A stretch of 64,000 nucleotides of DNA, taken from contig JAJFLH010000031.1 in NCBI GenBank assembly GCA_021772775.1, forward strand, positions 1 through 64,000. Direction: 5' to 3'. Positions within the stretch are counted from its first letter, which is position 1. Every line of letters starts with the position of its first letter. This document shows, piece after piece, positions 1-64,000 of the stretch. This DNA comes from Mariprofundus sp. (GTDB lineage Bacteria > Pseudomonadota > Zetaproteobacteria > Mariprofundales > Mariprofundaceae). Under the pieces are notes generated by a model. That model saw nothing but the letters and a program-made list of their open reading frames with translations, searched no databases and was not told the origin of the DNA. The translations under genes and the position numbers were made by a program.

Positions 1-39
1 CTGATACCGTTGCTCTTGGGTAAGCTGCGTGTAGTTCAT
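1..39 (-). CDS. IS30-family transposase, N-terminal fragment (cut by window edge)
   Basis: Only 13 codons are visible, reading MNYTQLTQEQRYQ from an ATG at 39. This matches the start of IS30-type transposases, where a Y-x-x-L-T-x-x-x-R-Y-x-I motif begins the helix-turn-helix that binds the terminal repeats. An AAGGA ribosome site lies six bases upstream. The catalytic DDE domain would lie left of the window, so integrity cannot be judged. The assignment rests on a short motif plus its position at an element end. Confidence 0.6.
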   Translation of the reverse strand, partial: MNYTQLTQEQRYQ

Positions 40-138
40 TCTTTGTCCTTTGATAAGTCGTGTTTGAAAAGCGCAAGACTGCTACCGCAGCTTGCTCCTT
101 CAAACCCTTATCAAAGTTGCACTTACAAGTTGAATCCG
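1..138 (-). mobile_element. End of an IS30-family insertion sequence (runs off the left edge)
   Basis: The minus strand carries the first 13 codons of a transposase (next entry). Outward of it lie about 100 bases typical of an insertion-sequence end. These include an imperfect hairpin at 48-116 with perfect 10-base arms (48-57 with 107-116) and a second 7-base pair of arms (62-68 with 99-105). They are followed by a stretch around 117-138 that resembles IS30-type terminal repeats as I remember them. The element abuts a gene fragment with no N-terminal half, as expected from an insertion. The exact outer boundary (about 133-142) and the target duplication cannot be set from one end. Confidence 0.6.
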
Positions 139-447
139 CGCGATAAAAAAAGCACCAGATAATTTGATAGCTAAGGTTGAGATCTATTCCGATGATCTTC
201 CAACATTGATGTCACGGCTTGAACGAGAAGGTTTTCAGCACGCTTATATCGACGGAGGCACTACAATCACCTCTTTTCTTAACCTGGACTGATTAATGAA
301 ATGACAATTACACAAGCGCCAATCCTACTCGGAGACGGTATTTCATTGATTGCTAAAACCAGTAAATATATTATGTTAGAAGGTTCTATAGTCGCAGCTT
401 ATGCAAATGATTTCATTCAAATAAAATATACGGTCAATTACCTATAA
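134..447 (+). pseudogene. RibD_C/DHFR-family reductase remnant, 5' truncated and frameshifted
   Basis: Translation from 134 gives a C-terminal half typical of the small dihydrofolate-reductase-like family (RibD C-terminal domain). It contains VEIYSDDLPTLMSRLE, then HAYIDGGTTITSFL, then (after a frame change near 288-292) INEMTITQAPILLGDGI, ending in a stop at 445-447. The family normally has about 100 more N-terminal residues with the nucleotide-binding start, and these are absent. One missing base between the codons for Asp and Leu/Ile in the LDLINEMT motif creates the frameshift. The break coincides with the IS30-type end, so insertion probably removed the 5' half. Confidence 0.7.
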
Positions 448-811
448 CAAGCGCATGAGTTAAGGTTTAGTTGTTATCCGTACAACTGGTCTGTTTTCTC
501 TAAACAATTTCACTGCTCATCAAAGGGTGGGGAGTGATAGCCGACAGCCGGATTTCTTATCTATTATGAATCAGTAGTTTGGTAGGCCATTGAATTTGCT
601 GCTCTATCTCTGATTCGCTGCGTGTGAAATTTATAATTCGTATGAAAAACGATTGAGATTTGTTGAGAAGTCTCACGTAGTGGTATTTTAAATGCTTTTT
701 TATCTATAGCAATGAGAGATAAAGTAGGCATTAACCTCATCGAGAAAGAGGTTGTGTTATCTATAAGTTATCCTGCATACTTGCAGATAAGTCCTTGGAT
801 GGTGGCCTTAT
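448..811. other. Intergenic region with no recognised gene
   Basis: About 360 AT-rich bases separate the gene remnant from the first kinase. A short inverted repeat (ATAACAA at 444-450 and TTGTTAT at 471-477) and a small hairpin (AACCTC/GAGGTT, about 732-753) are present. No open frame with a ribosome site or recognisable motif was found on either strand. The promoter of the downstream kinase operon presumably lies here, but I could not place it. Confidence 0.5.
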
Positions 812-3439
812 TTGAACAAGATCAAAGGTAAGTTATTTAAATATCCTCTCGCTCTGCTTGTTGCCATTTTCGTGGTGATGGCCGTTGCTGTGTCTCTATC
901 CGAATTGAAATCTCATATTATTGATAACGCCAGACATAACCTTACAACCGTAAATAAAAATGTCCGCCTGGCTCTGCACCGCCAAATTGAAACAGAAGTT
1001 ATTGCTATTAATCAAATGATTGAAAATAATGAAACGCGTAAGACATTGATGCAGGTCTTGAAAACAGGTGCATCTTCACAAGGTCAACGTTTCGGACTAC
1101 GTAAAGTATTGTCTGAGAGTGTTTTTTCTCAACATTATAATGGTTATTATCTGATTGCATTGAATAAACAGATTATCGCATCAATGAAAGAGTCTGACAG
1201 TGGTTTGATGGCGCCCCAGAGTGCTGTCGCTGCGATCCAGAGATTAGAGCAAGGTGAGCAATCGGCCATTACACACGCCTTTTCATATAATGGGAAAATA
1301 TCCATGTGGTTGCTAAAGGGTATTACGGATGATCGAGGTAAGAGTGTAGCTTATTTCGCACTAGATTTGGGAGAAAAAAACCGCTTTTCATCGACGACAC
1401 TGAGCGCCGGCCTTACCTATGCAACAGGGGAGACATATCTGGTTGATGCGCAGGGTCGTATGTTGTCTGAAGCACGTTTTCATGATGATCTTGTTAAGGC
1501 CGGTCTATTAAAAGTAGGGGAGTACAGTACATTAAATATTAATGTGCGTGATCCAGGGCTGAACTTATTAGAGCAGCAGAAACGGCACATCGTGTCCAGT
1601 GAAGCGCCTTTTACTTTAGCCCTTACTCAGGTGTTAGCCGAACCTGAACTGAGCTGGAATATGGATGGTTACAGGGATTATCGTGGTGTTCCTGTATTGG
1701 GTGTGTGGCAGTGGGATAAGTATCTTAAAGCAGCCATTATTACTGAAATAGATCAGGAAGAAGCCATGCAGCAGTACCGCTATGTACGTAACCTTCTATT
1801 GATCTTGATGTTGATTGTAGTGGCGGGAACTATTTTGGCTGTGATGGCATACAGTCGCATGCGTATTCGTTCAGAGAAAGAGGCCAACCGACATAAAGAT
1901 CTACTATTGAAGTCTACGGCAGAAGCGATATTTGGCATAGATCTGAATGGCGATTGCACATTCGTAAACCTCTCTTTTCTTAATATGCTTGGTTATAAAG
2001 AGAAAGAGGTGATTGGGAAAAATATCCACCAGTTGATTCATCATACCTACTCGAATGGAGATGCATATCCGATAGAAGATTGTAATATCTATAAAGCACA
2101 CCGTGAAAAAACACGTGTGCATAGCTGTGAAGAGTCGTTCTGGCATAAAGATGGCAGTCAAATTCTGGTTGAATACTGGTCACAGCCACTGTTTGAAGGT
2201 GATGATGCTGTCGGCAGCGTTGTCACCTTTCTTGATATCACACAACAGCGGCAAAATGAATTTGAACGCGAACAATTGGAAAAGCAGGTACAACATTCAC
2301 AACGTTTGGAGAGTCTGGGGGTATTAGCCGGTGGCATTGCCCATGATTTCAATAACTTGCTCGCAGCGATTCTAGGTAACGCCTCTTTGGTTGAATCAAA
2401 TATTTTAAAAGACCCGCTTAAAGCCAAAGAGCGTGCGTCTAAAATTATTCTGTCGGCTGAAAAAGCAGGAGTGCTATGCAAACAGATGTTGGCTTATTCA
2501 GGAAAAGGTCAATTTATTTTGAAACCGATTGATTTGTCAGAAATCGTTGAAGAGATGACGCATCTGCTGGAAGTATCCATCGATAAAGCAGTTATCCTTA
2601 AATATCATCTGGCTAAACATTTACCCTTAATTATGGTTGATGAGGCGCAGATTCAGCAAGTGGTTATGAATCTTGTGACCAATGCAAATGAAGCCATTGA
2701 TGGCCGAAGTGGCGTGGTGTCCGTCACAACCGGCATGATGCATGCAGATAAACACTACCTTGCAACCTGTCATGCTGAAAAAATTCAAGCTGGGCGATTT
2801 ATTTATGTGGAAGTCAGTGATACCGGTTGTGGGATGGACAGAGAGACTATCCAGAAGGTTTTCGACCCATTCTTCACCACCAAAGTGACAGGTCGTGGGC
2901 TTGGAATGAGTGCTGTGCTGGGCATTGTCCGAGGCCATAAGGGAGCCTTGAAGGTCTATTCTGAGCCTGGACGTGGAACAACATTCAAATTCCTGTTGCC
3001 GATTGATGAATCGGAAACCTCCAGAAGTATTGGTGAGCCGCATGATAACTCGGTACAACATTATACTGGTGGAGTGGTGCTAGTTGTCGATGATGAAGAG
3101 ACCGTGCGCGAAGTGACATGCATGATGCTTGAAGAGATGGGCTTTGAAACGATCACGGCTGCTAATGGTGAAGATGGTTTAGCTCTGTATAAAAAACACC
3201 GTAACTCTATTTTGTTTGTATTCACTGATCTGACCATGCCACGTATGTGTGGTAAGGAGCTCTTTACGAATCTTAAACGTATTAACCCTGAGTGTCGGGT
3301 AATCTTAAGCAGTGGTTACAACTCAACAGAGGCCATTCAGCAGTTCTCCGGTAAGGGCTTGGCTGGTTTCGTACAAAAGCCGTTTACACCACATGCTTTA
3401 AGCGAAGAAGTGAAGAAAATACTTGGCGCGGGAGAGTGA
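812..3439 (+). CDS. Hybrid sensor histidine kinase (periplasmic sensor, PAS, HisKA, HATPase, REC)
   Basis: 875 residues from a TTG start; the first membrane helix (about 11-31) lies close to this start, so later ATGs would remove it. A large periplasmic domain (32-325) follows, then a second helix (about 327-348) and a PAS domain (365-485). The HisKA box GGIAHDFNN has H511 as the phosphorylation site. The HATPase N-box NLVTNANEAID and the DTGCGMD box come next, then a C-terminal receiver with phospho-acceptor D806. It probably autophosphorylates on a periplasmic cue and passes phosphate to its own receiver; no DNA-binding partner is adjacent. The stop overlaps the region of the next gene's start, so the two are translationally linked. 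Its kinase core closely resembles that of the kinase at 28535-30871. Confidence 0.93.
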   Translation: MNKIKGKLFKYPLALLVAIFVVMAVAVSLSELKSHIIDNARHNLTTVNKNVRLALHRQIETEVIAINQMIENNETRKTLMQVLKTGASSQGQRFGLRKVLSESVFSQHYNGYYLIALNKQIIASMKESDSGLMAPQSAVAAIQRLEQGEQSAITHAFSYNGKISMWLLKGITDDRGKSVAYFALDLGEKNRFSSTTLSAGLTYATGETYLVDAQGRMLSEARFHDDLVKAGLLKVGEYSTLNINVRDPGLNLLEQQKRHIVSSEAPFTLALTQVLAEPELSWNMDGYRDYRGVPVLGVWQWDKYLKAAIITEIDQEEAMQQYRYVRNLLLILMLIVVAGTILAVMAYSRMRIRSEKEANRHKDLLLKSTAEAIFGIDLNGDCTFVNLSFLNMLGYKEKEVIGKNIHQLIHHTYSNGDAYPIEDCNIYKAHREKTRVHSCEESFWHKDGSQILVEYWSQPLFEGDDAVGSVVTFLDITQQRQNEFEREQLEKQVQHSQRLESLGVLAGGIAHDFNNLLAAILGNASLVESNILKDPLKAKERASKIILSAEKAGVLCKQMLAYSGKGQFILKPIDLSEIVEEMTHLLEVSIDKAVILKYHLAKHLPLIMVDEAQIQQVVMNLVTNANEAIDGRSGVVSVTTGMMHADKHYLATCHAEKIQAGRFIYVEVSDTGCGMDRETIQKVFDPFFTTKVTGRGLGMSAVLGIVRGHKGALKVYSEPGRGTTFKFLLPIDESETSRSIGEPHDNSVQHYTGGVVLVVDDEETVREVTCMMLEEMGFETITAANGEDGLALYKKHRNSILFVFTDLTMPRMCGKELFTNLKRINPECRVILSSGYNSTEAIQQFSGKGLAGFVQKPFTPHALSEEVKKILGAGE

Positions 3440-3441
3440 GA

Positions 3442-4263
3442 ATGTCTAAATATATTCTAATGTTTTTCTTTCTTATCCCTATGGTGATGCCGACCGCACA
3501 TGCTGAAACCATCACGATATCAGGTTCAACGACAGTGAAGAAGTTCATTATGATGGCAGCTGAATCGTATGAAGAGCTGAATCCCAACTTGAGTATTAAT
3601 ATTAATGGTGCTGGTTCGAGTGCCGGGTTCGGGCAGATTTTGGATAAACGTGTTGATATTGGCATGATGAGTCGCGAATTAACGACGCGGGAGCAATCAA
3701 CAATAGGCGATATAGAGCGTATTGCTGTAGCGGTGGATGCTGTCGCCGCAGTGGTTTCGCGAGAAGTCGAGCATGCTGGCCTGGTTCAACTGACCGTTGA
3801 GACTCTGGCGGGCATTTATCGTGGTCAAATCACCAATTGGAATCAGCTGGGGGGGCCTGACCGAGCGATTCTTCTTGTCGATAAAGATCTGCATCGCGGA
3901 ACCCGTCATGTGTTCGCGGAATATGTATTGGGCTCACCAACAGCACCGGTGGCCTCAGATGCCATTATCCTGGAGTCGAATGATGATGTTGCCACGATTG
4001 TAGCCAGCAGTGACCAAGCCATAGCCTATCTCAGTGCTGCTTATGTCGATGAGTCTGTTCATGCATTGGCGCTTGAAATTGATGGGGAAGTTATTTCACC
4101 AAGCATAGACAACATCAGAAGCGGGGCTTACCCTATATTTCGCAAGTTATATTTACTGGTGCCCAGAGCCTCCTCAGAGCATGTACAAGGTTTTATTCAG
4201 TTTGTGATGTCGGTAAAAGGCCAGAAGATAGCGGCTAGGGCTGGCTATCTACCCATTCAGTAG
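3442..4263 (+). CDS. PstS-like periplasmic substrate-binding protein
   Basis: 273 residues from ATG 3442, which has a GGGAG site seven bases upstream; an in-frame GTG at 3436 is less likely. A signal peptide ends near PTAHA. The mature protein begins with ITISGSTTVKKF, followed by INGAGSSAGFGQI and ITNWNQLGG, all characteristic of phosphate/oxyanion-binding proteins of the PstS group. No PstC, PstA or PstB transporter genes are nearby. The gene starts two bases after the stop of a hybrid sensor kinase, which suggests it works as a ligand receptor for that kinase rather than in import. The ligand is not known; phosphate is the family default. Confidence 0.85.
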   Translation: MSKYILMFFFLIPMVMPTAHAETITISGSTTVKKFIMMAAESYEELNPNLSININGAGSSAGFGQILDKRVDIGMMSRELTTREQSTIGDIERIAVAVDAVAAVVSREVEHAGLVQLTVETLAGIYRGQITNWNQLGGPDRAILLVDKDLHRGTRHVFAEYVLGSPTAPVASDAIILESNDDVATIVASSDQAIAYLSAAYVDESVHALALEIDGEVISPSIDNIRSGAYPIFRKLYLLVPRASSEHVQGFIQFVMSVKGQKIAARAGYLPIQ

Positions 4264-4414
4264 TGATTCAGGATGTGATTTTACAGTCTTGTTAGAATGA
4301 GAGAAGCATTCATATCTGTAGATGCTGTGGTATCTTTGTTATAAAAGGCTTGCTTGGCACGCTACTTGTTACATACATTTGATCATTCTAGCTGTGAATG
4401 GGAGGCCATATCAC

Positions 4415-5461
4415 ATGGATAAAGAAATAATCAAATCGGTAATCGAAATTACCCGCAATCGTGACCTTGATTCGCTGGAGTGCAGCCTTGTTGCAACTTT
4501 GGCCGAATTGCTTCCAGCGACAGCTATCTCAATATACAAACTGCATGGAGAGCATGTTAGCGAGGGTTTTGATGAGGTCGTTAGCCTCACTATTACTGAG
4601 GCAGAGAAGGGCGATAAAAACTTTATATGGGATATTAAATCTGGCTGTATGATACTTGAAAAGCATGTGGAACAATGTCTATTGGACGTGCAATCAATCT
4701 CTTATCAATTGGATAAAACGACGACCCGTCTACTCATCCCGCTACATAATGAGAAGGATCTTTTTGGTGTGATCCGAATTGATAGCTTGAAAACGATTGA
4801 TGCACATCAGTCCTCAATAGAAGGGCTGATTAAAATTTATGAAAACTACCAGTCCATTCTGCATGAAAGTGAACGGGATAAACTCACTCGCCTACTTAAC
4901 CGGAGAACATTTGAGACTAAGCTGGGTCGATTGTTGAAATCACAGCAACAAGAGCAGGAGCAGTATTCATCACCGGAAAAGTTACTGGAGCGTAGAAAAA
5001 AGAAAGCCACATCCCATGCTTGGATGGCTATGGCTGATATTGATCATTTTAAGAGGATTAATGATAACTACGGTCATCTGTTTGGCGATGAGGTGTTGTT
5101 AAGACTGGCACAGTTAATGCGAAAATGTTTCCGGAGCTCAGACTTGCTGTTTCGATTCGGGGGGGAGGAGTTTGTCATTATTCTTGAACCCATTCCGTAT
5201 GAGTCGGCGATACTCGTATTTGAACGTTTTCGTAAAACATTGGAAACATATGAATTTCCGCAACTTGGCTGCATTACAATTAGTATCGGGTTTGAGAAGA
5301 TTTCGATCAATGATTTTCCCGATACGGTGTTAGAAAATATCGATAAAGCGCTCTATTATGCAAAAGAGCGTGGGCGTAACTGCGTGCATAATTACCAACA
5401 GCTGATTGAAGATGGTAATTTGCATGAAGTCGAGGCCAAAAGCGATGTCGATCTATTTTGA
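4415..5461 (+). CDS. GGDEF-domain diguanylate cyclase with N-terminal GAF-like domain
   Basis: 348 residues starting at ATG 4415 behind a GGGAGG site; the frame is open further upstream but without a good start. The N-terminal ~165 residues look like a GAF sensor fold (LLIPLHNEKDLFGVIRID). The C-terminal GGDEF domain has the active-site motif GGEEF at 249-253, so it should make cyclic di-GMP. An RxxD inhibitory site (R240, D243) lies five residues before it, indicating product feedback. No membrane segment is seen. It follows the kinase and binding-protein pair by about 150 bases and may be an output of the same signal, which is inference. Confidence 0.9.
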   Translation: MDKEIIKSVIEITRNRDLDSLECSLVATLAELLPATAISIYKLHGEHVSEGFDEVVSLTITEAEKGDKNFIWDIKSGCMILEKHVEQCLLDVQSISYQLDKTTTRLLIPLHNEKDLFGVIRIDSLKTIDAHQSSIEGLIKIYENYQSILHESERDKLTRLLNRRTFETKLGRLLKSQQQEQEQYSSPEKLLERRKKKATSHAWMAMADIDHFKRINDNYGHLFGDEVLLRLAQLMRKCFRSSDLLFRFGGEEFVIILEPIPYESAILVFERFRKTLETYEFPQLGCITISIGFEKISINDFPDTVLENIDKALYYAKERGRNCVHNYQQLIEDGNLHEVEAKSDVDLF

Positions 5462-5476
5462 CCTGCAAAGCAATTG

Positions 5477-6157
5477 TCAGCGATTTCTGCTCCACAGGAG
5501 CTTATCAAGTATTAGGGTCTCAATGGCCGAGTAGGGTGCCGGTGTCTGGAGCAGTGATCGGGCTAATTCATCTAACTCTTGCGGTGTAAGTGATCGCTGC
5601 CGTCGTTGCAGTTCTGTTTTAATCTGCTCAGATGTCATGGGGGGGAGTAGTACTGGCGTTGCATTGAGGTTTGAGCCGGGTAAAGCTGAACCATCAGAGT
5701 CTAAAAGAGCTTGATCGTAGCCTGATTCAGATACGCATAACAGGGCAATATGACGACGCTGTTTAATGGTGTTAAGTGTTTGAATAAAGTCACAGTGATA
5801 ACCATTGCTGAGAACACCAGGGTATCGTAATTCATCAAAGTTATGCAGGATAAAAAGCTGTTTCTTGCCCTCTAATTCGATCCGATCAAGTAAAGATTCA
5901 AGCTTTTTAGGCGTTGGCTGAATCTCTGCTTCTTGCAGCGTCACTGCATTATAAAGTGCTTTAAAATCAGTCTTATAGTCACGTATGTTAATGAAAACTA
6001 TTTTTAAGCTGGCAGGTAGGCTTTGACGTATATCCTGCAGTGTTCTTCGGCGTCCTTGGCCGTGAGGGCTGATCATATTGATGCTTTGGCCGCTTAGTAA
6101 ACGCTTTATAAGCGAGGCTGTGAATTCAGGACGCAAATGATTACAGCAGATGGTCAT
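5477..6157 (-). CDS. Small AAA-like ATPase with degenerate P-loop
   Basis: 226 residues from ATG 6157. The N-terminal part contains SPHGQGRRRTLQDI, where a Walker A loop would be expected but Arg replaces the usual GK[ST]. A hydrophobic strand ending in ILHNFDEL resembles Walker B. The overall pattern recalls the short ORC/ExeA-type AAA modules that accompany pilus or secretion systems. The gene follows a peptidoglycan-binding protein gene by 13 bases in the same direction. ExeA/GspA proteins carry an AAA domain and a peptidoglycan-binding domain in one chain, so this pair could be a split version. Nucleotide hydrolysis is doubtful because of the altered P-loop. Confidence 0.6.
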   Translation of the reverse strand: MTICCNHLRPEFTASLIKRLLSGQSINMISPHGQGRRRTLQDIRQSLPASLKIVFINIRDYKTDFKALYNAVTLQEAEIQPTPKKLESLLDRIELEGKKQLFILHNFDELRYPGVLSNGYHCDFIQTLNTIKQRRHIALLCVSESGYDQALLDSDGSALPGSNLNATPVLLPPMTSEQIKTELQRRQRSLTPQELDELARSLLQTPAPYSAIETLILDKLLWSRNR

Positions 6158-6170
6158 CTGTCAGTCTTTA

Positions 6171-6569
6171 TCAGACCAGTGGTTGCTGCGTCACACGCAG
6201 TGTTTGAGGCCGTGACATCAGTTGGTGAAGTTCATCTTCGGTGATAAGTTTTTTGTGAATGAGCAGCTGGATGAGCGCATCAAGCTGGTGTTGATTCACT
6301 GGATTGGCTGATGATATACTATGATTATCGGTTGAATTAGCTTTAGAACTCGTCGCAAGAGGCCCCTGTTGCATCATTTGAAGCAGATCATCATCGACTA
6401 TACCTGTCGGTTTTAACGCGTGCTGTTTTTGATAAGCTTTGACAGCATCACGGGTGAATGCACCAAATAGCCCTGGTTGATCTTCCATGGGATAACCGGC
6501 TCGACTGAGTGATTCTTGCAGCATGGTGATTCTTTTACCGCGCATAAACATTTTAAGGGGCCTAGACAT
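6171..6569 (-). CDS. Peptidoglycan-binding domain protein (PG_binding_1)
   Basis: 132 residues from ATG 6569, preceded by a GGAGA site seven bases away; the frame extends upstream but that part looks non-coding. Residues ~15-70 match the three-helix peptidoglycan-binding domain, with LQESLSRAGY, then GLFGAFTRDAVKAYQK and HALKPTGIVDDDLL. The rest is Ser/Asn/Gln-rich and ends in a helix. No signal peptide is visible, which is odd for a wall-binding protein and suggests it acts with a partner, perhaps the ATPase-like protein encoded just downstream. Confidence 0.75.
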   Translation of the reverse strand: MSRPLKMFMRGKRITMLQESLSRAGYPMEDQPGLFGAFTRDAVKAYQKQHALKPTGIVDDDLLQMMQQGPLATSSKANSTDNHSISSANPVNQHQLDALIQLLIHKKLITEDELHQLMSRPQTLRVTQQPLV

Positions 6570-6718
6570 GATTCTCTCCGTACGCTTGATTGTCTGTGAT
6601 GCGGATACTGGCGTTGCACAGGGCATGCTGACAAGTGGATTGAAAAATGAATACGATAGCGTTTGGACAGTTGGCGTAGCAGTTATATGGCGATAAACTT
6701 CTATATGAGAGGTGTACG

Positions 6719-7120
6719 ATGATAGATCAACAGAAATGGTTTGCAGCAGCATCCTGTGGTGATGAAGATACGTTGAAGCAGGCAATTGCATCAGGGTTTG
6801 ACGTGAATCTCAGAGATACAACAAAGAACACTGCTTTGCACTGTGCAACGAAACAGGCGCATGAGCACTGTATGCGTCTTCTTATTCAGTCGGGTGCTAA
6901 TGTGAATGCTCAGAATGATTTTGATTCAACAGCATTGCATTTGACGGAAAAGAATATCGTAAGCATTCGTATTCTTTTAGAAGCCGGAGCTGATCCGAAC
7001 ATGAGGGATAAAGATTGGGATTATCCCTATTATTTCGCATTCTATGGTTCAATGACACGCGAACTCACCGAACTTTATATCAAGCATGGTGCGAATTTAA
7101 TGTTATTCGATTCAAAATAA
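6719..7120 (+). CDS. Ankyrin-repeat protein
   Basis: 133 residues from ATG 6719 with an AGAGG ribosome site. About three to four ankyrin repeats span nearly the whole protein, with the TALHCATKQAHEHCMRLLI and GANVNAQNDFDSTALHLT pattern and GADPNMRDKDWDYPYYFAF. There is no signal peptide or membrane segment, so it is presumably a cytoplasmic protein-interaction module. It is divergent from the peptidoglycan-binding gene and lies 42 bases before a Gre-like factor. No specific partner can be named. Confidence 0.88.
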   Translation: MIDQQKWFAAASCGDEDTLKQAIASGFDVNLRDTTKNTALHCATKQAHEHCMRLLIQSGANVNAQNDFDSTALHLTEKNIVSIRILLEAGADPNMRDKDWDYPYYFAFYGSMTRELTELYIKHGANLMLFDSK

Positions 7121-7162
7121 TAACAGCATGAGTATGTTTCAGATACTGGTGAGCTGGTAAAC

Positions 7163-7645
7163 GTGGCAAATAAGCAGAAAATATTAGCGCAAATGATTGA
7201 TCAGCTGCAGGCTGACCTGTTAATGCTTGAACAGGCGGTTGAGCTTGCGCGCGATACTGCTACGCATAGCGATTGTCTGGGCTCCAGCAAATATGAAACG
7301 ATGGGTTTGGAGGCCTCTTATCTGGCTCAGGGCCAAGGTATACGTCTACTGGAGGTGGAGCGGTCGTTGAGCTGTTTCAAAACACTGAAACTGTCAGAGC
7401 AAGTCACTACTGCTGTGTCGTTGTCGTCATTACTGCAGTTGGAAGATGATAAGGGTAGCCAGCAGATGTTATGGCTTGCCGCTATGGCAGGTGGATTAAA
7501 GGTGGAGTACGATGATATGATGGTTACTGTGATCACGCCTCAATCACCACTGGGACGTGCATTAATGGGTAAAAAGGCAGGGGATGAGTTGGAAATCAAT
7601 ATCGCTGGTGTGAATCGTAGTTATGAAATTTTGACGGTTTATTAA
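7163..7645 (+). CDS. GreA/GreB-family transcript cleavage factor-like protein
   Basis: 160 residues from a GTG start. The N-terminal half is helical, as in the Gre coiled coil that enters the RNA polymerase secondary channel. The C-terminal half carries the Gre fold with ITPQSPLGRALMGKKAGDEL, the family's best-conserved stretch. The coiled-coil tip does not show the usual E/D pair in an obvious form, so cleavage-stimulating activity is uncertain. It resembles the shortened Gre-like paralogs that many proteobacteria carry beside standard GreA. Confidence 0.8.
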   Translation: MANKQKILAQMIDQLQADLLMLEQAVELARDTATHSDCLGSSKYETMGLEASYLAQGQGIRLLEVERSLSCFKTLKLSEQVTTAVSLSSLLQLEDDKGSQQMLWLAAMAGGLKVEYDDMMVTVITPQSPLGRALMGKKAGDELEINIAGVNRSYEILTVY

Positions 7646-7783
7646 GCTAAGCGATCAGATATCAACACAACAGTTGTGGACTAATCATGATCTTCCTCAT
7701 ATGGTGAATGATGGTATGATGTCAGTACAAGTTGGAATTAGCCGGGTGAGCTATCGTTAACTGCAATTGAATGCGGGCTACTT

Positions 7784-10720
7784 ATGATAACGGAAGTAAA
7801 AACGGAGGCAGAGGTGGAGTTAGCTTCTTATAGATTAATTACCACAAGCCATCTTGATGGTTGCCAGCAGGATAATCGAATAATTTTCCGATATACCATT
7901 CGTAGGCTTCATGTTTGCAGGGTCTTTGGCCAGATGGGGCTGCTTTTTCTCTCTGCTTCTCTCGTAATGTTGTTTATGGGCTCACTGGCTCAGGCTTCCT
8001 CCACTACAAGTGACATTCCTGCAGCGCTCCCACTGCATTCCCCAATACAAAAAGAGATTCTGATTGTTGGTAGCGAACAGGACTATCCACCCTTTGCCAC
8101 AGGCATGACTGATGCCGAGGCAGGGGGCTTTACTGTTGAACTATGGAAAGCAGTGGCGGTTGAAGCCGGCTTGAGTTACATCATTCGTGTGAAGCCTTTT
8201 CGTGAAGTTCTTCAGGATTTCAAAGAAGGAAGGACTGATGTTGTGATCAATCTTGCGCGTTCAGAAGAGCGACAGCAGTTTGCCGATTTCACCGTTCCCC
8301 ACGTTGTTGTCCACGGAGCCATTTTTGTGCGCAAGGGCGAGTCGAGTATTCGCACTGAGGATGACCTTGCAAATAAATCTATCATTGTTTTGCATGCTGA
8401 TCTGGCGCACGACTATGCAGTGGCAAAAGGCTGGGGGCCACAGCTTGTTCTGGTGGATACCACGGCCGAAGGGTTCCGATTATTAGCATCCGGAAAGCAT
8501 GATGCCATATTGATCGGCAAGCTGCCTGGCATGCAGACAGTTCTGGCCTTGGGGCTGACAGATATCGAAGCGTTGAAGATCAGAGCTGGATTTGCACAGA
8601 AGTTTGGATTTGCCGTACATGAAGGGCAATCTGATTTACTGGAGAAAATCAATGAAGGATTAGCGATTACCAAAGCCAACGGCACGTACGACGTACTGTA
8701 CGAGGATTGGTTCGGCCTATATGAAGTCAAAGAAGTGACCTTGCTGGATTCTTTCAAGTATATCTTGCCGCTCATGTTGGTTTTTATTGGTATTGGGGGA
8801 TATTTCTTCTATCGGAGACAAGACGAACGTCGAGAGTTCACGACAAAATTACAGTTTATCACAGACCATGCGCCAGTATTACTAGCTCAATGTGACAAAG
8901 GAAAATACTATAAATTCGCAAACAAGTCCTATGCTGGAACCTTTGGCCTAGAGCCGGCTGATTTGATTGGAAAGCATGCTCGGGAGATTCTTGGTGAAGA
9001 GAGCTTTGCTATTGCCCTACCTTACATGGAGATGGCTCTTTCAGGACAATCAACCATCTATGATTTAAAACTGCCAGAAACATCAAATGGAGTAAGTGTA
9101 GGCTCTGTCCACTACTCACCTGAATATGATAAGTCAGGGCATGTTGTTGGGTTTATTATTGCCGCTATTTCGGACATTATAGAGCGTAAGAAAGCAGAAG
9201 AAATGCTCCGGAAGCTGTCTCAAGCGATTGAGCAAGCGGGTGAAGCCATCCTGATTACTGATCTCAATGGCATCATAGAATATGTTAACCCTGCCTTTTC
9301 CGAACTCACCGGATATAGCCGTGATGAAGCCATTGGGAAGAATTCGCGGATGCTGCACAGTGGAAAGCAACCAGCGTCCTTTTATGAAAAAATGTGGAAA
9401 ACTATTCTGAGTGGTAATGTCTGGCATGGAAAAGTGACCGATAAGAAAAAGGACGGCACTAGCTATCCTGTCATGGAAACGATTTCACCGATTAAGAATG
9501 AATTGGGTGAAGTCACTCACTTTGTCGGCCATCAGCAAGACTTAAGCGACAACGAAGAACTTGAAAATAAATTCTACCAGGCCCAGAAGATGGAGGCGCT
9601 TGGAACGCTCGTTGGAGGCATTGCCCATGAATTTAATAACACATTGGCGGGGGTGACCGGCAACCTTTATTTGGCAAAAAGGGGAGCCTCAGAGCTACCT
9701 AATGTGATCGAAAAATTGAATACCATCGAGAAACTTTCGTTCAAAAGTGCTGACTTGATTAAAAACCTGCTTTCTTTTGCGCGCAAAGGATTTGTTCGGA
9801 AAAGATCTATTGAATTTAGCTCATTTCTAAAAGAGATTATAAAAATTCATCAAATCTCAATGCCGGAAAATATCAAACTCGATTTAGATCTTGAAACAGA
9901 CCCTGAGAGCATGATAGTCAACTGGGATGCAAACCTTCTTCAGCAGGTAGTAATGAACCTTATCAACAACGCGCGAGATGCTTTGAAAGGTATCGATAAG
10001 CCTTTGATTACAATTAAATTAAGGAAGTTTTTCGCTGATGCTGAATTCCTTACCAGCCATCCTGAAAGCGAGGCTGATAAGTTTGCTTGCCTCTCCATAA
10101 AAGATAATGGAGTGGGTATCAATGCAGCTGATCTGCCACATATTTTTGAACCTTTTTATACGACCAAGGAAGTTGGCAAAGGTACAGGGCTAGGCCTATC
10201 TATGGTAACAGGAGCAATCCAAACTCATCAAGGCTATATAGACGTGGAGAGTAAGGGAGGCGAAGGCTCTCTCTTTGAGGTTTATCTTCCGTTGATAGAG
10301 AGAGAGGAGGTCACGGCTCTCTCTAAGCAGGAGGAGCTCGCTGAGTATGAGATAAATGAGACAATTCTGTTGGTAGATGATGAGTCTCATATTCTTGATG
10401 TTGGAAAAGAACTTCTGGAAGCTTTGGGTTATCAGGTACTGGTGGCTTCAGATGGTTTAGAGGCGGTTGAAATATTCAAAGCCAATAGGGATGAGGTTTC
10501 TATCGTGATTACGGATATCATGATGCCAAAGCTTGGTGGTGTTGAATCGGTTGAACTTATCAAACAGATACGATCTGACATTAAAGTCATTTTTACCACG
10601 GGCTATAACAAAGAAGAGGAACTGCTGGGGGATATCTATACTAGCGAGGCTATTATTCTTTATAAACCGTACGATATCGATGAACTGAGAAGAACCATCA
10701 GTAGCGAGTTGGCCTCTTAG
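7784..10720 (+). CDS. Hybrid histidine kinase with fused SBP_bac_3 sensor (SBP, 2 PAS, HisKA, HATPase, REC)
   Basis: 978 residues from ATG 7784; an internal ATG at the signal-like segment MGLLFLSASLVMLFMGSL (about 7934) could be the real start. Residues ~88-315 form a family-3 solute-binding domain (VGSEQDYPPFA, GGFTVELWKAV, GRTDVVINLARSEER) that would lie in the periplasm, as in BvgS/EvgS-type sensors. A membrane helix (326-345) is followed by two PAS domains (355-465 and 475-590). HisKA has H615 in VGGIAHEFNN, followed by HATPase and a receiver with D911. It probably senses an amino acid or similar small molecule. Its core pairs with the MHYT kinase at 53816-56587. Confidence 0.92.
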   Translation: MITEVKTEAEVELASYRLITTSHLDGCQQDNRIIFRYTIRRLHVCRVFGQMGLLFLSASLVMLFMGSLAQASSTTSDIPAALPLHSPIQKEILIVGSEQDYPPFATGMTDAEAGGFTVELWKAVAVEAGLSYIIRVKPFREVLQDFKEGRTDVVINLARSEERQQFADFTVPHVVVHGAIFVRKGESSIRTEDDLANKSIIVLHADLAHDYAVAKGWGPQLVLVDTTAEGFRLLASGKHDAILIGKLPGMQTVLALGLTDIEALKIRAGFAQKFGFAVHEGQSDLLEKINEGLAITKANGTYDVLYEDWFGLYEVKEVTLLDSFKYILPLMLVFIGIGGYFFYRRQDERREFTTKLQFITDHAPVLLAQCDKGKYYKFANKSYAGTFGLEPADLIGKHAREILGEESFAIALPYMEMALSGQSTIYDLKLPETSNGVSVGSVHYSPEYDKSGHVVGFIIAAISDIIERKKAEEMLRKLSQAIEQAGEAILITDLNGIIEYVNPAFSELTGYSRDEAIGKNSRMLHSGKQPASFYEKMWKTILSGNVWHGKVTDKKKDGTSYPVMETISPIKNELGEVTHFVGHQQDLSDNEELENKFYQAQKMEALGTLVGGIAHEFNNTLAGVTGNLYLAKRGASELPNVIEKLNTIEKLSFKSADLIKNLLSFARKGFVRKRSIEFSSFLKEIIKIHQISMPENIKLDLDLETDPESMIVNWDANLLQQVVMNLINNARDALKGIDKPLITIKLRKFFADAEFLTSHPESEADKFACLSIKDNGVGINAADLPHIFEPFYTTKEVGKGTGLGLSMVTGAIQTHQGYIDVESKGGEGSLFEVYLPLIEREEVTALSKQEELAEYEINETILLVDDESHILDVGKELLEALGYQVLVASDGLEAVEIFKANRDEVSIVITDIMMPKLGGVESVELIKQIRSDIKVIFTTGYNKEEELLGDIYTSEAIILYKPYDIDELRRTISSELAS

Positions 10721-10823
10721 AGCTTGTCAGCATTATTGATTGCGATGGTGTAGTGCTATGTTGATGGGCTCGATTTCTGTACTGAGCGGAAACATCTAAG
10801 AGCTTGTTTTTTGGGGATGGTAT

Positions 10824-11456
10824 ATGAAAAAAGTCCAAGAATATAAAGGTAAAGAAATCATTGTCTGTTTTGATGCTTCTCGATGCATTCACTCAGGAGA
10901 GTGCGTGCGAGGGCTTCCTGAAGTGTTTCTGAAAAAAGTAGAAGGTCCGTGGATTCAACCTGATGCAGCAGATGTTAATGAGCTGACAAAGCTGATCGAA
11001 ACTTGTCCTTCTGGTGCTCTCTGTTACGAGAAAAATGATCAGACTGAAGCGATGCCCGAGATCAATAGGATCAAAGTTGAAAGCGATGGGCCATTAACCA
11101 TCTATGCTGATTACAGTCTCAATGGCATCCAAGCAGAATCACCACGGGCCACGCTTTGTCGTTGTGGTGCGTCGAAGGTCAAACCCTATTGCGATGGTTC
11201 GCATGAAGAGGTTGGCTTTAGCGATAAGGGTGAAGTTACAGCCTTCAATCCTGATGATAAACAAGAGTCTGGCATCGTGGAGATCAAGGCACTAAAAAAT
11301 GGGCCTCTATATTTGCTCGGTCCACACTGCATCTGTGATGCTGCAGGCTCTATTGCTCGCGTGTGCTATAAAATTACCCTGTGTCGATGTGGAGTCTCAA
11401 AGGTGAAGCCTTACTGCGATGGATCTCATGCAGGCATTGGTTTTAAAGCTGATTGA
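10824..11456 (+). CDS. Iron-sulfur protein: divergent 4Fe-4S domain plus two CDGSH domains
   Basis: 210 residues from ATG 10824. Residues 10-68 are a mono-cluster ferredoxin domain (Fer4_19 type) with DASRCIHSGECV and IETCPSGAL. Two CDGSH domains follow: C112, C114, C123 and H127, then C187, C189, C198 and H202, each in a CRCGxSKxKPYCDGSH motif that binds a 2Fe-2S cluster with one His ligand. The protein is soluble and likely handles electrons or clusters. The same fusion architecture is known in bacteria but has no firm role. It is convergent with the acetyltransferase gene. Confidence 0.9.
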   Translation: MKKVQEYKGKEIIVCFDASRCIHSGECVRGLPEVFLKKVEGPWIQPDAADVNELTKLIETCPSGALCYEKNDQTEAMPEINRIKVESDGPLTIYADYSLNGIQAESPRATLCRCGASKVKPYCDGSHEEVGFSDKGEVTAFNPDDKQESGIVEIKALKNGPLYLLGPHCICDAAGSIARVCYKITLCRCGVSKVKPYCDGSHAGIGFKAD

Positions 11457-11468
11457 AGCGGGCGTTGA

Positions 11469-11978
11469 TTAATAGTAAATCTGATGGGCTGCGACATCTT
11501 TTGTGACAACGGCATTGGCTCCGATAATTGCACCATCTCCAATATGGATACCCGGTAGTACTTTGGCACCACCTCCAATCCATACATCATCACCAATATG
11601 CACAGGCCTCGCATAGCAGACACCTCGCCTTCGCGCCTCGATCTCTTTGGGGTGCTCTGAGGTATAGATATGAACACCGGGGCCAAGCAATACATTATCC
11701 CCAATGTTGATCATGGCCGCATCAAGTAAAACACAGTGAAAATTGGCATAAAAATTAGTGCCAACTTGTATGTTGATACCATAATCACATTGAAAACCCG
11801 GCTCCAATACACAATTCCCCAAGGCTTTAAAAAGGCGTTTGATGTGTTTCATGTTCCCCAGGCTAGGGTGCGCATTGTATTTGGCACAGGCTAATCTGGC
11901 GCGTTCGCGCAGTTGTCGAAGCTCAAGATCCAGACAGTTATAATGTTGACCTGTGATCATCTTTTCTAATTCACTCAT
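11469..11978 (-). CDS. Maltose/galactoside O-acetyltransferase family protein
   Basis: 169 residues from ATG 11978. The N-terminal mac domain ([20 protein letters not shown]) precedes a left-handed beta-helix of hexapeptide repeats, including the [12 protein letters not shown] loop with the catalytic His and the [20 protein letters not shown] repeat set. The family transfers acetyl from acetyl-CoA to sugars such as maltose or glucose; the natural substrate is usually unclear. It is slightly shorter than the usual ~185 residues because the C-terminal tail is brief. It stands alone, convergent with the CDGSH gene. Confidence 0.9.
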
Positions 11979-12244
11979 CGACTCACTTTATCCCTTTGTT
12001 CTGCATTCATCCACATGAGACTCATCAAGAGGACAGCGTGATTGTTTATATTGTGACAGGAAAGTTCCCACTCTTATTGTTTACGGATCGCTAGTTAAAA
12101 CGATCTACTCTATGCAGGACTTTAGCAGCTACATATCTACGTCATTCAGGTATGCCTTTAGCCGAAATCCATTGTGCGGAAAAAAAATGGTTTCCCCTCG
12201 GGGGCTCTCTCTCGCTTTGCGATTCACCTGATCTGCCGCAAGCA

Positions 12245-12298
12245 GCGTTCATCTTGCCTGAGAGGCTCACTCATGCAAGATGAACGCATCAACTTTTT
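12245..12298 (+). terminator. Hairpin with U-tract, possible terminator of an unassigned RNA
   Basis: Perfect 13-base arms at 12245-12257 and 12275-12287 enclose a 17-base loop, and a T-rich run (12294-12298, then more T) follows on the plus strand. No plus-strand gene lies upstream, so if it is a terminator it would end a non-coding transcript. Confidence 0.45.
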
Positions 12299-12352
12299 AT
12301 TTTAGATCGTTTTTCATTATACGTGAGATGCCCGCAGTGTTTTAGTGCTAAA

Positions 12353-12392
12353 AACACAAAGCCCACGGACTTTCATCCATGGGCTTTGTGTT
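12353..12392 (-). terminator. Rho-independent terminator after the OmpA-family gene
   Basis: Arms AACACAAAGCCCA and TGGGCTTTGTGTT pair almost perfectly around a short loop. A T-run follows on the minus strand, 24 bases past the stop of the lipoprotein gene. Confidence 0.8.
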
Positions 12393-12415
12393 GTACAGAT
12401 TCTAATTGCAGAGTT

Positions 12416-13105
12416 TTACTGAATATCGTTGTTAGGAATAACCAGCATTTCTACACGACGGTTCAACTGCATGCCTGCTTCGGTATCATTGGATGCGCGC
12501 GGCTGAGCCTCACCACGTCCTTCGACGCCAATTCGGTTCGATGCCAGCCCACGATCCATCAAATACCATTTTACAGCCTGAGCGCGCTGTTCAGAGAGCT
12601 GCTGGTTGTATTGTGCAGAGCCACGACTATCGGTGTGACCGGTGATATTGATGGTGGTGCGTGGGTATCGGCTCAAAATATCAGCAACCTTGTTCAGTGT
12701 GTTATGGAAAGCCGGTGTTAATTTGGCGGAGTTGGAAGCAAATGAGATTTCGCTATTCATGGTGATTTTGAGATTTTCATTTTGCAAACGTTGAATCTCA
12801 ATCTGACTTCTGCGCTGCTCTTCAGCCAGTGCCTGTTTAAATTCCTGTTCCTGTTTGTCCATATACATACCGGTACCTGCACCAAGTGCACCACCTGCAG
12901 CTGCTCCCATCAGAGCACCGCGCAGAGCACCACCGGAATGATCTTTCTGGTGTCCAATTACTGCACCGGCAAGAGCGCCCAGGGTGGCACCAATAGCAGC
13001 ATTTTGTTTGGTGTTTTTGTTTGGATCGTTCTGGTCAATTGGGCTGCTGGCACAACTGGTTAAAACAAATCCTGCTGTGATGGCAATGAATGCAATTCTT
13101 TTCAT
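12416..13105 (-). CDS. OmpA-family outer-membrane lipoprotein with glycine zipper
   Basis: 229 residues from ATG 13105. A lipoprotein signal with lipobox LTSC gives an acylated Cys near residue 17. A glycine-zipper stretch (IGATLGALAGAVIG, then GAAAGGALGAGTG) lies at about 38-82, followed by a short coiled coil. The C-terminal OmpA domain binds peptidoglycan, with ITGHTDSRGSAQYNQQLSEQ and NRRVEMLVIP. The organisation matches YiaD-type proteins that tether the outer membrane to the wall. It has its own terminator and probably its own promoter in the 268-base gap upstream. Confidence 0.93.
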   Translation of the reverse strand: MKRIAFIAITAGFVLTSCASSPIDQNDPNKNTKQNAAIGATLGALAGAVIGHQKDHSGGALRGALMGAAAGGALGAGTGMYMDKQEQEFKQALAEEQRRSQIEIQRLQNENLKITMNSEISFASNSAKLTPAFHNTLNKVADILSRYPRTTINITGHTDSRGSAQYNQQLSEQRAQAVKWYLMDRGLASNRIGVEGRGEAQPRASNDTEAGMQLNRRVEMLVIPNNDIQ

Positions 13106-13208
13106 TTTTTATTCTCCGTGTTCTTCAATTCAATTCACTTGGATCATGATCGTTTAATAAAACTCAATGGTAACTTATTCAGTACGCTTTAAAATTTGCC
13201 GCAATAGA

Positions 13209-13248
13209 ACTTTGAATGGATGCACGAAGGGTATGAAATATTCAAAGT
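13209..13248. repeat. Inverted repeat in the divergent promoter region
   Basis: Perfect 9-base arms (ACTTTGAAT at 13209-13217, ATTCAAAGT at 13240-13248) flank 22 bases. They lie between the divergent lipoprotein and hydroxylase genes, so this could be an operator; no known site matches. Confidence 0.3.
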
Positions 13249-13433
13249 GTTTCCATATCAGTGTTTATCTCGTTCATCTGTGGTTTCATTGACTGTACTG
13301 AACAGTTACACTCAATGTAGCCAAATCTTATAGCGTATAATCAACAAACCCAAGTGGAATAAACGCACCGCTAGTGAATCACAGACTCTTTTTATTTTTT
13401 GCGACTAGGTTCGTTTTTATTCAGACTGGCGCA

Positions 13434-14282
13434 ATGGAAGAATCGACACTCAGACTCATTGTTTTTTTCTCTATCTTAATAGTCATGGCGCTGGCTGAAT
13501 TTATACGGCCTCGACGTGTCTTGATCATGGCCTATCAGCGCTGGCCGGCTAATTTAGGTGTTATTGTATTGGATGTTTTGATTGCACGGATTGTCTTGCC
13601 CGCTGGCGCAGTAGGAGCCTCCCTATGGGCTCTTGAACACGATGTTGGGCTGTTCAATTGGTTGGGGTGGAATGATGCTGTTACATTTGTTTTAGTCGTG
13701 ATTTTGCTGGATCTGGTGGTGTATGGTCAGCATATGTTGTTTCATCGAATACCACTGTTATGGCGTCTGCATATGGTGCATCACGCGGACCGGGAAATTG
13801 ATGTTTCGACCGGATTACGCTTTCATCCCATAGAAATTCTACTATCGATGTTTATTAAAATGAGCGTTGTAGTATTGCTGGGGGCCCCCGTGTTGGCTGT
13901 TGTGATCTTTGAAATGATACTCAATGCTATGGCTATGTTTAACCATGCTAATTTTAGATTGCCTCTAAAGTTCGACGCTTTACTGCGCATGCTGGTGATT
14001 ACCCCGGATCTGCACCGTATTCACCACTCCATCATCAAAAATGAGACCAATAGCAATTATGGATTTAATTTATCGCTCTGGGATCGTATATTTGGTACCT
14101 ATCGTGCTCAACCACAACTGGGGCATGATGATATGGTGATCGGATTAGAGCATCTGCAGGATGCGCCGACGCATCGCATTGATTTTATGCTGCGCTTGCC
14201 GTTTTGCGGTGAAATCGGCCAGTATCCGATGCCGATGACAAAACCAGCTAAACAACGCGAGGGAAACAAAGATGTGCGATAG
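13434..14282 (+). CDS. Sterol desaturase / fatty acid hydroxylase family membrane protein
   Basis: 282 residues from ATG 13434; an in-frame GTG at 13374 would add 20 residues and neither start has a strong ribosome site. Several membrane helices surround the diiron histidine clusters HMLFH, HMVHH and HRIHH, the signature of this superfamily. The enzymes use oxygen and a diiron centre to hydroxylate or desaturate lipids; the substrate is unknown. The gene overlaps the start of a BFD-like 2Fe-2S protein gene by 11 bases, a plausible redox partner. Confidence 0.9.
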   Translation: MEESTLRLIVFFSILIVMALAEFIRPRRVLIMAYQRWPANLGVIVLDVLIARIVLPAGAVGASLWALEHDVGLFNWLGWNDAVTFVLVVILLDLVVYGQHMLFHRIPLLWRLHMVHHADREIDVSTGLRFHPIEILLSMFIKMSVVVLLGAPVLAVVIFEMILNAMAMFNHANFRLPLKFDALLRMLVITPDLHRIHHSIIKNETNSNYGFNLSLWDRIFGTYRAQPQLGHDDMVIGLEHLQDAPTHRIDFMLRLPFCGEIGQYPMPMTKPAKQREGNKDVR

Positions 14283-14475
14283 TAAAGTGAACCGCTGCGA
14301 ATGCGTCCACAAAACATTCGAACAGTTAAAGTCTTTTGATAGTTTTGAGGCAGCACAAGCAGCTACCGGTTGTGGAGCCGAATGCGAAGGTTGTACCCCC
14401 TACATCAAACTGATGTTCGCCAGTGGTGAAAGCGAGTTCGATATTGAAGATCCACGTTTAACTGATTATGAATAG
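14272..14475 (+). CDS. BFD-like (2Fe-2S)-binding protein
   Basis: 67 residues from ATG 14272, overlapping the hydroxylase gene. CECVHKTF near the N-terminus and CGAECEGCTPYIK in the middle fit the four-cysteine helix-turn-helix fold of bacterioferritin-associated ferredoxin, which ligates one 2Fe-2S cluster. Bfd releases iron from bacterioferritin, but many homologues serve as small electron carriers. The overlap with a diiron hydroxylase gene favours electron delivery here; this is inference. Confidence 0.82.
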   Translation: MCDSKVNRCECVHKTFEQLKSFDSFEAAQAATGCGAECEGCTPYIKLMFASGESEFDIEDPRLTDYE

Positions 14476-15517
14476 CAGGGATGATCGAGGTGGGCATATG
14501 TTGATTGCTGCGGCTGCTTTTGTCGTTGTGATTGCAGGCATGCAGGCAGCGGCTTCGCTGTTGGTGCCTTTTTTGCTGGCTGCATTTGTTGCGATCATCT
14601 GTTTGCCGCTATTAAACTTTTTAATCAAAAAACAGTTTTCTGCAGGTCTGTCGGTATTGATCATTACACTGGCTATCGTATTGATTGGGGTGGTGGTCGG
14701 TGCTTTTGTAGGTTCATCACTGGCAGATTTTTCACATAATTTACCAGGTTATCAGGAACGCCTGAAACTGTTGACCGCCAATAGTTTTAATTGGCTTGCA
14801 GCTATGGGGATTGCAACATCATCACAAGCGATGCTGGAGGTGTTGGATCCATCCGCTGCGATGGGCATGGCAGGCCAACTGCTATCCGGACTAGGTAATG
14901 CATTGGCGAATACTTTTCTGATTGTGCTTACAGTGATATTTTTGTTGGTGGAAGCAACGGCATTGCCACATAAATGGGCTGCAATGGGTAAAGATGCACC
15001 CTCGGTCTCCAGCTTTGAAGCATTTGTAGCCAGTGTCAGCTCCTATTTTGCCATTAAGACATGGATCAGTCTGGCTACAGGTCTGTTTATAGCCATCTGG
15101 TTAGCCCTTATTGGAGTAGATTATCCCTTGTTATGGGGATTGGTGGCATTCCTGTTCAATTTTGTGCCGAATATCGGTTCGATTATTGCTGCCGTTCCTG
15201 CTCTGTTGTTGGCGCTGGTGCAGCTGGGTGGCGGAGACGCATTAGTGGCCAGCTTGGGCTATGTGATTGCCAATGTGGTGATGGGTAATGTCATTGAACC
15301 GAAATATATGGGCAAAGGAGTAGGTTTATCTACGCTGGTCGTCTTTATTTCTCTGGTATTTTGGGGATGGGTGCTGGGCCCTGTGGGTATGCTTCTCTCA
15401 GTGCCTCTAACCATGATTATCAAACTGGCTCTGGAATCAAAGCAGGAGACACAATGGTTAGCGATACTGTTGGGGCCTGATATTAAGGTAAGCAATACGA
15501 AAACGGCAAAAAACTAA
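14468..15517 (+). CDS. AI-2E family (PerM-like) permease
   Basis: 349 residues from ATG 14468, overlapping the previous stop by eight bases. About seven or eight membrane helices are visible, with a central soluble stretch. The C-terminal half has the family signature region FNFVPNIGSIIAAVPALLLA and NVIEPKYMGKGVGLSTLVV. Members have been linked to autoinducer-2 export or sodium/proton antiport, with roles not settled. It is the last gene of a short overlapping operon. Confidence 0.92.
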   Translation: MNSRDDRGGHMLIAAAAFVVVIAGMQAAASLLVPFLLAAFVAIICLPLLNFLIKKQFSAGLSVLIITLAIVLIGVVVGAFVGSSLADFSHNLPGYQERLKLLTANSFNWLAAMGIATSSQAMLEVLDPSAAMGMAGQLLSGLGNALANTFLIVLTVIFLLVEATALPHKWAAMGKDAPSVSSFEAFVASVSSYFAIKTWISLATGLFIAIWLALIGVDYPLLWGLVAFLFNFVPNIGSIIAAVPALLLALVQLGGGDALVASLGYVIANVVMGNVIEPKYMGKGVGLSTLVVFISLVFWGWVLGPVGMLLSVPLTMIIKLALESKQETQWLAILLGPDIKVSNTKTAKN

Positions 15518-15601
15518 CGATTGGAAAGCTCTTTATTTCATACAATATGAGTTGAATGAGTGGCTATACCAATGGATAGATAAGATGAAGGGTGACAATC
15601 T

Positions 15602-16519
15602 TTGACACATTGCGATTCTGTTTCTAAGCTGACAAACATGAATATCAATGGTAAAACCAAGACCTATGGCATCATCGGATGGCCTGTAGAACACTCGTTA
15701 TCTCCGCTCTTCCAGTCCGATTTTCTTGAATTAAAAAATATCAATGCGGTGTATGTGCCATTCGCAGTGGCACCTGAATTGCTCACAGAGGCTATGCAAG
15801 GATTGTGGGCACTGGGTGTGGAAGGATTTAATGTGACCGTTCCACATAAAGAATCTATTTTTCAGTTGGTTGAGGCTGATGCTGATGCCAAACATATTGG
15901 TGCCATCAATACCGTTCGTCGCAGCGCTAAGGGTTGGCAGGCAACCAACACAGATTGGCGTGGGTTTAAAGCAGTCGTTGAAGGATTAGGCGTAGATATG
16001 GCAGATCAACAAGCACTGCTATTTGGCGCCGGTGGTACTTCGCGTGCCGTACTGCATGCCTTATCTGAACTTAAAGTAGGCAAGGTGATGATCTGTAACC
16101 GTAATCCTGATCGTTTAGCTGCCCTGGTCGAGTTTGCCCAAGCCACTTACCCGAGCATGAATATTGAACCGCTGTTCTGGCATCAGGATGATGTCGAGCG
16201 TATTTGTTTGGATTCTGCACTGCTGATCAATACTACCAGCATAGGTTTAAAAGCGGGGCAGACCTTTCCATTTATATTATCGGGGCAAGGTATAGCGATT
16301 GATGCTGTCTATCGGCCTGATGGTAAAACGGCTTTTGTTGAAGCCGCATCACTGGCGGGACGTGCCGCTGTAGACGGGCTGCCCATGTTAATAGCACAGG
16401 GTGCTGCTGCTTTTGCATGGTGGCATGATTGTGAAGTACCGGATATGACTCAGGCCTTACATCAGATTCAGCTTGATGTCGGCCGCAATCCCATCGTTCT
16501 CTCAGGTTGGGTGAAGTAG
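15602..16519 (+). CDS. aroE: Shikimate dehydrogenase
   Basis: 305 residues from TTG 15602, which has a GAAGGG site about eight bases upstream; an ATG at 15638 would give a more usual 293 residues. The substrate site YGIIGWPVEHSLSPLFQ is intact, followed by NVTVPHKES with the catalytic Lys and NTDWRGF. The Rossmann loop GAGGTSRAVLHAL binds NADP. It reduces 3-dehydroshikimate in the chorismate pathway. The gene ends two bases before pilB, so it probably shares a transcript with the pilus genes. Confidence 0.95.
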   Translation: MTHCDSVSKLTNMNINGKTKTYGIIGWPVEHSLSPLFQSDFLELKNINAVYVPFAVAPELLTEAMQGLWALGVEGFNVTVPHKESIFQLVEADADAKHIGAINTVRRSAKGWQATNTDWRGFKAVVEGLGVDMADQQALLFGAGGTSRAVLHALSELKVGKVMICNRNPDRLAALVEFAQATYPSMNIEPLFWHQDDVERICLDSALLINTTSIGLKAGQTFPFILSGQGIAIDAVYRPDGKTAFVEAASLAGRAAVDGLPMLIAQGAAAFAWWHDCEVPDMTQALHQIQLDVGRNPIVLSGWVK

Positions 16520-16521
16520 GG

Positions 16522-18219
16522 ATGAGTTCCTCTCGATTGGGTGATATTTTACTTAAACATAAGCTTATTAATCGAGAACAGTTGGATCTGGTCATGCGTG
16601 AATCAAAACTGCACGGGGAGACCATGACAACGCAGTTGGTTCGTCAGAATATCATGACGGATCTTGAGTTAGTGAAATTTATGGCGCGTTCATTTGGTTG
16701 CCCGGTCATTGATCTGGACAAGGTCGAAATAGAGGCAGATATCATCAATATCCCTGTTGATGTGCTGCGTAAAAACATGGTTTTGCCACTAAAAAGGATA
16801 GGTAATGTTCTTAAACTGGCTGTCATTGATCCATACAACATTAATGGTCTGGATGAAATTTCATTCATAAGTGGCTGTAAAATAGATGTAATTATTGCTG
16901 ATGAAAAACAGATAAGCAGAAAGATTGATGAATTGAATGATAATGATTCACACCTACAGCAGGTGATGGCTGACCTTGGTGCGATGGATGTGGAAGTGGT
17001 GGACACGCGCGAGGAGGATATTGATGAATATTCTCTTTCGGCAGAAATTGAAGCTGCTCCTGTAGTTAAACTGGTTAACCTAATTTTGATGGATGCCATT
17101 AAACGTGGCGCTTCAGATATTCATATAGAACCGTATGAGAAAGTGTTACGTGTGCGTTATCGTATCGATGGTGTTTTGCATGAAATCATGCGGCCCAATA
17201 TGAAAATGCGTGATGCGATTGTGTCACGTTTGAAAATCCTAGCTCGGTTGGATATTTCAGAACGACGTTTGCCGCAGGATGGACGCATTAAATTGCGTTT
17301 ATCACGCGCCAAAACGGTTGATTTTCGTTTGTCAGTTTTGCCCACGCTGTTCGGTGAAAAAGTGGTCATGCGTCTGCTTGATCCATCGAGTCTGCAGTTG
17401 GATATGACCAAGTTGGGCTATGATCCACAATCATTGATATGGTTAAAAGATGCGATTCACCAACCTTATGGCATGGTATTGGTGACCGGGCCAACAGGTT
17501 CAGGCAAGACGGTTAGTTTGTACTCTGCCGTGTCAGAACTGAATCAACCCGGCGTTAATATCTCAACGGCTGAAGATCCTGTTGAATTTAATTTTATGGG
17601 CATCAATCAGGTCAATGTACAAGCTGACATCGGTTTGGATTTTCCGGCTACACTGCGTTCATTCATGCGGCAGGATCCAGATGTGATCTTAATTGGTGAA
17701 ATACGCGATCATGATACAGCTGCCATTGGTATCAAAGCTGCACTCACTGGTCATATGGTATTGGCAACCCTGCATACCAACGATGCGCCTTCAACGATGA
17801 CGCGTTTGGTGAATATGGGGATTGAATCCTTTTTGGTTGGCTCCGCAATTAATCTGATTTCGGCCCAGCGTCTGGCACGTCGTATTTGTTCGGATTGTAA
17901 AATGGATTTACACATTCCAGCGGCCGCTCTGCTTGATGCTGGTGTACTTGAAACGGACTTGGCTGATTTTAAAACGATGATCGGTAAGGGGTGCCAAACC
18001 TGCAGTGGAACGGGTTACAAAGGGCGAACAGGAATTTATCAGGTGATGCCTGTTTTTGATGAAATACGTGAAGCCGTTTATGCGGGTGCTAACTCAGATG
18101 AAATAAGTGCGATTGCCGTCAGCAAAGGTGTGAAGACATTACGCATGGCAGCTTTGGAAAAAGTAAAAGCAGGTGAGATCTCTTTAGAAGAGTGTTTACG
18201 CGTTACGGTGGCGAACTGA
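16522..18219 (+). CDS. pilB: Type IV pilus assembly ATPase PilB
   Basis: 565 residues from ATG 16522; the frame is open from 16507 but the ribosome site fits the ATG. The N-terminal GspE domain is followed by the ATPase core with Walker A GPTGSGKT at about 323-330. The Asp box TAEDPVEFN, Walker B-type VILIGEIRD and the His box LATLHTNDA are intact. A tetracysteine zinc motif (CSDCKMD and CQTCSGTGY) is present. It powers pilus extension from the cytoplasmic face of the inner membrane. The gene heads a pilB-pilC-pilS-pilR-pilD run. Confidence 0.97.
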   Translation: MSSSRLGDILLKHKLINREQLDLVMRESKLHGETMTTQLVRQNIMTDLELVKFMARSFGCPVIDLDKVEIEADIINIPVDVLRKNMVLPLKRIGNVLKLAVIDPYNINGLDEISFISGCKIDVIIADEKQISRKIDELNDNDSHLQQVMADLGAMDVEVVDTREEDIDEYSLSAEIEAAPVVKLVNLILMDAIKRGASDIHIEPYEKVLRVRYRIDGVLHEIMRPNMKMRDAIVSRLKILARLDISERRLPQDGRIKLRLSRAKTVDFRLSVLPTLFGEKVVMRLLDPSSLQLDMTKLGYDPQSLIWLKDAIHQPYGMVLVTGPTGSGKTVSLYSAVSELNQPGVNISTAEDPVEFNFMGINQVNVQADIGLDFPATLRSFMRQDPDVILIGEIRDHDTAAIGIKAALTGHMVLATLHTNDAPSTMTRLVNMGIESFLVGSAINLISAQRLARRICSDCKMDLHIPAAALLDAGVLETDLADFKTMIGKGCQTCSGTGYKGRTGIYQVMPVFDEIREAVYAGANSDEISAIAVSKGVKTLRMAALEKVKAGEISLEECLRVTVAN

Positions 18220-18270
18220 TGCTGATAATCGACAGCATGAATAATGGTGATGAGATATGGAATTAATCTG

Positions 18271-19464
18271 ATGGCAATATTTATTTGGACTGCAAAAAAC
18301 AAACAGGGAATGGCCGAAAGTGGTGAGATTGAAGCCACCAACCGTGAAATTGCAACGGCAATTATACGGCGTAAAGGCTTGCTGGATGTCAAAGTTAAAA
18401 AGAAACCTGTTGAGATCGTGCTGTTCCCAGAAAAGGTTGATGACAAAGATATCTCTGTCTTCTTTCGGCAGCTCTCCACTATGATCAATGCTGGTCTGCC
18501 GCTGGTGCAATGCTTTGAATTGGCGGAGCGTGGTGCAGAAAAAAAAGCCATGATCAAGTTACTCAAAGATGTACGTCAAAACCTTGAGGGTGGTAATCCG
18601 TTGGGTGAAACCATGCGCAAGTTTCCGGATGAGTTTGATCGATTGACCTGTGCTTTGATTGAGGCTGGTGAGCAGGGTGGTATTCTCGATACCATTCTGT
18701 TGCGTCTATGCATTTATAAAGAGAAAGCACTCAGTCTCAAAGCCAAGATTAAATCGGCCATGGTTTATCCCATCGCGATTCTGGTTGTCTCATTTATCGT
18801 GACATCGATTTTAATGATTTTTGTTATTCCAATTTTCAGCGAAATGTTTTCCGACCTTGGTGGTGAGCTTCCCCTTCCTACCCAGGTCGCCATGTCGATC
18901 TCTGACGTGTTCGTGGAGTTTTGGTATCTTATTATTGGTGCGCCAATCTTAGTGGTTTTTGCGATCAAATCGTTATATCAAACGACCGATGGCCGTTATC
19001 AACTCGATAAGTTGCTATTGGCGCTACCTGTGCTTGGCGATGTATTACGCAAAGCATCCGTTGCGCGCTTTTGTCGCACCTTTTCAACCTTAACTGCTGC
19101 TGGGGTACCTATTCTGGAAGCACTCGACACTGTGGCTGAAACGTCTGGAAACGTGGTGATTGAGAAAGTGATTCTCTCTTCCAAAGAGTCAATCTCTCAG
19201 GGTCAAACGCTGACCGCACCATTAGAAGCGAGTAAAATATTCCCTCTGATGGTGACTCAAATGATCTCTATAGGTGAGCAGACAGGTAGCATGGAAGATA
19301 TGCTGGGCAAAATTGCTGATTTTTATGAAGAAGAGGTCGATACTGCGGTGAATAATATGCAACAATTGATGGAGCCGCTAATTATGGCTTTTCTTGGTGT
19401 AGTCATTGGTGGTCTGGTGGTTTCTATGTATCTGCCTATTTTCCAGATGGCTTCGCTCGTCTGA
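18271..19464 (+). CDS. pilC: Type IV pilus inner-membrane platform protein PilC
   Basis: 397 residues from ATG 18271, the start that matches the family's MAxFxW opening; the frame is open from 18244. Two GspF domains are visible, with FFRQLSTMINAGLPLVQC and FCRTFSTLTAAGVPILEAL. Three long membrane helices are present, one ending the protein (MAFLGVVIGGLVVSMYLPIF). PilC anchors the PilB motor and pilin assembly in the inner membrane. It follows pilB by 51 bases. Confidence 0.97.
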   Translation: MAIFIWTAKNKQGMAESGEIEATNREIATAIIRRKGLLDVKVKKKPVEIVLFPEKVDDKDISVFFRQLSTMINAGLPLVQCFELAERGAEKKAMIKLLKDVRQNLEGGNPLGETMRKFPDEFDRLTCALIEAGEQGGILDTILLRLCIYKEKALSLKAKIKSAMVYPIAILVVSFIVTSILMIFVIPIFSEMFSDLGGELPLPTQVAMSISDVFVEFWYLIIGAPILVVFAIKSLYQTTDGRYQLDKLLLALPVLGDVLRKASVARFCRTFSTLTAAGVPILEALDTVAETSGNVVIEKVILSSKESISQGQTLTAPLEASKIFPLMVTQMISIGEQTGSMEDMLGKIADFYEEEVDTAVNNMQQLMEPLIMAFLGVVIGGLVVSMYLPIFQMASLV

Positions 19465-19521
19465 TCGTAATCTATTACGCTATGGTCTCGCCAAGCGCTT
19501 TATGACTTTCCGTAATCACTG

Positions 19522-21090
19522 ATGTCTGATGGCGTTGCTAAATCTATGCTGCAGATAATGCTATTGCGTCTGTTGGCCGCTGTTGCAATCGCATCTGTGA
19601 TAGCAATTTGGTTCTACCCTATGTCCGACCCGATTCAGCAAACCTTGATGATTACTGCCGGCATTGTCTGTCTGCTGTTTCTATCATTGCAGTCGGCTCT
19701 TAGCTTTTCAGAGCTTTCACTCGTGAGTCAGCGGGGCATCCAGTATGCCTCCGATGCTATTGCTGCAACGCTTTTGATTCTTGCCTCCGGAGGCATATTA
19801 AGCCCATTCGCTTTTTTACTTGGCCTGATCGTGATTGCTTCAGGAACCCATGCTCAGCGAGTGTTACCTTTACTGATTACTGCTTTGACATGTATGGGCT
19901 ATTTGGTAGCTGTGTATGGTGAACTGTGGCTGATGCATGGCAGTGCTTTAACGGCACAACAGGCTCTGCAAGTACTCTTGCAGGTCTCTGCACTGATGCT
20001 GGTGGGTGGAGTGATGGCATTTATTGCCCGGCGCCATGCGAGTTTAAGCGCCAGCAGTGATCAAGCGCTGCGTCAACATAAGAAGCTCAAAGATCTGCAT
20101 GATAGAATTATGGCCGAGATGCGTGAAGGGGTGATTCTGCTGGATCAGCAGCTGAACTATATTGATATGAATATAGCCGCCACCGTCTTACTGAAACGGG
20201 ATCCGCTCGACTCACTGCTGTTGTTTGCACCCTTAGCTCAGTTTTTTCATCAGGTGCGTGAGCAAGGTTCAGCATCGCATGCATTTCAGTGTGAATATAG
20301 CAGTCAGAAACAGACACTGCTGCTGGCAGTACGGCGTCTATCTGCTGAGGAGCAGGCGATCTGGCTGTTAACTGTTGTGGATATCAGTGAAGTGAGACAA
20401 CTTGAAGAGCAGTTGATTCAACAGGAAAAAATGGCAGTACTGGGGCAGATGGCGGCGATGCTGGCGCATGAAATACGCAATCCGATTCAGACCATGACCT
20501 ACGGCCTGGAAATTATGGCCAAGAACCCTGACAGTGTTGTTGAGATGCAAAGTATATTTCATGATGAGATGTTACGTCTGAATCGACTGGTGAATACCAT
20601 GTTACAATACTCTAAACCATTGCATGCATCTGATGCTCTAAGCTTTATGCCCGAGTTGATTAAAGCCTCATTGCAGCAGGTTGATTCACAACATCGAAAT
20701 GAGGTTATATGGGACTGTCAGGTGAATGAGTTATACCTTGATGGCGACCATTTCCGTTTGGTGTTGGATAATCTTTTGTCTAATGCTCTGAAAAATCGTT
20801 CTGATCAAGATAGTCAGATAGGGCTTAAATTGAGTGCTGATGAAAACCGTTGGATCTTGGAAGTGAGCAATACCGGGGAGATAGAGCCTTCAGTACGCGA
20901 GCAGCTATTTGAGCCCTTTATCAGTGGATATGCTTCTGGAGTAGGGCTGGGTTTGGCGATTGTGCAACAGGTCTGTACGGCCAATAATTGGTTAGTCGAT
21001 ATGAATGCAGATACAGGTGTGATTTGTTGTTCTGTTCGTGGAGCTTTGCATGAGGATCATGAGATGATGAACGGTGTGGAGGGAGGCTGA
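19522..21090 (+). CDS. pilS: PilS-like sensor histidine kinase
   Basis: 522 residues from ATG 19522. About six N-terminal membrane helices (to ~165) are followed by a PAS-like segment around 195-290. HisKA has H316 in MLAHEIRNP, and the HATPase has NLLSNALKN and GLGLAIVQQV. This is the PilS layout, in which membrane pilin levels tune phosphorylation of PilR. It ends two bases before pilR. The ATPase G1 box is divergent (EVSNTGEIEPS), but such variants occur in this group. Confidence 0.92.
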   Translation: MSDGVAKSMLQIMLLRLLAAVAIASVIAIWFYPMSDPIQQTLMITAGIVCLLFLSLQSALSFSELSLVSQRGIQYASDAIAATLLILASGGILSPFAFLLGLIVIASGTHAQRVLPLLITALTCMGYLVAVYGELWLMHGSALTAQQALQVLLQVSALMLVGGVMAFIARRHASLSASSDQALRQHKKLKDLHDRIMAEMREGVILLDQQLNYIDMNIAATVLLKRDPLDSLLLFAPLAQFFHQVREQGSASHAFQCEYSSQKQTLLLAVRRLSAEEQAIWLLTVVDISEVRQLEEQLIQQEKMAVLGQMAAMLAHEIRNPIQTMTYGLEIMAKNPDSVVEMQSIFHDEMLRLNRLVNTMLQYSKPLHASDALSFMPELIKASLQQVDSQHRNEVIWDCQVNELYLDGDHFRLVLDNLLSNALKNRSDQDSQIGLKLSADENRWILEVSNTGEIEPSVREQLFEPFISGYASGVGLGLAIVQQVCTANNWLVDMNADTGVICCSVRGALHEDHEMMNGVEGG

Positions 21091-21092
21091 GC

Positions 21093-22466
21093 ATGGCTGA
21101 GATTTTGCTGGTAGAGGATGAGGCTAATGCGCGTAAAGTATTGTCGCTGGGGCTGGAATTGCAGGGGCACCAGATCACGGCCTGCGGATCATCGATAGAA
21201 GCCGAGCAGCTGCTTAAGAAGCAGCCCTTTGATGTGGTATTAACAGATCTGCGTATGCAGGGGCGTGATGCGGGTTTGGATGTCATCACCGCCAGTCGAA
21301 GTATTCAACCATATGCCAAAGTGCTGTTGCTCACAGCATATGCCAGTGCAGAGACAGCTGTTTTGGCGATGAAAGAGGGAGCCTTTGATTATTTAACCAA
21401 GCCGGTATCCGTCGAAGAACTGGCTGCTGCGGTGGAGAGAGCTCTATTTGAAGTCGGGTCTCTTGCCGCTGAAGTAAAGGGCGCTGTGACTGCTACTGAT
21501 TTAAATGCAGATAGTGAGACGTTGATCGGCGATTCACTGCCAATGCAGCGGGTACGTCAGCGTCTGGATAGGGCTGCCAAATCTGAGTTCACGATACTTG
21601 TTTCTGGCGAGTCAGGCACCGGTAAAGAGTTGGCGGCTCGATTTGTACATGCGCATTCGCCACGCGCTAAGGGGCAATTTGTTCCCGTACATTGCGGTGC
21701 TATTCCTGAGGGACTATTTGAATCGGAGCTCTTTGGGCACCGTAAAGGCTCATTTACAGGTGCCGAGTTTGATCGTCAGGGATTGATTGAATCTGCTTGT
21801 GGCGGCACACTCTTTTTGGATGAAGTCGGAGAGTTGCCGGCTTCGGTACAGGTGAAGTTGCTTAGGGCTCTGCAGGAAAAGAGGATTCGTCGTGTCGGTG
21901 ATGACCAGGAGCGCGATGTTGATCTGCGTGTGATTGCTGCAACCAATCGGGATCTGGAGTCCGAGGTGGAACAAGGGCGCTTCCGCGAAGATCTGTTTTT
22001 TCGCCTCAATGTGGTACCTGTTCATATGCCAGCACTTCGACAGCGCAGTGAAGACATTCCTCTGTTAGCCAAGCGAATTGTACGTCAATGTAGTGCAGGA
22101 AAGGTTCGATTGGATGAGAGATGTTTACCCTATTTAAGCAAACTTCCTTTTATGGGCAATGTACGTGAGCTGGAAAATTTAATGCAGAGAATGCTGGCTC
22201 TCTCCGATGGTGGGGACCTTGATATTGCTCTGCTGGATGAAATGTATTCAGGTGTTCATAGTCAGCCATCTATTTCATTGAGTAGTATGCAGGCGCAGGG
22301 TGATAGTCTGGATAGTTTAATGGCAGCAACTGAGCAGCAATTGATTGATGAGGCACTGGCTAAAACCGGTGGTAATATTACCAGGGCGGCCAGTGAGTTA
22401 GGTATCAGCTTTCGCTCCCTGCGTTATCGTTTAAAGAAACCGGCACAAGCAGAGGATGAAGCATAA
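21093..22466 (+). CDS. pilR: Sigma-54-dependent response regulator PilR
   Basis: 457 residues from ATG 21093. The receiver domain has D52 in VVLTDLRMQG and a conserved K in DYLTKP. The sigma-54 activator AAA domain carries Walker A GESGTGKE, the sigma-54 contact loop GSFTGAEF and Walker B GGTLFLDEVGEL. A Fis-type helix-turn-helix is at the C-terminus (NITRAASELGISFRSLRYRL). It should activate sigma-54 promoters, classically that of the major pilin. No pilin gene is present in this window, so its target lies elsewhere. Its stop overlaps the pilD start. Confidence 0.95.
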   Translation: MAEILLVEDEANARKVLSLGLELQGHQITACGSSIEAEQLLKKQPFDVVLTDLRMQGRDAGLDVITASRSIQPYAKVLLLTAYASAETAVLAMKEGAFDYLTKPVSVEELAAAVERALFEVGSLAAEVKGAVTATDLNADSETLIGDSLPMQRVRQRLDRAAKSEFTILVSGESGTGKELAARFVHAHSPRAKGQFVPVHCGAIPEGLFESELFGHRKGSFTGAEFDRQGLIESACGGTLFLDEVGELPASVQVKLLRALQEKRIRRVGDDQERDVDLRVIAATNRDLESEVEQGRFREDLFFRLNVVPVHMPALRQRSEDIPLLAKRIVRQCSAGKVRLDERCLPYLSKLPFMGNVRELENLMQRMLALSDGGDLDIALLDEMYSGVHSQPSISLSSMQAQGDSLDSLMAATEQQLIDEALAKTGGNITRAASELGISFRSLRYRLKKPAQAEDEA

Positions 22467-23239
22467 TGGGAATCGAGTTAGTTATATTGATCGGAATCGT
22501 GGGGGCAATTGTTGGTAGTTTTGCCAATGTCTGTGTGCACCGTATCCCGCGTGGCGAGTCCATTGCATTTCCGGGTAGTCATTGTCCGCACTGTAATCAT
22601 GCTATTGCAATCTATGATAATATTCCTCTGTTATCATGGTTGATACTGAAGGGAAAGTGTCGCCACTGTAGTCATGCTATTGCCTGGCGTTATCCTGTTA
22701 TGGAGCTGGTGATGGGCCTTAGTTCAGCCGCTTTAGCCTCTCATTATGGCCTCACCCCAGAACTGTTACCCGCACTTAGCCTGTTCTTCCTATTATGGGT
22801 GTTAAGTGTGATAGATCTGGAAACATATCTGTTACCCAATGTTTTGACCTATCAGGGTATTGTGATTGGCTTTCTTTTCTCATATTGGTTGGGTGATTGG
22901 CAATCGTCACTGATTGGAATCATCGCTGGATACAGCCTATTCTGGTTGGTGGCTCGGCTGTTCTTGATGGTGACTGGGCGAGAAGGCATGGGCTATGGTG
23001 ATTTCAAGCTATTGGCTATGCTAGGGGCCTTTATGGGTTGGCAGGCTCTACCCTTCATTGTTCTTGCTTCATCGGTAGTGGGTACCGTTGTCGGTCTTAT
23101 CTTTCTTGTGCTGGCGAAGCGAGGTTTACGTGCAGAAATACCATTTGGGCCCTATTTGGCGATGGCAGGTATGATCTGGTTTGTTTGGGGTGACTCTATT
23201 CTCGGTTGGTATGTTCGATTTGGCGGCTTGAGCGCTTAA
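22466..23239 (+). CDS. pilD: Prepilin peptidase / N-methyltransferase PilD
   Basis: 257 residues from ATG 22466, overlapping the pilR stop. An N-terminal domain with the paired-cysteine motifs CPHCNHAI and CRHCSHAI carries the methyltransferase. The membrane protease has its two aspartates in VIDLETYLLPN and GYGDFKLLAMLGAF. It cleaves and methylates prepilins at the inner membrane. About seven membrane helices and a normal family length support full function. Confidence 0.96.
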   Translation: MGIELVILIGIVGAIVGSFANVCVHRIPRGESIAFPGSHCPHCNHAIAIYDNIPLLSWLILKGKCRHCSHAIAWRYPVMELVMGLSSAALASHYGLTPELLPALSLFFLLWVLSVIDLETYLLPNVLTYQGIVIGFLFSYWLGDWQSSLIGIIAGYSLFWLVARLFLMVTGREGMGYGDFKLLAMLGAFMGWQALPFIVLASSVVGTVVGLIFLVLAKRGLRAEIPFGPYLAMAGMIWFVWGDSILGWYVRFGGLSA

Positions 23240-23249
23240 AGACTCAACC

Positions 23250-23852
23250 ATGAGCATAAAAAGAGTCGGCCTGACAGGTGGTATCGGTAGTGGAAAGAGC
23301 AGTGTGGCTGCGATTTTTGCCAAGCTTGGTGCGCCGGTACTGGATCTGGATATGGTCGGACGCTCTGTTGTAGGGCCGGGTTCGGCAGGTTTAAATGCAC
23401 TCAGAGATAAATTTGGTGAGTTTATATTGGATAGTGATGGTTCATTAAATAGAGCCGCATTAGCACAGCACTGTTTTGCGGATGCTGGCGAAACGAACAA
23501 ACTGAATAGGATCTTGCACCCCTTAATTCGGCAGGCTGAAGATCAGTGGTTAGCCTTGCAGCAAGGGAGCTATGCCATCATTGAAGCATCGGTGTTGTTG
23601 GAGTCTGGTGGTGCTGATCGCATGGATGTAGTGCTTGTCATTTTGGCTGATACGGATCTAAGACGGAAACGTGTTCTGCTCAGAGGAGATCGAAACTGCC
23701 ACCAGTTTGATGCGATTGTCGATAGGCAATGCAGCGATGAACAACGTAAAAGCTCAGCTGATGTGATCCTTGAAAACAGCAGTGATTTAGAAGCTTTAAA
23801 GCAACAGGTTGATCTAATACACAAGCAGCTATTAAGGCGATTTAAGGATTGA
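23250..23852 (+). CDS. coaE: Dephospho-CoA kinase
   Basis: 200 residues from ATG 23250, ten bases after pilD. The P-loop GLTGGIGSGKSSV and the DLDMVGRSVV segment identify CoaE, which phosphorylates dephospho-CoA in the last step of coenzyme A synthesis. The pilD-coaE order is common in proteobacteria. A strong bidirectional terminator follows. Confidence 0.96.
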   Translation: MSIKRVGLTGGIGSGKSSVAAIFAKLGAPVLDLDMVGRSVVGPGSAGLNALRDKFGEFILDSDGSLNRAALAQHCFADAGETNKLNRILHPLIRQAEDQWLALQQGSYAIIEASVLLESGGADRMDVVLVILADTDLRRKRVLLRGDRNCHQFDAIVDRQCSDEQRKSSADVILENSSDLEALKQQVDLIHKQLLRRFKD

Positions 23853-23904
23853 CCTTCTCGTTGGCTAAACCTGAATAAACGCCTCGTATCTATTTATGCC
23901 AGTA

Positions 23905-23945
23905 ACAAAAAAGGCCCATCCACATCGTGGACAGGCCTTTTTGTT
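23905..23945. terminator. Bidirectional terminator between coaE and typA
   Basis: The arms AACAAAAAAGGCC and GGCCTTTTTGTT pair around CATCCACA/TGGA with T-runs on both strands. They serve the convergent coaE and typA genes. Confidence 0.85.
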
Positions 23946-23959
23946 AATCGTGTAGAGAC

Positions 23960-25774
23960 TTAGCTCTTCGGTGTGGCGCGTTTGCGTTCATTTTCTTTGA
24001 GCTTACGTTTACGCAGGCGAATCGATGTCGGAGTAATTTCAACCAACTCATCATCTGCGATGAATTCGATTGCACGCTCAAGGCTTAGCTTCATAGGTGG
24101 AATCAGGTCAATGGACTCATCTTTACCAGATGCACGTACGTTGGTCAGCTTCTTCTCTTTGATAGGGTTAACGGTCATATCAGAATCGCGGCTGTTGATA
24201 CCGATGATCATGCCTTCATACAGTTTCTGACCAGAACCGATAAACATCTTACCACGTTCCTGCAATTTCCACAGTGCGAAAGCAACAGACTCACCATTCT
24301 CCATCGAGATCAATACACCATTGGTACGGCCTGGAAGAGCACCGATATATGGGCCATAGGCATGGAATACATGATGCATGATGCCTGTACCACGGGTGTC
24401 AGTAAGGAATTCAGAGGTGTAACCAATCAGGCTACGGGTAGGGGACATGAACTCGATGCGAGTAGAGCCATCTTTATTGGTCTCCATAGAGGTCATTTCT
24501 GCGCCACGTTTGCCCAGTTTTTCGATCACAGAACCCTGATACTCAGCTTCAACATCAACAGTAACATGCTCGTATGGTTCTTGTTTAACACCATCAATGC
24601 TGCGAATAATTACTGTTGGGCGTGAAACGGCCATTTCGAAACCTTCACGACGCATGGTTTCCAACAGGATACCAATATGTAGCTCGCCACGACCAGATAT
24701 TTTATAAACATCGGCAGAGTCGGTCTCTTCAACGCGCATAGCCACATTGGTGCGGATTTCACGCATAAGGCGATCACGAATCTGACGTGTAGTGATCAAC
24801 TTACCTTCAGTACCAGCCAATGGAGAGTTATTTACATGCAGTTCCATCGACAGCGTCGGTTCATCCACGTGGATAACCGGTAGTGCAACTGGGACTTCCT
24901 TGCAAGCAATAGTCTCACCAATATTGATATGTTCGATGCCTGCAATAGCAACGATATCGCCAGCTTTAGCTTCCTCAATTTCAATGCGGTTGAGGCCAAG
25001 GAAACCAAGCAATTTGCTGACCTTATAGTTTTCTGTAGAAGAGTCGGCATGTACAACTGTGATTGTTTCACCAGTTTTAACGCGTCCATTGGCGATACGA
25101 CCAATCACGATACGGCCGATATATTCATCCCAGTCCAGTGTGGTAGCCAGCATCTGCAATGGTGCTTCAGGATCACCTTCAGGTGATTCAACGTGGTCGA
25201 TAATAGTATCAAACAGGCAGATCAGGTTGTCGGACTCTTCAGAGAGATCTAGCATGCCATAGCCGTTTTTAGCTGAAGCATAAACAACTGGGAATTCCAA
25301 CTGCTCATCAGTTGCGCCAAGGGAAGCAAACAGATCGAAGGTAAGGTCAACTACGGAATCCGGATCAGCGCCTTCACGGTCGATTTTGTTTACTACAACA
25401 ATTGGCTTCAGGCCAAGTGCCAATGCTTTTGAGGTAACAAATTTGGTCTGAGGCATCGGGCCTTCACGTGCATCAACCAACAGTACCACGCCATCAACCA
25501 TATTCAGGACACGTTCAACTTCGCCGCCGAAATCAGCATGGCCAGGTGTGTCGATGATGTTGATGTGCGTATCACCATAACGAATTGCTGTGTTTTTTGC
25601 AGTAATAGTAATGCCACGCTCTTTTTCAAGGTCATTGGAATCCATAACGCAGGTTTCCATATCAGCGCGGAGATTATCCATAGTACCTGACTGCTTCAGC
25701 AGTTCATCTACCAGTGTGGTTTTGCCATGGTCAACGTGGGCGATGATGGCAATGTTGCGTAATTTGCGGGACAT
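23960..25774 (-). CDS. typA: Ribosome-associated GTPase TypA/BipA
   Basis: 604 residues from ATG 25774, with an AGAGGT site upstream. The translation-factor GTPase motifs are intact: G1 AHVDHGKT, G2 region ERGITI, G3 DTPGHADFG and G4 NKIDRE. EF-G-like domains III and V and the BipA-specific C-terminal domain follow, ending in a basic tail. It binds 70S ribosomes and assists ribosome assembly and stress adaptation. It is monocistronic. Confidence 0.98.
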
Positions 25775-26010
25775 ATATTATTACCTCTAATTCTAAGTGG
25801 CGCGCATAGTAGCGTTTCACGAGTCAGATGGAAGTAATAAGATTTTATAACTAAACAAGTTTTCACCGTAGAGGACGGAAAGGCACGCAATGGAAAAATA
25901 AAAAACAGTGGCAAATAGCCTGGGTAACGCGCGACGGAATAAAGCCTGATAGAAGCACGGAATTATGAATTACCTGACTTTGCGTATCTTTGCGGTGAAA
26001 AAAACAGTGA

Positions 26011-26760
26011 TTACGAAGGAAGCGTAAGGATTTCACAACCGGTTTCAGTCACAACCAGGGTGTGCTCGAATTGCGCGGATAGTGATTTATCACGTGTGAC
26101 AACGGTCCATTTGTCGCCCAGTAGTTTTACCGCTGCTTTACCAATGTTCACCATAGGTTCGATGGTGAAAACCATACCCGCTTTTAGTTTCAAACCGGTA
26201 TTTACTTTACCGTAGTGCAGTACCTGTGGATCTTCGTGGAACACTCGGCCAATGCCATGACCACAGTATTCACGCACCACCGACATTCGCTCGCCTTCGA
26301 CATAGCTTTGAATTGCATGACCAATATCGCCCAGAGTAGCGTCGGGACGCACCTGTGCGATGCCAAGCTCCAAAGCTTTACGTGCCACTTCAACTACTTT
26401 TTCAGTGCGAACTTTTGGTTTACCAACGTAAAAGGTTTTGCTCGTATCACCATGCCAGCCGCCCAGAATAGTGGTGACATCTACATTGATAATATCACCA
26501 TCTTTGAGTTTTTTATTACCAGGGATACCATGACAGACCACATGATTCACTGATGTACAGACTGATTTAGGGAAACCGTGATAATTAAGTGGGGCAGGGA
26601 TGCCACCAGCTTTGATGGTGAATTCGTGCACGAGGTCATTGATATCATCGGTTGTGATGCCAGCCTTAATATATGGCTCAATCATGACCAGTGTGTTGGC
26701 TGCATGCTGGCAAGCAGGCCGCATCGCCTCGATATCTTTCGCAGTTTTGATGCTAACCAT
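26011..26760 (-). CDS. map: Methionine aminopeptidase, type I
   Basis: 249 residues from ATG 26760 with AGGAGT six bases upstream; the frame extends 22 codons further without support. Family residues are present: the substrate His in NHVVCHGIP, metal ligands in INVDVTTILGGWHGDTS, HGIGRVFHEDP and FTIEPMVN, and a final Glu in QFEHTL. It removes N-terminal Met from new proteins. It is divergent from sixA with about 80 bases between the starts. Confidence 0.97.
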   Translation of the reverse strand: MVSIKTAKDIEAMRPACQHAANTLVMIEPYIKAGITTDDINDLVHEFTIKAGGIPAPLNYHGFPKSVCTSVNHVVCHGIPGNKKLKDGDIINVDVTTILGGWHGDTSKTFYVGKPKVRTEKVVEVARKALELGIAQVRPDATLGDIGHAIQSYVEGERMSVVREYCGHGIGRVFHEDPQVLHYGKVNTGLKLKAGMVFTIEPMVNIGKAAVKLLGDKWTVVTRDKSLSAQFEHTLVVTETGCEILTLPS

Positions 26761-26843
26761 GCCGACTCCTGAAAATATTAGTAGGGTGGGCGTATTCTGG
26801 CTTAATCTATGGCCTAGGTCATCCATTTGGATTGGAGGTGTTT

Positions 26844-27326
26844 ATGCGCGTTTATTTAGTACAACACGGTTTAGCAAAAGATGAGAGTGAAGATAGGGCG
26901 CGGCCATTGTCTGGGCAGGGCAGGGAAGATGTGACCCGCACTGCCGGTTTCTTAAGTCTGTTTGAAAAACCAAAACCCATGCGCATGATGCATAGTGGAA
27001 AGTTGAGGGCTGAGCAGACTGCAGCCATGTTCTCCGAGGCATGGGGTGGTATGCCAGTAGAGAAGAGAGATGGGCTTGCTCCTAATGATGATCCAGCCAT
27101 TTGGTCTGCAGATCTACAAACGGTGCGTGAGGATGTGATGTTGGTTGGCCATTTGCCCTATATGCAACGGTTGGCTGGTCTGCTGCTGTGTGGTGATGCA
27201 GAGCGTGAAGCTGTGCACTTTCGTAATGGTGGCGTTGTTTGTCTGGAGAAAAGAGGCTCTGGCTGGACTATCTTATGGCAGATCAATCCCACTCTTTTCT
27301 ATGGTGAGGATACATTTAAATTCTAG
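26844..27326 (+). CDS. sixA: Phosphohistidine phosphatase SixA
   Basis: 160 residues from ATG 26844, right behind a GGAGGT site. The histidine-phosphatase fold has its VQHGLAKDE catalytic loop (RHG in many homologues, QHG here as in several SixA proteins) and the second His in LVGHLPYMQRLA. SixA dephosphorylates HPt domains or the nitrogen-type phosphotransfer system. With several hybrid kinases in this window it could reset a phosphorelay, which is inference. Confidence 0.9.
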   Translation: MRVYLVQHGLAKDESEDRARPLSGQGREDVTRTAGFLSLFEKPKPMRMMHSGKLRAEQTAAMFSEAWGGMPVEKRDGLAPNDDPAIWSADLQTVREDVMLVGHLPYMQRLAGLLLCGDAEREAVHFRNGGVVCLEKRGSGWTILWQINPTLFYGEDTFKF

Positions 27327-27422
27327 GATACTGTCGGGTCTAGAAAACTATAGCGAGGAACAACGGGATTTAGTTGGTTTTTACATTGATAAGAGGCGAA
27401 TAGCAGGCTCTAAACGAGAGTC

Positions 27423-27548
27423 ATGGTGAAAAGTGGCCAATATCCGTTTTTCCGCAGTTTGGCAGCTATGTCCGGCAGGCTCCTCGGTTCGATTATAAGC
27501 TCTTTTGTTGTAGTTTTAGTGCTGGAACATGTTATGCATGTATACTAA
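27423..27548 (+). CDS. Possible small single-helix membrane protein (41 residues)
   Basis: The open frame begins MVKSGQYPFFRSLAAM and ends with the hydrophobic run GSIISSFVVVLVLEHVM, one membrane helix. A weak GAGAG lies close before the ATG. The stop is one base before an in-frame ATG (27550) of the diheme cytochrome gene, an arrangement typical of translational coupling. It could be a real leader or membrane peptide, or chance. No family was recognised. Confidence 0.3.
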   Translation: MVKSGQYPFFRSLAAMSGRLLGSIISSFVVVLVLEHVMHVY

Positions 27549-27549
27549 T

Positions 27550-28533
27550 ATGCTGTCCATGTTACTTCGCTCTTTTTCACTACTAATCATTGGATGTCTG
27601 ACACTCAGCTACGCTTGGGCGGAATCATCGTCCGATAAGCTTTTACAAGAACCTATTCGTCCACTTGAAGCGTTAGTTGTAAACGCTGAAAAAGCGGCAC
27701 TGGGTGACTTGCTTTTTCATGAAGAACGGTTGTCGGTTGATAACTCTATCAGCTGTGCGCATTGTCATATTTTGGCTGAAGGCGGAGCCGATGGTCTGCC
27801 GGTTTCAGTGGGCGTGAATGGTGTCAAAGGCGGTATGAACTCTCCTACAGTATTCAATGCGGCACTGAATATCGCCCAGTTCTGGGATGGTCGGGCCAAA
27901 ACTTTAGAAGATCAAATTGATGGGCCTCTGCATGCGAGCGCCGAAATGGCGTCCAGTTGGCCAGATGTTATCAAGAAACTTAGCGCTGATCAGGTTTATA
28001 ACAGCGCGTTTAAAAAGCTCTATAAGGGTGAGATCAGTGAACGGACCATCAAACATGCGATCGCAGAGTTTGAGCGAAGCCTGATCACAGTAGATTCACG
28101 TTTTGATCAATATTTACGTGGTGATGAGAGTGCAATCAATGATGAGGAGAAGAAAGGTTACTCTCTGTTTAAAGAGTTTGGCTGTGTCGCTTGCCATCAG
28201 GGTGAAAATGTAGGTGGTAATCTATTCCAGACCTTGGGTATTATGGATGATTATTTTGCGACCTATGAAGAGATCAAAAAACATGATTATGGCCGTTTCA
28301 ATGTGACTGGTGACATCATGGATAAACACAAATTCAAAGTACCTTCGTTAAGGCTGGTGACATTAACCGCACCTTATTTTCATGATGCTAAAATTACCAA
28401 GCTGGAAGATGCAGTTCGCACGATGGGTAAATATCAATTGGGTATGATTATTTCAGATGCTGATATTGCATCTATTATTGCTTTCTTAAAGACCTTACCA
28501 GGTAAACACCCTAGCCTCGATAAGGTGCAATAA
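27550..28533 (+). CDS. Diheme cytochrome c peroxidase / MauG-family protein
   Basis: 327 residues from ATG 27550; in-frame ATGs at 27529 and 27538 are alternatives. A signal peptide (LLRSFSLLIIGCLTLSYAWA) exports it to the periplasm. Heme sites are CAHCH (69-73) and CVACH (212-216), spaced as in bacterial cytochrome c peroxidases. FDVPSLR-type and YFHDA motifs near the C-terminus (KVPSLRLVTLTAPYFHDA) are family hallmarks. It either reduces hydrogen peroxide or, as in MauG-like members, oxidises a partner. The stop is one base before a hybrid kinase gene, so the two are made together. Confidence 0.92.
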   Translation: MLSMLLRSFSLLIIGCLTLSYAWAESSSDKLLQEPIRPLEALVVNAEKAALGDLLFHEERLSVDNSISCAHCHILAEGGADGLPVSVGVNGVKGGMNSPTVFNAALNIAQFWDGRAKTLEDQIDGPLHASAEMASSWPDVIKKLSADQVYNSAFKKLYKGEISERTIKHAIAEFERSLITVDSRFDQYLRGDESAINDEEKKGYSLFKEFGCVACHQGENVGGNLFQTLGIMDDYFATYEEIKKHDYGRFNVTGDIMDKHKFKVPSLRLVTLTAPYFHDAKITKLEDAVRTMGKYQLGMIISDADIASIIAFLKTLPGKHPSLDKVQ

Positions 28534-28534
28534 T

Positions 28535-30871
28535 ATGACCGGGGGAGCGGCTAAAGATTTGGTGCGGCCACTGATAACAGTGCTCTGTTTATCCGCACTT
28601 TTGGCATTTGTGTATCAGCAGTCACAAGCGATTGATGTGGAGCGCATAAAAAATGCGCAACGTCTGCTGGTCTTAATCGAATCCCAGCAGCATCTGATTG
28701 AACGTGATATGTTGAGAATCCGCAATGGTGATCTGGTTCACTTTGACTCCTTAAAATATGCACACAGGAAGATGCTCAAAGTCAATGACTCTCTGTTACA
28801 TATTCTTCCAGTCAGTGTGCGCGATGGAAGTGTGGAGCTGAGGAAAAGTATCAAAGCCCAAAATTTGGCTATTGAACATTTCATGTCTGATCAGTCCATT
28901 CTGACGAACTCGTTACGGTTTCTTCCCAAAGCAATCGCCATGGCTGTACAGAAGGCTCCTACCTCTACTAGCCAGTTTTATGCATTGCATCGTGATGTGT
29001 TGCGCTATTTGCGTGGTGCCAATCCCGCCGAGGCAGATAAGATTCAGCAACAATTAAGTAGTCTATCTGGCAGTAAATATGTACAGCGTCATGTTGGCCA
29101 TATTCTTATGCGTACCCAAAACGTAGAGAAGGCAATAATTGGTTTTCATAACGCGGATGTGGTTCAAAAGAGTCAACAGATTAGTACAGCTTTAGAAGTG
29201 TATCTTGCTGCAGGTGTTGCCAGTATGCATCGCCATCAAATCTGGTTAATTGTGCTCGCACTTGTGTTGATTGTTTATATTGGTTGGGTGGTATGGCGTC
29301 AAACACGTGTTGCTCACGATCTGCGTAACGCACTTGGACTGGTCGATGCACAGCAATCTGCTTTGGATGAATATGCCATTGTAACCATTGCTGATCAGAA
29401 AGGTGACATCACCTACGCCAATGATAAGTTTTGTGAAATCAGTGGGTACAGCCGAGAAGAGGTGATTGGAAAAAATCATCGTATTTTAAACTCTGGGCTG
29501 CATGAAAAGTCTTTTTTCAAGGAGATGTGGGGAACCATCATCGGTGGTCAAACATGGCATGGTGTGATTCAAAATAGGTGCAAAGATGGCAGCTACTATT
29601 GGGTCAATACCAGTATTGTTCCTTTTCTCGATGAAGATGGAAAGCCATATCAATATGTCTCCATACGCACAGATATTACACGTGCAGTAGAGCATGAAGA
29701 AGAAGAGCGTCTGCATCAGAAGAAGTTGGAACATGCGCAGCGCCTTGAATCATTAGGGGTTTTGGCAGGAGGTATAGCGCATGATTTTAATAATCTGTTA
29801 ACCTCGATTATGGGCAATGCAGGTTTGGTTGATCGAACGATCAAAGCTTCTGACCCTACAAAAGACAAAGTGCAACGCATCATTGATGCATCTGAGAAAG
29901 CGGCCAGCCTATGTAAGCAGATGTTAGCTTATTCGGGTAAAGGGCATTTTATTGTGCAGGCGTGTGATATGTCACTGCTGGCTGAAGAGATGATGGAGTT
30001 GTTACAGATCTCAATCGATAAAAACGTTATTATCAAATATGAATTGGCTGCAAATTTGCCCACAATTAATGCAGATGTGGCGCAAATGCATCAGGTGATT
30101 ATGAACCTAATCACCAACGCCAATGAAGCAATTGATGGGAATAGTGGTGTAATTACGCTCTCTACCGGCTGGTTGCATGCTGATCAGGCATACTTAAAGG
30201 GTGTGAACAGTGAAGAAAACCTGCCCGCTGGTGATTATGTTTATCTGGAGGTTTCAGATAACGGCTGTGGCATGGATAAGAAAATGATAGATAAAATTTT
30301 TGACCCATTTTTTACCACTAAATTTACTGGTCGAGGTTTAGGTTTGAGTGCGATGCTTGGTATTGTCCGGGGTCACAAAGGGGCAGTAAAGGTTTATTCT
30401 GAACTGCGACGCGGCACGACATTTAAAATACTCTTCCCTATAGCTGATCCGAACAGCACAATAACATCTACAGATGAGACAGCTATAGCTGCAAGCATGC
30501 ATGTTGAAAGTGGAACGGCGCTAGTAGTGGATGATGAGGAGATGATTCGCGAGATGGCAAGTGTCATGCTGAGTGAGATGGGGTTTGACATTTTAACAGC
30601 GGCCAATGGTTTGGAAGCAGTTAAGCTATATCCTGAGCATATGGACAAAATTAAGCTGGTGTTATTGGATATGTCGATGCCGAAAATGGATGGGGAAGAA
30701 ACATTTCGGGAGTTAAGAAGAATGAATCCTGATGTCTGTGTGGTTCTCTCATCAGGTTACAATGAACAGGAAGCTACCGAACGCTTTAAAGGTAAGGGCT
30801 TGTCAGGTTTTGTTCAAAAACCATATCTGCCGGATGCCCTGGAGAAAGTTGTTTCAAAAGCGCTTAGTTGA
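28535..30871 (+). CDS. Hybrid histidine kinase with helical periplasmic sensor (PAS, HisKA, HATPase, REC)
   Basis: 778 residues from ATG 28535 with AAGGTG upstream. A first helix (8-25) and a second (about 237-254) flank an all-helical periplasmic domain resembling the DAHL type. A PAS domain (280-390) precedes HisKA with H416 in GGIAHDFNN. The HATPase has NLITNANEAID and DNGCGMD, and the receiver has D712 in LLDMSMPKMDG. The gene is coupled to the upstream diheme cytochrome, so a redox or peroxide signal is a reasonable guess. The kinase core is closely similar to that of the kinase at 812-3439, down to MLAYSGKGxFI and GRGLGxSAxLGIVRGHKGA. Confidence 0.92.
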   Translation: MTGGAAKDLVRPLITVLCLSALLAFVYQQSQAIDVERIKNAQRLLVLIESQQHLIERDMLRIRNGDLVHFDSLKYAHRKMLKVNDSLLHILPVSVRDGSVELRKSIKAQNLAIEHFMSDQSILTNSLRFLPKAIAMAVQKAPTSTSQFYALHRDVLRYLRGANPAEADKIQQQLSSLSGSKYVQRHVGHILMRTQNVEKAIIGFHNADVVQKSQQISTALEVYLAAGVASMHRHQIWLIVLALVLIVYIGWVVWRQTRVAHDLRNALGLVDAQQSALDEYAIVTIADQKGDITYANDKFCEISGYSREEVIGKNHRILNSGLHEKSFFKEMWGTIIGGQTWHGVIQNRCKDGSYYWVNTSIVPFLDEDGKPYQYVSIRTDITRAVEHEEEERLHQKKLEHAQRLESLGVLAGGIAHDFNNLLTSIMGNAGLVDRTIKASDPTKDKVQRIIDASEKAASLCKQMLAYSGKGHFIVQACDMSLLAEEMMELLQISIDKNVIIKYELAANLPTINADVAQMHQVIMNLITNANEAIDGNSGVITLSTGWLHADQAYLKGVNSEENLPAGDYVYLEVSDNGCGMDKKMIDKIFDPFFTTKFTGRGLGLSAMLGIVRGHKGAVKVYSELRRGTTFKILFPIADPNSTITSTDETAIAASMHVESGTALVVDDEEMIREMASVMLSEMGFDILTAANGLEAVKLYPEHMDKIKLVLLDMSMPKMDGEETFRELRRMNPDVCVVLSSGYNEQEATERFKGKGLSGFVQKPYLPDALEKVVSKALS

Positions 30872-30911
30872 ACTCGGGTTCATTGAAGCTAGTGGCTCAA
30901 ATGTAATAATC

Positions 30912-30936
30912 GCTTGCGCTTTAGTGTAAGCTTTTT
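30912..30936 (+). terminator. Rho-independent terminator after the hybrid kinase
   Basis: Eight-base arms (GCTTGCGC at 30912-30919, GTGTAAGC at 30924-30931, with G-U pairs) around a four-base loop are followed directly by five T. Confidence 0.7.
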
Positions 30937-30962
30937 ACCATCACTCATTTTTAGGAGGGGAT

Positions 30963-31517
30963 ATGACAGTTTCAGAAGTGATCGCTGCAATACAGGCAGG
31001 CAATAGCTTGGCAGAGGCAGATTTATCCGGTTTGGACTTTTCAAATCAGGATTTATCGGGTGCGGATTTGTCTGGAGCGAACCTTTCCAACTGTAACTTC
31101 TCCGGTGCAAATTTATCCGGTGCAGATATTCAGGGTGTGAACCTTGATGGCGCTATCTTAATCAATACCAATCAACAGGGCATTCGTATTGATTTGAATC
31201 TATTGCGGGCACGTATTCGCAGTGGCTGGTCATTGACCGGGGTTGATTTAAGAGGTCTTGATCTCTCTGGTCAAGATTTGAGAAATGCCAAGCTGACTGA
31301 TGCCAATCTTGAGGGCTGTAACATGGAGGGCACTGATTTCCGTGGTGCAGTATTGAATGAAGCCAATCTCTCATATTCCAATGTGCGCGATGCTGATTTT
31401 CGTGGTGCTAACTTGAAACGTGTCAACCTGACCCGTGCTGATAGAACCGGCGCGATCATTTCAAAATGGAAGTTAAAAAAGGCCTTTATTGCTGGTGATA
31501 TCGCTTACCGTTCCTGA
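30963..31517 (+). CDS. Pentapeptide-repeat protein
   Basis: 184 residues from ATG 30963, behind a strong AGGAGGGG site. Two blocks of pentapeptide repeats, A(D/N)LSG-like (about 20-65 and 92-165), are separated by a non-repeat linker containing GIRIDLNLLRARIRSGWS. They form a right-handed quadrilateral helix. Some such proteins mimic DNA and protect gyrase, but most have unknown roles. There is no signal peptide. Confidence 0.92.
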   Translation: MTVSEVIAAIQAGNSLAEADLSGLDFSNQDLSGADLSGANLSNCNFSGANLSGADIQGVNLDGAILINTNQQGIRIDLNLLRARIRSGWSLTGVDLRGLDLSGQDLRNAKLTDANLEGCNMEGTDFRGAVLNEANLSYSNVRDADFRGANLKRVNLTRADRTGAIISKWKLKKAFIAGDIAYRS

Positions 31518-31621
31518 TCGACTGAGCATCATAACTTATCGTTGAAGATCTCCTGTAATGTAAAAGACTTTGCATCGACTCAGCCACATTATGCATGATG
31601 AATTGATAGGAGGCGTATTGT

Positions 31622-32584
31622 ATGCACGCTACATTACCATTACTGGCAAAGAGTAATTTCCCGGCTCTCAATAGAGGCGGAGTCGATACACTGCAAGTAA
31701 ACTTGGGTTATTTGTGTAATCAGACCTGTTTGCATTGCCATGTCGACGCTGGCCCGCGTCGCACAGAGATCATGGATAAACAGACCGTACAAACCGTTCT
31801 TGATTATCTGCATGCTAAAAATATTAAAACACTCGATTTAACCGGTGGCGCTCCGGAGATGAATCCGCATTTTCGTTATTTGGTGCAGCAGGCCAGTGCA
31901 ATGGGTGTGCGCATTATTGATCGTTGCAATCTGACGATTCTTGAAGATGAAAATTACGCCTGGCTGGCAGAATTTCTCGCTCAGCATAAAGTTGAAGTGG
32001 TGGCCTCATTGCCATGTTATCTGAGTGATAATGTTGATAGCCAGCGTGGCAGAGGTGTATTTGATGATAGTGTCAGGGCACTTAAACGGCTCAATGAACT
32101 GGGCTATGGCATCGAGGGTTCAGGTTTGATGTTGACGCTGGTTTATAATCCACAGGGTGCGAGCTTACCTCCATCACAATCTGACCTACAAACTGCTTAT
32201 AAGCGTGAGTTACAGCTGCGTTTTGGTATTGTGTTTAATCAATTGTTTACCATTACCAATATGCCGATTAAACGCTTTGGCAGCACACTGATTTCACAGG
32301 GCAATTTCGCTTCATATATGCAGCTTTTGAAAGAGGCTTATAGTGAGGAGAACCTGGCCGATGTGATGTGCAAAAGCTTGATCAGCATTGACTGGCAAGG
32401 TTATGTCTATGACTGTGATTTTAATCAAATGCTCAATCTTCCTATACAAGAGAAAGAGGGGGCACCAGCACATTTATCTGATTTGATTACGCGGGATATC
32501 GCTGGCACACCTATTGTCGTTATGGATCATTGTTATGGATGTACTGCAGGCCAGGGATCCAGCTGCGGCGGCGCACTTGATTGA
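31622..32584 (+). CDS. arsS: Arsenosugar-biosynthesis radical SAM protein ArsS
   Basis: 320 residues from ATG 31622, with TAGGAGG just upstream. The radical SAM cluster motif is C32-x3-C36-x2-C39 (CNQTCLHCH). The C-terminal region ends in DHCYGCTAGQGSSCGGAL, matching the ArsS/DUF3641 extension. ArsS is linked to the synthesis of dimethylarsinoyl ribosides from 5'-deoxyadenosyl transfer to methylated arsenic. The next gene is arsM, which supplies methylated arsenic, so the pair forms a coherent pathway unit. Confidence 0.9.
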   Translation: MHATLPLLAKSNFPALNRGGVDTLQVNLGYLCNQTCLHCHVDAGPRRTEIMDKQTVQTVLDYLHAKNIKTLDLTGGAPEMNPHFRYLVQQASAMGVRIIDRCNLTILEDENYAWLAEFLAQHKVEVVASLPCYLSDNVDSQRGRGVFDDSVRALKRLNELGYGIEGSGLMLTLVYNPQGASLPPSQSDLQTAYKRELQLRFGIVFNQLFTITNMPIKRFGSTLISQGNFASYMQLLKEAYSEENLADVMCKSLISIDWQGYVYDCDFNQMLNLPIQEKEGAPAHLSDLITRDIAGTPIVVMDHCYGCTAGQGSSCGGALD

Positions 32585-32657
32585 TCTGAATACTGCATTG
32601 ATCGCATCATTAAATATCTAAACCCTGAAAAAAGAATCCCCTAGAAATGGAGTGAAG

Positions 32658-33503
32658 ATGAATAAACAGACAAATGTGAGTGCTGATAAAGTGCGCCAAC
32701 ATGTGCGTGAAAGTTATGCCGAAGTAGCTGATGCAAGCAATGATGGTGGTTGCTGTGGAGAAGTGGCAAGTTGCTGCGGTGTCTCCGATGATGCTGCCAT
32801 TAATACTTTGATCTCTACCCGCTTAGGTTATTCCGAAGATGATTTGGCTAATGTTCCTGATGGTGCCGATATGGGCTTGGGCTGTGGTAATCCGCGTGCG
32901 ATCGCTAGCCTGAAAGAGGGTGAAGTGGTTATTGATCTGGGGGCTGGAGGTGGTTTTGATGCTTTTTTGGCAGCCCATGAGGTGGGTAAGAGTGGGCATG
33001 TTATCGGTATTGATATGACTCCTACAATGCTCTCCAAAGCACGCCATAATGCTGAGAAAGGCAAATTCAGCAATGTGGAGTTTCGCCTTGGTGAGATTGA
33101 GTTTCTACCTGTCGCCGACAATACAGCTGATATCATCATCTCCAACTGTGTGATTAATCTCTCACCGCATAAGGAGTGCGTTTTCCGTGATGCATTTCGG
33201 GTGCTCAAGCCAGGTGGTCGATTGGCAATCTCTGATGTTGTGGCAACGGCTGAAATGCCTGAAGAGATGAAGAACGATCCGATACTGCATGCAGGTTGCA
33301 TGGCAGGAGCCTCGTTGATTGATGATTTGGAAGCGATGATGAGAGAAGCTGGTTTTGAACAGATTCGCATTCTTCCAAAAGATGACTCACGTGAATTTAT
33401 TCGCGATTGGGCACCCGGTCGCGGTGTTGAAGCCTATGTTGTATCGGCCCATATCGAAGCTATTAAGCCAGGGGGATGCTGTTCATCATCAGCTTGTTGT
33501 TAA
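32658..33503 (+). CDS. arsM: Arsenite S-adenosylmethionine methyltransferase ArsM
   Basis: 281 residues from ATG 32658. The SAM-binding motif is VIDLGAGGGFDAFLAA. The three cysteines that bind As(III) in this family appear as C76 (MGLGCGNP), C164 (SNCVINLSP) and C214 (HAGCMAGA). Additional Cys pairs lie near the N-terminus (CCGEVASCC) and at the end (CCSSSACC). It methylates arsenite stepwise for volatilisation or for arsenosugar synthesis by ArsS, encoded just upstream. No arsR, arsB or arsC is adjacent, which is unusual for a pure resistance operon. Confidence 0.94.
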   Translation: MNKQTNVSADKVRQHVRESYAEVADASNDGGCCGEVASCCGVSDDAAINTLISTRLGYSEDDLANVPDGADMGLGCGNPRAIASLKEGEVVIDLGAGGGFDAFLAAHEVGKSGHVIGIDMTPTMLSKARHNAEKGKFSNVEFRLGEIEFLPVADNTADIIISNCVINLSPHKECVFRDAFRVLKPGGRLAISDVVATAEMPEEMKNDPILHAGCMAGASLIDDLEAMMREAGFEQIRILPKDDSREFIRDWAPGRGVEAYVVSAHIEAIKPGGCCSSSACC

Positions 33504-33548
33504 TCTTTTTGTAAGAACTTCAAGATTGTATCGCCTAATCGCCTATAG

Positions 33549-33587
33549 CCCTGAGGAAAAACTGGATGAATCGGTTCTTCCTCGGGG
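33549..33587 (+). promoter_or_regulatory. Leader hairpin before the CNPC-repeat gene
   Basis: Arms CCCTGAGGAA (33549-33558) and TTCCTCGGGG (33578-33587) pair with an inner extension (AACTG/CGGTT). The hairpin sits just upstream of the AAAGGAG ribosome site and has no T-run. It may stabilise the message or control translation, which is inference. Confidence 0.45.
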
Positions 33588-33602
33588 AAAAGGAGATGAT
33601 AT

Positions 33603-33863
33603 ATGAAACAGATTACAACTTTGGCAATCGCATTTTTACTGGTGCTCGGGCTGTCTGCTGCATCAGCACTTGCTGCACATCATGATGTGAACCCGTGCAA
33701 TCCATGTGCTATGAAACATAAGTTGAACCCCTGCAATCCAGGTGCCATGAAACATAAGATGAACCCATGTAATCCAGATGCCATGAAAGATAATAACCCA
33801 TGCGCCATGAAACAACAGCTGAATCCGTGTAACCCTTGTGCGATGAAAGGAAAAATGCATTAA
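33603..33863 (+). CDS. Exported small Cys-Asn-Pro-Cys repeat protein
   Basis: 86 residues from ATG 33603 with AAGGAG upstream. A signal peptide ends near SALA. The mature part is almost entirely five imperfect repeats of the type NPCNPCAMKxKx. The second Cys is kept in the first and last repeats but replaced by Gly and Asp in the middle two, and one repeat is shortened, leaving seven Cys. The Cys, Met and His content suggests binding of a soft metal or metalloid such as Cu(I) or As(III); this is inference. A related repeat block is fused to a cytochrome in the next gene. I do not recognise a named family. Confidence 0.8.
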   Translation: MKQITTLAIAFLLVLGLSAASALAAHHDVNPCNPCAMKHKLNPCNPGAMKHKMNPCNPDAMKDNNPCAMKQQLNPCNPCAMKGKMH

Positions 33864-33878
33864 TTGACTCCATCCAAG

Positions 33879-33919
33879 AAAAAAGGCTCTGAACGCATTG
33901 CGTGCAGGGCCTTTTTTTA
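33879..33919 (+). terminator. Terminator after the CNPC-repeat gene
   Basis: The stem AAAAAAGGC-TCTG-AACGC pairs with CGT-GCAG-GGCCTTTTTTT, and the long T-run lies on the plus strand. It separates the two CNPC genes transcriptionally, unless read-through occurs. Confidence 0.85.
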
Positions 33920-34003
33920 TGTTTATTGTAAGAAGTTGCATCCATTAATCGACTCTTGCAGGTATGTGACCGGAATACCGGCACCTTACAATGGAGGAGA
34001 ACG

Positions 34004-34558
34004 ATGAATAAATTAATGAAGTTCATATCAGTTATGGTATTAACTCTCGGTTTAGTTGCAGCACCTGCATTTGCAGGCTCGCATGCTAATCCGTGCAACC
34101 CGTGTGCGATGAAGCAACAGATGAATCCGTGCAATCCATGTTCTATGAAGAAAGCGACTAACCCCTGCAACCCATGCAGCATGAAAAATAACCCTTGCTC
34201 ATTGAATCCATGTGCAGCCAATCAGAAAACCCCAATCCGCAAAGCTGCTTTTGATAACTTCCAGCAAGCGGCAGCCCTGGGTAAAAAGATGTGGAACGAT
34301 GAAAAGCTGGGAAGTGCAGGTGTTGCCTGTCTCTCCTGCCATGCTGATCACGACTTATTGAATCTGGAACGCAACCAGAATTTTCCGCATTTTGTTAAAA
34401 TGGTGGGTGATGTCGTAACTTTAGATCAGATGATTAATTACTGCATGCTTAATCCAATGAAGGGCAAGCAGTTCGAAAAAAACTCCAAGGAGTTAACCGC
34501 CATGGCTGCCTATTATCGTGCGTATCGCATACAGTATTTGAGTGAACATAAAAAGTAA
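34004..34558 (+). CDS. CNPC-repeat monoheme cytochrome c
   Basis: 184 residues from ATG 34004, with GGAGGAG upstream. A signal peptide ending in PAFA is followed by repeats like those of the preceding gene (NPCNPCAMKQQ, NPCNPCSMKKA, NPCNPCSMK, then NPCS and NPCA; eight Cys in all). The C-terminal domain is a class I-like cytochrome with heme site CLSCH at 109-113 and Met candidates in INYCMLNPMKG. The fusion puts a presumed metal-binding tail on a periplasmic electron carrier. It is followed by a pentaheme cytochrome gene. Confidence 0.85.
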   Translation: MNKLMKFISVMVLTLGLVAAPAFAGSHANPCNPCAMKQQMNPCNPCSMKKATNPCNPCSMKNNPCSLNPCAANQKTPIRKAAFDNFQQAAALGKKMWNDEKLGSAGVACLSCHADHDLLNLERNQNFPHFVKMVGDVVTLDQMINYCMLNPMKGKQFEKNSKELTAMAAYYRAYRIQYLSEHKK

Positions 34559-34578
34559 GTCTAAGACTGATAATGTGT

Positions 34579-34603
34579 ATGGGGGGCCCATTGATGGGCC
34601 GCC
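34579..34603 (+). repeat. GC-rich hairpin between the two cytochrome genes
   Basis: GGGCCCA and TGGGCC pair around a short loop, followed by no T-run. The hairpin lies just upstream of the GGAAAGGAAG ribosome site of the pentaheme gene, and may adjust relative expression. Confidence 0.4.
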
Positions 34604-34621
34604 CTAATGGGGAAAGGAAGT

Positions 34622-35842
34622 ATGAAAAGAGTTGTGAAACGACAGACTGGTATGGCTTTAATCCTGATGCTGAGTGGCATCATGCTGGTTGCGGCGATGC
34701 TTGATCCCGGTCTGCCGACAAACTATTGGGATTATCCATCAGCAAGCCAAGGTGTTTCACCCCATGACTGGTCGAAATTAGAAGCTGATTTGCGGCCGGA
34801 AGCATGTGCACAATGTCATGTCGAACAATTTGATGCCTGGAAAAATAGTCTGCATGCGCACGCATATTCCCCCGGTCTTGTTGGTCAATTCCCAGCCATG
34901 GGCCACATCAATGCGAATGAATGTCTTGTCTGTCATGCGCCACTGAAAGAACAGCTATATGATAATGATGAGAGTATGGATGCATCAATTCTACTACGTC
35001 TCAAACATCAGGAAGGTTTTGACCGCGATGCGAATCTTGATGCTGAGAAGCTTCCATTAAGGCACAGCGGTGTGAGTTGCGCCGTCTGCCATGTGCGTGG
35101 TGGAGAACGTTTTGGACCACCTTCGACAACAAGCGGGGCTATAGGTAAACAACAGACATCGGCGCATGGCGGTTTCACTGCAACGACTGCATTTGAACAA
35201 TCACAGTTTTGTGCATCGTGCCATCAGTTTCCACAATCCATGGCGATTAATGGGAAACCACTGGAAAACACTTTAACTGAATGGAAAAGCAGTAGTTTTC
35301 CAGGTAAGGGTGTGACTTGCCAAGGCTGCCATATGCCAGATCGGAAACATGAATTCCGTGGTATCCATGATCCTGATATGGTCAGAAAGGGCTTAGACCT
35401 TAAGCTTACACAGCAAAAAAATAGTGCTAATCTCACCATAACATCCAAGTGGATCGGTCATGCATTTCCAACCTATGTGACACCCAAAGTGGTCATTGCA
35501 GCAGAGGCAAAAGATGCAAAGGGTGTTGTGTTGAAACAGTGGCAATGGGAAGTGGTGCGTGAAGTTGAATACAATAATGGCTGGCAGGAAGTGCGAGATA
35601 CACGGCTGATGCCGGGTGAATCACGAGCATTCATAGCTCAATCATTGCCTGCAAAAGCTGTCAAAATACGCTATTGGGTGAGGGTCATCCCGGATAATTT
35701 TTATAAGGGGATCTATCACAGTCTGCTGGAGGATAAGTTAAACCCAGCGGCAGCGACTCATATTCGCCGTGCCAACCGGCAGGCTGATAAAAATGATTAT
35801 CTACTTTATGAACAGGAGATGGCAATTTCCGCCATGCATTGA
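34622..35842 (+). CDS. Membrane-anchored pentaheme c-type cytochrome
   Basis: 406 residues from ATG 34622. An N-terminal hydrophobic helix (about 10-30) is either a signal or an anchor. Five CxxCH sites start at residues 62, 101, 153, 197 and 233 (CAQCH, CLVCH, CAVCH, CASCH, CQGCH). The layout resembles cytochrome c554-type multiheme proteins, followed by a beta-rich heme-free C-terminal domain of about 150 residues. It likely passes electrons in the periplasm, perhaps with the CNPC cytochrome encoded just before it. Substrate and partner are unknown. Confidence 0.88.
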   Translation: MKRVVKRQTGMALILMLSGIMLVAAMLDPGLPTNYWDYPSASQGVSPHDWSKLEADLRPEACAQCHVEQFDAWKNSLHAHAYSPGLVGQFPAMGHINANECLVCHAPLKEQLYDNDESMDASILLRLKHQEGFDRDANLDAEKLPLRHSGVSCAVCHVRGGERFGPPSTTSGAIGKQQTSAHGGFTATTAFEQSQFCASCHQFPQSMAINGKPLENTLTEWKSSSFPGKGVTCQGCHMPDRKHEFRGIHDPDMVRKGLDLKLTQQKNSANLTITSKWIGHAFPTYVTPKVVIAAEAKDAKGVVLKQWQWEVVREVEYNNGWQEVRDTRLMPGESRAFIAQSLPAKAVKIRYWVRVIPDNFYKGIYHSLLEDKLNPAAATHIRRANRQADKNDYLLYEQEMAISAMH

Positions 35843-36070
35843 TACTTGCTCTTGTTTTGCCTCTAATCATAATTCCTTCTTTTAATGAAGCAGTTTCGAC
35901 CTGGAGTTGGGATCAGTGCAAGGAACTGAGTATATACTCTGCTTGTTGTTATGATGCTTAAACCATACTCTTCAACAGGTCGTCTCTTTAATCGTACTGA
36001 TAATCCAGCAATGATGTGGGATTGGTACCGTTCTTGATTAAATACAATGTGTTCCCAAGGATCTTTAGCT

Positions 36071-37303
36071 ATGCAAGTGCGTAAAGCGGCAATCGAGTGT
36101 TTAACAAAGATAATTCATGCCAAGTTTAAAGCAGATGTTGCCATTCAGCGCGCGGGCCAATATTTTGAAGTGCGTGAGCGTAAAATGTTACATGAGTGTG
36201 TATATGGTGTGCTGCGCCACTCTTTCTCCCTAGAAGCTGATTTCTCCCGCTTTATTAAAGACAAACCCGATGATAACGCTTACGCGGCTCTGGCTGTTGG
36301 TACATATCAGTTACGCCATATGCGTGTGCCAACACATGCTGCCGTTTCGGAAACGGTATCGGCTATAAAGCAGCTTAATCCGAAAGCCGCAGGTTTTGTG
36401 AATGCAGTTTTGCGTCGAGTGAGTAGCAGTCAGCCACCTAAAAAACTGAAACCCAACCAGCGTACTGAACTCCCTAAATGGATGTATGCACAATGGCGTG
36501 ATGCCTTTGGAGCTGATGAAGTGCAGGCGTTTTGTGAAGCGCTGAAACAGCCACCGATGCTCTGTCTGGCTCTATTTACGGATAGGGATATCTGGATCGA
36601 GCAGGTGCAAGCTTTAGGTATTGAGGCTGAAGTAGGGGAGCTCTCTCCATATGCCGTGTTACTACCGGTTGGCACTGATGTTGTTGCACTTCCCGGTTTT
36701 GAAGCGGGTGCATTCACAGTGATGGATCAGGCTGCTCAAGCTGCTGTCATGGCCTTGAAGATGCCAAGAGTTGATGGCCTTATTCTCGATCTCTGTGCTG
36801 CTCCAGGTGGCAAAACAGCGCTGCTGGCTCATCGTTTCCCAGAGGCTCGAATTATTGCGGTGGAATTGAATGAGAAGCGTCTGCCACGACTGCAAGAAAA
36901 CCTGTCGAGACTCTCTTGTGATAATGTCGTCGTCATGCAAGGCGATGCGATGAAGTTACCCTTTGACGAGAGCAGTGCTGATGCAATTTTCCTCGATGCT
37001 CCCTGTTCTGCATCAGGTATTTTACGTCGTCATCCCGATGCAAAACTGCTGCATGATTTGGAGGCAGTTGAAAAGTTATCCTTGTTGCAAACAGCCATGC
37101 TAAAAGAGTCGTTACGGGTACTCAAAACCGATGGGAAGATGGTCTATGCAGTTTGTTCGATTCACCAACAAGAGAATGAGCATGTGATAAGTAGCTTGGG
37201 TAAAACGGTTATTTCTCGTGACAATAGGCGGCTGCTTCCAACTATTTACCACGATGGTTTTTTCCACGCAACAATAGAGAAATGTAGTTTTCCGACGCTA
37301 TGA
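36071..37303 (+). CDS. rsmB: 16S rRNA m5C967 methyltransferase RsmB
   Basis: 410 residues from ATG 36071 with AAGGA upstream; the frame is open from 36047. An N-terminal NusB-like RNA-binding domain (about 1-135) is followed by a SAM domain with LDLCAAPGGKTALLA. The two catalytic cysteines are in DAPCSASGILRRHPD and AVCSIHQQEN. It methylates C967 of 16S rRNA. Its stop overlaps the thiL start by four bases. Confidence 0.96.
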   Translation: MQVRKAAIECLTKIIHAKFKADVAIQRAGQYFEVRERKMLHECVYGVLRHSFSLEADFSRFIKDKPDDNAYAALAVGTYQLRHMRVPTHAAVSETVSAIKQLNPKAAGFVNAVLRRVSSSQPPKKLKPNQRTELPKWMYAQWRDAFGADEVQAFCEALKQPPMLCLALFTDRDIWIEQVQALGIEAEVGELSPYAVLLPVGTDVVALPGFEAGAFTVMDQAAQAAVMALKMPRVDGLILDLCAAPGGKTALLAHRFPEARIIAVELNEKRLPRLQENLSRLSCDNVVVMQGDAMKLPFDESSADAIFLDAPCSASGILRRHPDAKLLHDLEAVEKLSLLQTAMLKESLRVLKTDGKMVYAVCSIHQQENEHVISSLGKTVISRDNRRLLPTIYHDGFFHATIEKCSFPTL

Positions 37304-38229
37304 GCAAAGGTGAATTCAATCTCATAAATAGACTTTTCAAAGGCAAAGGCGGAACTTCTAAACCGTTTACGCAGCTTGGCATTGGGGACGATGCATCGAT
37401 TCATCAGCTAGGGACGGGCATGGAATTGCTGGTCAGTACTGATACTTCGGTACAAAACGTACACTGGCCTGATGATTTTCCGCTTGATAAAGCAGCTGAT
37501 CGTGCGGTCTGTTCAGCGCTCTCTGATCTGGCTGCTATGGGAGCAGAACCTGTCTCTGTGTGGTTGAACGTGATGGCTGTTGATAGTGCGGCTGTTGAAA
37601 TGATAGGACAGGGCGCTACCGGCGTATTGAAACGTTACGATATTGAGCTGGCTGGCGGTGATACTTGCCGCAGTGCCACCAATGCACTATCGGTAACTGT
37701 TGCCGGGAGTGCACCGCTGGGTAGTGCAATGCGACGTGACAGGGCGAGATCGGATGATGCTATCTGGTTAGCTGGCAGCTTAGGCTTTCATTCGCTGGGT
37801 CTGAAACAGTGGATGAATGGCCAGAAGGATGGCGCTTTTGTCAGCTGTTTTGAAACGATTATGCCACTTCTCGAGGCCGGCGTTGCGCTGCGTCAGGCAG
37901 GCGTTGCCTGCTGTATAGATGTCAGTGATGGCCTTTTGCAGGATGCCAATCATATTTGTAGTGCATCGGGCATAGGCATGGATCTTGAGCTTGCTGAGTT
38001 ACCCGGTTGGAGTGAGCTCTGCGCAGAGGTTGGCCAGTCATTGGCACTTCAGGCTGTTGCTAAGGGTGGAGAAGATTATGCTTTGCTTTTTACTGCACCG
38101 GCTGAGATGAATTTTTCAGCCGATTTGGCCATTCGCATTGGCCAATGCAATCAGGGGCAGGGCGCTCGTCTGCTGCTGAATAGTGAGAAAATAGATATTG
38201 GGGGTAACGGTTTTGACCACTTCAACTGA
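37300..38229 (+). CDS. thiL: Thiamine-monophosphate kinase
   Basis: 309 residues from ATG 37300. Family motifs are IGDDASIHQL, TDTSVQNVHW, ALSDLAAMGAEP, AGGDTCRS and IDVSDGLLQDA, covering the metal and ATP sites. It makes thiamine diphosphate from the monophosphate. It overlaps rsmB and pgpA. The thiE and thiD genes lie about 25 kb away in this window. Confidence 0.96.
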   Translation: MSKGEFNLINRLFKGKGGTSKPFTQLGIGDDASIHQLGTGMELLVSTDTSVQNVHWPDDFPLDKAADRAVCSALSDLAAMGAEPVSVWLNVMAVDSAAVEMIGQGATGVLKRYDIELAGGDTCRSATNALSVTVAGSAPLGSAMRRDRARSDDAIWLAGSLGFHSLGLKQWMNGQKDGAFVSCFETIMPLLEAGVALRQAGVACCIDVSDGLLQDANHICSASGIGMDLELAELPGWSELCAEVGQSLALQAVAKGGEDYALLFTAPAEMNFSADLAIRIGQCNQGQGARLLLNSEKIDIGGNGFDHFN

Positions 38230-38701
38230 ACCACGTTCATTGTACCACTGGATTGCAGCCGGATTGGGCAGTGGCTGGTTACCCAAAGCACCCGGCACCT
38301 GGGGGTCGCTGGCCTCGTTAATTCCCGCATGGTTCATTCTTCAACTGATTGGGGTAACAGGCTTGTTGTTGGCTAGTTTTATCATCTTGTGTCTGGGCTG
38401 CTGGGTATGTGCCGTGGTGTTGCCAACGCTGCCCAATAAAGATCCAGGTTGGATTGTTATTGATGAATGGGCTGGTCAATGGCTTTGCATTGGACTGGTG
38501 GTTCCTTTTCTCGACACCAGTCTGATCACTTTTCTGATTGCTTTTGTCGCATTTCGTCTGTTCGATATATTTAAACCATGGCCTGTTTCATTGGCTGAAA
38601 AGTTGGGGCCGGCATGGTGGTCAATCATGGCCGATGATGTCGCCGCAGGTCTGATGGGCGCTGGTGCGGTATATATTGTCTTTATGCAGTTGCTGATTTG
38701 A
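38213..38701 (+). CDS. pgpA: Phosphatidylglycerophosphatase A
   Basis: 162 residues from TTG 38213, which has a GGGGG site about eight bases upstream; a TTG at 38198 is the alternative. The motifs LGSGWLPKAPGTWGS and IVIDEWAGQW, several membrane helices and the end DDVAAGLMGA are typical. It dephosphorylates phosphatidylglycerol phosphate at the inner membrane. The thiL-pgpA-cinA order is widespread in proteobacteria. Confidence 0.95.
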   Translation: MTTSTEPRSLYHWIAAGLGSGWLPKAPGTWGSLASLIPAWFILQLIGVTGLLLASFIILCLGCWVCAVVLPTLPNKDPGWIVIDEWAGQWLCIGLVVPFLDTSLITFLIAFVAFRLFDIFKPWPVSLAEKLGPAWWSIMADDVAAGLMGAGAVYIVFMQLLI

Positions 38702-38714
38702 TGAGCTCTAAACG

Positions 38715-39674
38715 ATGAAATCGGCGCAGTGGATTATCAGCCAGGCGGGTTTGCAAAGCCTCATGAGTGCAGGAGTTTCAACCGGCTGGCTCAAGGCATG
38801 GCTGCTATCGGCTGGTGTGACCGAAGTCAGTATCGATCTGCTTGAATCCAATACATGGGTGAATTCGAATGCTGATTGGCAGCTGTTTTTTGCTAGGCCC
38901 GATGAATTAAATGAAGTTGCTGAGAAGAATTTTATTGATAGCCAATGCACGCAACTCAAACTGGATAACCCACCACGTCATGTTTGCAATTTTATGAATC
39001 AACAGCGCCAAACGTTGTTGATTCCCATCGGTGAGATTGCATATCAGCGTCACCACTGGCTGTCGCTGTTAACAGATGGTAAAGCGCTATCGCCATTGTA
39101 TGTATCGGCGAACGATAAGCAGCCAATTACACTTGAGCCCGGTTTAAGCGCAGGCCTGAGAAAACCTGAATATACTGAATACCTCAATGCAGCAGGTATC
39201 ACAATTGAGGAGCAGGTCATCGCATCATTAAAACGGCACAAGCTCTCCATTCGTACCGTTGAGTCTTGTAGTGCCGGTGGCATCGCAGCACGATTGTGCC
39301 GCGTGTCTGGTGCATCGGACGTGGTGGATCGAAGCTGGGTGACCTATAGCAACAGAGCCAAACAAGAAGAGGTCGGTGTTGATGCAGAGCTGATTGATGA
39401 GTTCGGAGCAGTGAGTCAGGATGTTGTGATCGCCATGGCCGATGGTGGAGCGGATGCATCGCATATCTGCATTGCGACGAGTGGAATTGCAGGTCCTAGC
39501 GGTGGCACGGATAAAAAACCGGTTGGCACAGTATGGGTGGCCATCGCACTGGAAGGGCAGAGTGCACTGAGTCGATGTTTCAAGCTTTCAGGCGCGCGTC
39601 ATGAAATTCAGGCACGTGCAGTCATTGAGTCACTGCATCTATTGCTCAATAAAATGGGCCAACTACGTTTGTAA
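38715..39674 (+). CDS. CinA C-terminal domain protein with unusual N-terminal region
   Basis: 319 residues from ATG 38715. Residues ~165-315 are a complete CinA/PncC domain with TVESCSAGGIAARL, GVDAELIDEFGAVS and ATSGIAGPSGGTDKKPVGTVW, which deamidates nicotinamide mononucleotide. The N-terminal ~160 residues do not show the molybdopterin-binding-like COG1058 fold of full CinA; I recognise no motif there. It could be a highly diverged CinA N-domain. It sits in the usual position after pgpA. Confidence 0.85.
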   Translation: MKSAQWIISQAGLQSLMSAGVSTGWLKAWLLSAGVTEVSIDLLESNTWVNSNADWQLFFARPDELNEVAEKNFIDSQCTQLKLDNPPRHVCNFMNQQRQTLLIPIGEIAYQRHHWLSLLTDGKALSPLYVSANDKQPITLEPGLSAGLRKPEYTEYLNAAGITIEEQVIASLKRHKLSIRTVESCSAGGIAARLCRVSGASDVVDRSWVTYSNRAKQEEVGVDAELIDEFGAVSQDVVIAMADGGADASHICIATSGIAGPSGGTDKKPVGTVWVAIALEGQSALSRCFKLSGARHEIQARAVIESLHLLLNKMGQLRL

Positions 39675-39922
39675 CTTTGGTTGAGCAAAGCATCAAAATG
39701 ATGCTTTCATGAATAAGCCCCGGCATGATCTCTGTCAGTAAATATAGTGCTCTGATAGATAGTCATGAAACAGCCAACAGGGGATAAAAAAAAGATCATT
39801 TGATCTCTGCTAGGAATCCTTCTAGTGTTCCGATCCCGTTAACAGCGAGGGCAGGTAATTCGAACGTATGAGGTACATCTATGTGCTTAATACATAAGAG
39901 ATTATCATGTTTTCGCATAGAT

Positions 39923-39997
39923 GCTCCCATCGTCTAGCGGTTAGGACGCTGCCCTTTCACGGCGGAAACAGGGGTTCGATTCCCCTTGGGAGTACCA
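39923..39997 (+). tRNA. tRNA-Glu (anticodon TTC)
   Basis: A 75-base cloverleaf with acceptor arms GCTCCCA and TGGGAGT (first pair G-U), anticodon TTC at 39956-39958, and a T-arm containing GGTTCGATTCC. A CCA end is encoded. The sequence closely resembles bacterial tRNA-Glu. No rRNA genes are nearby. Confidence 0.97.
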
Positions 39998-40440
39998 ACG
40001 ATTTCTTCTCTTCTTTTCAGGCTTACAGCCTGGAAAGTAAGATACACAATATACAAACAAAAATAGCACGATTTTGATGAGCAATCTTATAATTGCTCTA
40101 TGCTTCTTTCTCGATCAGAAATCGTCACGATAGACAGGGTGGTCGCATTAAAGCATCCAGTGGTTTACTTACTTGTTCAGAGCGATAGGTATCATTTCTG
40201 TCGGTTGTCATTATAAATATTTTCTTCGCTATCTTCTCGAATGTGGAGATCCAGCCGCCCTTATAAACAACGTTTAACATGAAAAATGCAGATAAAAAGT
40301 ATGGATCCCCGCATTAGCAAGGGTGATACGATTATTTTAATGCGACTGCCTGTCACGATAGACTGTTTGGATAAGCATCTTGGTGATGCTGATATCAGGG
40401 GGAAATAAAGGTCTTTAACTGATCTCTAGGCTCTGTTTGG
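39998..40440. other. Intergenic region after the tRNA
   Basis: About 440 bases without a recognisable gene. A small hairpin (CAGGCT-TAC-AGCCTG at 40018-40032) follows the tRNA and may end it. An 11-base direct repeat GTCACGATAGA occurs near 40126 and 40355. No protein frame with a ribosome site was seen. Confidence 0.45.
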
Positions 40441-40445
40441 CAATC

Positions 40446-40485
40446 AAAAAGGCCTGCCAGTATAGAGTGGGGGGGCTGGCAGGCC
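40446..40485 (-). terminator. Strong rho-independent terminator on the minus strand
   Basis: Perfect 10-base GC-rich arms (40451-40460 with 40476-40485) are followed on the minus strand by five T (40450 to 40446). No minus-strand protein gene ends here, which points to a non-coding transcript upstream. Confidence 0.85.
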
Positions 40486-40495
40486 GTTGGGGAAT

Positions 40496-40674
40496 CATTG
40501 TTCATTGCACTGTCATTATGACCTATATGAACTGAACCCTTGCGAAAAGGTGGGCATCGCATCCTTGGTATCAGGTATCCCTTGAGGGATTCAACACAAC
40601 CTAGGATTGTAAACTCCCGATCAGTATTCATCGGCCCAGACTTACAAGCCACAACGCCAGTGCAACGAACGTTG
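40496..40674 (-). ncRNA. Probable 6S RNA
   Basis: On the minus strand a transcript of about 179 bases can close on itself. The 5' end (40674-40658) pairs with the 3' end (40512-40496) through 13 consecutive pairs, with further nested stems (TGGGC 40638-40634 with GCCCA 40555-40551; ATCCTAGG with CCAAGGAT; ATCCC with GGGAT). The 3' half contains CACCTT-loop-AAGGGTTCA, which matches the small hairpin of the E. coli 6S central bulge as I recall it. The 5' half has a CCGAT like that RNA. The length is as expected and a strong terminator follows. 6S RNA sequesters sigma-70 RNA polymerase in stationary phase. A different structured RNA remains possible. Confidence 0.6.
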
Positions 40675-40864
40675 TAATAAGTACTTAGCATATATGATGC
40701 CAATGTGAGAGTTGTTCAATATCAACGCATTTATGCATAATCAGGGGAACCGTCACTATAACCGTGACGGTGTCGCCGTTTTGACGTCAATAGTTCTCTA
40801 TGCCGATTCACCTATTACCTTGTGCATCGAGATGGCAATATAGCGTCGTGAAAGAGGAGTATGG

Positions 40865-41866
40865 ATGCTGCATCAGCGGATTGAACATATGTGGTGGAAC
40901 AGCAGGCGCAAACCGAATGTGCTGTTGTCGGCTTTTTCTCAGCTCTATGCTTTCATAGCTAAGTTTGATCAGAGACAACGGCTAAGGCGAGCAGTAGAAG
41001 CACCAGTCCCAATAATTTCAGTCGGTAATATTACAGTCGGAGGCAGTGGGAAAACGCCTTTTGTCTTGTGGTTGTCGGCGGAGCTAAAAAAATTGGGTTT
41101 CAATCCTGTGCTGTTATCACGTGGGGATGGGGCAAATAATCAAGCGGCGCATCTTATTTCAGAATATTCTCAGGCGCATGAAGTGGGAGATGAGGCGGTA
41201 TTACTGTATCGACTAAGTGGTTGTCCGGTCATTGCCGGCAGAGATCGCGTCGCAGGTGCAATGTTGGCATCAAAACATGGCAATATTCTCATTCTCGATG
41301 ATGGTTTTCAGTATCGCGAGTTGCAACGCGTTTGTGATATTGTGCTGGTGCCCAGTGAAGGTGTTGGCAATGGTGCATTATTGCCTGCCGGGCCATTGCG
41401 AGAGCCGCTCGCGGCACTGGATCGGGCCAATGTCATTGTGCGCAGTGGTTCCAGTGATTTTAAGCAGATTTCGAATCAACCGGAGTGGTTCTGGTCTGCG
41501 CAAGCGGGGATGGTTCGCGATTGGAATTGTCGCAACGATATTCTACTCGAGGCATCTCGGCCCATTCATCTGGTCACAGGCATCGCACGCCCAAATCGTG
41601 TGCTCAATGATTTAAATGCTTTGGGATATGATGTTGCAGAGCATAGTCGCTTTATTGATCACCATGTTTATACAAAAGAGGATATTCAGACTTTGTTACA
41701 GAGTCATCAGTCGATTGTGACCACAGCCAAAGATGCTGTGAAGCTCATGCCATTTTGGCCTGGAGATATGCCTTTGTGGGTATTAGAGCAGTATGCAGAA
41801 GCTCAGAGTGGGCTAATTGAAATAATCGTGGAGATGATCGCGTGCAACAGATCTGGACCATTTTAA
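40865..41866 (+). CDS. lpxK: Tetraacyldisaccharide 4'-kinase
   Basis: 333 residues from ATG 40865 with AGAGGAG upstream. An N-terminal membrane-associated helix precedes the P-loop VGNITVGGSGKTPF, with LLSRGDG, VGDEAVLL, ILDDGFQYRELQR and ALLPAGPLREP following. It phosphorylates the lipid A precursor at the inner membrane, confirming a lipopolysaccharide-type outer membrane. The gene stands apart from other lipid A genes. Confidence 0.95.
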   Translation: MLHQRIEHMWWNSRRKPNVLLSAFSQLYAFIAKFDQRQRLRRAVEAPVPIISVGNITVGGSGKTPFVLWLSAELKKLGFNPVLLSRGDGANNQAAHLISEYSQAHEVGDEAVLLYRLSGCPVIAGRDRVAGAMLASKHGNILILDDGFQYRELQRVCDIVLVPSEGVGNGALLPAGPLREPLAALDRANVIVRSGSSDFKQISNQPEWFWSAQAGMVRDWNCRNDILLEASRPIHLVTGIARPNRVLNDLNALGYDVAEHSRFIDHHVYTKEDIQTLLQSHQSIVTTAKDAVKLMPFWPGDMPLWVLEQYAEAQSGLIEIIVEMIACNRSGPF

Positions 41867-41910
41867 CATAGCTCATTATGCGTGCTTCGGATCGGCAGAG
41901 CCTGAAATAA

Positions 41911-41946
41911 GCACACAAAGATATTTCATGAAATATCTTTGTGTGC
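41911..41946. repeat. 36-base perfect palindrome
   Basis: The two 18-base halves (41911-41928 and 41929-41946) are exact reverse complements with no spacer. The palindrome could end lpxK transcription as a hairpin or extrude as a cruciform. No long T-run follows, so a simple terminator role is uncertain. Confidence 0.85.
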
Positions 41947-41948
41947 AC

Positions 41949-42158
41949 TGTCCACAGAAGTTGTGGATAACATTGTGGGTAAAATTCAAAAACGTATATA
42001 AATCAATGGGTCCGGCTCCGACCTTATGTTTTGCCTAAGTTTTAGGCATTAAATATTCCCTTTATAAAACAGTTAGTTAAGGTGTATTTTCTTCAGTATT
42101 TCATGATGATAAATGTGAAGGTGATATTATTAAGTCCAATCATAATAAAAGTGGATAA
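41949..42158. promoter_or_regulatory. Cluster of DnaA-box-like nonamers
   Basis: A perfect DnaA box in reverse orientation (TGTGGATAA, 41962-41970) lies close to one-mismatch copies at 41974-41982 (TGTGGGTAA) and 42150-42158 (AGTGGATAA). A weaker copy is at 41949-41957. The tract between them is AT-rich. It could be a DnaA-binding locus, but the flanking genes do not switch strand as at a typical oriC. Confidence 0.4.
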
Positions 42159-42272
42159 ATCAAACAGATGTAGGCTTATCTTATCATAAATAGCCATGTT
42201 ATCAGGCCCTTGTAGCATCAAGTTTAGGCATAGCTCCGCATGATAATGATGCTATGAACGACGGGGTTGAGT

Positions 42273-43823
42273 TCACTCCAACCAAATCTGATAGTGACTC
42301 TCTTCATGTTCGAAATCCAGCAATGTTTGTGGTTCCAGCCCATTCTCCTGCAGTTGCTGTTCAATGGAGTGAATATCAATATTCAGAGCCTGGATATGCG
42401 GTAACACATGCGGTGGCATTAATTCGTGTAGCTCTAATGCAGCGCTTGCAACCAGGTTTACATCAATAGGGGATCTGTTAGGCCGCTTCACTTTGACCCG
42501 TAAAGTATTTGCACTGCCCTTTACTACAATGGGGGCGGGGGTAGTCGTTTCATCTAGCTGCCAGAGTAAACTGTTATTGAGAGACTCCTGCTTTAGCGCG
42601 CGCTCCAACATATCCGGCCATGAAAGCTGCATATTCAGGCACTCAAGCTGGGTGACCAAGCCTTGAAAAATACGCACAATTAAAAATAGGTCCGCTGGTG
42701 CTGCCGACCTGAATAACCAACGTTTATCACCAAATAGCGTGCCTACTTGCTCAGAAAGTTGCCAAGCTTTGGTGTCGAATGGTGCATTATGCAGAAATGG
42801 CTCAAATAGTATTTTGGCTAAATCATCCAGGTATTCTTTGATAGCCTCTAATTTACTTGCATCAAAACCGAGTCCGACAAAAGCATCAAAGCTATTGAGC
42901 CTGGTTTTTCCACGTAAACCTTGGATCAGGTGCAATAGCGCCATACGTCGATGCTGTGGGACACTTACCATACAACCATAATCTAGCAGGACAAGCTGAG
43001 GCTGTTCATGATCATATTGAAACAGCAGGTTGCCCGGATGAGGGTCGCCATGCACTAGTCCAAGATCAAACAAACTTTGCCACAAAGTCTGCATCAGTGT
43101 TTCAGCCAGTTTTTGACGCATGCTGTCTGGCCACTTCGCAGCTTCTGATAAGCGTTTTCCATCTACCCATTGCTGAACAAGCACATGCCTGGTCGAGAGT
43201 TCAGAATACACTTTTGGAACCAGCAGACCCCGCACATGCATTGATAGATGGAAAAATTGCTGTTGCTGCATTTCGTGCTGATAGTTCAATTCATCAAGCA
43301 GGGTATTGGTAAGTGTCGATTGATAACTTTCCAGATCAAAATCCCATCGCTTAACTGGACCTGCTTTAGGTAACATGCCGGCAAGAGACAACTCGCTGGT
43401 GATGGCTTGGCGAATATCGGGGTATTGTACTTTGATCGCAACATATGGGTTTGCTTCATCAACTTCATTGTCTGTTCTACAGAGTTGAGCTTTGTGTACC
43501 TGCCCAAGAGAAGCTGCAGCAATACTCTCATCAATATGGGTCAGGATATTTCCCAGTGGTTGCTGCCATTGCTCTTCAATAACGGGGATCATCTCGCTTA
43601 AAGGCCAGGCTTTTGCACTTTGGGTGAGTTGAGCAAAGCTATTTTGGTCATTCATGCCGGCCATAACCTGGCCAATTTTCATGCCGATACCGCGCTTGGC
43701 AACGAGTAGTTCGGTTAAGCGCTGCTGTGCAGCCTGACGGGTTTCAGCCTTCTTACTACGGCGTATTTTGCGTAATAACCAGGCACTACGTAGCAGATAA
43801 ATGGCGCGTTGAAGCGTTTTCAT
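42273..43823 (-). CDS. ABC1/UbiB-family atypical kinase
   Basis: 516 residues from ATG 43823; the frame extends 17 codons further upstream. The N-terminal KxGQ motif (GIGMKIGQVMAGM) is followed by ASLGQVHKAQL (A-rich loop), a lysine in VAIKVQYPDI, HGDPHPGNLLF (catalytic Asp loop) and LLDYGCMVSV (DFG-like). ABC1 proteins support ubiquinone biosynthesis or lipid handling. The length fits the family, but it lacks the two C-terminal membrane helices of UbiB itself, so it is probably a paralog. It is convergent with lpxK. Confidence 0.88.
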   Translation of the reverse strand: MKTLQRAIYLLRSAWLLRKIRRSKKAETRQAAQQRLTELLVAKRGIGMKIGQVMAGMNDQNSFAQLTQSAKAWPLSEMIPVIEEQWQQPLGNILTHIDESIAAASLGQVHKAQLCRTDNEVDEANPYVAIKVQYPDIRQAITSELSLAGMLPKAGPVKRWDFDLESYQSTLTNTLLDELNYQHEMQQQQFFHLSMHVRGLLVPKVYSELSTRHVLVQQWVDGKRLSEAAKWPDSMRQKLAETLMQTLWQSLFDLGLVHGDPHPGNLLFQYDHEQPQLVLLDYGCMVSVPQHRRMALLHLIQGLRGKTRLNSFDAFVGLGFDASKLEAIKEYLDDLAKILFEPFLHNAPFDTKAWQLSEQVGTLFGDKRWLFRSAAPADLFLIVRIFQGLVTQLECLNMQLSWPDMLERALKQESLNNSLLWQLDETTTPAPIVVKGSANTLRVKVKRPNRSPIDVNLVASAALELHELMPPHVLPHIQALNIDIHSIEQQLQENGLEPQTLLDFEHEESHYQIWLE

Positions 43824-44109
43824 GGATGACTCTCGCTTATTGTTATTAGTAAGTGGCGATCTCAATTGCCACATTATTAAATGTGATCAGATCGCCGTTT
43901 TTAATCGAACATGAATGATTTGTCTCATATTATTTATAAGATAACAGCGAGGATGCTCCTGTTCGTTATCTATTTCTGATTAAATGGATGAATGTTAGAG
44001 ACTCGAATCATCGTCAAATATGCATTTCATCTCTGATATAAGGCTTTTCTTTCTATTGGTGTTAGTAGTTTGTTCCGCTATGATGCCGGCTTTCATTCGC
44101 TGGAGGTAG

Positions 44110-45621
<1,512 letters not shown>

Positions 45622-45763
45622 TAATTAATCGAAAATGGACACAGATATAGTCTGATAAGTCCAATGGGTTGATAAAGTATTTAAATATTAAAAAGTGTGT
45701 TGATTTGGATCGCTCTTATCTGTGTGTATCGGTGTCCATCTGTGGCAATAAAGGTTATAAACA

Positions 45764-47311
45764 ATGGATAAAATTCTAATTCTGGATTTTGGATCGCAAT
45801 ATTCGCAATTGATTGCCCGTCGAGTACGTGAAGCTGAAGTATTCTCCGAGTTACACCCTTGGGATATGAGTGCCGAAGATATCAAAGCATTCGCCCCTTC
45901 AGGTATCATTCTTTCTGGTGGTCCAAACTCTGTTAATGATGAAGAGACCCCATTAGCACCATCGTGTGTGTTTGAGATGGGTGTACCTGTATTGGGGATC
46001 TGTTATGGCATGCAGACCATGGCCGCGCAGCTCGGTGGCTCAGTTGAGTCAGGTTTAACACGAGAATTTGGTTATGCCGAAATATATGCATCCGGTGCTT
46101 CTGTATTGCTCAACGGCATTGAAGATAAAGAGAATGGCATCCTCGATGTTTGGATGAGTCACGGTGATAAAGTCACAGCTCTTCCTGATGGTTTTAAAGT
46201 CATGTGCAGCAATGATTCAACACCGATTGCCGGCATGGCAGATGAGGCGCGTCAGTTCTATGCTCTTCAATTTCACCCGGAAGTAACACATACCCATCAG
46301 GGTAAAGCGATAATTTCGCGTTTTGTGCATGAAATTTGTGGTTGTGACCGTTCATGGAATATGCCGCATTATATTGATGAGGCGGTCGCCAAAATTCGTC
46401 AGCAAGTGGGCGAGGAAGAAGTTATTCTCGGTCTTTCAGGTGGCGTAGACTCTTCGGTTGCAGCGGCACTCTTGCAGCGTGCTATTGGTGATCAGTTAAC
46501 CTGCATTTTTGTTGATAATGGTCTATTGCGCTTGAATGAAGGTGAGCAGGTGATGCGCACTTTTGCTGATAATCTCGGTGTGAAAGTTGATCGTATTGAT
46601 GCATCGGAAGCCTTTTTACATCATCTGGCCGGTGTGTCTGATCCTGAAGCCAAACGTAAAATTATCGGCCGTGAGTTTGTTGAAGTGTTTCAGGCTGAAG
46701 CTGAACGCATGCCAAATGCCAAGTGGTTAGCACAGGGCACAATTTACCCGGATGTAATTGAATCTGCCGGTTCGAAAACAGGTAAAGCGCATAACATCAA
46801 GAGTCATCACAATGTTGGTGGCCTGCCAGATACATTGCATTTGAAGCTGCTTGAACCACTGCGCGAACTGTTTAAAGATGAAGTTCGTGAACTTGGTGTG
46901 GCGCTTGGTCTACCTCGTGAGATGGTCTATCGTCATCCGTTCCCAGGGCCCGGTTTAGGGGTTCGTATTCTTGGAGAAGTGAAAAAAGAGTATGCTGACC
47001 TGCTGCGTCGTGCTGATGCAATCTTTATTGAAGAACTGGTGCAGTCCGGTTGGTATGAGAAAACATCACAGGCTTTTGTTGTCTTTTTACCGGTAAAATC
47101 TGTGGGTGTGATGGGTGATGGCCGTACCTATGAATGGGTGGTGGCTCTGCGTGCTGTGCAGACGCAGGATTTTATGACAGCACATTGGGCTGAATTGCCA
47201 CATGCACTATTGGCCAGAGTATCAAATCGGATTATCAATGAAGTGCGTGGCATCAACCGTGTTGTTTATGATATATCAGGCAAACCACCAGCTACAATTG
47301 AGTGGGAATAA
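45764..47311 (+). CDS. guaA: GMP synthase (glutamine-hydrolysing)
   Basis: 515 residues from ATG 45764. A class I glutamine amidotransferase domain has its nucleophile in [10 protein letters not shown] and the His in [10 protein letters not shown]. The ATP-pyrophosphatase domain has its PP-loop [14 protein letters not shown]. The dimerisation domain ends in KPPATIEWE. It converts XMP to GMP. The guaB-guaA arrangement is standard. Confidence 0.98.
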
Positions 47312-47451
47312 ACAGCCAAAATCGTTTCACACGTAGATAAGCGGTGCAGGGAAAATTAACTATATATTAATAGCTTTTGATTTTTCTTCATCTCTTTGTA
47401 CCTTTGTGAAAAAATAGTCTATAAATGCTTTAAAATGAGGAGAACGTAACA

Positions 47452-48180
47452 ATGAAAAGAATGATGATTATTGCCTGCGTGGCAATATTAACTGCTTGTA
47501 GCAGTGAACCAGAAGCTCCAAAGGCTCCAGTGCTATCGTTGGATAGTGATAAAGCCAAATTGAGCTATGCAATTGGTATGGATATTGGCCAATCACTACA
47601 GACGCTTAAAGCAGATTTAGATCGTGAACTGTTAGTCGCAGCGATTAATGATCGCCTTGATAGTGATAATACCAAACTAACAGCAGAAGAAGCTGGTAAA
47701 GTGAAACAGGCATTCTTTAAGAAGCAGGCTGAAGAGCGTGCCGCTGAACAGAAAATAGCAGCTGAAAAGAATGTGAGTGCAGGCAAAGCTTTTCTGGAAG
47801 CCAATGCTAAGAAAAAAGGTGTAACAACGACTGCAAGTGGATTGCAATATGAAGTTCTTACACAGGGTAAAGGCGACAAACCTGCTGCAACAGATAAAGT
47901 GACAGTGAACTATAAAGGTTCATTGGTTGATGGAACTGAATTTGATTCATCTTATACACGTGGTGAACCAGTAACTTTTCCGCTTAATGGTGTGATCAAG
48001 GGTTGGACTGAAGGTGTACAGTTGATGTCAGTGGGTTCAAAATTCAAGTTTGTTTTGCCATCTGACCTAGCTTATGGCGAAAATGGTGCTGGTCCAAAAA
48101 TTGGCCCGAACAGTGTTTTGGTATTTGAAGTTGAACTGTTAGGTATTGGTGATGTGAAACCTGCAAAAACAGCTAAATAA
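47452..48180 (+). CDS. FKBP-type peptidyl-prolyl isomerase lipoprotein (FkpA/Mip-like)
   Basis: 242 residues from ATG 47452. The lipobox LTAC gives an acylated Cys near residue 16, so the protein is membrane-anchored in the periplasm. An N-terminal dimerisation domain (LSYAIGMDIGQSL, then a long charged helix) leads to an FKBP domain with VNYKGSLVDGTEFDSSY and LPSDLAYGENGAGP. It assists folding of exported proteins. A strong terminator follows. Confidence 0.95.
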   Translation: MKRMMIIACVAILTACSSEPEAPKAPVLSLDSDKAKLSYAIGMDIGQSLQTLKADLDRELLVAAINDRLDSDNTKLTAEEAGKVKQAFFKKQAEERAAEQKIAAEKNVSAGKAFLEANAKKKGVTTTASGLQYEVLTQGKGDKPAATDKVTVNYKGSLVDGTEFDSSYTRGEPVTFPLNGVIKGWTEGVQLMSVGSKFKFVLPSDLAYGENGAGPKIGPNSVLVFEVELLGIGDVKPAKTAK

Positions 48181-48195
48181 TAAATATAACCTAAG

Positions 48196-48242
48196 GGCTA
48201 TCTGCGATGGAAAGGTTTCCATTGCAGGTAGCCTTTTTTTTT
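48196..48242 (+). terminator. Terminator after the FKBP gene
   Basis: A long stem (GGCTATCTGCGATGGAAA with TTTCCATTGCAGGTAGCC, 48196-48233) is followed by nine T. Confidence 0.9.
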
Positions 48243-48252
48243 AGGAGTTCGT

Positions 48253-48990
48253 ATGTCTGAAAAAATATTAAAACAGTACAAAGTCTGGGATGCGCCAACG
48301 CGTATTTTTCATTGGGTCAATTTCACAACGGTTATTTTACTAATTCTGGTTGGATTTTTGATGCTCTATAAAAAGGATCTTGGTATTACTGGTCTGGATG
48401 CCAAAATTGCGATCAAAGAGATCCATGTACTGATCGGTTATATTTTTGTTATCAACCTGATGATTCGATTGGCTTGGGGTTTCATCGGTAACCGTTTTTC
48501 TCGTTGGAGTAGTCTGATCCCAGGAAAAGGTTTTGCCACAACGCTCTCATCTTATATTGCCAGCATCAAAAGTGGTGAACCACAGCAGTTTCTTGGTCAT
48601 AACCCAATGGGACGTTTGGCTGTTATCGCCTTATTCCTGCTGTTGATCACCCAAGCTACGACAGGGCTGATTCGTGCAGGCACAGATATCTATTATCCAC
48701 CATTTGGTTCGATGTTTGCCGCACAGATAGCGGCGGAAGGTGTCGACCCCGCCTCGATCAAGCCATATGACAAAACGGGTACTGATCCAGCGGCCTATAA
48801 AGAGTTGAAAGATTTTAAACATATCTATGGCGATATCCATATTTATGCAGCATATGCGCTACTCGCTTTGATGTTCCTGCATATTTTTGCTGTGGCACGT
48901 GCTGAAGTTACTGAAGGTGGGGGGCTAGTATCTGCCATGTTCTCAGGTAAAAAGGTGCTGTCGAAAGAGCCTGAAGATCTGAACAGTTAA
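48253..48990 (+). CDS. Cytochrome b561-type membrane protein
   Basis: 245 residues from ATG 48253, with TAGGAG upstream. Four membrane helices carry the His ligands typical of b561/hydrogenase cytochrome b subunits (VWDAPTRIFHW, IHVLIGYIF, GHNPMGRL, HIYAAYALLALMFLHI). It should bind two b-type hemes and pass electrons between the quinone pool and periplasmic carriers. An inserted periplasmic loop of about 45 residues lies before the last helix. A second, shorter b561 gene and a cytochrome c gene lie within 2 kb. Confidence 0.88.
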   Translation: MSEKILKQYKVWDAPTRIFHWVNFTTVILLILVGFLMLYKKDLGITGLDAKIAIKEIHVLIGYIFVINLMIRLAWGFIGNRFSRWSSLIPGKGFATTLSSYIASIKSGEPQQFLGHNPMGRLAVIALFLLLITQATTGLIRAGTDIYYPPFGSMFAAQIAAEGVDPASIKPYDKTGTDPAAYKELKDFKHIYGDIHIYAAYALLALMFLHIFAVARAEVTEGGGLVSAMFSGKKVLSKEPEDLNS

Positions 48991-49007
48991 GCTCTTTTCA
49001 GATGATA

Positions 49008-49036
49008 AAAAACAGCCCGCAATGCGGGCTGTTTTT
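49008..49036. terminator. Bidirectional terminator
   Basis: AAAAACAGCCCGC and GCGGGCTGTTTTT form a compact stem with T-runs on both strands. It serves the convergent b561 and cytochrome c genes. Confidence 0.9.
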
Positions 49037-49067
49037 GTTTGTGCTGAATATCTGTTTCCTAAAGCGC

Positions 49068-49991
49068 TTACAGCGTTTTAAGAAAGGCGATCATATCTGC
49101 CTGTTTATCGGCATCGCAGATGCGCTGAGCGGGCATCTTGGTTTTAGCCTTGGCATCTCCAGTGAGTTCTTTCACAGCTGTTTTTGAATTACATAACCAG
49201 CTACCAAGGTTCGTTTCATTCCATGACCAGTTGCCAGACGCCAGAGCCTCACTGTATTTCATACCAGTCATACTGCCTGCTTTACGCCCCATAATGGCTT
49301 TGAGACCTGGTCCCATCTTCTTTTTGTCAGTGAATGCATGGCAAGCCATACATTTGCGCGCAAGAGCTTTGCCTTTGACCGCATCACCTGTTTGGGTGTT
49401 GGTAGCAGTAACAATATGAGTTGCTGGGTTTGCAACCACAGCTGGCATTGTAAGCTCACTGTTTTTTACTGTTGCCGCAGGTTTTAGAGCAGCAGCGGGT
49501 TTGCTAACTGCAGCCATTTTTTCAGTGACAACGGTTTTTACAGTTGCAGCAACCTGGGTTGCTTTCTCTGCTACAGCGACTTTTGCGGTTTCAGCAGCCT
49601 TGCTAGCTTGAGCAGCTTTCTCAACTACAATGGTTTTTACAGTTTCAGTAGCTTTGCTTGCTTGAGTAACTTTCTCAGCAACTACGACTTTTGCGGTTTC
49701 AACCGCCTTGCTTGCTTCAGCAGTTTTTTCAGTGACAACGACTTTTGCGTTTTCAATGACCTGTACAGCTTCAGCTTCAGCTTCAGCTTTGGCTTTGGCT
49801 TTAGCCATATTGGCCTGCAGATTCTGAGCTGCATTGTGCTCAATAGGCTTGGTAACAGCGACTGTACTCGCAGCAGCGCTGCTGCTTTGACTCATTGGGG
49901 TCGTTTTTTCATGCGGTGATGTGGGCTCTTCAGCTTGGCAAGCAGCCAGTGATAGAGCCATTACGCATATGAGATAGAAACGTCTGTTCAT
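49068..49991 (-). CDS. Cytochrome c lipoprotein with Ala/Lys/Val coiled-coil repeats
   Basis: 307 residues from ATG 49991. A lipobox (LAAC, Cys 18) anchors it in a membrane. Residues ~60-165 are a low-complexity helical stalk containing three tandem 18-residue repeats of the ASKAxETxKxxVxEKxxQ type, with degenerate copies on each side. The C-terminal domain is a monoheme cytochrome c with CMACH at 214-218, GPGLKAIMGRKAG and a likely Met ligand near KTKMPAQ. Two further Cys (267, 292) could form a disulfide. The stalk may let the heme domain reach across the periplasm. It lies between two b561 genes. Confidence 0.88.
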   Translation of the reverse strand: MNRRFYLICVMALSLAACQAEEPTSPHEKTTPMSQSSSAAASTVAVTKPIEHNAAQNLQANMAKAKAKAEAEAEAVQVIENAKVVVTEKTAEASKAVETAKVVVAEKVTQASKATETVKTIVVEKAAQASKAAETAKVAVAEKATQVAATVKTVVTEKMAAVSKPAAALKPAATVKNSELTMPAVVANPATHIVTATNTQTGDAVKGKALARKCMACHAFTDKKKMGPGLKAIMGRKAGSMTGMKYSEALASGNWSWNETNLGSWLCNSKTAVKELTGDAKAKTKMPAQRICDADKQADMIAFLKTL

Positions 49992-50141
49992 GTGATCTCC
50001 TTTTTGTAGACGATTAGCGAGTCCTGATGATAAATAAGAGATGTCTGACTGACCAGCTGTATAAAAACGGTACTATGCGTATTTTTTACGCCTTAATAAA
50101 TATAAGACTCATGGCTATAGCTTGTTTATTGCGTGAATAGG

Positions 50142-50753
50142 CTATTTAGGAGGTAGCTCTTTTTTACCTGTTATCATCGCCCGAACTAAGTTTTCTTGAT
50201 GGAGCAAACTGGATATAGCTACGCCAGCGACATGGATAAAAATTAACAACAGGGTGAAATTAGCCAAGAATTCATGTACCTCTTCCCAGAAGTCGTTTTT
50301 TCCAGAGCGATAGTGATGATCATCGGCATAGGCCGAGGAGACAATCGAAACCTCAATATTAGCCAGCGGTCCTTTTCCTTCTGCTGCATAGGTTTTCAAG
50401 CCACTGTAGCTCAATGCAAACAGGCTAAATAGCATAACAGTGATCATCAAACCGCCGGCCGGATTATGACCGATATAGTGCTTGGGCTTACTCGTAAGCA
50501 TGCTTTTGAGATAATGTTTAATAGTGCTGATGCGGCAGATGAAATCTGTGAAGCGTGCATGTTTTGTACCTATGACTCCCCACACAACTCTAAAACTGAT
50601 CAGCCCAAGCAGTATATAACCGGCATAGACATGCAGTGTCTCAAAATCATCTTCGGTGAGGTAAGCGATAGCAAATGCTGCAACCAATACCCAATGGAAA
50701 ACTCTTATGGCAATATCCCAAACAGGGATCTCATTTTTTAGTTGTTGATTCAT
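50142..50753 (-). CDS. Cytochrome b561-type membrane protein, short form
   Basis: 203 residues from ATG 50753. Four membrane helices carry His ligands in VWDIAIRVFHW, LHVYAGYILLGLISFRVVWG, GHNPAGGLMI and EEVHEFLANFTLLLIFIHVAG, as in diheme b561 proteins. Compared with the b561 protein at 48253 it lacks the long inserted loop and has a His-containing one (YADDHHYRSG). It probably moves electrons between quinones and the neighbouring lipoprotein cytochrome c. Confidence 0.88.
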   Translation of the reverse strand: MNQQLKNEIPVWDIAIRVFHWVLVAAFAIAYLTEDDFETLHVYAGYILLGLISFRVVWGVIGTKHARFTDFICRISTIKHYLKSMLTSKPKHYIGHNPAGGLMITVMLFSLFALSYSGLKTYAAEGKGPLANIEVSIVSSAYADDHHYRSGKNDFWEEVHEFLANFTLLLIFIHVAGVAISSLLHQENLVRAMITGKKELPPK

Positions 50754-50880
50754 ATTGCGAATTATAAAAATGAAAGCTTAATTTAAACTGAAAACATTTA
50801 TTGAGGGCTCTCTTACAATCACTGATGATGAGTCAAGTTGTTCATTATATTGATAGTAAATAATGTTTTGTCACACTAGC

Positions 50881-50896
50881 GACACAAAACTGTGTC
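50881..50896. promoter_or_regulatory. Dyad in the divergent b561/cyclase promoter region
   Basis: GACACA and TGTGTC are separated by AAAC, a perfect 6-4-6 inverted repeat upstream of the cyclase start. It could be an operator; no regulator can be named. Confidence 0.3.
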
Positions 50897-50966
50897 AGTA
50901 TTGCTATTGACTATGCTCGTGTAGGGAGTGCCTTCACAGAAGAGTCAAACAGGATGGATATTTGAA

Positions 50967-51869
50967 ATGATAAAAGGGATGCCAGAAGAGATGTCAGAGG
51001 TTGGAATTGTACCGGCTGAATACGATGGTTCTCTCACTACTAAGAAATCAAGACGCATTATTATGTTCTGTGATCTACGAGATTCCACCGATATCTTGTT
51101 GAATTTTGAGCAAGGTATATATCGTAATATACTCAGCTCCGTAGAAGAGGCTTTTACCTACGATAAGTTTATTTTAGATGTTCACAAAACACTGTATGAA
51201 TATTTATACCTGGGTCACAAAAAGACGCATACGGAAATTTATGGTGACGGTTTGATGGCGATCTTCCCTGAAGATAATACCAAATACATATTAGAAAATA
51301 TCTATAATTTGACCAAACAGATGCGTACTTATAATGACTCAATGGGAGTGGGGGTCATTCAACCAAGTATTGATTTCGGCTTCGGTATCACCATCGCGGA
51401 TATTTCTCTGGTTTATTATTATCTGGATAAACGCCATCACCCGATCGGCATGGGTGTGCATGAGGCCGCTCGTATTGAGAGTATGTCCAAATTCTATGAT
51501 GCCCGTGTTCTGATCTCAGATAGTTTTTTCAATGATATTGCTGAATATATCAAAGATGACCCAAGGTTTTCGTATCGATTTATTGATCGGGTCAGATTGA
51601 AAAACTTTCGTGCACCAGTAAGTCTGTATGAGATTCTCGTCGATAATGACCCAAGGTTTGAAAGTAAAGTACAATCAGTAGGACTATATTCAGAGGCCTA
51701 TGCCAAATACTGTAAAGCAGATTGGCCAGCAGCCAAAGCCCTTTTCTTGCAGGTTTATCAAGATTACGGATTAGCGACGGGGCTCGTGATGGCGAATCGC
51801 TGCGATATCCTTGCCCAGCAACCACCTAAATCAAACTGGAATGGTATTTGGAGTTTAAAAGACAAGTAA
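50967..51869 (+). CDS. Class III adenylate/guanylate cyclase-like protein
   Basis: 300 residues from ATG 50967 with AGGATGG about ten bases upstream; a GTG at 50928 would add 13 residues. The catalytic core has the metal Asp positions D36 (MFCDLRDST) and D94 (YGDGLMAIF), then GFGITIAD and GMGVHEAARIESM, as in class III cyclases. A C-terminal extension (about 225-300) contains a helical segment. No membrane or sensor domain is present. The spacing between the two Asp is longer than usual, so activity should be tested. Substrate (ATP or GTP) cannot be told from this sequence alone. Confidence 0.8.
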   Translation: MIKGMPEEMSEVGIVPAEYDGSLTTKKSRRIIMFCDLRDSTDILLNFEQGIYRNILSSVEEAFTYDKFILDVHKTLYEYLYLGHKKTHTEIYGDGLMAIFPEDNTKYILENIYNLTKQMRTYNDSMGVGVIQPSIDFGFGITIADISLVYYYLDKRHHPIGMGVHEAARIESMSKFYDARVLISDSFFNDIAEYIKDDPRFSYRFIDRVRLKNFRAPVSLYEILVDNDPRFESKVQSVGLYSEAYAKYCKADWPAAKALFLQVYQDYGLATGLVMANRCDILAQQPPKSNWNGIWSLKDK

Positions 51870-51882
51870 ATTCATTTTGAGA

Positions 51883-53565
51883 TTAGCTGCGTAATCGATG
51901 AATCGCCGCTGCGACTTCATGCAGCCTTGGAAGGGCCAGCGTACCTATTTTCCAGGGTGACAGGATATCGAGCCCTTTTTCTTCCACCTCTTTTAAAGCC
52001 ATCTTCAAACCTGCGTTAAGGCTGTTTGTTTTATGCGCATAGTTTTTTGCATAAAAATGGATCATCAGGCCAATTGTTCGGGTCTGGCCGATATCAATCA
52101 GTTGCTCCACTCTGCCCAGATCAATTTCATGTTGACCATAAAGCAATGTATCAACTCCTCGTGCCTCAATATAGATCTCTTTTTTTCCTCGTGCCGGGTT
52201 TAGTTGTCCCACGCAGCGATGTGGTGCTGCATGGTTAATCATCATGGGAAGTTCTGGTTTCGGATGATGATTCGCCTTCTCTATCAGGCTATGCGCCTTA
52301 AGTGTGACATCCGCTGTTTTATAGGCGTCCATCATGATAACCGTGTCACTTACCTCAAAATAGTCTCCGGAGCCGCCCATGACAATGACCGTGGATATAT
52401 CGAAATCACGGTAGAGTTCTCGTACTCGGTGTAGAAAAGGGGTGATCGGTTCTTTTTCCCTGCTCACCAGTTGCTGCATGCGATCATCACGAATCATGAA
52501 ATTTGTTGCTGAGGTATCTTCATCAATCAGTAGTAGGGTTGCATCATGATTCAGTGCTTCAACAATATTTGCCGCCTGTGAAGTGCTGCCGCTGGCATTT
52601 TCTGTAGAAAAACGGCTTGTATCCCTATCAAAGGGAAGCCGATCAATAAAAGCACTGATATCAATATTTGAAACGGCACGATTGTCTTCTGCCCGTACCT
52701 TGACGGCGCTGGCATCGCTTACCACAAGTTCTCTGCCATCGCCTGGAATATGATTGTAGATACCCCGCTCCAGTGCATGTAGAAGTGTCGATTTACCATG
52801 AAAGCCACCACCTACAATCAGGCTTACCCCTTGAGAGATAGCCATGCCACGAACCTTGCCCCGGTTGGGCAGTGTTAGGGTGCAGGCGAGTGATTCCGGT
52901 GCGATAAAGGGGACTGCATTGTTTTGAAGAGGGCGGTCATCAATGCCGCTTTGTCTGGGGAGTAGGGAGTGATCAGCAACAAATGCGACCAAATTAAGTT
53001 GGCGTAGCTGATCACGCAGATATTCCTGATCTTCTGCCGACTCAATATGCTGTTTAAACTGTTCTTTATCCAGATGCTCAAAACAGAGACTCTGAGCTAC
53101 AATATTTGGCAGCTCCTGGAAGAAAATCGCCTCCGCCTCCTTTGATACTATTCTTCTACCTGCCGCAGGCAGACCTACGGTTAATCTTGCTTCGACACAT
53201 GTATCATCAAGCAACAGAGCGTTCCTACCCAGAATCTGCTGACCACTCGTTTCAATACGGACTTCACCACTTTTCCCTATACCACGGTGACCTTTAATCT
53301 CTGATCGAATAGCTATTGCAATGGCTCTTGCCAAAAAGTCTTCAGAGGCAAGCTTTCGGATTTTACTGGAGTAGAATTCAGCAGGAAGAGAAAGCTCTTC
53401 GGATGTGCGCTGCAGAGTTATGCGCGAAGGCTGAGCAAAAGGGTCCCCCTGGACATGATCAATCGTGAGGCGGAATCCATCAAACTGGTAAGATCCCTTT
53501 AACTCTTTATAAGCTTTGTAACCCTTACCATTGATGCTTGTTAATAATGTTCTTAGTCGCTCCAT
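51883..53565 (-). CDS. Predicted ATPase of the ABC class (COG3044 type)
   Basis: 560 residues from ATG 53565 with GAGGTAA upstream. The P-loop is VGGGFHGKSTLLHALERG and the Walker B is ATLLLIDEDTSATNFMIRD. An ABC-like signature region (SGSTSQAANIVEAL) precedes it, and IVMGGSGDYFEVSDTVI acts as a switch-like segment. The protein is soluble with no transporter domain. The family is widespread and has no established function. It is convergent with the cyclase gene (13 bases apart). Confidence 0.88.
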   Translation of the reverse strand: MERLRTLLTSINGKGYKAYKELKGSYQFDGFRLTIDHVQGDPFAQPSRITLQRTSEELSLPAEFYSSKIRKLASEDFLARAIAIAIRSEIKGHRGIGKSGEVRIETSGQQILGRNALLLDDTCVEARLTVGLPAAGRRIVSKEAEAIFFQELPNIVAQSLCFEHLDKEQFKQHIESAEDQEYLRDQLRQLNLVAFVADHSLLPRQSGIDDRPLQNNAVPFIAPESLACTLTLPNRGKVRGMAISQGVSLIVGGGFHGKSTLLHALERGIYNHIPGDGRELVVSDASAVKVRAEDNRAVSNIDISAFIDRLPFDRDTSRFSTENASGSTSQAANIVEALNHDATLLLIDEDTSATNFMIRDDRMQQLVSREKEPITPFLHRVRELYRDFDISTVIVMGGSGDYFEVSDTVIMMDAYKTADVTLKAHSLIEKANHHPKPELPMMINHAAPHRCVGQLNPARGKKEIYIEARGVDTLLYGQHEIDLGRVEQLIDIGQTRTIGLMIHFYAKNYAHKTNSLNAGLKMALKEVEEKGLDILSPWKIGTLALPRLHEVAAAIHRLRS

Positions 53566-53623
53566 CGGTTTACCTCAGCAATAATTTATCAATGAGTAAG
53601 TATAAGGTGCTGGGGGTAAGAGG

Positions 53624-53666
53624 CCACCGCTAATTCATTCAGCAAGTACGAATGAATTAGCGGTGG
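53624..53666. repeat. Long perfect inverted repeat between divergent genes
   Basis: Perfect 17-base arms (53624-53640 and 53650-53666) enclose a 9-base loop. It lies between the divergent ATPase and MHYT kinase genes, where a terminator is not needed, and there is no T-run. Confidence 0.7.
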
Positions 53667-53815
53667 GGGGCTAATAAGTGGTCGGACTGTTCATATTAAC
53701 GGTGGAAGATGCGTGAAATGCAGTGGTAATGATTTCGAAAACACGTTAAAGTATTGTGTGTTTAGCCTCTATCGCTGAACCTTATTTGTAGCCGTTATAA
53801 CTTAAGGAGAGATGA

Positions 53816-56587
53816 TTGGAACTGATAGGTACATATGATTGGTTGCTTGTTATTGTTTCCGTGATTGCAGCAACTTTTGCCTCATTTGTTGCATTGTCTG
53901 TGGTGCCACGTATTTACGATAGCAAGGAAGAGAGGCGTTCGTTGATCTGGGTTCTTGCCTTTGGTCTCTGTCTTGGAACAGGCATCTGGACCATGCACTT
54001 TATTGGCATGCTGGCATTTCATCTTCCCATACCTGTTGAATATGATCTCAAGTTAACCGTATTATCACTGCTACTGGCGGTCGTGGTCAGTGCTATCGCT
54101 ATTTCACCACTGCGTTCCGGTGGTGAGATGAAATTGTTTAGTCCTAAAACCCTCTTTATCGGCACTATGATGGGATTAGGTGTCGCATGCATGCACTACA
54201 CAGGCATGGCTGCGATGCGTCTGGATGCAACCATGCAGCATGAACCTCTCATTGTTGTCATAGCTATCAGCATTGCCATTATAGCCTCAACAGCAGCCTT
54301 ATTGATTGCAAATGGGGTTCGAGACACCCGAATCTTTAACCACTTGGGCATCAAGCTGCTTGCTGCCGTGATTATGGGGCTGGCAGTTTCATCGATGCAT
54401 TATACTGCGATGGCTGGCATGAATTTTTATGCGATAGAGGAACATCATATTTACTCGGAAGTAATTGATCCGATTGTATTGACGATTTTTATTCTCATTG
54501 TCACTTTTCTGGTACAGGGCGGTACTATTATCACTGCACTGATGGACGAAGCCTACAGTATTACAAAAAGGTCTGAATTGATTATGAAACGCCGTGCCGA
54601 TATCAATCAGGCACTCTCCGACATCCTTGCATTGGCGCTAAAAAACCTCTCATTGAACGATATTCTGCAGCAGGTACTGGATAGAATTCTGGATATCGAA
54701 TGGCTCTCCTTCGATAAAAAAGGCTGCATTTTTCTCACCCATGATAAAAAAAACAGCTTACATATGGCGGCTCAGCGTAATGTTTGCTCAGAAACGTTGA
54801 ATACATGCAATGAGGTGGCGTTTGGCTGCTGCCTTTGTGGGAAAGCAGCCGAAAGACAAATGCCAATTATGAAGAACTGCATTGATGAAGAGCATGAAAT
54901 TCATACGACAGATATGCAGGAGCATGGGCATTACTGCATTCCTATCTCTGCTTCTGATCACGTGCTTGGTGTTATTAATATCTACGTGAAACATGGACAA
55001 CAAAACGGTGACGACGAAATAAACTTTTTGAAATCTGCAGCCGATGCAGTCGCCAGCATTATCCAAAGCAAGAAACTGGAATCACAAGCCATCAAGATCT
55101 TTTCTGCGATTGATCAGGCTGGCGAAGCTGTACTGATTACCGATTACGATGGCGTCATCGAATACGTCAATCAGGCTTACTGTCACAATACCGGTTATAG
55201 TGATGAGGAGATCGTGGGTAGAAAACCTTCCATCACCAAAAGTGGTTATCAAGATAATGATTTATATCAACAGATGTGGATCACAATCAAAAGTGGCGAA
55301 GTTTGGCAGGGTGAAGTGACAGAAAGGCGCAAGGATGGTAGTTATTATCCAGCTATGCTGAGCATTTCACCGATTCGAAATGAGGGAGGGGAGATCACCC
55401 ATTTTGTTGGTATCCATGAAGATCTGAGTGAACACAAACAGCTTGAAGCACAGTTTCGCCAAGCCCAAAAAATGGAGGCATTGGGTACCCTGGTTGGTGG
55501 TATTGCACATGACTTTAATAACATGCTTGCGGGTATGGTAGGCAATCTTTTTCTGGTCAAAAAACGGGTTCAGGGTATGTCGGATGTAGAAGAGAAGATC
55601 AATCGGATTGAGAGTGTAAGTTTTCAAGCCGCCGATATGATCAAGCAGATGCTAATATTTGCACGCAGTGAACAAGTGGACATGAATACGATCTCTTTTA
55701 GCACCTTTATCAAAGAGATACTCAAGCTGCATCAGGTAGTGATACCGGACAATGTAAAACTGAATACAAATATAGGCACAAGTGCATTAAAAATAACCGG
55801 TAATCCTACCCAGCTTCAGCAGCTGTTACTGAACTTGGTCGGGAATGCAGTTGATGCTGTGCAGCAAGTGGAGAATCCAGTTATCACCTTGGCATTGGAA
55901 GAGACTGTTACTACAGACTCGTTCTGCGCAGCTCATCCAAATATAAAAGAGGGAACCTATGCTCATTTGAGCATTTCTGATAATGGTTATGGCATTGATG
56001 AAGAGCATCTTGAACGTATCTTTGATCCATTTTTTACGACCAAGGAGGTCGGTAAAGGCACAGGATTAGGTTTAGCGATGTCGGATACCATCGTGAAGTC
56101 CCATAAAGGTATCATTGAAGTAAATAGCGCAATGGAAAAGGGTAGCGAATTTCATATTTATCTGCCTCTTATTGAAGCGTCAACGGCATCTATTGAGAGC
56201 AATTCTCTTCACGCTGTGCCTGAAGGGCGGGGAGAGCGGATTCTGATTGTAGATGATAATGAAAGTCTTCGTGATACTACTGCTGAGGCCCTGGAATCGA
56301 GTGGTTACGCCACAATTGTCGCCGCAAATGGTCAAGAAGCTCTAGAGCTATATCAGTCCATCAAAGTTGATATTGTGCTGCTTGATGTTGTTATGCCTGT
56401 GATGGGAGGCGCAAAAGCGGCCCGAGCGATTCTCAATATTAACGCGCAAGCCAATATTATTTTCGCAACAGGTTATGACAAAGAGAGTTCACTGGCAGAA
56501 ATCGTTGGTTTGGAATCAATTCCAGTGCTTAGTAAGCCTTTTGAGATCAATCAGTTACTTAAGACTATTCACCTTTTGCTGAACTAA
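53816..56587 (+). CDS. Hybrid histidine kinase with MHYT sensor (MHYT, GAF, PAS, HisKA, HATPase, REC)
   Basis: 923 residues from TTG 53816, placed six bases after AAGGAGAG; the nearby ATG at 53812 is out of frame. Seven membrane helices carry the MHYT repeats ([37 protein letters not shown]), proposed to bind copper and sense oxygen, CO or NO. A GAF-like domain with several Cys (275-415) and a PAS domain (425-540) follow. HisKA has H565, then HATPase, then a receiver with D857. Its core resembles the kinase at 7784-10720 ([27 protein letters not shown]). Confidence 0.93.
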
Positions 56588-56601
56588 AGATTTCTGGGGT
56601 A

Positions 56602-57699
56602 TCAGTTTCTCAGCAGTGCTTTGGCAACACCTTCATGCTTCAGAATTCCATCCCAGGTATTCACACCAGACATCAATGCTGAACACTCTTCTATGGCGAT
56701 ATCTAAGCCCTTATCGGCTAAGGCTTTGATATAGGGGAACGTTGCAAACCCCAGTGCTTCAGTACTACTTTGCGCGACCGAGGCTGGCAGGTTGGGCAAA
56801 CAACAATGGATGACACCTTCTTCAATATACGTCGGTTGGTCATATGAGGTGACGCGGCTGGTTTCACTCATGCCACCCTGATCAATCGCGACATCAACAA
56901 ACAGGCTACCGGGTTGCATGCTTGCGATCATTTCCCGGCTCATTAATGCAGGGGCATGCTCACCGGCGACTAAAACCGCACCAATCAGCACGTCACATGT
57001 AGGTAATAGTTTTTTCAATTGTTCAGGGCGATAAAGTTTGGTCCTGAGAGCACCATGAAATGCTTTATCTAAACTCATCAGACATGATTCATACTGATCA
57101 AAAATCACTACTTCTGCACCAAGACCTAAAGCAACTTGAGCGGCATGTCGTCCAACATTTCCACCACCAATAATAATTACCCGGCCTTGCTCGATTCCGC
57201 TAATACCACCCAGTAATTTCCCTCTGCCTGCAAACTCTCCCATACAGTTCTTTTGCAAGAAATGGGCTGCGAAAAGCATGGCTACGCGGCCTGCGATCTG
57301 GCTCATCGGAGCCAGTAAGGGCAATGATCTGTCGGGGAGTGCTACCGTTTCATAAGCGATAGCGCGTACGTTTTCTTTTAATAATACGTTTGCCAGCTCA
57401 GGTTCTCCTGCCAGATGAAGGTATGTGAACAGTCCGAGTTGAGGGCGTAAGAATTGATACTCTTGTGGTAATGGCTCTTTCACCTTCACCACCAAATCGA
57501 CATTCCAAATATCAATCGCACGTTCAAGCACTACGGCACCTGCAGCCTCATACATCGAATCACTGAAACCACTACCCAAACCGGCACTTTTTTCTACATA
57601 AATTTGATGTCCACTGTTAACAAGTTCAGTCACTCGGTTTGGTGTTAAAGCAACCCGAAATTCACCATTCTTTATCTCTTTTGGTATACCCATTTTCAT
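56602..57699 (-). CDS. ald: Alanine dehydrogenase
   Basis: 365 residues from ATG 57699, preceded by CGAGG; the frame is open for 64 more codons that look non-coding. The motifs MGIPKEIKNGEFRVALTP, VKVKEPLPQEY, AGRVAMLFAAHFLQ, the Rossmann loop IIGGGNVGRHAAQVALGLGA and DVAIDQGGM are those of Ald. It interconverts alanine and pyruvate with NAD and ammonia. It is convergent with the MHYT kinase gene (14 bases apart). Confidence 0.95.
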   Translation of the reverse strand: MKMGIPKEIKNGEFRVALTPNRVTELVNSGHQIYVEKSAGLGSGFSDSMYEAAGAVVLERAIDIWNVDLVVKVKEPLPQEYQFLRPQLGLFTYLHLAGEPELANVLLKENVRAIAYETVALPDRSLPLLAPMSQIAGRVAMLFAAHFLQKNCMGEFAGRGKLLGGISGIEQGRVIIIGGGNVGRHAAQVALGLGAEVVIFDQYESCLMSLDKAFHGALRTKLYRPEQLKKLLPTCDVLIGAVLVAGEHAPALMSREMIASMQPGSLFVDVAIDQGGMSETSRVTSYDQPTYIEEGVIHCCLPNLPASVAQSSTEALGFATFPYIKALADKGLDIAIEECSALMSGVNTWDGILKHEGVAKALLRN

Positions 57700-57730
57700 A
57701 TAGTCAGCCTCGATAGCATGATAATATGAT

Positions 57731-57747
57731 GTTTTATTCAATAAAAC
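57731..57747. promoter_or_regulatory. AT-rich palindrome upstream of ald
   Basis: GTTTTATT-C-AATAAAAC is a perfect dyad about 30 bases before the ald start, in operator position. Lrp/AsnC-type regulators often control ald, but the regulator here is unknown. Confidence 0.4.
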
Positions 57748-57950
57748 AAAATAACTTTGTAGCGCTAAGCCAAATGATTCGTGAATTTTTGTGAGGGTCA
57801 GGGGGGGATCCGTGCTCACAGCAGGCTGACAAGGTGAATGGGCGTTTGCGCAGAGAGGGGGCCTAGGCGCGTTACAGGCAGGCGAGGCCAAGGTTGTTAT
57901 TATAAATCTATATGGACTGAAGAAAATTAATTAGAAAAGGAACCTGGTTT

Positions 57951-57976
57951 AGCCCATCCGAGTAAAGAGATGGGCT
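57951..57976 (-). terminator. Hairpin after the small His-rich gene
   Basis: AGCCCATC (57951-57958) pairs with GATGGGCT (57969-57976), 20 bases past the small gene's stop. There is no clear T-run directly after it, so terminator function is only likely. Confidence 0.45.
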
Positions 57977-57996
57977 GACAGACTGATCGTCGTTAC

Positions 57997-58152
57997 TTAG
58001 CTCATGCCAAGCATGATGAAGAGAATAAGCGCCATCATGCCGACTGCAATTAGTAACGAGGCTTTGACGTCATTCCGATATTGCTTTGGTATGACATCGA
58101 AAACTGAGTGTGCATGATGGCCATTGTGGTAATGGTGTATAACTGTTGGCAT
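57997..58152 (-). CDS. Small His-rich single-helix membrane protein (51 residues)
   Basis: The open frame from ATG 58152 has an AGGAGG site seven bases upstream. The N-terminal third is His-rich (MPTVIHHYHNGHHAHSVFD). The C-terminal third is one hydrophobic helix (LLIAVGMMALILFIMLGMS). The N-terminal part could bind zinc, copper or nickel. It is divergent from a CDF metal exporter whose own N-terminus is also His-rich, which suggests a shared metal theme. I recognise no named family; the start site and helix make a real gene likely. Confidence 0.7.
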   Translation of the reverse strand: MPTVIHHYHNGHHAHSVFDVIPKQYRNDVKASLLIAVGMMALILFIMLGMS

Positions 58153-58409
58153 TTTATCCTCCTATTTTAATGAATGAATAACATATTTCTTGCGTTATTC
58201 GTTTCACTCCTACTTTGTCATGATTCAATGATCTGCTCGTTGGGGGATAGAACAATACGACTTTAGTATGATCTGTGATGTATAACGTGATGAGGAAATG
58301 AGTAGGAGTGTTGCGATAGATTTAATGCTCTCCTTTTTTCATAAGGGGTTGAATCAGATTACGTTTTTTGATGGAGTCAAGATCCATGCAGTGAATAGGA
58401 GTGACTTTA

Positions 58410-59309
58410 GTGTCTGGACACCATCACCATCGACATGATGAACATGCGCATCATCACCATTTGAATATGGCGCTGGCTTTGACTGCTCTGTTTGCCATTG
58501 TGGAATTTGCTGGTGGGTGGATCTCTAACTCGCTGGCACTGCTGGCTGATGCAGTGCATATGAGCTCGGATGTGGTTGCACTCGGCATAGCTGCTTTTGC
58601 AGGACGTCTGGCTATGCGGCCTGCAGATCATAGCATGACTTATGGTTATGGACGGGCGAGGGTACTTGCAGCTCAAGCCAATGGGGTGGCACTCTGGTTT
58701 TTGAGTGGGTGGATCGTTTGGGAAGCCTTCGGGCGTCTTCTTGAGCCCCCCGAAGTAGAGGGCTGGATTGTCATTACAGTGGGCTTTGTAGGGCTGCTAG
58801 TAAACCTGATAATTTTGAAGTGGCTACATGGTGCACGCGATATCAATACGCGAGCGGCATACTGGCATGTGATTGGTGATGCACTTGGCTCAGTTGCAGC
58901 AATTGTCTCCGGTATTGTTATCATTTTTACCGCATGGATGCCTATCGATCCCATTCTTTCATTTTTAGTGGCGACTATTCTTGCCTGGGGTGGATGGAAT
59001 CTGTTGTCTGAAACAACAGCTGAGTTGATGGAGGCGGCGCCTTCGAATGTCGATATGCTGATGTTGGAAAAACAGATGTGTGATGTGCAAGGGGTCTCGG
59101 CAACTCACCATATTCATATATGGAAACTTCCCGGTGGTGGATTAGCGCTCTCAGCTCATATTATAGTCGAACAGCTTGATCAGTGGGATCAGACGCTTGC
59201 TGAACTGCAGCAGGCTCTGCAGGAAATTGGGCTGGAGCATATTACGCTACAGCCTGAATCCGGGCATGAGAGCTGTCATCATCATTGTTGTGAAGCTTGT
59301 GAACACTGA
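58410..59309 (+). CDS. Cation diffusion facilitator (CzcD/ZitB-like metal exporter)
   Basis: 299 residues from GTG 58410, which has AGGAG eight bases upstream; the GTG at 58401 is too close to that site. A His-rich N-terminus (SGHHHHRHDEHAHHHH) precedes six membrane helices. The metal-binding pairs are in LLADAVHMSSDV (helix 2) and HVIGDALGS (helix 5), the HxxxD pattern of zinc exporters. A C-terminal cytoplasmic domain ends in CHHHCCEACEH, probably another metal site. It should export zinc, cadmium or cobalt by proton exchange. Confidence 0.94.
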   Translation: MSGHHHHRHDEHAHHHHLNMALALTALFAIVEFAGGWISNSLALLADAVHMSSDVVALGIAAFAGRLAMRPADHSMTYGYGRARVLAAQANGVALWFLSGWIVWEAFGRLLEPPEVEGWIVITVGFVGLLVNLIILKWLHGARDINTRAAYWHVIGDALGSVAAIVSGIVIIFTAWMPIDPILSFLVATILAWGGWNLLSETTAELMEAAPSNVDMLMLEKQMCDVQGVSATHHIHIWKLPGGGLALSAHIIVEQLDQWDQTLAELQQALQEIGLEHITLQPESGHESCHHHCCEACEH

Positions 59310-59360
59310 ATTCATCAAACTATTTAGCGTTGATGTTTAGCCAATGGGCATAGTGAGGCT

Positions 59361-59849
59361 ATGATCTTGCAAAGAATAACGATTGAACAGCTTCTATGGT
59401 TTATCTCATCACTACTGCTCATCAGTGGTATGGTGATGCCGATGTTTTCGTTTCAGAAGTTTTATATATTCAACGATACATTTTCATTGCTGGGGGGGAT
59501 TTCTCATCTGCTGCAGCAAGGCGAGCTACTACTATTTCTGTTTCTCTTCTGTTTTAGCATAGCGCTGCCAAGTTACAAAATAGTGCTCTCCTATCTGCTG
59601 GTGAGTCATCGCATCAAAGATACAGCATATAAAATGAAAACAATAAAGCGATTGCTTATTATTGCCAAATGGTCGATGGCAGATGTGTTTGTCATTGCTG
59701 TTCTAGCAGCTACGGTGAAGCTCGATATGATCGCCACTATAGAAGTGCATGCCGGGCTGTTTGTCTTTGCTGCAGGCGTGATTATCAGCATGATAGTGGT
59801 GCAGAGACTGCTTTCTGATTATGAATTAAAACCTGTTTGCCGCGATTAA
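59361..59849 (+). CDS. PqiA-like membrane protein (single domain)
   Basis: 162 residues from ATG 59361. Four membrane helices are visible, with the family stretch IAKWSMADVFVIAVLAATVKL and a C-terminal helix GLFVFAAGVIISMIVVQRLL. PqiA proteins work with MCE-domain proteins in lipid transport across the envelope, but usually have two such domains. No MCE gene is adjacent. It lies 50 bases after the metal exporter and is convergent with the HD-GYP gene. Confidence 0.85.
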   Translation: MILQRITIEQLLWFISSLLLISGMVMPMFSFQKFYIFNDTFSLLGGISHLLQQGELLLFLFLFCFSIALPSYKIVLSYLLVSHRIKDTAYKMKTIKRLLIIAKWSMADVFVIAVLAATVKLDMIATIEVHAGLFVFAAGVIISMIVVQRLLSDYELKPVCRD

Positions 59850-59858
59850 CCGCCTTGT

Positions 59859-60461
59859 TCAATCACCTTTATTGGAGAGAGCGCCTTTGCATAGTATGGA
59901 TGCTGCAATTTCAGCAATTCTTGGATCGAACTGAGTACCTGCATTTTCTTTTAATTGCTCAAGGCAATATGAAATAGGGCGAGCTCGACGGTATGATCTG
60001 TTTTTGGTCATCGCATCAATGGCTTTGGCAACGGCAATAAAGCGAGAGCCAACTGGAATCTGATCTCTTTTTAGCTTGTCAGGGTAACCATCACCATCCC
60101 AGCGTTCACCGTGATGTAAAATGATTTCGCGTTCCTCTTTTAATGATTTGATTGAAGCAAGGATAGTGGCTGCAACTTCTGGAGCGCGTTGAATTAATTT
60201 GCGTTCTTCCGGCGTTAAACGGCCATTTTTCAGCAGGATTGCATCAGGAATACTGACCATACCAATGTCGTGCAGTAGTGCGGCATTATAGATGATCTGT
60301 TTTTGCTCATCGTCAATTTTAAATCTGGAAATGAGATGTTTGACAATACCTGCGACGCGAATGGAGTGATCTTTGGAATACAAGTCTCTGGCTTCCAGAG
60401 CGGCAACGAGTGCTGATAGTGCTTCATTTACATCTGCCTTATTTGAATAATCGCTAGGCAT
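59859..60461 (-). CDS. HD-GYP domain phosphodiesterase
   Basis: 200 residues from ATG 60461. The HD motif is in AALLHDIGM and the GYP motif in ILHHGERWDGDGYPDKL, so it should hydrolyse cyclic di-GMP. DHSIRVAGI supplies a further metal His. The protein is only the catalytic domain with no sensor. It could oppose the diguanylate cyclase at 4415-5461. It is divergent from queG. Confidence 0.93.
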   Translation of the reverse strand: MPSDYSNKADVNEALSALVAALEARDLYSKDHSIRVAGIVKHLISRFKIDDEQKQIIYNAALLHDIGMVSIPDAILLKNGRLTPEERKLIQRAPEVAATILASIKSLKEEREIILHHGERWDGDGYPDKLKRDQIPVGSRFIAVAKAIDAMTKNRSYRRARPISYCLEQLKENAGTQFDPRIAEIAASILCKGALSNKGD

Positions 60462-60584
60462 TTTTTCTCCCGAATACGAACTTAAATAATGATGAGTATA
60501 TTACAGACCGTTGGAACAATACTCTATCTTTATTCCATGTGCTATGTCGATGCGGCATGTCTGTTGATGTGTCAGTGTACGGGC

Positions 60585-61784
60585 ATGGCAATGGATGATT
60601 TGAAGGGGATGATTCGGGAAAAAGCAATAGAGCATGGCTTTAAGCTGTGCCGTATTACTTCCCCTCAACTTGATAATAGACATATACAGGGGCTGCAAAA
60701 CTGGATTGATGCAGATATGCAGGCTGATATGAACTGGATGGCCGAAGAGGTTCGTTTGCAGCGTCGCAAGCAGCCCGAATCCATGCTGCCAGATGTTCAA
60801 TCTGTGATTACTGTGGCTATGCCCTATACTCCACCGGCTTATTCGCTTGATGAAGCCTGTCATGCTGAAGGGCAGGGGGTGATTTCGGCCTATGCACATG
60901 GTGATGATTATCATGATCTGATGAAAAAGCGCCTGAAAGCATTGGCTGCAGATCTTGATGTCATATTAGGTAGACATGATCAACGGGTATTTGTCGATAC
61001 CGCGCCCGTGTTGGAGCACGCTTTGGCAGAGGCTTCCGGGCTTGGCTGGCAGGGTAAACATACATTAACTATTCAGCGTGATATGGGGTCTTGGTTTCTG
61101 CTGGGTGAAATCTTTACAACGGCTGAAATTGAAGTTGATGAGGTCGCTAAAAACCATTGTGGAAGCTGTTCTGCATGCATCAATATTTGTCCGACGGGGG
61201 CTATTGTTGACCCTTATGTGGTGGATGCTCGACTGTGCATCTCTTATCTAACCATTGAGTACGATGGTTTTATTTCGCATCATCTGAGAGCGTTGATGGG
61301 AAACCGCATTTACGGCTGTGATGATTGCCAAATGGTCTGCCCGTGGAATAGCCATGCATCCCAGGTTACACTACGATTGCATGATCAAAATGAGTGGAAT
61401 GATCCCCTTAAACCGAGGGGGGAGAATCATCTGCCTGATCTTGCTAGCTTGCTGCACCTTGATGAGGATGGTTTTCGAAAATTATTTCGCAAGTCACCGA
61501 TCAAACGCAGCAAACGTGCCGGACTATTACGTAATGTTTGTATTGCCATGGGAAACTCTGGCAATACGCTGTTTGTTGATGATCTGATTACTGTGCTTGC
61601 TGATGATGAAATATTGATTCGCGGTCATGCTGCATGGGCTTTGGGTCGCTTGAGTGATACCGAAAACTATCATCGTATAGGGACCGAATTATCTCACTAT
61701 TCTCAACGTGAAGAGAGTAGTGTTGTGCTTGAAGAGATGAATATAACTATTGAATACTTAAGGAGTAAATATGACTATACCTAA
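60585..61784 (+). CDS. queG: Epoxyqueuosine reductase QueG
   Basis: 399 residues from ATG 60585 (ATG 60591 also possible); the open frame starts at 60489 but the extra part lacks homology. The cobalamin-binding N-domain has VITVAMPYTPPAY and the catalytic Asp region FVDTAPVLEHALA. Two 4Fe-4S motifs follow (CGSCSACINICPTGAI and YGCDDCQMVCPWN), then HEAT-like repeats to the end. It performs the last step of queuosine tRNA modification. Its stop overlaps gph by 14 bases. Confidence 0.95.
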   Translation: MAMDDLKGMIREKAIEHGFKLCRITSPQLDNRHIQGLQNWIDADMQADMNWMAEEVRLQRRKQPESMLPDVQSVITVAMPYTPPAYSLDEACHAEGQGVISAYAHGDDYHDLMKKRLKALAADLDVILGRHDQRVFVDTAPVLEHALAEASGLGWQGKHTLTIQRDMGSWFLLGEIFTTAEIEVDEVAKNHCGSCSACINICPTGAIVDPYVVDARLCISYLTIEYDGFISHHLRALMGNRIYGCDDCQMVCPWNSHASQVTLRLHDQNEWNDPLKPRGENHLPDLASLLHLDEDGFRKLFRKSPIKRSKRAGLLRNVCIAMGNSGNTLFVDDLITVLADDEILIRGHAAWALGRLSDTENYHRIGTELSHYSQREESSVVLEEMNITIEYLRSKYDYT

Positions 61785-62430
61785 GGCTTTTATTTTTGAC
61801 CTGGATGGTACGCTGGTGGATGCGTTGCCTGATATTCAGGCTAATGCCAACCGTGCATTGGAGTCGCTTGGTTATGATTTGCGTTTGTCGCTGGCTGATA
61901 CTCAGCCACATGTTGGTGGTGGCGCTCATAAGCTCGCTTCTAACGTGCTTGGGCTGCCGATGGAGCATGATGAAACCATGGCGCTGTATCATGCGTTTGC
62001 CGATATTTATGAACAGAACCCGGCTGAATTTGGCAAACCATTTCCCGGTGTAATGGATGTGCTGGATATATTAAAAGGTAAGGGTATTCCAATGTCATGC
62101 GTGACCGCAAAACCTGCAAAAGCACGTGTGAAAGTACTCGATCAAATGGGGCTAACACCTTATTTGACTTTGGCACTTTCGCCTGAAGATGGTTTTGCCA
62201 AGAAACCTGCTCCGGATATGCTATTGGAGTGCTGTAAAGCGATGGGTGTGGATGCTTCCGAAACTGTCATGGTTGGGGACACGCGTTTTGATGTTGAAGC
62301 TGGTTTTAATGCTTGCTGTCAAACCGTCGCATTTGCTGAACATGGTTATCAGGATGTGCCGGCTGAATATGCTGATCGGGTGGTGTCATTGCCTAAGTTC
62401 ACTGATCTGTTGGAGCTGCTGGAAATATGA
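61771..62430 (+). CDS. gph: Phosphoglycolate phosphatase-like HAD hydrolase
   Basis: 219 residues from ATG 61771. HAD motif I is FIFDLDGTLVDALPDI, with the lysine in FAKKPAPDMLLEC and motif IV in MVGDTRFDVEAG. The cap domain has the type 1 form. Gph removes phosphoglycolate formed by DNA repair or RuBisCO oxygenation. The chain overlaps queG and thiE; other HAD phosphatase substrates are possible. Confidence 0.88.
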   Translation: MTIPKAFIFDLDGTLVDALPDIQANANRALESLGYDLRLSLADTQPHVGGGAHKLASNVLGLPMEHDETMALYHAFADIYEQNPAEFGKPFPGVMDVLDILKGKGIPMSCVTAKPAKARVKVLDQMGLTPYLTLALSPEDGFAKKPAPDMLLECCKAMGVDASETVMVGDTRFDVEAGFNACCQTVAFAEHGYQDVPAEYADRVVSLPKFTDLLELLEI

Positions 62431-63071
62431 GAACAGACCTCACCGGTATCTATGGTATTTTACCTGCTGACCTGGAAACTGATGAGCTGTTGGAAAAGGC
62501 GGAGGCTGCTCTAAAGGGCGGTCTCCGCATTCTTCAATTTCGCGACAAGAAACAAGGTTATAAACGTCAACTCAAACGTGCCAAAGCATTGCGCCAGTTA
62601 AGCCGTGATTATGGCGCTGTTTTTATCATCAACGATTCAGTCACATTGGCTCAGGATGCTGATGCGGATGGGGTGCATTTGGGCCGTGATGATGCCCCCA
62701 ATTTGATTCAGTTAAGAACTCAGGTGGGCGATGACTTTATCATCGGTATTACCTGCCGGGCTGATGCCGGGTTTGCGACATCAGCACTAAGAGATGGTGC
62801 CGATTATGTCTCTTTCGGTGCGGTATGGGCGACATCATCGAAGCCTGAAGTGCCGGCGATTGGTCTCAATCGTGTAATCAAAGCACGGCAAATGTTCCCG
62901 GACAGTCATATCTGCGCAATTGGCGGAATCACTGCTGATAATATCGAGGCAGTCAAAGCTTCTGGAGCTGATTGTGCGGCGGTGATTTCCGGTCTGTTTG
63001 CTGCCGATGATGTTGAAAGAGAAGCGGAAAAGTTGATCGAACTGTGGGGAGTCCATGAATCCATCAACTGA
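62427..63071 (+). CDS. thiE: Thiamine-phosphate synthase
   Basis: 214 residues from ATG 62427. The barrel has LQFRDKKQ, VFIINDSVTLAQDADADGVHLG, YVSFGAVWATSSKP and AIGGITADNIEAVKASGADC, covering the phosphate and pyrimidine sites. It joins the hydroxymethylpyrimidine and thiazole phosphates. It overlaps gph and thiD by a few bases. No TPP riboswitch is seen upstream of this run. Confidence 0.95.
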   Translation: MRTDLTGIYGILPADLETDELLEKAEAALKGGLRILQFRDKKQGYKRQLKRAKALRQLSRDYGAVFIINDSVTLAQDADADGVHLGRDDAPNLIQLRTQVGDDFIIGITCRADAGFATSALRDGADYVSFGAVWATSSKPEVPAIGLNRVIKARQMFPDSHICAIGGITADNIEAVKASGADCAAVISGLFAADDVEREAEKLIELWGVHESIN

Positions 63072-63807
63072 TTCGAATAGAGTCGTCTGTTTAACGATTG
63101 GTGGTTCAGACTCTTGCGGTGGTGCTGGTATTCAAGCTGATCTGCGTGTGTTTGAATCATTGGGAGTGCGCGGTTGCTCTGCGACAACCGCTTTAACAGC
63201 TCAAAACCCTGAGCGTATCAGTAGAATCGAAGCGGTATCTTTGGCGCAACTCGATGCCGAAATCCATGCAGTGTTTGATTATTATAATGTTGTGGCAATA
63301 AAAACAGGCATGTTGTTTGATGTTGAGCATATCTCCCTGATTTCAGCCTTGTTACACGAACGCCACACTGGCGTGCTCGTTGTTGATCCGGTCATGGTAT
63401 CCAGTAGTGGGAAACGTCTCTTGCAGAAGAGTGCCATTGATACGGTTAAACAAGCGCTGTTACCAATGACGACACTACTCACTCCCAATCTGGATGAAGC
63501 CGCTGTACTGTTAGGTGAATCTGTAACAGATGCGACTCAAGCGGCAAACAAGCTGGTTGATCAGCTCGGCTGTGCTGTACTGCTTAAGGGTGGCCATGCA
63601 GATGCAGATACTCTGGTCGATCTACTGTGCGATTCAGATGGGGTGATACATTCCTTTGAACATTCGCGCCAAGTCTGGTCGACAGATCAATTGCACGGTA
63701 CGGGCTGTCGTTTGGCATCGGCAGTCACCGCTCATTTAGCCAACAATTGCCCTCTCAAACAGGCGGTGGAAAACGCGATTGATTATTTGCAGGGTAGGGC
63801 TTCCTAA
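63055..63807 (+). CDS. thiD: Hydroxymethylpyrimidine/phosphomethylpyrimidine kinase
   Basis: 250 residues from ATG 63055, with GGAG just upstream. The ribokinase-like fold has TIGGSDSCGGAGIQADLRVF, KTGMLFDVEHI, VVDPVMVSSSGKRLL and LHGTGCRLASAVTAHL with the catalytic Asp replaced by the family's Cys/Gly form. It phosphorylates hydroxymethylpyrimidine twice for thiamine synthesis. The gene follows thiE with 17 bases overlap. Confidence 0.95.
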   Translation: MNPSTDSNRVVCLTIGGSDSCGGAGIQADLRVFESLGVRGCSATTALTAQNPERISRIEAVSLAQLDAEIHAVFDYYNVVAIKTGMLFDVEHISLISALLHERHTGVLVVDPVMVSSSGKRLLQKSAIDTVKQALLPMTTLLTPNLDEAAVLLGESVTDATQAANKLVDQLGCAVLLKGGHADADTLVDLLCDSDGVIHSFEHSRQVWSTDQLHGTGCRLASAVTAHLANNCPLKQAVENAIDYLQGRAS

Positions 63808-63918
63808 TAGATTTTCGCTTTCATTGGACTATCATTATCAATATCGGCATGCTTTTCTCTAGTAACTTTAACAGGTAAGTTGTTTTATATTATATAGTAT
63901 GGAAAGGGGATATGAATT

Positions 63919-64000
63919 ATGCGCTGGTCTGATACTGATACTACTAAAGATTCCAGATTCAATAGAAAAAAAATTACAGTGGTTGGGGCAGGCAATGTCG
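63919..64000 (+). CDS. mdh: Malate dehydrogenase-like, N-terminus (cut by window edge)
   Basis: 27 codons from ATG 63919, behind GGAAAGGGG. The visible part reads into the Rossmann start RKKITVVGAGNV, typical of malate and lactate dehydrogenases of the LDH-like type. About 15 extra residues precede the usual start. The ATG at 63912 is out of frame and stops at once. The substrate cannot be told from this part, and malate is the more common choice. Confidence 0.65.
   Translation, partial: MRWSDTDTTKDSRFNRKKITVVGAGNV

Follow-up and report, generated by a model that had tools for sequence, protein, structure and literature searches.

A conserved module of exported NPC-repeat proteins, a SoxA/TsdA-type monoheme cytochrome and a pentaheme cytochrome in Zetaproteobacteria

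Small exported proteins built on an Asn-Pro-Cys (NPC) repeat, a second NPC-repeat protein fused to a monoheme cytochrome domain and a pentaheme cytochrome c form a real, conserved gene module. Searching across genomes for the repeat beside multiheme cytochromes, we found the NPC-cytochrome gene directly ahead of the pentaheme gene in some 30 loci of Zetaproteobacteria and in three loci outside this class. We tentatively interpret the module as a thiol system of the cell envelope that is linked to electron transfer.

Organization of the locus

The window that we analysed, by which we mean the whole stretch of 64,000 nucleotides, comes from the 3.12 Mb genome of Mariprofundus sp. (contig JAJFLH010000031.1), and the locus is encoded on its forward strand. 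CNPC1, an exported NPC-repeat protein of 86 amino acids (33603–33863), is followed by CNPC-cyt, a protein of 184 amino acids in which NPC repeats are fused to a SoxA/TsdA-type monoheme domain (34004–34558, the start being the first ATG with an AGGAG-type site), and by a c552/ExtKL-like pentaheme cytochrome c with a C-terminal beta-rich domain (34607–35842, likely start at 34622). This is the arrangement, at the same positions, that the original prediction had described: two exported NPC-repeat proteins, the second fused to a monoheme cytochrome, ahead of a pentaheme gene. The two arsenic genes that it had placed upstream were also recovered above their NCBIfam cut-offs, namely arsS, for an arsenosugar radical SAM protein (31622–32584, forward strand; TIGR04167, 472 bits, cut-off 300), and arsM, for an arsenite methyltransferase (32652–33503, forward strand; NF008823, 356.6 bits, cut-off 263), both of them recurrent but non-obligate neighbours.

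A terminator-like hairpin with a U-tract (33882–33917, forward strand; -25 kcal/mol, z = -4.9), overlooked by a simple terminator scan, separates the two NPC genes. Because of this strong hairpin, CNPC1 and CNPC-cyt are probably not part of one simple operon, and CNPC1 is probably transcribed as a separate unit. Rfam gave no match within positions 30000–37000, and a sigma-70 scan revealed no promoter-like sites above chance. About 6 kb upstream of the NPC genes, at 27529–28533, the window also encodes a di-heme protein of the MauG/MbnH-like type, a family tied elsewhere to MbnP copper sites.

The NPC repeat

After a hydrophobic signal-like N-terminus (signal peptides were assessed by eye), the mature part of CNPC1 comprises 62 residues and, as anticipated, nothing besides NPC units: 7 NPC, with 7 Cys, 7 Met and 5 His. 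The shared NPCNPCAMK repeat that had been announced is present, although less regular than this formula, since two CNPC1 units are degenerate (NPCNPG and NPCNPD). CNPC1 had no match in PDB, PHROG or Pfam, and none above cut-off in NCBIfam. At their third codon positions, the NPC units have diverged nearly to randomness (1.86–1.89 of 3 differ per pair), which indicates that the repeat is old and maintained at the protein level; this divergence, together with homologues in dozens of genomes, excludes a chance origin.

Across 79 NPC proteins, some of them from one locus included twice, Asn-Pro precedes 94% of the Cys in the repeat segments, a figure slightly inflated by cutting the segments at NPC ends, and a Cys-Cys spacing of 3 (mostly C-N-P-C) is the commonest. 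N-P-C is the sole part of the repeat conserved across lineages. As the residues that follow it vary (AMK, SMK, AAK, AAP, AAN, APK), Met and His are traits of the Mariprofundus branch and not of the family. The mixed Cys/Met site first proposed is not supported in view of the NPCAAK, NPCAAP and NPCAAN repeats. This lack of conservation weakens a Cu-type site, and we rejected one formed by Cys, Met and His.

The heme domain of CNPC-cyt

In CNPC-cyt, a signal-like N-terminus and 8 NPC are followed by a single CXXCH motif (CLSCH, residues 109–113). The heme domain matched PF21342 (SoxA-TsdA_cyt-c; E 1.2e-12, 48.1 bits, cut-off 27) and is ordered in the AlphaFold model (pLDDT above 90), the repeat being modelled as disordered (pLDDT about 40); these models contain neither heme nor metal. 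The best 13 Foldseek matches of the model were all SoxA or TsdA, and a profile of 23 members matched SoxA (1h31, E 1.2e-12) and TsdA. Heme 1 of TsdA is ligated by His53 and Cys96 (PMC6879331), which in the alignment lie opposite CNPC-cyt His113 and Cys147, respectively. These two residues, as well as Met133, Met143, Pro151 and Met152, are invariant in 31 of 31 sequences. By this alignment, Cys147 is the predicted distal ligand, and the heme is predicted to be of the His/Cys-ligated SoxA/TsdA type (His113 plus Cys147), a more specific assignment than the plain monoheme cytochrome of the original prediction, which was correct as to heme number.

The TsdA residues Arg82, Arg92 and Ser100, which correspond to Arg109, Arg119 and Ser127 in precursor numbering (PMC4423706), lie opposite Met133, Met143 and Pro151, respectively; Arg119 is invariant in TsdA and SoxA (PMC4423706). 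Since this thiosulfate-binding Arg/Arg/Ser set is replaced by Met/Met/Pro in 31/31 sequences, CNPC-cyt is probably not a thiosulfate dehydrogenase, and we discarded that candidate. We likewise discarded SoxA as a named equivalog (48.8 bits against a cut-off of 110).

Some NPC-poor relatives of this cytochrome carry a CX4CH heme motif (CLSGGCH; L155, 8318–8803, and L154, 1957–2691), the L155 gene being divergent from arsS. In Mariprofundus sp. OFTM123, the CNPC-cyt gene is broken by frame changes (L058, 8001–8784) and its neighbours look intact.

The pentaheme cytochrome

The pentaheme protein contains five CXXCH motifs. Its model (pLDDT 84) had a single good match, the penta-heme cytochrome c552 of T. 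tepidum (5ze8; Foldseek E 4.5e-16), and on the strength of this model the protein folds like c552. It has been proposed that c552 groups with ExtKL and the pentaheme cytochromes of cable bacteria, and a relation to archaeal cytochrome nanowires has been claimed (PMC11976967). ExtKL itself was rejected as a named equivalog (NF040886; 67.4 bits against a cut-off of 250) and, unlike in the ExtKL comparison systems, there was no porin among the genes read beside the pentaheme gene.

Conservation and spread of the module

The CNPC-cyt query had a match in 45 of 100 relatives, and its 27 loci from named genomes were all zetaproteobacterial with the exception of L057; Mariprofundus sp. EBB-1 and M. 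micogutta are among the carriers of the module. An NPC-cytochrome gene stands directly 5' of a pentaheme gene in the zetaproteobacterial loci counted above (about 30), usually with an NPC-only gene ahead of it, and in L057, G065 and G081 outside the class. Elsewhere, it is an NPC-only gene that lies directly upstream of the pentaheme gene (G007, G013, G023, G025, G066, G107 and G197); the small NPC-only protein of G066, G107 and G197, which are outside the order, consists of KNPCAPKNPCAAK plus a Lys/His/Asp-rich tail.

Within the phylum, 54 of 398 genomes encode the pentaheme protein; 45 of them belong to the family, 1 more to the order, and 8 lie outside the order. Of 320 genomes outside the order, 4 had both the pentaheme protein and a SoxA-like relative, 4 the pentaheme protein only, 9 the cytochrome only and 303 neither, a co-occurrence of 4 against 0.33 expected (p = 1e-4, ignoring kinship); the relatives were counted at E up to 1e-25, and some are without or nearly without NPC repeats (G129, G134, G146, G168, G394). 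Beyond Zetaproteobacteria, NPC-cytochromes occur in G368 and G290 (of one class), G117, G382, G365, G125 and G081, with adjacent pairs of NPC-only and NPC-cytochrome genes in G368 and G382, and with the pentaheme and NPC-cytochrome genes on separate contigs in G290 and G365. The parts also occur on their own: NPC-only genes without an NPC-cytochrome match (G077, G483, G569, G579), pentaheme genes without NPC genes nearby (G002, G003, G035, G060, G063, G191) and NPC-cytochromes without a pentaheme match (G117, G125, G368, G382). Both the NPC-cytochrome and the pentaheme gene are absent from two single-contig genomes of the same genus (G008, G012), which may belong to iron oxidisers in culture, M. 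ferrinatatus CP-8 and M. aestuarium CP-5; if so, the module is dispensable for Fe(II) oxidation.

Two genomes with the pentaheme protein and no NPC-cytochrome (G002, G003) encode small, acidic exported proteins in which NPC units are sparse (L157, 7482–7769; L122, 8028–8309), which are possibly remnants or replacements. Some genes were called by a simple longest-ORF rule, so that lists of neighbours are incomplete in high-GC genomes.

Neighbouring genes

Several gene families recur around the module. A MerA-like FAD oxidoreductase, often accompanied by or fused to a VTT domain, is adjacent in G077 and G048 (58% identical) and also occurs near the module in G010, G019, G023, G168, G290 and G368. 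DUF547 genes are neighbours in G010, G019 and G368, and DUF3179 genes in G117, G168, G368 and G382. DUF6969 (PF22308), a candidate functional partner, is encoded directly beside NPC-repeat genes in G117, G365, G368, G382 and G569 (loci L147, L177, L192, L193 and L194), all of them non-zetaproteobacterial. An exported SUMF1/FGE-like protein adjoins a pentaheme or NPC gene in the zetaproteobacterial G001, G002, G003, G007 and G009 and in G569 (L035, 3829–4635; L062, 6371–7270; L113, 7785–8543; L177, 526–1413). Relatives of SUMF1/FGE act on Cys thiols, so this neighbour could modify the repeat cysteines. Taken together, these recurrent neighbours suggest a chemistry of thiols, metals or metalloids, without singling out a substrate. 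In several Zetaproteobacteria, an AhpC/TSA redoxin gene lies between arsS and arsM (L034, 5645–6313).

Proposed function and alternatives

In the envelope thiol system that we tentatively propose, the NPC repeats would form a disordered chain with cysteines at short intervals and act as a multi-site dithiol carrier, which may hold a soft ion such as Cu(I) or As(III), or engage in thiol/disulfide exchange. The SoxA/TsdA-type heme, with His113 and Cys147 as its predicted ligands, would swap electrons with this thiol pool, and the pentaheme cytochrome, probably membrane-linked, would join pool and heme to the rest of the chain. Judging from these parts, the thiol or soft-metal state of the carrier is most likely read or reset by the Cys-ligated heme and the pentaheme protein. 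The export signals seen by eye, the repeats, the heme sites, the SoxA/TsdA fold, the alignment of Cys147, the c552-like fold and the gene linkage come from the sequences and models themselves, and from them we infer the heme ligation, the metal or thiol chemistry, the membrane anchoring and the direction of electron flow. As ligand chemistry we prefer the binding of a soft metal or metalloid, then a thiol/disulfide or sulfur carrier, then any other. Counting against this explanation, a strict Asn-Pro ahead of each Cys exceeds the needs of simple metal binding, and pentaheme genes and NPC-cytochromes each occur apart from the other in some genomes; both cytochromes could also be plain electron carriers.

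A sulfur carrier appears unlikely to us. CNPC-cyt would then be SoxAX-like, its heme conjugating sulfur species or a thiol onto the repeat cysteines in a SoxYZ-like manner and delivering the electrons to the pentaheme protein. The SoxA/TsdA fold with its ligand Cys, the ability of SoxA-family hemes to join thiols oxidatively (PMC4423706), the fused repeat tail as a ready thiol substrate and the exported SUMF1/FGE-like neighbour are all consistent with this reaction. However, the replacement of TsdA Arg109, Arg119 and Ser127 in every sequence argues against it, as does the 23-member profile, which fits the N-terminal half of 1h31 best, and the genome had no match to SoxY (PF13501), a search in which the control was silent too.

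We consider it quite unlikely that the module is specific to arsenic and binds As(III), or the methylated arsenicals made by ArsM, to oxidise or hold them in the envelope. The proximity to arsM on which the original prediction drew is recurrent: arsS and/or arsM lies within about 10 kb of the CNPC genes in 12 of 25 resolvable loci of several genera (tallied by hand, 5 more being cut by contig ends), far above the ~1% that chance would give for a 20 kb interval of a 2.5 Mb genome, although most cases share ancestry, which inflates the count. In addition, arsS adjoins NPC and pentaheme genes in G023 (L115) and an NPC-less SoxA-like cytochrome in G134 (L155). Yet this proximity is not obligate, with 13 of the 25 loci lacking nearby ars genes; arsS is near-universal in Mariprofundaceae and separate from the module in many genomes, arsS and arsM occur together without it in G008 and G012, and the neighbours are different ones in G117, G365, G368 and G382. 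We thus rejected an obligate arsenic operon.

Marginally less probable again is a structural role, with the NPC repeats disulfide-cross-linked into an envelope matrix that fixes the cytochromes in place. Such repeats are known in CdeC of C. difficile, whose self-assembly is disulfide-dependent (PMC7677010) and whose family model gave a weak match (E = 0.041); repeat length and spacing vary freely, and the heme domain has NPC repeats both before and after it in L057, G081, G117, G125, G290 and G365. The CdeC match is nevertheless far under the cut-off and concerns a spore-coat protein, and the NPC-only proteins are small (60–170 amino acids). We see little chance that the NPC repeats are a widespread envelope redox material, in which metal- or disulfide-bridged disordered chains would link cytochromes and carry electrons or oxidise a soft metalloid, and in which the His/Cys-ligated heme would make the connection to pentaheme cytochromes. 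Participation in the electron chain of Fe(II) oxidation is equally improbable, for although members are mostly zetaproteobacterial, many periplasmic cytochromes are highly expressed in Zetaproteobacteria (PMC7029218) and the fold of the pentaheme protein has relatives among electron-transfer families (PMC11976967), both genes are missing from G008 and G012 and the module is present in other classes of Proteobacteria too.

Significance and comparison with known systems

The family is found in most of the iron-oxidising Zetaproteobacteria examined and, scattered, in other Proteobacteria. To our knowledge, Cys-ligated hemes of the SoxA/TsdA type are known solely from inorganic sulfur chemistry. 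A family that keeps the heme ligand, drops the thiosulfate-binding residues and adds a polycysteine tail suggests a different substrate for this heme type. If that substrate were a soft metal or metalloid, the module would show how such ions are treated in the envelope of marine iron oxidisers, whose mats are rich in metal and arsenic. The small size and export of the NPC proteins make the question of the substrate directly testable.

The literature that we searched, with few subscription journals, described no NPCNPC, NPCAAK or CNPC repeats with cytochromes, CdeC being the sole related case, and, in line with the original prediction, no system with the whole set; the individual cytochrome folds are known. 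The domains are thus known ones, and their combination and distribution appear new. Bufferins, Cys-rich periplasmic copper-binding RiPPs, resemble the NPC-only proteins as small exported Cys-rich proteins. We rejected a bufferin or other MNIO-modified peptide, as the MNIO enzyme (PF05114) had no match in the source genome, the control matching in 2 genomes. CdeC of the C. difficile exosporium shares a repeated NPC motif and Cys-richness (PMC7677010), but it is a Firmicute spore-coat protein without a cytochrome and the resemblance is weak (E 0.04). With TsdA and SoxA (PF21342), CNPC-cyt shares the fold of the heme domain, the CXXCH and a distal Cys in the column of TsdA Cys96, whereas it differs in its single heme domain, its NPC-repeat tail and its Met/Met/Pro in place of Arg/Arg/Ser. 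The pentaheme protein and T. tepidum c552 (5ze8) have in common five hemes and the fold of the whole chain (TM 0.55–0.58; HMM E 1.5e-12) at 19% identity, and the beta-rich C-terminal domain is common to it and the c552/ExtKL/PHC family.
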